Source of the DNA: a bacterium | Lineage (GTDB): Bacteria; UBP18; UBA7526 | Assembly: GCA_030619985.1 (NCBI GenBank) | Contig: JAUXAI010000023.1 | Span: forward strand, 1-17,344 | Reading direction: 5' to 3' | Length of the DNA: 17,344 nt | Part shown: piece by piece, positions 1-17,344 of the stretch | Numbering within the stretch: the first letter of the stretch is position 1 | Layout: every line of letters starts with the position of its first letter | The notes under the pieces: generated by a model | The model's input: only the letters and a program-made list of their open reading frames with translations | Told to the model about the DNA's origin: nothing | The model's database searches: none | Translations under genes and position numbers: made by a program

Positions 1-1
1 A

Positions 2-190
2 TCTGAGGTCATTCTGGCCACAAATCCCAATACCAATGGGGAGATGACCGCCATGTACTTAGCAAAAATGATTAAGCCCTCAGGGATTAAAGTAACCAGA
101 ATTGCCCATGGGATTCCCGTAGGTGGGAGTATAGAGTATGTAGATGAAGAAACCTTGGCCAAGTCCTTAGAGGGAAGAAAAGAGTTTTAA
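2..190 (+). CDS. recR: Recombination protein RecR, C-terminal part (5' end outside window)
   Basis: The frame starting at base 2 is open to the TAA at 188-190 and encodes about 62 residues. They match the end of the RecR Toprim domain and the tail: an [16 protein letters not shown] segment, then [20 protein letters not shown], both highly characteristic of RecR. RecR works with RecO and RecF in the cytoplasm, loading RecA on gapped DNA. The N-terminal HhH, the zinc finger and the start codon are not in the window. The stop is followed after only 2 nt by the porG start, so recR and the oxidoreductase genes are probably co-transcribed although their roles are unrelated. Identification rests on the C-terminal third only. 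Confidence 0.88.
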
Positions 191-192
191 TA

Positions 193-753
193 ATGATTGA
201 GATAAGGTGGCATGGTAGAGGGGGGCAAGGGGCGAAGACCGCTGCCCAATTTTTAGCGGAAGCGTCTCTCGATACCGGAAAATATATTCAGGCCTTCCCG
301 GAATACGGCCCAGAGCGCGCCGGTGCGCCTATTAGGACGTATAACAGAATTAGTACACGGCCCATTAACCTACATTGTGGCGTAACCAACCCCGAATATG
401 TTGTAGTAATTGATCCTACCTTGGTAAGCCCTGCAATAGTGGAGGGCTTAAGCGATAAAGGAATACTTCTGGTAAATACTAGTGAGTCGATAGATTCGGT
501 GCGCCAGAAAACCGGTTTCAAAGAAGGCAAGGTGGCCACAGTGGACGCTACGAAAATTTCCCTGGATACATTGGGTAAGCCGATGCCCAATATGCCCATG
601 TTAGGAGCGCTTTTAAAAATTGCTCCTTTAGTAGAATTGGACACCTTATATGAAAAAATTAAAGCAAAATTCTTAAAGAAGATCGGTGAAGAGAAAACTA
701 AGGCAAATATTACTGGCATTAAGCGCGCTTATCAAGAAGTTAAGATAGCATAA
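193..753 (+). CDS. porG: Pyruvate/2-oxoacid:ferredoxin oxidoreductase, gamma subunit
   Basis: A 186-residue protein with the gamma-subunit signature near its start: MIEIRWHGRGGQGAKTAAQ, with GRGGQG at residues 8-13, then a YGPERAGAP segment. Known role: this subunit is part of the four-subunit PorGDAB enzyme, which oxidatively decarboxylates pyruvate (or a related 2-oxoacid) to acyl-CoA, CO2 and reduced ferredoxin. It helps form the CoA-binding region. Length is normal for the family. The ATG at 193 follows the recR stop by 2 nt, so translational coupling is likely; a GA-rich stretch in the end of recR could be a weak ribosome site. The order gamma-delta-alpha-beta matches the classic four-gene operon. 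Substrate (pyruvate or another 2-oxoacid) cannot be settled from this subunit. Confidence 0.93.
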   Translation: MIEIRWHGRGGQGAKTAAQFLAEASLDTGKYIQAFPEYGPERAGAPIRTYNRISTRPINLHCGVTNPEYVVVIDPTLVSPAIVEGLSDKGILLVNTSESIDSVRQKTGFKEGKVATVDATKISLDTLGKPMPNMPMLGALLKIAPLVELDTLYEKIKAKFLKKIGEEKTKANITGIKRAYQEVKIA

Positions 754-819
754 GGTTGGCCGGTTAGCCAGTTGGCCAGTGAACCGGTTAACAACGAAGA
801 GACGAAAGAGAGGTTATGG

Positions 820-1095
820 ATGAAAGAGAAGGGCTGGGAAGAGATCCCTATTGGGGGAGTGATTGATAAGGCGGGCAGCGCTGCAGAATATAAGACCGGC
901 GACTGGCGCACTTTTAAGCCGGTACGTGATGAGGAGAAATGCACCCATTGCTTATTGTGCTGGATATACTGTCCGGATTCCTCTATTCTGGTAAAAGATA
1001 GAAAGATGGTGGGTTTTGATTATGACCATTGTAAGGGTGATGGAATTTGCGCCGCAGTCTGTCCGGTGAAATGTATTAAGATGGAGAGAGAATAA
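820..1095 (+). CDS. porD: Pyruvate/2-oxoacid:ferredoxin oxidoreductase, delta (ferredoxin) subunit with CxxD cluster variant
   Basis: A 91-residue PorD subunit that carries two iron-sulfur clusters and passes electrons from the alpha-beta catalytic core to external ferredoxin. The N-terminal GWEEIPIGGVIDKAG segment is typical of PorD. Cluster motif 1 is C41-C44-C47-C51 followed by Pro. Motif 2 is C71-x2-D74-x2-C77-x3-C81-P, so the second Cys is replaced by Asp (codon GAT at 1039-1041); an extra Cys lies at 85. I chose ATG 820 because AGAGAGG lies about 7 nt upstream and the protein then begins as PorD proteins do. A longer TTG start at 772 would translate the repetitive spacer. The gap after porG is 66 nt. 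Confidence 0.9.
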   Translation: MKEKGWEEIPIGGVIDKAGSAAEYKTGDWRTFKPVRDEEKCTHCLLCWIYCPDSSILVKDRKMVGFDYDHCKGDGICAAVCPVKCIKMERE

Positions 1096-1111
1096 GAATT
1101 AGGAGAGTGAG

Positions 1112-2293
1112 ATGAGTAAAGTAATAGCGTTAATGGGGGATCAGGCAGCGGCAGAGGCCATGCGTCAGATTGAGCCAGATGTACTGGCCGCCTATCCCAT
1201 TACTCCCCAGACAGAGATTGTCATGACCTTTGCCCAGTTTGTAGCTGATGGTCTTGTGCAGACCGAGATGATTCCCGTGGAGTCGGAACACAGTGCCATG
1301 AGCGCCTGCGTGGGTGCCGCCGCATCTGGCGCGCGCACCATGACCGCTACCTCAGCCAATGGTTTGGCTCTTATGTGGGAAATTGTTTATATCGCTGCAT
1401 CCACGCGGCTTCCTATTGTGATGCCCGTGGTCAATCGTGCCCTTTCTGCGCCCATAAATATCCACTGTGACCATTCAGACTCAATGGGAGCAAGAGATTC
1501 CGGATGGCTCCAGATTTACTGCGAGAACAACCAGGAAGTCTATGAAAATATCATAATGGCAGTAAAAATTGCCGAGCATAAGGATATTTTGCTTCCAGTA
1601 ATGGTCTGTCAGGATGGTTTTATTACCTCCCACGCTGTGGAAGGGGTGAAGGTTTACAACGATAAACAGGTGAAGGATTTTATCGGTGAATACAAGATAC
1701 GCCATTCGCTTTTGGATGTAGATAATCCTGTTACTTATGGGCCCTTAGATTTGCAGGATTATTATTTTGAGCACAAGCGCCAGCAGTCTGAGGCCATCAA
1801 GAATTCCTTGAAGGCCATCCCTGAGGTTTTCGCTGAATTCAAGAAGCATTTTGGGGTTGAATACGATTTTATTGAGACCTATAGACTGGATGATGCCGAT
1901 GTAGCTATGGTGGCCTTAAGCTCTACCGCGGGTACAACTAAAGTGGTGGTGAATGAGTTGCGGGCACAAGGCAAGAAGGCTGGCTTGCTAAAACCGAGGT
2001 TCTTCCGGCCATTCCCCAAAGAAAAAATCGTTCAGGCCCTAAGTGGACTTAAGGCCGTGGCTATACTGGACAGAAGCGAATCTTTTTCTAATCAGGGAGG
2101 ACCTTTGTTTACAGAGATACGTTCTGCTTTATTTGATGAGTCTAAAAAGCCACTGACTGTTAATTATATCTATGGTCTCGGCGGAAGGGACATTAATACC
2201 GAACAGATTAAATCTGTATTTGTGGATTTGGAAAAGATTGTCAAAGAGAAAAGAGTAATTGAGTCTATTAATTACTTGGGTGTCAGAGGGTAG
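1112..2293 (+). CDS. porA: Pyruvate/2-oxoacid:ferredoxin oxidoreductase, alpha subunit
   Basis: A 393-residue alpha subunit, normal length for PorA. The family signature AAYPITPQTEI lies at residues 26-36 and an ESEHSAMSACVGAA block at 57-70 forms part of the thiamine diphosphate pocket. TATSANGLALMWE follows at 78-90, and a GLGGRDI motif lies near residue 360. The protein pairs with PorB to make the catalytic unit that binds 2-oxoacid, CoA and thiamine diphosphate in the cytoplasm. The start is supported by AGGAGAGTGAG just before the ATG, and the gap from porD is 16 nt. The extended PITPQ block with MWE is typical of pyruvate-type enzymes, but 2-oxoisovalerate or another acid cannot be ruled out by eye. 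Confidence 0.94.
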   Translation: MSKVIALMGDQAAAEAMRQIEPDVLAAYPITPQTEIVMTFAQFVADGLVQTEMIPVESEHSAMSACVGAAASGARTMTATSANGLALMWEIVYIAASTRLPIVMPVVNRALSAPINIHCDHSDSMGARDSGWLQIYCENNQEVYENIIMAVKIAEHKDILLPVMVCQDGFITSHAVEGVKVYNDKQVKDFIGEYKIRHSLLDVDNPVTYGPLDLQDYYFEHKRQQSEAIKNSLKAIPEVFAEFKKHFGVEYDFIETYRLDDADVAMVALSSTAGTTKVVVNELRAQGKKAGLLKPRFFRPFPKEKIVQALSGLKAVAILDRSESFSNQGGPLFTEIRSALFDESKKPLTVNYIYGLGGRDINTEQIKSVFVDLEKIVKEKRVIESINYLGVRG

Positions 2294-2420
2294 TCAAGAC
2301 ACAGACTGTGGAGATGTTGAAACGGAGACACGGAGAAACGGAGACACGGAGAAAATCTCCGATTCACCGCTTCTCCCATTCGCCGATTCATCTTTACTGA
2401 TGAAGCAGGGGGTTTGAATA
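2294..2420. repeat. Repetitive spacer between porA and porB
   Basis: The 127 nt between two genes of one enzyme are partly built of short repeats. An ACGGAGACACGGAGAA-type unit occurs about twice at 2320-2353, followed by a TCTCC/CGATTC-rich stretch (2357-2390) that is partly complementary to it. No ORF or terminator is visible. The end of the spacer holds AGGGGG before the porB start. The repeat style resembles the other spacers of this window. Confidence 0.6.
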
Positions 2421-3359
2421 ATGGTAAATATTAAGGAGTTATCGGAAAAGATTCCCGAAAGATTAGGACCAGGACATCGGCTCTGTGCTGGTTGTGGGGC
2501 CTCCATTGCCGTGCGCCAGGTATTGATGGGCACAGAGGATCCCCTCGTCGTTGTATGCGCTACTGGCTGTCTGGAGGTGGCGACTACAATTTATCCTTAT
2601 ACCGCCTGGAAGATACCTTTTATGCACAACGCCTTTGAAAATGCCGCCTCCACCATAAGCGGTATTGAGACCGCCTACCGGGCATTAAAGAAAAAAGGTA
2701 AAATAAAAAAAGAGATTAAATTCATTGCCTTTGGCGGTGACGGTGGCACCTACGACATAGGACTGCAGGCCCTATCTGGCGCTTTGGAGCGCGGCCATAA
2801 CTTTGTCTATGTCTGTTATACAAACGAAGCCTATATGAATACGGGCGTGCAACGCTCTGGGGCAACTCCCAAGGGTGCCTCCACTACTACAGCGCCAGCA
2901 GGCAAGGTTATTCCGGGCAAGGTGCAATTCAGGAAAGACTTAACAGCAATTGTCGCTGCCCATAGAATACCCTATGTTGCCCAGGGAACCATTTCTCACT
3001 GGAATGATTTGGTGACCAAGGCCCAGAAGGCTTTTAACGTAGAAGGACCGGCATTTATAAATGTCCTCGCCATGTGTCATCGGGGCTGGAGATATCCCCA
3101 GGAAGATACCATTAAGATTGCTAAGTTGGCTGTGGAGACCGGATACTGGCCCTTGATTGAAGTGGAAGAAGGCATCTGGCGCTTCACTCACAAGCCAAAA
3201 GAGAGAAAACCTGTAAAAGAGTTCTTGAAGACCCAGGGCCGTTTCAAACACTTATTTACAGAACAAAACAAGCCCATTCTCGCTGAAATTCAAAAAGAGA
3301 TTGACGACAATTGGACTCGCTTAGAACGTCTCTGTGAAGCAACTGGTAGGACAACATAA
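2421..3359 (+). CDS. porB: Pyruvate/2-oxoacid:ferredoxin oxidoreductase, beta subunit
   Basis: A 312-residue beta subunit that binds thiamine diphosphate and one [4Fe-4S] cluster. The cluster cysteines are C22 and C25 in LCAGCGAS, C50 in CATGC (C46 is also Cys), and C219 in MCHRGW. The thiamine diphosphate/Mg motif starts with GDGGTYDIG (106-114) and continues through LSGALERGHN to NEAYMNTGVQRS. At residue 134 the protein has Thr where many relatives have Asp (YTNEAYMN rather than YDNEAYMN). That position is next to, not at, the usual metal ligands, so activity is probably kept. AGGGGG lies about 9 nt before the ATG. The gene ends the operon, with a terminator 38 nt after its stop. Confidence 0.94.
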   Translation: MVNIKELSEKIPERLGPGHRLCAGCGASIAVRQVLMGTEDPLVVVCATGCLEVATTIYPYTAWKIPFMHNAFENAASTISGIETAYRALKKKGKIKKEIKFIAFGGDGGTYDIGLQALSGALERGHNFVYVCYTNEAYMNTGVQRSGATPKGASTTTAPAGKVIPGKVQFRKDLTAIVAAHRIPYVAQGTISHWNDLVTKAQKAFNVEGPAFINVLAMCHRGWRYPQEDTIKIAKLAVETGYWPLIEVEEGIWRFTHKPKERKPVKEFLKTQGRFKHLFTEQNKPILAEIQKEIDDNWTRLERLCEATGRTT

Positions 3360-3396
3360 ATACTTTCCGTTCCTTAACGGTTCGCCAAATTTAACC

Positions 3397-3424
3397 AAGC
3401 CCCTTGATGTATCAAGGGGCTTTT
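3397..3424 (+). terminator. Rho-independent terminator after porB
   Basis: The arms AAGCCCCTTGA (3397-3407) and TCAAGGGGCTT (3412-3422) pair perfectly over 11 bp with a TGTA loop. A run of four T follows (3421-3424). It lies 38 nt after the porB stop and closes the recR-por transcription unit. It also argues against a start for the next gene at 3404, which would lie in the hairpin. Confidence 0.88.
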
Positions 3425-3439
3425 GGTAAGAAGAGAACT

Positions 3440-4177
3440 ATGAAGCCGGTTATTAAAGTTCTTCTGAGGAGATTAGGGATAAACTTCTCTCAGAGTTTAG
3501 GCATTAATCTGAAGGATAAAGACGAGATTTTCAAATGGTTCTTAGCCTCCATTCTCTTCGGGGCAAGGATCTCGGAGACCATAGTCCTAAATACCTATAA
3601 AGAATTCGAGAAGAAGGAGGTCCTGACTCCAGAAAAGATTCTTATTACAGGCTGGGATGGACTGGTAAAGATACTTGATGATGGGGGCTATGTGAGATAT
3701 GACTTCAAGACAGCAACCAAACTCTTGGAGATAATGAAGAATTTAAGGGAGAGATATGGAGGGGATCTGAATAGGCTCCATCTAAAGGCAAAAGACGCAA
3801 GGGATCTGGAGAGAAGGATAAAGGAACTGGGGAAGGGAATTGGAGAAGTAACTACTAATATCTTCTTAAGGGAACTCAGGGGAATCTGGCAAAAGGCGAA
3901 TCCCCTACCTGGGAAATTGGTCATCCAGGCAGCTAAGAATTTGGGTCTGACCAAAGAGGATCTATCCTCTGCCATTTTCGAGCGAAGCGAGAAAACAAGG
4001 TTCTCGAGCGAAGCGAGAGGCTTTCTTATTTTAAGAGACCTGAAGAAGATGGCACCCAAAGGAAAGTTCATTTCCCTGGAAGCTGCTTTAGTGAGATTGG
4101 GAAAGGACTTCTGTAGAAAGAAGAAGTGTCCCTTCTGTCCCGTAAAGGATTATTGTCCGTCCAAAAAGCTCGTATGA
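3440..4177 (+). CDS. HhH-GPD (endonuclease III-like) protein with altered catalytic positions
   Basis: A 245-residue protein of the HhH-GPD base-excision glycosylase fold. Support: a helix-hairpin-helix segment GKGIGEVTTNIFL (131-143) and a C-terminal cysteine cluster C225-x4-C230-x2-C233-x5-C239, like the [4Fe-4S] loop of endonuclease III (usually C-x6-C-x2-C-x5-C). Aligning the HhH with E. coli Nth puts Val137 where the catalytic Lys120 sits and Asn154/Pro155 near the catalytic Asp138, so neither key residue is present. The protein may bind DNA without glycosylase/lyase activity or use other chemistry. Residues 179-194 are encoded by a repeated GAGCGAAGCGAG element. ATG 3440 is chosen because it follows GAAGAGA and lies past the terminator. 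The stop overlaps the next start (ATGA). Confidence 0.7.
   Translation: MKPVIKVLLRRLGINFSQSLGINLKDKDEIFKWFLASILFGARISETIVLNTYKEFEKKEVLTPEKILITGWDGLVKILDDGGYVRYDFKTATKLLEIMKNLRERYGGDLNRLHLKAKDARDLERRIKELGKGIGEVTTNIFLRELRGIWQKANPLPGKLVIQAAKNLGLTKEDLSSAIFERSEKTRFSSEARGFLILRDLKKMAPKGKFISLEAALVRLGKDFCRKKKCPFCPVKDYCPSKKLV
3979..4018. repeat. Direct repeat CGAGCGAAGCGAGA inside the HhH-GPD gene
   Basis: The 14-mer CGAGCGAAGCGAGA occurs at 3979-3992 and 4005-4018, 26 bp apart, in the coding region. Each copy is itself partly palindromic (CTCG...CGAG with a GAAGC centre in the second copy). The resulting peptide, around ERSEKTRFSSEARG, looks low in information compared with its surroundings. This is consistent with a small mobile or repetitive element that inserted and kept the reading frame. 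Confidence 0.6.
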
Positions 4178-5250
4178 TAAAGGAAGCGCGACTCTATAAG
4201 AAATTAAAGAATAAGAGTGTACAGTGCAATATCTGCCAGAGGAGATGCATTATCTCTAAAGGAAAGATGGGCTACTGCTTTACCCGGGAGAATCGGGATG
4301 GTAAACTCTATACCCTGATCTATGGGGAGGTCTCCACCAGGCATATCGCTCCCATTGAGATCAAGCCCTTATTCCACTTCTATCCAGGAAGTAAATGGCT
4401 CTCCTTAGGCACTTTGGGATGTAACTTCAGATGCCTTGGGTGTCAGAACTGGGAGATCGCACATTATAAAATTAAAAATCAAAACTCCCCGAAGGAGAAC
4501 AAGTTCCCTACGGGGCAGGCAAAACTCAAAAGTACAGAGTATATTTCTCCAGAAGAAGTGGTAAGGCTGGCAAAGGAGAACGGATGTAAAGGTCTATCCT
4601 TCACCTATAATGAGCCGACCATATGGTTCGAATATACCTTAGACTGTGCCAGACTTGCTAAGAAAGAGGGACTCCTCTCTAACTATGTAACAAATGGCTA
4701 TATTACTAAAGAGGCTCTGGATATGATCGGGCCTTACCTTGCTGCCTTTCGGGTAGATATTAAAGGCTTCTCTAATAAATTCTATAGGTGGCTTGCCAAC
4801 GTGGATGACTTCAGAGGCATATTAGAAGTAACTAAAAGGGCAAAGGATAAGTGGAGAATGCATGTTGAGATCGTGACCAATATCATTCCCGGACATAGTG
4901 ATGATGAGGAACAACTAAAAGGGATCGCTACCTGGATCTACAAAAACTTGGGAGAGGATACCCCCTGGCACGTCACCAGGTTTATTCCCTACCTACAATT
5001 ATCCCATCTTTCTCCTACTCCAGTGGCCACTTTAGAGAAGGCACAGGGAATAGGAAGAGAAGCGGGACTAAAATTTGTTTATTTAGGAAATGTTCCCGGC
5101 CATGAACTAGAGAATACCTACTGCCCCAGATGTGGTAAGTTACTCATCAAAAGACTGAACTACTCCATCCTTGAATACCATATCAAGAATGGAAAGTGCA
5201 CCTATTGCCAGGAATCCATCTCCATCGTTGGGGGATTTATAAGAGAGTAA
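4174..5250 (+). CDS. amrS: AmmeMemoRadiSam-system-type radical SAM enzyme (PflA-like)
   Basis: A 358-residue radical SAM protein. The [4Fe-4S]/SAM motif is C83-x3-C87-x2-C90 (GCNFRCLGCQNWEI). An N-terminal Cys set (C18, C21, C25, C35) and a C-terminal pair of knuckles (C317, C320, C342, C345) match the AmrS branch of pyruvate formate-lyase activase homologues, as does KPLFHFYPGS just before the SAM motif. The family's usual partners, AMMECR1 and Memo, are not in this window, and the substrate of AmrS is not known to me. ATG 4174 overlaps the upstream TGA by 4 nt, which implies coupling to the HhH-GPD gene; a start at 4126 would lie inside that gene. Residues 104-115 come from an in-frame repeat element. 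Confidence 0.83.
   Translation: MIKEARLYKKLKNKSVQCNICQRRCIISKGKMGYCFTRENRDGKLYTLIYGEVSTRHIAPIEIKPLFHFYPGSKWLSLGTLGCNFRCLGCQNWEIAHYKIKNQNSPKENKFPTGQAKLKSTEYISPEEVVRLAKENGCKGLSFTYNEPTIWFEYTLDCARLAKKEGLLSNYVTNGYITKEALDMIGPYLAAFRVDIKGFSNKFYRWLANVDDFRGILEVTKRAKDKWRMHVEIVTNIIPGHSDDEEQLKGIATWIYKNLGEDTPWHVTRFIPYLQLSHLSPTPVATLEKAQGIGREAGLKFVYLGNVPGHELENTYCPRCGKLLIKRLNYSILEYHIKNGKCTYCQESISIVGGFIRE
4487..4515. repeat. In-frame palindromic repeat element inside amrS
   Basis: The 29 nt from CCCCGAAGG to CTACGGGG are imperfectly palindromic. They closely resemble the reverse complement of a repeat in the gene-poor region at 16969-16991 (from CCCCGTAGAC to TTCTTCGGGG). Both have CCCCGAAG, then GAACAAGT, then TACGGGG. 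In amrS the element is read as residues 105-114, between the SAM-cluster motif and the STEYISPEEVV segment, where relatives usually have only a short linker. Confidence 0.6.
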
Positions 5251-5287
5251 TTCGTTAATTTAGGAGATGCTTCAAAGTTTTTAGGTA

Positions 5288-5413
5288 TTGAGAAAGGAGA
5301 AAAAATACCTATTAGCGTCTATTTCCATTGTTCTATTAATCCTTGCCTTCTTCGTAATCATAGAAGCCATAAGGGTCTTCAGACAAAGAGCGCGGTCGTT
5401 GATCTTCAGATAA
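5288..5413 (+). CDS. Possible 41-residue single-span membrane peptide
   Basis: An open frame from TTG 5288 to TAA 5411-5413 encodes a charged start (RKEKK), a hydrophobic span of about 18 residues (YLLASISIVLLILAFFVII) and a basic tail (EAIRVFRQRARS). That is a well-formed small membrane protein. Translation start is a problem: the TTG has at best a very close AGG, and an ATG at 5267 in the same frame is separated from it by a TAG at 5282-5284. It could therefore be a decayed gene, a recoded one, or chance. No function is proposed. Confidence 0.28.
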   Translation: MRKEKKYLLASISIVLLILAFFVIIEAIRVFRQRARSLIFR

Positions 5414-5450
5414 AATTAACCTCAGTCTCCGCTTTGATTAGAAAAACTTT

Positions 5451-5479
5451 TTGTCTTTTTAAATCTCTTATGCTATAAT
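5451..5479 (+). promoter_or_regulatory. Extended -10 promoter for the antiporter gene
   Basis: TTGTCT (5451-5456) and TATAAT (5474-5479) are separated by 17 bp, and TGC directly before the -10 makes it an extended -10. The match to the sigma-70-type consensus is 4/6 at -35 and 6/6 at -10. Transcription would begin near 5486, leaving a short leader with AAGGAG at 5501-5506. Confidence 0.8.
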
Positions 5480-5511
5480 ATTAAAATAAAGAGAATAACT
5501 AAGGAGAGGAG

Positions 5512-6777
5512 ATGGAGTTTTTGAACCTGATAAGAGAAATTATCCATGAGATGCCTGTCATCTCTACAGTGGGCCTGGTTCTTATCTTTGGATTCATAGG
5601 GAGCAAGGTCGCCCAGCGTCTGAAGCTCCCTGCAGTGACGGGCTATATATTCGCGGGAGTGATAGTAGGCCATTCAGTACTGGGCTTAGTGGAGAAGGAG
5701 ATACTCCTCTCCTTAAGAGGAATAACCACTTTGGCCCTGGGCCTCATCGCCTTTACCATAGGCAGTGAGCTGAAAATAAGGAAGATAAAGGAGTTAGGGA
5801 AAAATATCCTCTACATCGCTCCTTTAGAATCCCTGGGAGCCTTTTTCTTTGTCTCTCTCACGGTTCTAATATTTGGGCTACTCTTTCCTTCCCTCTGTGG
5901 GTTAAACCCTGAAGGGGCATTGCTTGGGGTTCTTCCCCTGGCCCTACTCTTAGGAGCCATAGCGAGCGCTACCGCTCCGGCAGCTACCTTAGCGATAATG
6001 AATGAATATCGGGCCAAGGGCCCACTCACCGATACCCTCTTAGCAGTAGTTGCTTTAAATGATGGGTTCTGTATCATAATCTTTGGTATGGTCTATGGCA
6101 TTATGAATGGCCTGGCAGGAGGAGGTGGCCAGCTATCCCCTCTTCTTGTTTTAGGCCACCCGCTATTAGAGATACTGGGCTCCCTAATCCTCGGTGCTCT
6201 CCTGGCCCTGATTTCTCTTTTCTTCTTACGCTTGGTAAGGGGAAGGAGTGGGGCCCTGATAGTGATGCTGGGAATGGTCATGGTATGTAGTGGAATGGCC
6301 ACTATGTATCATCTATCTTCCCTCTTGGCCAATATGGCCCTGGGCTTCACCTTAGCCAATGTCTCCAAGAAGATTCATCTGGTGGCAGGTTCTATCCAGG
6401 GCATTGAGCCCCCTATCTATGTGGCCTTCTTTACCATTGCCGGTATGCATCTCGACCTTCACCTCTTATTGAAAATAGGACTTTTAGGAGGAATATACTT
6501 TATTTCTCGAATAGTGGGTAAAATAGGAGGAGCTGGGATAGGAGCCCGGCTGGCCCAGGCTTCAAGATCAGTACAGAAATATTTAGGATTGGGTCTGGTA
6601 CCCCAGGCAGGGGTGGCCATTGGCCTCATTCTCCTCGTTCAAGAGAATCCCAATTTCTCGGAAATATCTACAATTATTACTAATGTCGTCTTGGCTGGGG
6701 TGGCTCTGAATGAGTTGTTTGGCCCCTTAGCAGCAAAGGTGGCTATAACCAAGTCGGGTGAGGCCTTTAAGAGATAG
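5512..6777 (+). CDS. Cation:proton antiporter (CPA/NhaP-Kef type), membrane domain only
   Basis: A 421-residue very hydrophobic protein with about 12-13 membrane spans and the marks of the Na+/H+ exchanger superfamily. Visible are GYIFAGVIVG in the N-terminal part, SATAPAATLAIMNEYRAKGP at residues 152-171, and the ion-binding pair in VVALNDG (Asn183-Asp184). An Asn-Asp pair is typical of electroneutral CPA1 exchangers, while Asp-Asp marks electrogenic ones, so an electroneutral exchange of Na+ or K+ for H+ is inferred. There is no C-terminal TrkA-N (RCK) domain, unlike KefB/KefC. The start is clear: AAGGAG lies 5 nt before the ATG and a strong promoter lies upstream. The CBS protein that follows may be a regulatory partner. 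Confidence 0.88.
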   Translation: MEFLNLIREIIHEMPVISTVGLVLIFGFIGSKVAQRLKLPAVTGYIFAGVIVGHSVLGLVEKEILLSLRGITTLALGLIAFTIGSELKIRKIKELGKNILYIAPLESLGAFFFVSLTVLIFGLLFPSLCGLNPEGALLGVLPLALLLGAIASATAPAATLAIMNEYRAKGPLTDTLLAVVALNDGFCIIIFGMVYGIMNGLAGGGGQLSPLLVLGHPLLEILGSLILGALLALISLFFLRLVRGRSGALIVMLGMVMVCSGMATMYHLSSLLANMALGFTLANVSKKIHLVAGSIQGIEPPIYVAFFTIAGMHLDLHLLLKIGLLGGIYFISRIVGKIGGAGIGARLAQASRSVQKYLGLGLVPQAGVAIGLILLVQENPNFSEISTIITNVVLAGVALNELFGPLAAKVAITKSGEAFKR

Positions 6778-6783
6778 TTAGAA

Positions 6784-6945
6784 GTAACCGGTGATCAATG
6801 ATCAGTGATCGGTAGGAGAATAGGAGAAAATGGGCAGGTGGGAAAGTGAGGATAAATTCTGGGGGTTTAATTTCCAATATCCGATTTCTAATAACCAAAT
6901 AGAAAATTTTCACTGACTTATTAACTTATTCACTTATCAACTTTA
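6784..6945. repeat. Spacer with repeated TGATCA-type units
   Basis: The antiporter-CBS spacer holds GGTGATCAATGATCAGTGATCGGT-like units (6791-6814, three TGATC copies). These are followed by AGGAGAATAGGAGAAAATGGG and an AT-rich stretch of TTATTAACTTATTCACTTATCAA units (6918-6940). I see no ORF or terminator. It belongs to the same kind of phrase-like filler seen in the other spacers. Confidence 0.5.
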
Positions 6946-6962
6946 ATTTGAGGGGGTAAAAA

Positions 6963-7394
6963 ATGGAAGAAATAAAGGCAAGGAATATCATGACCAAGAA
7001 AGTAATTACCATAAGCCATAATACCAGTATCAGAGAGGCGGATGAGATTCTGAAGAAGAATAAGATCACCGGCCTTCCAGTAATAGATAAGGATGGGGAG
7101 ATGGTGGGCATCATATCAGAGAAGCACCTCCTCTCCATCTACGATATAAGGGGAGAGGAGGTAGAGCACTATGCCTTCCGCCTTCCCTATGAGTATCGCG
7201 TCTGGGTGGAGGAGATCATGACTAAGGAGGTGATCTCGGTAAATGAGGAGACGCCTCTGAAAGAGATATGTGAGCTCATGGTCAAGAATCATATCCATAG
7301 GGTACCCGTGTTAAGGGAGAAGAAGGTGGTGGGTATCATCTCCACCATGGACATCGCTAAGTATATGCTTGAGTTATTGAGCCATAAAAAATAA
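6963..7394 (+). CDS. Two-CBS-domain protein
   Basis: A 143-residue cytoplasmic protein made of two CBS motifs and nothing else. CBS1 spans about residues 5-60 (NIMTKKVITISHNTSI, then GLPVIDKDGEMVGIIS). CBS2 spans about 82-138 (EIMTKEVISVNEETPL, then HRVPVLREKKVVGIIS). Such Bateman modules bind adenine nucleotides or SAM and act as sensors for enzymes and transporters. Its place right after an antiporter that lacks its own regulatory domain suggests a separate regulatory subunit, but this is inference. The start follows GAGGGGG by about 6 nt. The gap from the antiporter is 185 nt, so it could have its own promoter. Confidence 0.9.
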   Translation: MEEIKARNIMTKKVITISHNTSIREADEILKKNKITGLPVIDKDGEMVGIISEKHLLSIYDIRGEEVEHYAFRLPYEYRVWVEEIMTKEVISVNEETPLKEICELMVKNHIHRVPVLREKKVVGIISTMDIAKYMLELLSHKK

Positions 7395-7466
7395 TAGGAA
7401 TAATTCATATTAAGACTCCCTCTAATCTATTGTTAACCTCTTTTATAAATACCACTATAAAAAAAC

Positions 7467-7495
7467 TTGACAAAGAATAAATGAAGTGATATACT
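7467..7495 (+). promoter_or_regulatory. Strong promoter of the small RNA unit
   Basis: TTGACA (7467-7472, full consensus) and TATACT (7490-7495, 5/6) lie 17 bp apart. A start near 7502 is expected. No gene with a ribosome site follows before the terminator at 7616-7644. Confidence 0.85.
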
Positions 7496-7501
7496 ATTTC
7501 T

Positions 7502-7644
7502 ACAATGAGGAGAGTAGCGCTTTGAGATCGCCCTGCCCAGGGGGTAAGTTCGGTGCTAAATTTATATCCATTAATTAAGAGTTACAGAAAAAATCTTCTC
7601 CAGAAGTTTTTGATTAAGGTCAGTCTGCAAGACTGACCTTTTTT
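7502..7644 (+). ncRNA. Candidate structured RNA of about 140 nt, class unknown
   Basis: The region runs from an expected start near 7502 to a terminator and has no credible ORF; the only ATG near the start (7505) gives six codons. It can fold: GGAGAG 7509-7514 with TTCTCC 7596-7601 as closing stem, TAGCGC 7515-7520 with GTGCTA 7553-7558, and an inner CCCT 7531-7534/AGGG 7539-7542 hairpin. A full unit of strong promoter, structure and terminator suggests a free small RNA, possibly a 6S-type or other regulatory RNA, or a riboswitch-type attenuator. I could not match it to a known family. As an attenuator it would control the phosphatase gene 144 nt downstream of the terminator. Confidence 0.6.
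7616..7644 (+). terminator. Rho-independent terminator of the small RNA
   Basis: AAGGTCAGTC (7616-7625) pairs with GACTGACCTT (7631-7640) over 10 bp, with a small TGCAA loop and a run of six T (7639-7644). This is a textbook terminator on the + strand. A weaker CTTC-TCCA-GAAG hairpin followed by five T lies just upstream (7595-7611) and could be an alternative structure. Confidence 0.9.
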
Positions 7645-7787
7645 ATTAACGCAGAATCGCAGAAGAGAATAGTGAAACTAGTAAATTAGTTGGAATAGTT
7701 GGATTAAAAAATTTACTTAATATCCTAATCCACCTAATATACTAATCCAACTCGTCTTGTGATTCGGCGGTTGCAAGGGGGGTCAGG
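7645..7787. repeat. Repeat-rich spacer before the phosphatase gene
   Basis: The spacer holds AACGCAGAATCGCAGAAG (7648-7665) and a loose inverted repeat made of TTAGTTGG/ATAGTTGGATTA (about 7685-7707) and TAATCC/CTAATCCAAC (about 7726-7750). It ends in GGGGGGTCAGG, the ribosome site of the next gene. No ORF is seen. Confidence 0.5.
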
Positions 7788-8333
7788 ATGAAGAGAAGAG
7801 TTAAGATTACCTTGCTTTCCGTTGTCTGCATCTATGCCGTTGTTCTCACTTCCGTGAATATTAGAGATCTGAAGGTGGGCTTTGACTACGATGATACTTT
7901 AGTCTTCTCTACCCCATCTTTTAGAGTGGCTAATAAGAGTGGAGAACGTCCCTATTCAGAGGAATATTGGAGGGTAGTGAATAGTAGTTTCCATCTGGAT
8001 AAGAAGAAACTGGTCCCGGTGACTATTGCCTTGGTCTATAAGGCCCTAGGCTATGATGCAGTAATCATCACTTCTCGCCAGGGATATGGGGGGGAGGAGT
8101 TGAAGAAGAACTGGAAGTGGCTTGCCCGGGAATTCTACTTCGAGAGAAATAAGTCATCCATCTTAGAGAAGGAAAGATTTGTTGCCTACTTCGGAGATAG
8201 TGACTCAGATATCACAGAGGCCAGGGAAGCAGGTGTTCGACCAATAAGGGTGAAGAGGAGTCCGAAGAGTGACAATAAGAGGAAATACCATCCCGGCCAG
8301 TACCAGGAGTTTGTGCTTCCCTTTTCAGATTAA
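7788..8333 (+). CDS. Class B (AphA-like) acid phosphatase of the HAD superfamily, exported or anchored
   Basis: A 181-residue HAD phosphatase. Residues 3-22 form a hydrophobic signal or anchor segment after MKRR. Motif I is GFDYDDT (31-37; nucleophile Asp33, acid/base Asp35) followed by LVFSTPSF, as in E. coli AphA (GFDIDDTVLFSSPGF). Motif II is IITSRQ (93-98), and YFGDSDSDITEAREAG (134-149) is the metal-binding motif IV. Class B enzymes remove phosphate from nucleotides in the periplasm. The length fits after a somewhat short N-terminal region. The start is supported by GGGGGGTCAGG. Its position just before genes for nucleic-acid-binding exported proteins suggests a nucleotide-salvage role, which is inference. 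Confidence 0.85.
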   Translation: MKRRVKITLLSVVCIYAVVLTSVNIRDLKVGFDYDDTLVFSTPSFRVANKSGERPYSEEYWRVVNSSFHLDKKKLVPVTIALVYKALGYDAVIITSRQGYGGEELKKNWKWLAREFYFERNKSSILEKERFVAYFGDSDSDITEAREAGVRPIRVKRSPKSDNKRKYHPGQYQEFVLPFSD

Positions 8334-8393
8334 GATTCTTTTAACTTAGTACTTAAAAAAGACTTAGTAAATTGAAAAAGGGGGTCTAACGGG

Positions 8394-8624
8394 ATGAAGG
8401 AATCGAAGAGCGAAGGAGTGGTCGATAGAATAGAAGGAGATTTAGCGGTGGTGGAAACAGAATGGAGGGAGGTAGTCAATATTCCCTTGAAGTATCTCCC
8501 AGAAGGGACGAGGGAAGGGAACGTACTGGACATTATCTTCAGAATAAATCCGGAAAGAGAGAAGGAGAGAAGAGAAGAGATTAAGAAATTACAAGAGGAA
8601 CTTTTAAAGAGGGGCGAGAAATGA
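8394..8624 (+). CDS. DUF3006 family protein
   Basis: A 76-residue acidic protein. The first half (GVVDRIEGDLAVVETEW, then IPLKYLPEGTREGNVLDI) matches the small beta-rich DUF3006 family. The last 27 residues are a charged helix (REKERREEIKKLQEELLKR). DUF3006 genes are often found beside ComEC-like metallo-beta-lactamase genes, as here, but no biochemical function is established to my knowledge. GGGGG lies about 11 nt before the ATG. Its TGA overlaps the next ATG by 4 nt (ATGA), so the two proteins are probably made together, which hints at a partner or chaperone role. Confidence 0.8.
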   Translation: MKESKSEGVVDRIEGDLAVVETEWREVVNIPLKYLPEGTREGNVLDIIFRINPEREKERREEIKKLQEELLKRGEK

Positions 8625-10357
8625 TAAAGAAAAAACTATGGCTTTTGATTCCACTTTCCGTTGCCCTTCTTTTAGTTAGTCTTACTAGCCAGGTAGATGC
8701 CTTTAGACGGCAAGCGCCCCTTACTGTCTATTACTTAGATATTGGACAGGGGGATTCTACGGTCATTACCACCCCAGATGGGAAAAACATCCTGATTGAT
8801 GGTGGCATGGGAGGACCAGGATATATAAGCAAGGATAAGGGAAGAACAGTCATTCTTCCTTTCTTGAAAGAGAAGGGGATCAAGAGACTCGATATGATAA
8901 TCATGACCCATGCGGACTTTGATCATATCGGAGGATTGATCTATATTCTTAAAAGCCCCATTGAGATTGTAGAATTCCTTGACCCCGGGTGGCCTGGGAC
9001 TACTTACCTTTATCAAGACCTCTTAAAGGCCGTGAGGGCCAGGCGGGAGATAAAGTATCGCCAGCCAAAGGTGGGAGAATTCCTCGATTTTGGTAAGGGA
9101 GTGACCGCCCAGGTGGTAGGTGGCGGCCCGAACTATGGCGATGCCAATAACTCTTCCATTGTGGTAAAACTTACCTACGGAAATGTCTCTTTCATGTTGA
9201 CTGCTGATGCGGCTAAGGAATCAGAAAGGGATATGATTAGTAGATATGGTAATGAACTAAGGTCTACTATATTAAAGGCTGGCCACCATGGCTCGGCCCA
9301 TTCTAGTAGTACCCCGTTCCTCAATTGTGTCAAGCCTCAGGTGGTGACAATTAGTGTAGGAGAAGGCAATAAGCACAAACTCCCCTTTAAAGAGGCCCTG
9401 GATAGGCTGAATGCTACGGGAGCTAAGATATATCGCACAGACTATCAGGGGATGGTCACCATTACTACAGATGGCAAGACCTATGAGGTAGTAACAGAGA
9501 GGAAGGCTCCGCCACTGGAGGAAAGATGGGATTATGTAAGGGTTCTCACTGAAGAGGAGAAGATCAATATCAATACTGCTTCTGCTGCTGAGCTTAAGAC
9601 CCTGCCCAGGATAGGACCTGCTCGGGCCCTGGACATCATTGCCCGTCGACCCTATTCCTCAGTTGATGATCTGAGGAGAGTGCCCGGGATCGGGCCCAAG
9701 ATTGTAGAGAGGTTGAGACCTCTGGTTACGGTGCGCGGAGGTATCCCGGAGAAAAAAGTAGTTCCAGAAAAGAAAGTGGTTCCGAAAAAGAAGGCGCCGG
9801 CTCTTCCCGCCCCAGGGGTCTCCTCTATTGGGAGTATGACCCGGGCGAACGTGGGGCAGAGGGCAAGGTTCAAAGGAAAGATAACAAGCATCAAGGTCTT
9901 CAAGGAAGAGAAGGGCCGCACTTTGCGGATTAACGACGGCACCGGAAGCATAGATGTTCTCATCTGGAAGAGCCTATACCAGCGCCTACCCCGGAGAGAA
10001 AGCCTCAAGATCGGCACCTCCATCCAGGTCACTGGCCAGATCGGTTTCTATAAAGGAGGGCTACAGATAAAGCCCAAGGAGCCTTCTGATATCCAGTTCC
10101 TGGGTGCAGCACCAGTGATAAAGAAGCCTCCAGCGAAGAGAGTAACTCCTGCAGAGAAGAGAGTGGTTCCAGGGGCCAGGATAAATATCAACACCGCTTC
10201 TGCCCCCCAGTTAGAGACCCTCCCTAGGATTGGGCCAGCTAAGGCCCAAGCAATCATCGCTGGTAGGCCCTATGCTACAGTTGACGATTTACTTAAGGTA
10301 AGGGGAATCGGACCTGCCACCCTGGAAAAATTGAGACCATTGGTTACTGTAAAGTAA
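8621..10357 (+). CDS. Secreted ComEC-type metallo-beta-lactamase fused to HhH, OB and HhH domains
   Basis: A 578-residue protein with a signal peptide (about 1-27) and four modules. (1) A ComEC/Rec2-type metallo-beta-lactamase domain, 33-290: LDIGQGDS, THADFDHIGG (H97, D99, D101, H102), MLTADA (D196) and AGHHGSAHSS (220-229). (2) A ComEA-like HhH pair, 314-371: ININTASAAELKTLPRIGPA, then VPGIGPK. (3) A K/P-rich linker, then an OB fold, 403-495, with INDGTGSIDVLIW (437-449). (4) A second ComEA-like HhH, 519-577. All metal ligands expected for this family appear present. Predicted role: an exported nuclease or related hydrolase that binds DNA through HhH and OB parts. It lacks the Competence channel domain of full ComEC. 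Confidence 0.87.
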   Translation: MIKKKLWLLIPLSVALLLVSLTSQVDAFRRQAPLTVYYLDIGQGDSTVITTPDGKNILIDGGMGGPGYISKDKGRTVILPFLKEKGIKRLDMIIMTHADFDHIGGLIYILKSPIEIVEFLDPGWPGTTYLYQDLLKAVRARREIKYRQPKVGEFLDFGKGVTAQVVGGGPNYGDANNSSIVVKLTYGNVSFMLTADAAKESERDMISRYGNELRSTILKAGHHGSAHSSSTPFLNCVKPQVVTISVGEGNKHKLPFKEALDRLNATGAKIYRTDYQGMVTITTDGKTYEVVTERKAPPLEERWDYVRVLTEEEKININTASAAELKTLPRIGPARALDIIARRPYSSVDDLRRVPGIGPKIVERLRPLVTVRGGIPEKKVVPEKKVVPKKKAPALPAPGVSSIGSMTRANVGQRARFKGKITSIKVFKEEKGRTLRINDGTGSIDVLIWKSLYQRLPRRESLKIGTSIQVTGQIGFYKGGLQIKPKEPSDIQFLGAAPVIKKPPAKRVTPAEKRVVPGARININTASAPQLETLPRIGPAKAQAIIAGRPYATVDDLLKVRGIGPATLEKLRPLVTVK

Positions 10358-10541
10358 ATTAGGCTCCAAGTTACGTTAATCGGTTGCCCTTCACTTCGTT
10401 CAGGATACCTCGCCGAAGTGAAGTATCCCGAGCAGGAAGCGAGGGGCGGGCTTCGTTGCCGTAACCCTCTGACGTAACCTTTGGCTTATCTGCTTAAATC
10501 TGCGTTGCCATCTGTGTTAATCTGTGTTCAGGAGTGAAGAG
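10358..10541. repeat. Long imperfect palindrome and repeat spacer before corA
   Basis: The spacer holds a 10-bp perfect inverted repeat, CTTCACTTCG (10390-10399) and CGAAGTGAAG (10414-10423). It is flanked by more distant partners such as CCAAGTTACGT (10367-10377) and ACGTAACCTTTGG (10472-10484). The 3' end is CTGCGTTGCCATCTGTGTTAATCTGTGTT-like filler (about 10499-10528). No T run follows, so it does not look like a simple terminator. Confidence 0.55.
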
Positions 10542-11525
10542 ATGATTACTTCCTTTCTCTTAAGAGAAGGTAAAAAGTTAGAGACCGGGATCGACCTTAA
10601 GAAGGTCAAGAAACTTCTTAAGAATGAGAAGAACATCCTGTGGCTTGACTTCTTCGATCCCAGTGAAGAAGATTTTGAATTCTTAAGAGCGGCCATCTAT
10701 CTCCATTCTCTGGTGATCGATGCCTGCCGTGTTCCTCAAGAAGAGCCCAAGGTTGATGAGTTCCCGGATTACCTCTTCATGATCATGCACTCTGTCTACT
10801 ATTATAAGGATAAGGAAGAGAGAGGGGAGGAACCCTTGAGCATCCGAGAGATAGACGTTATCTTAGGGAAGAATTACATCCTCACCTTACATAAGGAAAA
10901 GATATGGAATATAAATAAAATAATGGAGGAGTTAAAGAAAAATCCTGAAATACTTTCTAAGGGATGCGACTTCCTCCTCTATTCTATCTTAGATGACATT
11001 ATGGATAACTACTTCTATATCCTGAACCTTATTGAGGACCGGATAGATGAATTGGAAGACACTGTTTCTACTGCTAAGCCAGAAAAGTTTTTAAATAAGG
11101 TCTTTTCCTATAAGAGACACATTATTTCCCTGAGGAAGGTCATGGCTCCCCAACGAGAGCTCATCGCCCGTTTCTGCAGAAGGGACTATCCTTTCGTTCA
11201 TCCTCAGATGGCCGTCTACTATAGGGATATCCACGATCATCTGATCAGGATCCATAGTATGATCGAGACCTTTCGGGAGTTATTAACCTCAGTAATGGAA
11301 GCCCATCTCTCCCTTCTCTCTCATAAGATGAACAATACCATGAAGGTACTGACCATTGTGGCCACTATCTTCATCCCCATGACCTTTCTTACCGGACTGT
11401 GGGGGATGAACTTTGTCTTCATCCCAGAGTTCAGGTGGCGCCTCGGCTACCTCTTCGCCTGGGGCATTATCTGCTTAACCGGATTCCTGATTTACGTCTA
11501 CTGCCGTAGGAAGAGATGGTTCTGA
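10542..11525 (+). CDS. corA: CorA-family magnesium/divalent cation transporter
   Basis: A 327-residue protein of the CorA/2-TM-GxN family: an N-terminal cytoplasmic alpha/beta domain, a long helical stalk (about 140-265), two membrane spans (about 268-287 and 302-320) and a basic C-terminal end (CRRKRWF). The pore motif GMN is at 288-290 (TGLWGMNF). The protein forms a pentamer in the inner membrane and passes Mg2+ (or Co2+/Ni2+). ATG 10542 is preferred because AGGAG (10530-10534) lies 7 nt upstream; a GTG at 10524 would sit in the repeat filler. A link to the nearby nucleic-acid genes through Mg2+ supply is possible but unproven. Confidence 0.92.
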   Translation: MITSFLLREGKKLETGIDLKKVKKLLKNEKNILWLDFFDPSEEDFEFLRAAIYLHSLVIDACRVPQEEPKVDEFPDYLFMIMHSVYYYKDKEERGEEPLSIREIDVILGKNYILTLHKEKIWNINKIMEELKKNPEILSKGCDFLLYSILDDIMDNYFYILNLIEDRIDELEDTVSTAKPEKFLNKVFSYKRHIISLRKVMAPQRELIARFCRRDYPFVHPQMAVYYRDIHDHLIRIHSMIETFRELLTSVMEAHLSLLSHKMNNTMKVLTIVATIFIPMTFLTGLWGMNFVFIPEFRWRLGYLFAWGIICLTGFLIYVYCRRKRWF

Positions 11526-11529
11526 TACG

Positions 11530-11615
11530 TAGATTATCGCAGATGGAAAGACACAGATGATCACAGAAAAAGACCGCAGATGACCGCAGATAAAAAAATC
11601 AGCGGCAATCAGCGT
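11530..11615. repeat. CGCAGAT/ACACAGAT repeat spacer
   Basis: The spacer after corA contains many variants of one short unit: ATCGCAGATGG, ACACAGATGATCACAGA, ACCGCAGATGACCGCAGAT and ATCAGCGGCAATCAGCG. An ATG here (11580) opens the frame of the next gene upstream, but that extension is repeat sequence and not a likely protein start. Confidence 0.6.
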
Positions 11616-11636
11616 TTAAGAGGGGAGGTGAGAAGA

Positions 11637-12125
11637 ATGAAGAGAGGATTGATTCTGGTACTTGCTTTAGGTCTTCTAATCTTTGGAGCGACCCTAATTC
11701 AGGCCAAGGTAAATATCAATGAAGCTACTAGTGCAGAACTCCAGAGCCTTCCCGGAGTGGGACCAGCCAAGGCTAAGGCAATCATCGCTGCTCGACCCTA
11801 CGCCAGTATTGATGATATCACCAAGGCAAAGGGAGTGGGGCCCAAGACCCTGGAGAAGTGGAAGGACCTGATTACTGTAGAGGGTGCCACAGAGGTGGTT
11901 GGCAAACCAAAGGCAGTCAAGAAGAAGCCCCTTGCTCCGGGAGCAAAGGTCAACATCAATACTGCTACCAGTGCAGAGCTTCAGGCCCTTCCTGGAGTGG
12001 GACCAGCCAAGGCCCAGGCAATCATCGCTGCTCGACCCTACGCTTCGATCGATGATATCACCAAGGCAAAAGGAGTGGGACCCAAGACCCTGGCGAAGTG
12101 GAGGGACCTGATTACTGTAGAGTAA
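11637..12125 (+). CDS. Secreted tandem ComEA-like helix-hairpin-helix protein
   Basis: A 162-residue protein: signal peptide 1-23 (MKRGLILVLALGLLIFGA, cleavage likely after QA), HhH unit 24-82, a basic linker (KPKAVKKKPLAPGAK), and HhH unit 104-162. Each unit has INxATSAELQxLPGVGPAKA and a second hairpin GVGPKTL, the DNA-binding pattern of ComEA. Native ComEA has one such region, so the doubled form is a variant. The units are almost identical at the DNA level (11706-11882 and 11946-12122, both 177 nt), which shows recent duplication. The protein could be a periplasmic double-stranded DNA receptor. ATG 11637 follows GGGGAGGTGA; an upstream start at 11580 reads repeats. Confidence 0.88.
   Translation: MKRGLILVLALGLLIFGATLIQAKVNINEATSAELQSLPGVGPAKAKAIIAARPYASIDDITKAKGVGPKTLEKWKDLITVEGATEVVGKPKAVKKKPLAPGAKVNINTATSAELQALPGVGPAKAQAIIAARPYASIDDITKAKGVGPKTLAKWRDLITVE
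11706..12122 (+). repeat. Two 177-nt tandem units encoding HhH domains
   Basis: Unit 1 (11706-11882) and unit 2 (11946-12122) have equal length and align without gaps. Long exact blocks include GCAATCATCGCTGCTCGACC and GATGATATCACCAAGGCAAA. A 63-nt linker separates them. The differences are few and mostly third-position or conservative. Confidence 0.85.
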
Positions 12126-12481
12126 TACAGGTCACAGGCCTCAGGAGAAAGTTACCAGTTATTGGTGATTAGGAGATTGCCCGCCAGAGGCGAGGTCTCG
12201 CCCCTCTGGGGCGGAGGAAACTGGGAATAAACAACAATGCAAAATGAGTGAGCAGTTAATTTTGCACTGCTAATTGCTAATTTTGCACTTTGCATTGAAA
12301 CGAAGTGCCTGATATCCTAATTTCCAAATCCTACATTCTGAGTATTGCGAAGAATTTAGCCAGATTGTCTGGCGTCTATCCGAGTTTCCTAATATCCAGA
12401 ATCAAGCATCCAGTATCTGTGATCTGTGCTAATCCGTAATCAATCTGTGTAAATCTGTGTTGAAAGGAAGGAGGGAGAATT
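12126..12481. repeat. 356-nt gene-free spacer built from repeats and hairpins
   Basis: No ORF is seen. The spacer holds four parts. (1) A hairpin, CCAGAGGCGAG (about 12184-12194) with CTCGCCCCTCTGG (about 12197-12209). (2) A self-complementary block with TGCAAAATG (12238-12246), repeated TAATTTTGCACTGCTAATTGCTAATTTTGCAC, and CTTTGCATT (12289-12297). (3) ATCCTAATTTCCAAATCC and TCCTAATATCCAG phrases. (4) ATCTGTGATCTGTGCTAATCC...AATCTGTGTAAATCTGTGTT just before the ribosome site AAGGAGG. The last block matches the corA upstream filler. Confidence 0.6.
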
Positions 12482-13591
12482 ATGGTTGTAGAAGAAGAGA
12501 TCAGATGTCCCAGTTGTGGTCGCTTTGTGGGAGCCCATTACAAGTGCCCCTACTGTGGAGCCCACATTAAGCATCGCCTTTCCCTAAGGCTCTTTAAGTA
12601 TGGCTCCATCGTGATGGCCTTGGTGGGATTGGTGATCTTGTATCTGGTTACCACCCAAGTCATCTCTGTTCCGGTAGTAAAAGTAGCCGATATTACCGGG
12701 GTCATGAACTTTGCCAATGCCAAGGTTTCGGGAAGAGTAGTGAAGGTAAAACCACCGACAAAGAGGGGGATGTTTAACTTTACCATCGATGATGGCACGG
12801 GAGAGTTAAAGATTACCTCCTTTGGTAAGATCACTGAGGATCTTAAAAGGCTAAATAGATTCCCTAAATTGGCAGACGAAGTAGAGGCAATAGGGGCCAT
12901 TAAGGTAAGTGACCAGTATGGTAATTCCTTACAGTTACAGAGTGCCCAGAACCTTAAGATAAAGCCGGCTATCTTTCCCCTTACCAAGATCAAGGATATC
13001 TATCCCAAAGAAGCAGGTAGTTTAGTAAAGTGTTTTGGAGGGGTAAAGTATGAGCCTTACACCAAGTATAACAATTTGTACTTCTGGGTAGAGGATGAGA
13101 CGGGAAAGATTAAGGTTATGGCCCATAAGTGGCTCTACAAAGAACTCAAGGAGATTAAGAAAGTGCCTCGGGAAGGGGATAAGGTGCATCTTGCTGCCCG
13201 GGTATATGTGAAGGGAGGAAGGAGAAGCCTCACCCTGGTTAGACTGGATATCTTCCGGCTTATCCGTAAAGAAGTCCTCACCTCAAAAGAGGAAATCCCC
13301 AAACTCAATATTGGTCTCATTACCAGTGAGAGGGTAGGGAAGATGGTAGAATGTGAGGGGAAGGTCCTAACTCTTAGAAGAAGGACGAATCCTACGGTAC
13401 TGGTAATAGCAGATGAGACGGCAAAGATTGAGGTAGTCTACTGGCCAGAGGTGGAGAGGGGAGTGGATAGGTTGGTTACTACCCCTGATGCTGAGATCTC
13501 GGTAAGAGGTAAGGTAACCATGTATCGGGGAATGATGCGCATCAAAATCTTCTGGCCAGAGGATATAAGTCTAATTGGAGAAAGGGGGTAA
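12482..13591 (+). CDS. Zinc ribbon, membrane-anchored protein with three OB-fold domains
   Basis: A 369-residue protein. A zinc ribbon (C9-C12, C22-C25) is followed by basic residues and one membrane span (about 37-58). Three OB-like repeats follow: about 66-160 (DDGTGELKITSFG at 103-115), 165-262 (EDETGKIKVMAHK at 204-216) and 275-365 (ADETAKIEVVYWP at 310-322). The positive charges before the span suggest the zinc ribbon is in the cytoplasm and the OB domains outside (inference). The DGTG motif is the same as in the OB module of the MBL-HhH-OB-HhH protein, so both may bind single-stranded nucleic acid. The start follows AAGGAGG closely. A gap of 3 nt to the next gene suggests co-translation. 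I do not know a named family with this layout. Confidence 0.8.
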   Translation: MVVEEEIRCPSCGRFVGAHYKCPYCGAHIKHRLSLRLFKYGSIVMALVGLVILYLVTTQVISVPVVKVADITGVMNFANAKVSGRVVKVKPPTKRGMFNFTIDDGTGELKITSFGKITEDLKRLNRFPKLADEVEAIGAIKVSDQYGNSLQLQSAQNLKIKPAIFPLTKIKDIYPKEAGSLVKCFGGVKYEPYTKYNNLYFWVEDETGKIKVMAHKWLYKELKEIKKVPREGDKVHLAARVYVKGGRRSLTLVRLDIFRLIRKEVLTSKEEIPKLNIGLITSERVGKMVECEGKVLTLRRRTNPTVLVIADETAKIEVVYWPEVERGVDRLVTTPDAEISVRGKVTMYRGMMRIKIFWPEDISLIGERG

Positions 13592-13594
13592 GAA

Positions 13595-14917
13595 ATGGAA
13601 TTTATTTATCTTCTTTTCTGGACCCTTCTAGGTACCTTGATTGCTGGGGTATTATCCCTCATTCCCGCATTACACGTCTATAATGTGGTAGGTTTCTTTA
13701 TCCTGTGGTGGGGAGCCCATCTTGACCTTATCCCAGCAGTGTATGTGGCGGTCTTCTTTATGGCCCTGGTTGTCTCCTGGTCCATAATAAATACCTTGCC
13801 CGCCCTCTTCCTGGGAGCGCCAGATGAGAGTGCCATGTTTGTTGTCTTACCAGGACAGAAGTATATGTTGCAGGGTAAGGGATATGAGGCAGCGGTTTTG
13901 ACTGGGATCGGTGGGATAAGTGGGATAGTTGCCCTATGGGTTCTATTTCCTTTTAGCTTTCGCCTCATGAAGTATGTTAAGAATTTGATCAGTCCTCACC
14001 TTTTCTGGATCTTAGGCCTGATCATTGTCTACATCATTGCTTCAGAATGGCCAAAAGCCACCCTGAGAGCCAAGACCGCTTTAGGGAGGACACTGGAGGG
14101 ACTGAAGTCCTGTGGAGCAGGCCTTTTGACCTTGATTCTCTCTGGCTTCTTGGGACTGATGGTGATGAATCGGACCCTTCTTCCGGTAGAAAAAGCCTTC
14201 CAATCCCTGATGCCGGCCTTTGTTGGTCTCTTTGCTGTTCCCTGGGTGATTACCAATATCATCTCCAGAACAGAGATACCCAAACAGTATATTGGAAACT
14301 CAGTTGATGTTGGGTTTTCTCATATTGTTAAGGGTACCGTGGCGGGTGTTTTAGGAGGGGGTTTTGCGGCCCTTATGCCCGGGGTTACTGGAGGAGTAGG
14401 AGGCCTCTTATCGGGCCATGCTCTTGCTCAAAGGGATGAGAGGATCTTCGTCTTATCTCAAGGCGTAAGTAAGACCTTATACTACGTAGGTGCTTTTCTC
14501 CTCTTCTTCATTGTTCCTTTGAATCATCTTACCAGGGGAGGATTGGCCTGGATGCTCAAGCCCTACTACACGGCATATACCATTGCTGACTACTGGCGCA
14601 TTATGGCGGTAATGGCCATAAGTGGTGGGTTATCCTTTCTGCTTCTTTTACCCCTCTCTCGTTTTATGATTAAGCTAATTACCAGGGTAAACTATCGCTT
14701 AGTTTCCATTATCACCACCTTCATTTTATTTGCCATTGTCCTGGCTATGGCGAGTTGGATGGGGTTACTCATCATGCTGGTGGCCACTTGCATTGGACTG
14801 GTTCCGGTTATGTGGCATTCCCGGAGGATGAACTGCTTGGGGATTCTCTTGATTCCTATGTTTCTCAATATGGCGGGATTAGGTGTTCCTGTTCTACACT
14901 TCCTGAAAATCATCTAA
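13595..14917 (+). CDS. TctA-like (COG1784-type) polytopic membrane protein
   Basis: A 440-residue protein with about 11 membrane spans. The N-terminal part (GTLIAGVLSLIPALHVYN) and a PALFLGAPDESAMFVVLPG block (residues 69-87) followed by GKGYEAAVLTGIGG match the TctA-like COG1784 family, best known from archaea. A second glycine-rich block (GVLGGGFAALMPGVTGGVGG) lies near 250-268, as in the family. TctA proteins are the large membrane part of tripartite tricarboxylate transporters; this branch usually lacks the TctB/TctC partners, and none is seen here. Its substrate is unknown. The ATG lies 3 nt after the upstream stop, with GAAAGGGGG as ribosome site. Confidence 0.8.
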   Translation: MEFIYLLFWTLLGTLIAGVLSLIPALHVYNVVGFFILWWGAHLDLIPAVYVAVFFMALVVSWSIINTLPALFLGAPDESAMFVVLPGQKYMLQGKGYEAAVLTGIGGISGIVALWVLFPFSFRLMKYVKNLISPHLFWILGLIIVYIIASEWPKATLRAKTALGRTLEGLKSCGAGLLTLILSGFLGLMVMNRTLLPVEKAFQSLMPAFVGLFAVPWVITNIISRTEIPKQYIGNSVDVGFSHIVKGTVAGVLGGGFAALMPGVTGGVGGLLSGHALAQRDERIFVLSQGVSKTLYYVGAFLLFFIVPLNHLTRGGLAWMLKPYYTAYTIADYWRIMAVMAISGGLSFLLLLPLSRFMIKLITRVNYRLVSIITTFILFAIVLAMASWMGLLIMLVATCIGLVPVMWHSRRMNCLGILLIPMFLNMAGLGVPVLHFLKII

Positions 14918-15082
14918 CGGCGATTGAATCGCCGAGTAAGAAACATTATTCGGTTGCGGTTGCGCGACTCGTATCGTTAATCGGCAAACGTCTATCGGGA
15001 AAGACAACGCAACCGTAAGACGTAAGACGAAACGAGCAGCGCAACCCTTCAACGTATAACGATACCTTAAGAGGAGGTAAAG
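14918..15082. repeat. Palindrome-rich spacer before the YdjM-like gene
   Basis: CGGCGATT-G-AATCGCCG (14918-14934) starts directly after the TctA-like stop. It is followed by a large imperfect hairpin: GGTTGCGC (14958-14965) with GCGCAACC (15039-15046), CTCGT with ACGAG (14968-14972 and 15032-15036), and GTATCGTTA (14971-14979) with TAACGATAC (15057-15065). CGTAAGACGTAAGACGA lies in the loop. The end of the spacer gives the ribosome site GAGGAGG for the next gene. No long T run is seen. Confidence 0.6.
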
Positions 15083-16342
15083 ATGAAAGGTTTAACTCAT
15101 TTTTGTACTGGGGTGGCGACCGCCACCTGTTTTACCCAGGCCATGCATATGTCTATGGAATCCAGTTCCCTTATCCTGCTCCTGGGAGGACTATTCGGCA
15201 TCTTGCCTGATACCCAGGACTTCAAACTTGCCATGTTCTTAGCCAAGAACGACTACATCATCGATCCGGCAACCCCGGAATATCTTCTCGATTCCCGCAA
15301 CCCAAGTTCTATCGATGCCCAGAAGGTGGCGGATAAGATGGCCGAGGCTATCAATGAATGCTGGGATACGGGAAAGAACATCACCCTTCAGATGCACACC
15401 ATCCAGATGGGGGCTGATAACTGGAGACAGTATCAGGTGGGCTATGATGTGGAAAAGAATGAGACCATGGTAAAGTTAGGATCGGTGGTCTCTATGTCCC
15501 AGCTCCCCGTGCATATTGAAGGAACCGAACTCACTGGACCAAAAGAGGGAAGGGGCAAGGCAAAGTGTAAGATATTAATGGCCCAGGCAAGACCCTCTTC
15601 CATAGATATCTTCAACGGTCCTTCCTTTTTATTTACCAAAAAGAAAGAGGGAGTGAATATTGTCTTTCTTCCCTGGCATAGACAGTGGAGCCATTCCGCT
15701 ACCTTAGGGCTAATCTATGGCCTCTTGGGTTGGCTCATTATGGGCCTGGTCTTAGGCTCCTTTGCCAAGGCCTGGATCTATGGGGCGGTCATTACCTGTG
15801 GCTACTTCTCTCACCTCTTATTCGACTTCACGGGTTTCATGGGAGCCAATATCGCCTGGCCCTTTATGCATAAGAGGCTGGAAGGGGGAAGGTTCTTAAA
15901 GGCCAGTAACCCCTTAGGAAACCTCTTCGTCATCTGGGGGAGTGCTATCCTGGTGACCTTTAATATCAATCGGGTGGCCACTCCACCAGTCTTTCCCCTT
16001 TCTCCCGGAAAACTCTTCGGTTTCTTCTGGCTTCTGCCCTTCTTCCTCATCATGCTTATCGCCCGCATCTCTGAGGAGAAGAAGCCAATCGCCGGGATGG
16101 TCAAAAAGAGCAAACTCGCCATAAAGAGTATTCCCCTGATATTGCTCTTAGGAGAGGGATGGAGAGAGAAGGTTCAGGAGACAAAGAAAAGGACTAAAGG
16201 AATAAGAAGAATAGGGGCTATCATCTATCTCCTATTGCAGCTCTTTATGAGAGGGAAGGAAGAGGAGACCATAGCCGAGGCCATCACTGACGAACAGACC
16301 ATGGAGAATCAGGAAGACTTCGCTACCTCCGACAGCATCTAG
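15083..16342 (+). CDS. YdjM/DUF457-like membrane protein, possible metal-dependent hydrolase, with large insert
   Basis: A 419-residue protein with the metal-binding motifs of the DUF457/YdjM family: His6 in GLTHFCTG, GILPDTQDF (39-47; Asp43 and Asp46), RQWSHSATLG (200-209), and GYFSHLLFDFTG (240-251; His244, Asp248). The hallmark motifs are split by a soluble insert of about 145 residues (50-197), including Asp/Lys-rich segments and GADNWRQYQVGYDVEKNE. After the core come further spans (about 281-297 and 313-329) and a long acidic tail. YdjM in E. coli is SOS-regulated and has no proven activity; I see no clear LexA box here. GAGGAGGTAAAG precedes the ATG. The start and end are well defined. 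Confidence 0.78.
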   Translation: MKGLTHFCTGVATATCFTQAMHMSMESSSLILLLGGLFGILPDTQDFKLAMFLAKNDYIIDPATPEYLLDSRNPSSIDAQKVADKMAEAINECWDTGKNITLQMHTIQMGADNWRQYQVGYDVEKNETMVKLGSVVSMSQLPVHIEGTELTGPKEGRGKAKCKILMAQARPSSIDIFNGPSFLFTKKKEGVNIVFLPWHRQWSHSATLGLIYGLLGWLIMGLVLGSFAKAWIYGAVITCGYFSHLLFDFTGFMGANIAWPFMHKRLEGGRFLKASNPLGNLFVIWGSAILVTFNINRVATPPVFPLSPGKLFGFFWLLPFFLIMLIARISEEKKPIAGMVKKSKLAIKSIPLILLLGEGWREKVQETKKRTKGIRRIGAIIYLLLQLFMRGKEEETIAEAITDEQTMENQEDFATSDSI

Positions 16343-16453
16343 AGATTTCTGAAAAATCAGAAATCTTTGATTACACTGATTAAAAACAAGATTACACAGA
16401 TTAGCTATCGGCGAAGAAATCCGTGTAATCATCCTAAAAATCTATGTAATCAG
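16343..16453. repeat. Hairpin plus GATTACACAGATT-type repeats after the YdjM-like gene
   Basis: AGATTTCTGA (16343-16352) and TCAGAAATCT (16357-16366) form a perfect 10-bp hairpin with AAAA loop directly after the stop, but with only three T after it. Next come GATTACACTGATT (16370-16382), GATTACACAGATT (16392-16404), AATCCGTGTAATC (16418-16430) and AATCTATGTAATC (16439-16451). These are sense and antisense forms of one unit, the same unit as the AATCTGTGT filler upstream of corA and of 12482. Confidence 0.65.
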
Positions 16454-16484
16454 AGGGCTCTGAAGATTTTTCAGAGTCCTTTTT
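16454..16484 (+). terminator. Rho-independent terminator after the YdjM-like gene
   Basis: AGGGCTCTGAA (16454-16464) pairs with TTCAGAGTCCT (16470-16480) over 11 bp with one G-T pair and a 5-nt loop; five T follow (16480-16484). It lies 112 nt after the stop and should end that transcript. Confidence 0.85.
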
Positions 16485-17075
16485 AAAAATTTGCCAATAG
16501 TTCCAAAATATCCCATGGAAAAACCCTTGTCCACCTACGAGGTGGGATTGGTTATTGTCCATTTTTTCCCATTAGAGATAAGAGTGCTCTAATGAGGCAG
16601 GCGGGGCGAGCGGGGTAAATGATCGCTCTACCCTGTTGATAATTCTCATATCTACGGGGCCCGCCGGCAGGCGGGCCTTCCTGTCGGTAGACAGGAAGAA
16701 AAGTGGACACTGAAGGCCTTCTCAGATTATTAAAAGAACAAAATGAAAAGGGCTGCGGGAAAACCGCAGGATTTGGAAGACCTTAAATATTTGCTCAAAC
16801 TAAGAAAAATTAAGCGAAAGAAACGCTGAAATATAGAAGTAAAATGAAGAGAAGAAGAATTTTTCAGAACTTATTTATTGTCAAATGTTTACCCCGTAGC
16901 ATCCTAGAGGGATTGGTTCGGGGCCTGCCCCGCCCTGAACCATACGGTGCAGGGCCCCGTAGGTTTACCCCGTAGACTTGTTCTTCGGGGCTTGTCCTTC
17001 GGGGTCAAGATTTATCCCGTTGGATGTTTACTATCCAATGGGACCTGATCCCCATTCTAGGGTTGAGATAGGAAG
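16485..17075. repeat. 591-nt gene-poor region with inverted repeats and CCCCGTAG elements
   Basis: Apart from a remnant described separately (16703-16829), I find no gene. Repeats include CCACCTACGAGGTGG (about 16531-16545), CATTAGAG/CTCTAATG (16570-16577, 16587-16594), and two adjacent hairpins GGCCCGCC-GGCA-GGCGGGCC (16658-16677) and CTTCCTGTC-GGTA-GACAGGAAG (16677-16698). GTTTACCCCGTAG occurs twice (16887-16899, 16963-16975) with a diverged TTTATCCCGTTGG (17011-17023), plus CTTCGGGGCTTGTCCTTCGGGG (about 16983-17004) and CCCGTTGGAT/ATCCAATGGG (17016-17042). The dense, varied palindromes suggest an area of repeated insertions. Confidence 0.65.
16703..16829 (+). pseudogene. Probable internal-deletion remnant of a nucleotidyltransferase gene
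   Basis: GTG 16703, preceded by AGGAAG at 16692-16697, opens a frame whose first 17 residues (MDTEGLLRLLKEQNEKG) resemble the start of AbiEii/MNT-type nucleotidyltransferases. A different frame, ATG 16743 to TGA 16829, encodes 28 residues beginning MKRAAGKPQDLEDLKYLLKL. This resembles the conserved C-terminal end (usually GRPKDLEDIKAL) of the same family. The likely story is that a gene lost its whole middle, with a frame change at the junction near 16745-16755. The catalytic core is missing, so it should be inactive. Identification is from short motifs and needs an alignment; the similarity could be partly chance. Confidence 0.42.
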
Positions 17076-17258
17076 ATGAGGAGTGAAAAATATCTTAAAC
17101 TGAATAGACGAAGGAAGCATCTAAGACCAAAGCTTTATCCAGAAAATCTGGAGAAAGTATTTTTATTCAACCAACTGTTAGGGAAGGCGATAAGACCGTG
17201 GCAAACCAAAAGGAAGAAATTAAAAAGATTATCAGAGCGTTTAATAAAAGAAGGCTGA
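17076..17258 (+). CDS. Small basic protein, possible partner of the nucleotidyltransferase
   Basis: A 60-residue, very basic protein (MRSEKYLKLNRRRKHL at the start, RKKLKRLSERLIKEG at the end), probably helical, without a recognised domain. ATAGGAAG is close before the ATG, a weak ribosome site. Its end overlaps the start of the following nucleotidyltransferase by 61 nt in another frame, unusually long but seen in tightly coupled pairs. The setting (small gene directly before an AbiEii/MNT-like gene, in a repeat-rich region) is that of a toxin-antitoxin pair, where one partner is small. That is inference; it could also be a leader or a chance ORF. Confidence 0.5.
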   Translation: MRSEKYLKLNRRRKHLRPKLYPENLEKVFLFNQLLGKAIRPWQTKRKKLKRLSERLIKEG

Positions 17259-17344
17259 GGTATCTCGTTATTGGAGGAGTTGCTGTTGTTTTATACGGGG
17301 TAGAGAGGGCTACTTTTGACCTAGATCTTCTCTTGCCTCAGGAT
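17198..17344 (+). CDS. AbiEii/MNT-type nucleotidyltransferase, N-terminal part (3' end outside window)
   Basis: From GTG 17198 the frame is open to the window end and encodes 49 residues. The signature RYLVIGGVAVVLYGVERAT, then DLDLLL, is the GG-x(n)-hG motif and the first metal-binding Asp pair (DxD) of a minimal nucleotidyltransferase. Such proteins often act as the enzyme of toxin-antitoxin pairs (AbiEii, MenT, MNT-HEPN), transferring a nucleotide to an RNA or protein target. AGGGAAGG (17180-17187) lies 10 nt before the GTG. The fragment is enough for the fold but not for the exact subfamily. The gene remnant at 16703-16829 seems to be from the same family. Confidence 0.8.
   Translation, partial: MANQKEEIKKIIRAFNKRRLRYLVIGGVAVVLYGVERATFDLDLLLPQD

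Follow-up and report, generated by a model that had tools for sequence, protein, structure and literature searches.

Organization of the locus

The window, which is the whole stretch of 17,344 nt that was analyzed, carries a locus that we read, with about even confidence, as an envelope-side island for DNA processing and uptake in a ComEC-bearing bacterium. The island would consist of two parts. The first, formed by a DUF3006 protein and the exported MBL-HhH-OB-HhH protein P0002 together with the double-HhH protein P0003 and perhaps a HAD phosphatase, would bind DNA outside the cytoplasmic membrane via ComEA-type HhH and OB domains and cut it by a two-metal ComEC-type nuclease domain. The second, comprising the zinc ribbon-TM-triple-OB protein P0004, a TctA-family protein, and a YdjM-like protein, is a separate and widespread bacterial operon, with its OB and TctA genes organized like an archaeal pair that is essential for natural transformation. 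It would take DNA or fragments at the membrane and help to import them, in addition to the canonical ComEC, whose gene lies elsewhere in the genome.

All proteins named in the first-pass annotation correspond to open frames at the positions assigned to them (Table 1), and domain matches well beyond chance confirmed its three architectures, i.e., a secreted MBL-HhH-OB-HhH, a secreted double-HhH, and a zinc ribbon-TM-triple-OB protein. That annotation covered positions 8394-13591 and did not mention the genes for DUF3006, TctA, and the YdjM-like protein. The latter two lie just beyond this range, and their inclusion changes the interpretation.

Table 1. Coordinates and characteristics of the genes at the locus.
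Feature	Position	Strand	Characteristics
AphA-like HAD phosphatase	7788..8333	+	N-terminal membrane anchor or signal; DYDDT and DSDSD motifs
DUF3006 small protein	8394..8624	+	PF11213, 75.3 bits vs gathering score 32.3
Predicted exported MBL-HhH-OB-HhH protein P0002	8621..10357	+	578 aa; profile matches
CorA-type Mg2+ transporter	10524..11525	+	PF01544, E 1e-71
Predicted exported double ComEA-type HhH protein P0003	11637..12125	+	HHH_3 x2; TIGR00426
Zinc ribbon-TM-triple OB protein P0004	12482..13591	+	PF01336 x3; first gene of OB/TctA/YdjM operon
TctA-family polytopic membrane protein	13595..14917	+	PF01970; second gene of operon; candidate import component
YdjM-like membrane protein	15083..16342	+	third gene of operon

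The HAD protein had been proposed as a class B phosphatase. Its DxDxT and DSDxD motifs are present, while the family scores remained below the Pfam and NCBIfam cut-offs (PF03767, 23.6 vs 27; TIGR01672, 61 vs 196 bits). In the window genome (G000), the sister genome (G002), and G001, its paralogues lie directly 5' of genes for OB-SNase, acid phosphatase-OB, and SNase. The DUF3006 gene overlaps the P0002 gene by 4 bp, which suggests translational coupling. DUF3006 also adjoins exported MBL genes in an unrelated genome (L105). The CorA gene was discarded as a member of the system; it encodes an ordinary CorA, is kept in the sister genome only, has no recurring link to the other genes, and is probably an unrelated neighbour.

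Predicted exported MBL and HhH proteins

P0002 is probably a DNA-binding nuclease, judging from its domains and catalytic residues. Pfam profiles identified an MBL domain (PF00753, E 3e-17), two HhH_3 domains (PF12836, E 5e-36), and one OB domain (PF01336, E 1e-9), and its signal-like N-terminus points to export. ComEC chains were the nearest solved structures to the MBL domain (E 2e-48). The seven residues that have been tested by mutation in ComEC (PMC12455585) are all kept in the alignment, namely H97, D99, D101, H102, D196, H222, and S225, including the HxDxDH of motif II, the Asp of motif IV, and HHGS, while the final GHP histidine found in most ComEC-type MBL relatives is replaced. P0002 thus shares a ComEC-type MBL with the same catalytic residues and ComEA-type HhH domains with the competence proteins. 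It differs from ComEC in its MBL-HhH-OB-HhH order, in an OB domain of PF01336 rather than DUF4131, and in being predicted to be exported and soluble. The Competence membrane domain (PF03772) gave no match in P0002 among the Pfam profiles, and TIGR00361 matched over the MBL region only (153 vs a cut-off of 190). P0002 amounts to a natural, channel-less fusion of the soluble portion of ComEC with ComEA. A scan of genome contigs with P0002 recovered one sister, one MBL-HhH protein of Auribacterota, and otherwise mostly ComEC.

Nuclease activity increases when an OB domain, a ComEA HhH domain, or Sac7d is fused to the MBL domain of ComEC (PMC12455585). By analogy, P0002 is a natural counterpart of the engineered OB-MBL and ComEA-MBL fusions, with OB and HhH domains on one chain.

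For P0003, a signal peptide requires the start at 11637 and not at 11580; from this start, the N-terminus is signal-like by inspection, which suggests export. Its two HhH_3 domains (E 1e-35) are internal duplicates. The protein scored 113 bits against TIGR00426 (cut-off 53) and 135 against the full-length ComEA model TIGR01259, under the cut-off of 152. P0003 is encoded outside the ComEC operon; the genuine ComEC operon, with an SLBB-HhH gene, sits on another contig of the genome (C63).

The OB/TctA/YdjM operon

P0004 has three PF01336 domains (E 2e-22), four invariant Cys, and a TM segment at residues 35-59. The OB domains fold as three barrels in an AlphaFold2 model (pLDDT 86), in agreement with the OB folds proposed in the first-pass annotation, and the nearest solved folds to these modeled domains were the OBs of HIN-200 with dsDNA, RPA with ssDNA, and Asx-tRNA synthetase. 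In the second such operon of the sister genome, the OB domains share 68-78% identity with the OB domains of exported OB-SNase and OB-HhH proteins, which indicates that the same OB module has been exchanged between the operon and the nuclease part.

The TctA gene begins 3 bp past the P0004 gene. The arrangement is conserved, with an OB gene 5' and a YdjM gene 3' of TctA at 16/16 assessable loci each, in 14 of 386 bacterial genomes and with OB-TctA gaps mostly of -4 to +26 bp; the TctA of G096 (29% identity), which has neither an OB nor a YdjM neighbour, was excluded from this set. TctA scored 111 bits against PF01970 (cut-off 28.9), the domain it has in common with the TctABC tricarboxylate transporter. 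At the loci read, it is directly flanked by the OB and YdjM-like genes, and no TctB or TctC was recognised among these neighbours. A search for solved structures matching TctA by sequence found none. The closest solved fold to its model was that of the OPT transporter YS1 (Z 12.5, rmsd 5.9), with a weak resemblance to elevator transporters as well, suggesting a fold closer to small-substrate transporters than to a known DNA channel. A crude hydropathy count of its helices gave 12-14 peaks, which speaks neither for nor against the 11 reported for the archaeal protein. No relative of the operon TctA was found on viral contigs. Plasmids carried only two TctAs, which were distant, cyanobacterial, and about 24-26% identical; no neighbour was annotated as OB at the one inspected. 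Beside the other OB/TctA operon, purB- and purH-like genes were read from the sequence, so that a dependence on imported purines is unlikely.

In Methanococcus maripaludis, an adjacent single-TM OB protein (MMJJ_13020) and TctA (MMJJ_13030) are each essential for transformation, as is a secreted thermonuclease, and deletion of TctA abolishes transformation in Methanoculleus thermophilus (PMC10133366). The likeness of the bacterial operon to the archaeal pair is one of architecture and family, i.e., adjacent genes for a single-TM OB protein and a polytopic TctA-family protein. The bacterial operon differs in its N-terminal zinc ribbon, its one to several OBs, the conserved YdjM-like third gene, and the additional presence of ComEC. 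DNA import by OB/TctA is plausible, and a role of the three-gene operon in bacterial DNA uptake appears possible, if somewhat short of an even chance.

Conservation and competence genes

The first-pass annotation had grouped the three proteins as a possible extracellular DNA processing or salvage system. A single conserved unit of all three is not supported: they are found together in this order only in the window genome and its sister. Elsewhere among the relatives, TctA and YdjM always accompany the zinc ribbon-OB gene instead, and the MBL and HhH genes occur with ComEC or a second long ComEC (ComEC2), or alone. The 1.25 Mb assembly has two OB/TctA operons and five MBL/HhH/OB loci; with random placement, one of the former would come to lie no more than 4 kb from one of the latter with p ~0.06, so simple proximity is weak evidence. 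Across the lineage, secreted SNase nucleases, acid-phosphatase-like proteins, and ComEC/ComEA are repeatedly found together with the same MBL, HhH, and OB units, which makes extracytoplasmic DNA processing the best reading. Of the proposal that the proteins bind, cut, and dephosphorylate DNA outside the membrane, the exported nucleic-acid modules were thus retained, while the single three-protein system was not.

MBL and HhH genes lie within ComEC or ComEC2 operons in the family (L085, L088, L080, and L077) and also outside it (L098 and L100). The window genome also encodes ComEC, an SLBB-HhH ComEA, and DprA, and an AMIN-secretin of PilQ type lies 2.8 kb 5' of an MBL-HhH-MBL cluster. ComEC2 occurred in 10/14 OB/TctA genomes vs 23/386 (p 6e-11, uncorrected). 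On an rpoB tree, made by a quick method with five rows dropped that were unaligned to the reference, this co-occurrence shrank to about three independent lineages; the uncorrected p is therefore inflated and was not taken at face value. A ComEC-domain protein is present in every OB/TctA genome, and these genomes therefore do not demonstrate that a second route is required.

In the second ComEC of the lineage, the MBL is degenerate (His to Asn, Asp to Glu, and mostly Asp to Asn), and separate exported MBL genes adjoin the ComEC2 gene. This arrangement is similar to that of Streptococcus pneumoniae, where a ComEC with a degenerate MBL acts beside EndA, while the candidate separate enzyme here is an exported MBL. 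The extracellular nucleases YhcR, Xds, and ExeM combine OB domains with a nuclease plus a nucleotidase or LTD. Likewise, the lineage has OB-OB-SNase, SNase, acid phosphatase-OB, and LTD-MBL proteins, with OB modules on exported nucleases; P0002 differs in using a ComEC-type MBL with HhH, and the functions are split over several genes.

Alternative explanations

The link to DNA uptake rather than to pure degradation is evenly balanced. In nutritional degradation alone, exported nucleases, HhH/OB binders, and phosphatases would yield nucleosides, and TctA would import small products and no polymer, in line with its resemblance to small-molecule transporters. This explanation fits the OB-SNase/SNase or acid phosphatase-OB/SNase genes that come next after the HAD paralogues in 3/3 readable relatives, an exported LTD-MBL protein in the sister genome, the label of the sister MAG (CSMAG_2709, taken as cold seep), and the documented degradation of DNA by sediment bacteria (PMC8289736). 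We regard it as rather unlikely, given that the MBL/HhH genes occur in ComEC operons and not with nucleoside transporters, and that transformation by intact plasmids in archaea requires the OB/TctA pair (PMC10133366). Salvage, which had also been proposed, and nutritional degradation could both draw on deoC and nucleoside phosphorylases, which the lineage encodes, but these are near universal and not diagnostic, and no specific indication of salvage was seen.

The adjacency statistic, the setting of the operon outside the family, where its neighbours are unrelated genes rather than MBL/HhH, and the name of TctA as a tricarboxylate transporter family would all suit two unrelated neighbours, i.e., an exported MBL/HhH nuclease locus and an OB/TctA/YdjM operon with a non-DNA function such as anion transport. 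This is unlikely in view of OB arrays nearest to the DNA-binding HIN-200 and RPA, the exchange of OB modules with exported nucleases, the archaeal genetics, and the ComEC2 enrichment in OB/TctA genomes. A defence nuclease against phages or plasmids, suggested by PADLOC matches of P0002 to LmuA, RTasMBL, and Avs1a, is very improbable and was rejected: the matches span the MBL fold only, ComEC matches better, P0002 has a predicted export signal and ComEA-type HhH/OB domains, and no other window protein tested had a PADLOC match.

Implications

How transforming DNA passes the archaeal membrane without ComEC is open, and the TctA-like protein was the sole membrane transporter from the archaeal genetic screen. 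A conserved bacterial operon built on the same OB and TctA pair, carried by genomes with numerous competence genes, offers many new species in which to test this idea, and the YdjM-like protein is a third partner to look for in OB/TctA systems. The published claim that the nuclease activity of ComEC is driven by tethered DNA-binding domains can be examined on a natural example, the free MBL-HhH-OB-HhH protein. Second ComECs whose MBL is degenerate, with exported MBLs next to them, bear on a question described as open (PMC8579336), namely the degradation of the non-transforming strand where the ComEC nuclease is lacking. The broadest reading, which we hold as speculative and quite unlikely, is that several deep bacterial lineages have a second membrane DNA-import module of zinc ribbon-OB/TctA/YdjM-like type, shared in principle with archaea and working beside or replacing ComEC, and that in this lineage the soluble ComEC/ComEA parts gained it as a new partner, taking the form of a double-HhH receptor and a free nuclease of MBL-HhH-OB-HhH architecture. 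An exported, putatively DNA-cutting protein side by side with an archaeal-like membrane operon may hint at an unrecognised bacterial route of DNA processing and import.

Genomic setting

The contig belongs to an assembly of 1.25 Mb that is 84% complete. Family-level comparison covered five relatives (G001-G005); the next nearest genomes share only the domain, and the lineage is therefore isolated and deep. The sister genome, G002, was matched by JAUWYL010000003.1 ("bacterium isolate CSMAG_2709"), a name we take to denote a cold-seep MAG. A gene set resembling 2-oxoacid:ferredoxin oxidoreductase (gamma, delta, alpha, beta), with no relation to the cluster, lies at 193-3359 of the window, and similar short repeats of the type ATCTGTGTTAATCTGTGTT occur between genes at 10490-10530, 11530-11600, and 12410-12465.

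Gene order and the OB/TctA/YdjM operon

The first-pass annotation had described an exported nucleic-acid-binding cluster at 8394-13591. Its three proteins, the MBL-HhH-OB-HhH protein (P0002), the double-HhH protein (HhH2), and the zinc ribbon-TM-triple-OB protein (P0004), are present as described with domains significant by Pfam, but their reading as one joint module gives way to two modules, and the initial interpretation is supported in part. The order HAD (phosphatase-like), DUF3006, P0002, CorA, HhH2, P0004, TctA, YdjM-like is kept whole in G002, while its parts are separate in the rest of the family. There, the zinc ribbon-OB gene precedes TctA and the YdjM-like gene. Genes for MBL and HhH proteins either stand alone or accompany ComEC or a second long ComEC (ComEC2). 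HAD paralogues are located 5' of OB-OB-SNase and SNase genes in the window genome (G000 C65) and G002 (C30), and 5' of an acid phosphatase-OB fusion and SNase in G001 (C75). TctA and the YdjM-like gene fall outside the annotated range, in which DUF3006 had gone unnamed. The feature of greater interest lies just beyond it, a conserved bacterial OB/TctA/YdjM operon adjoining a predicted free ComEC/ComEA-type nuclease.

TctA alignment against 386 genomes identified the operon in 14, with 17 TctA genes. OB was found upstream in 16/16 and YdjM-like downstream in 16/16 cases where the contig permits a view; contig ends cut off the view on the upstream side in G170 and on the downstream side in G089, and for several OB genes only a fragment at a contig end is visible. 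Most genes are spaced by a few bases. A distant TctA stands alone in G096. No report of this operon in bacteria was found in the literature searched.

In the P0004 model (pLDDT 86), a zinc ribbon and a single TM helix accompany three OB barrels, whose solved structural neighbours are HIN-200, RPA, and Asx-tRNA synthetase OBs. The OB profile matches the solved Methanosarcina mazei OB domain 2KBN/2KEN (residues 67-166 of MM0293, E 4e-4), which may derive from a protein of the archaeal transformation-pair type and is taken only as a lead.

Probable DNA cutting and possible transport

The MBL of P0002 is of the ComEC type, with solved ComEC chains matched at E 2e-48. By our own motif alignment, it keeps equivalents of Moorella glycerini ComEC H598, D600, D602, H603, D700, H725, and S728, all of which have been mutation-tested (PMC12455585). 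As the GHP histidine of most relatives is substituted, nuclease activity is expected rather than certain. Tethering OB, ComEA, or Sac7d to the ComEC MBL raised nuclease activity (PMC12455585), and P0002 represents the same plan occurring naturally. DNA binding and cutting in the envelope is the most economical role for P0002.

Its products may enter via ComEC, via OB/TctA, or as nucleosides. Fonseca et al. 2023 (PMC10133366) found that transformation of Methanococcus maripaludis requires both members of an adjoining gene pair, encoding a single-TM OB protein and a TctA-like protein, and also a secreted thermonuclease; in Methanoculleus thermophilus, too, a TctA homologue is essential. The operon in the window shares this OB and TctA core, a likeness of architecture and family rather than proven orthology. 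These archaeal genetics argue for DNA. The TctA model (pLDDT 81) points the other way, towards a small substrate rather than a simple DNA channel: its nearest fold is that of an OPT transporter (Z 12.5, rmsd 5.9 over 290 residues), with a weaker resemblance to elevator carriers. Salvage is also possible, since deoC and nucleoside phosphorylases are present. A ComEC-domain protein occurred in 17/17 genomes checked and a DprA match in 16/17, 15 of them above cut-off.

Second ComEC proteins

ComEC2 (~950-1140 aa where complete) occurred in 23/386 genomes; 10 of these are among the 14 that carry the operon (Fisher p 6e-11; 7/9 families). However, an rpoB tree (quick method) placed most genomes carrying both in one clade and leaves three lineages with both, the main clade, G123, and the window family, so the association is suggestive, not strong. 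G000, whose assembly is incomplete, and G002 carry two OB/TctA operons each, with no ComEC2 detected. Downstream of ComEC2 in G001, G003, and G005 come genes for a small protein, an HhH protein, and an exported MBL, then more HhH genes; G023 and G034 hold similar sets.

The ComEC2 MBL lacks key residues (TNPSLEH; HHGS to AHGS or AHGN), with Asp changed to Asn in three of four aligned family members. This loss is much like that in Streptococcus pneumoniae ComEC, where EndA cuts instead (PMC8579336, PMC12455585). The accompanying exported MBLs keep their residues in G001 and G003, while the first His is Gly in G005 and the G023 protein is degenerate; a nuclease acting in trans for ComEC2 therefore fits some members only.

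Features in related genomes (locus:positions)
Feature	Location	Genome, contig
Acid phosphatase (PF03767, 105 bits)-OB fusion, between HAD and SNase genes	L084:8253-9335	G001 C75
ComEC2 with degenerate MBL	L088:10253-13651; L080:3760-7080; L085:3030-6260; L094:716-4111; L098:2314-5325	
PD-(D/E)XK nuclease (PF12705, 211 bits), 5' of ComEC2	L085:869-2494	
Unassigned 139-aa protein directly after ComEC2, apparently membrane-anchored	L085:6347-6766	
N-terminal TM anchor and linker with DTDGDGIPDTF-like tail (MBL, SNase, HhH proteins)	L084:5737-6897; L084:7285-8082; L011:4928-5719; L077:6832-7458	
PorV/UPF0164-type outer-membrane-barrel-like start (read from sequence), two OBs, HhH	L075:5470-7404	G002 C44
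1422-aa protein: three lamin tail domains, MBL, FlgD-like Ig domain	L075:8406-12674	G002 C44
Protein with at least 3 HhH units; its neighbours include HhH-barrel proteins and GspC/D/E-like secretion genes (the latter read from sequence)	L013:1-8953	G000 C69

Domain shuffling among exported proteins

In G002, the second zinc ribbon-OB protein has OBs that share 68-78% identity with those of exported OB-SNase and OB-HhH proteins, compared to ~30% for the first-operon OBs. SNase, MBL, and HhH proteins carry a common N-terminal anchor whose tail resembles DTDGDGIPDTF; between the G001 SNase and MBL proteins, 94/121 positions are identical. Such shuffling among the exported proteins suggests that their domains form one working set in this lineage, to which the OB/TctA operon would be tied.
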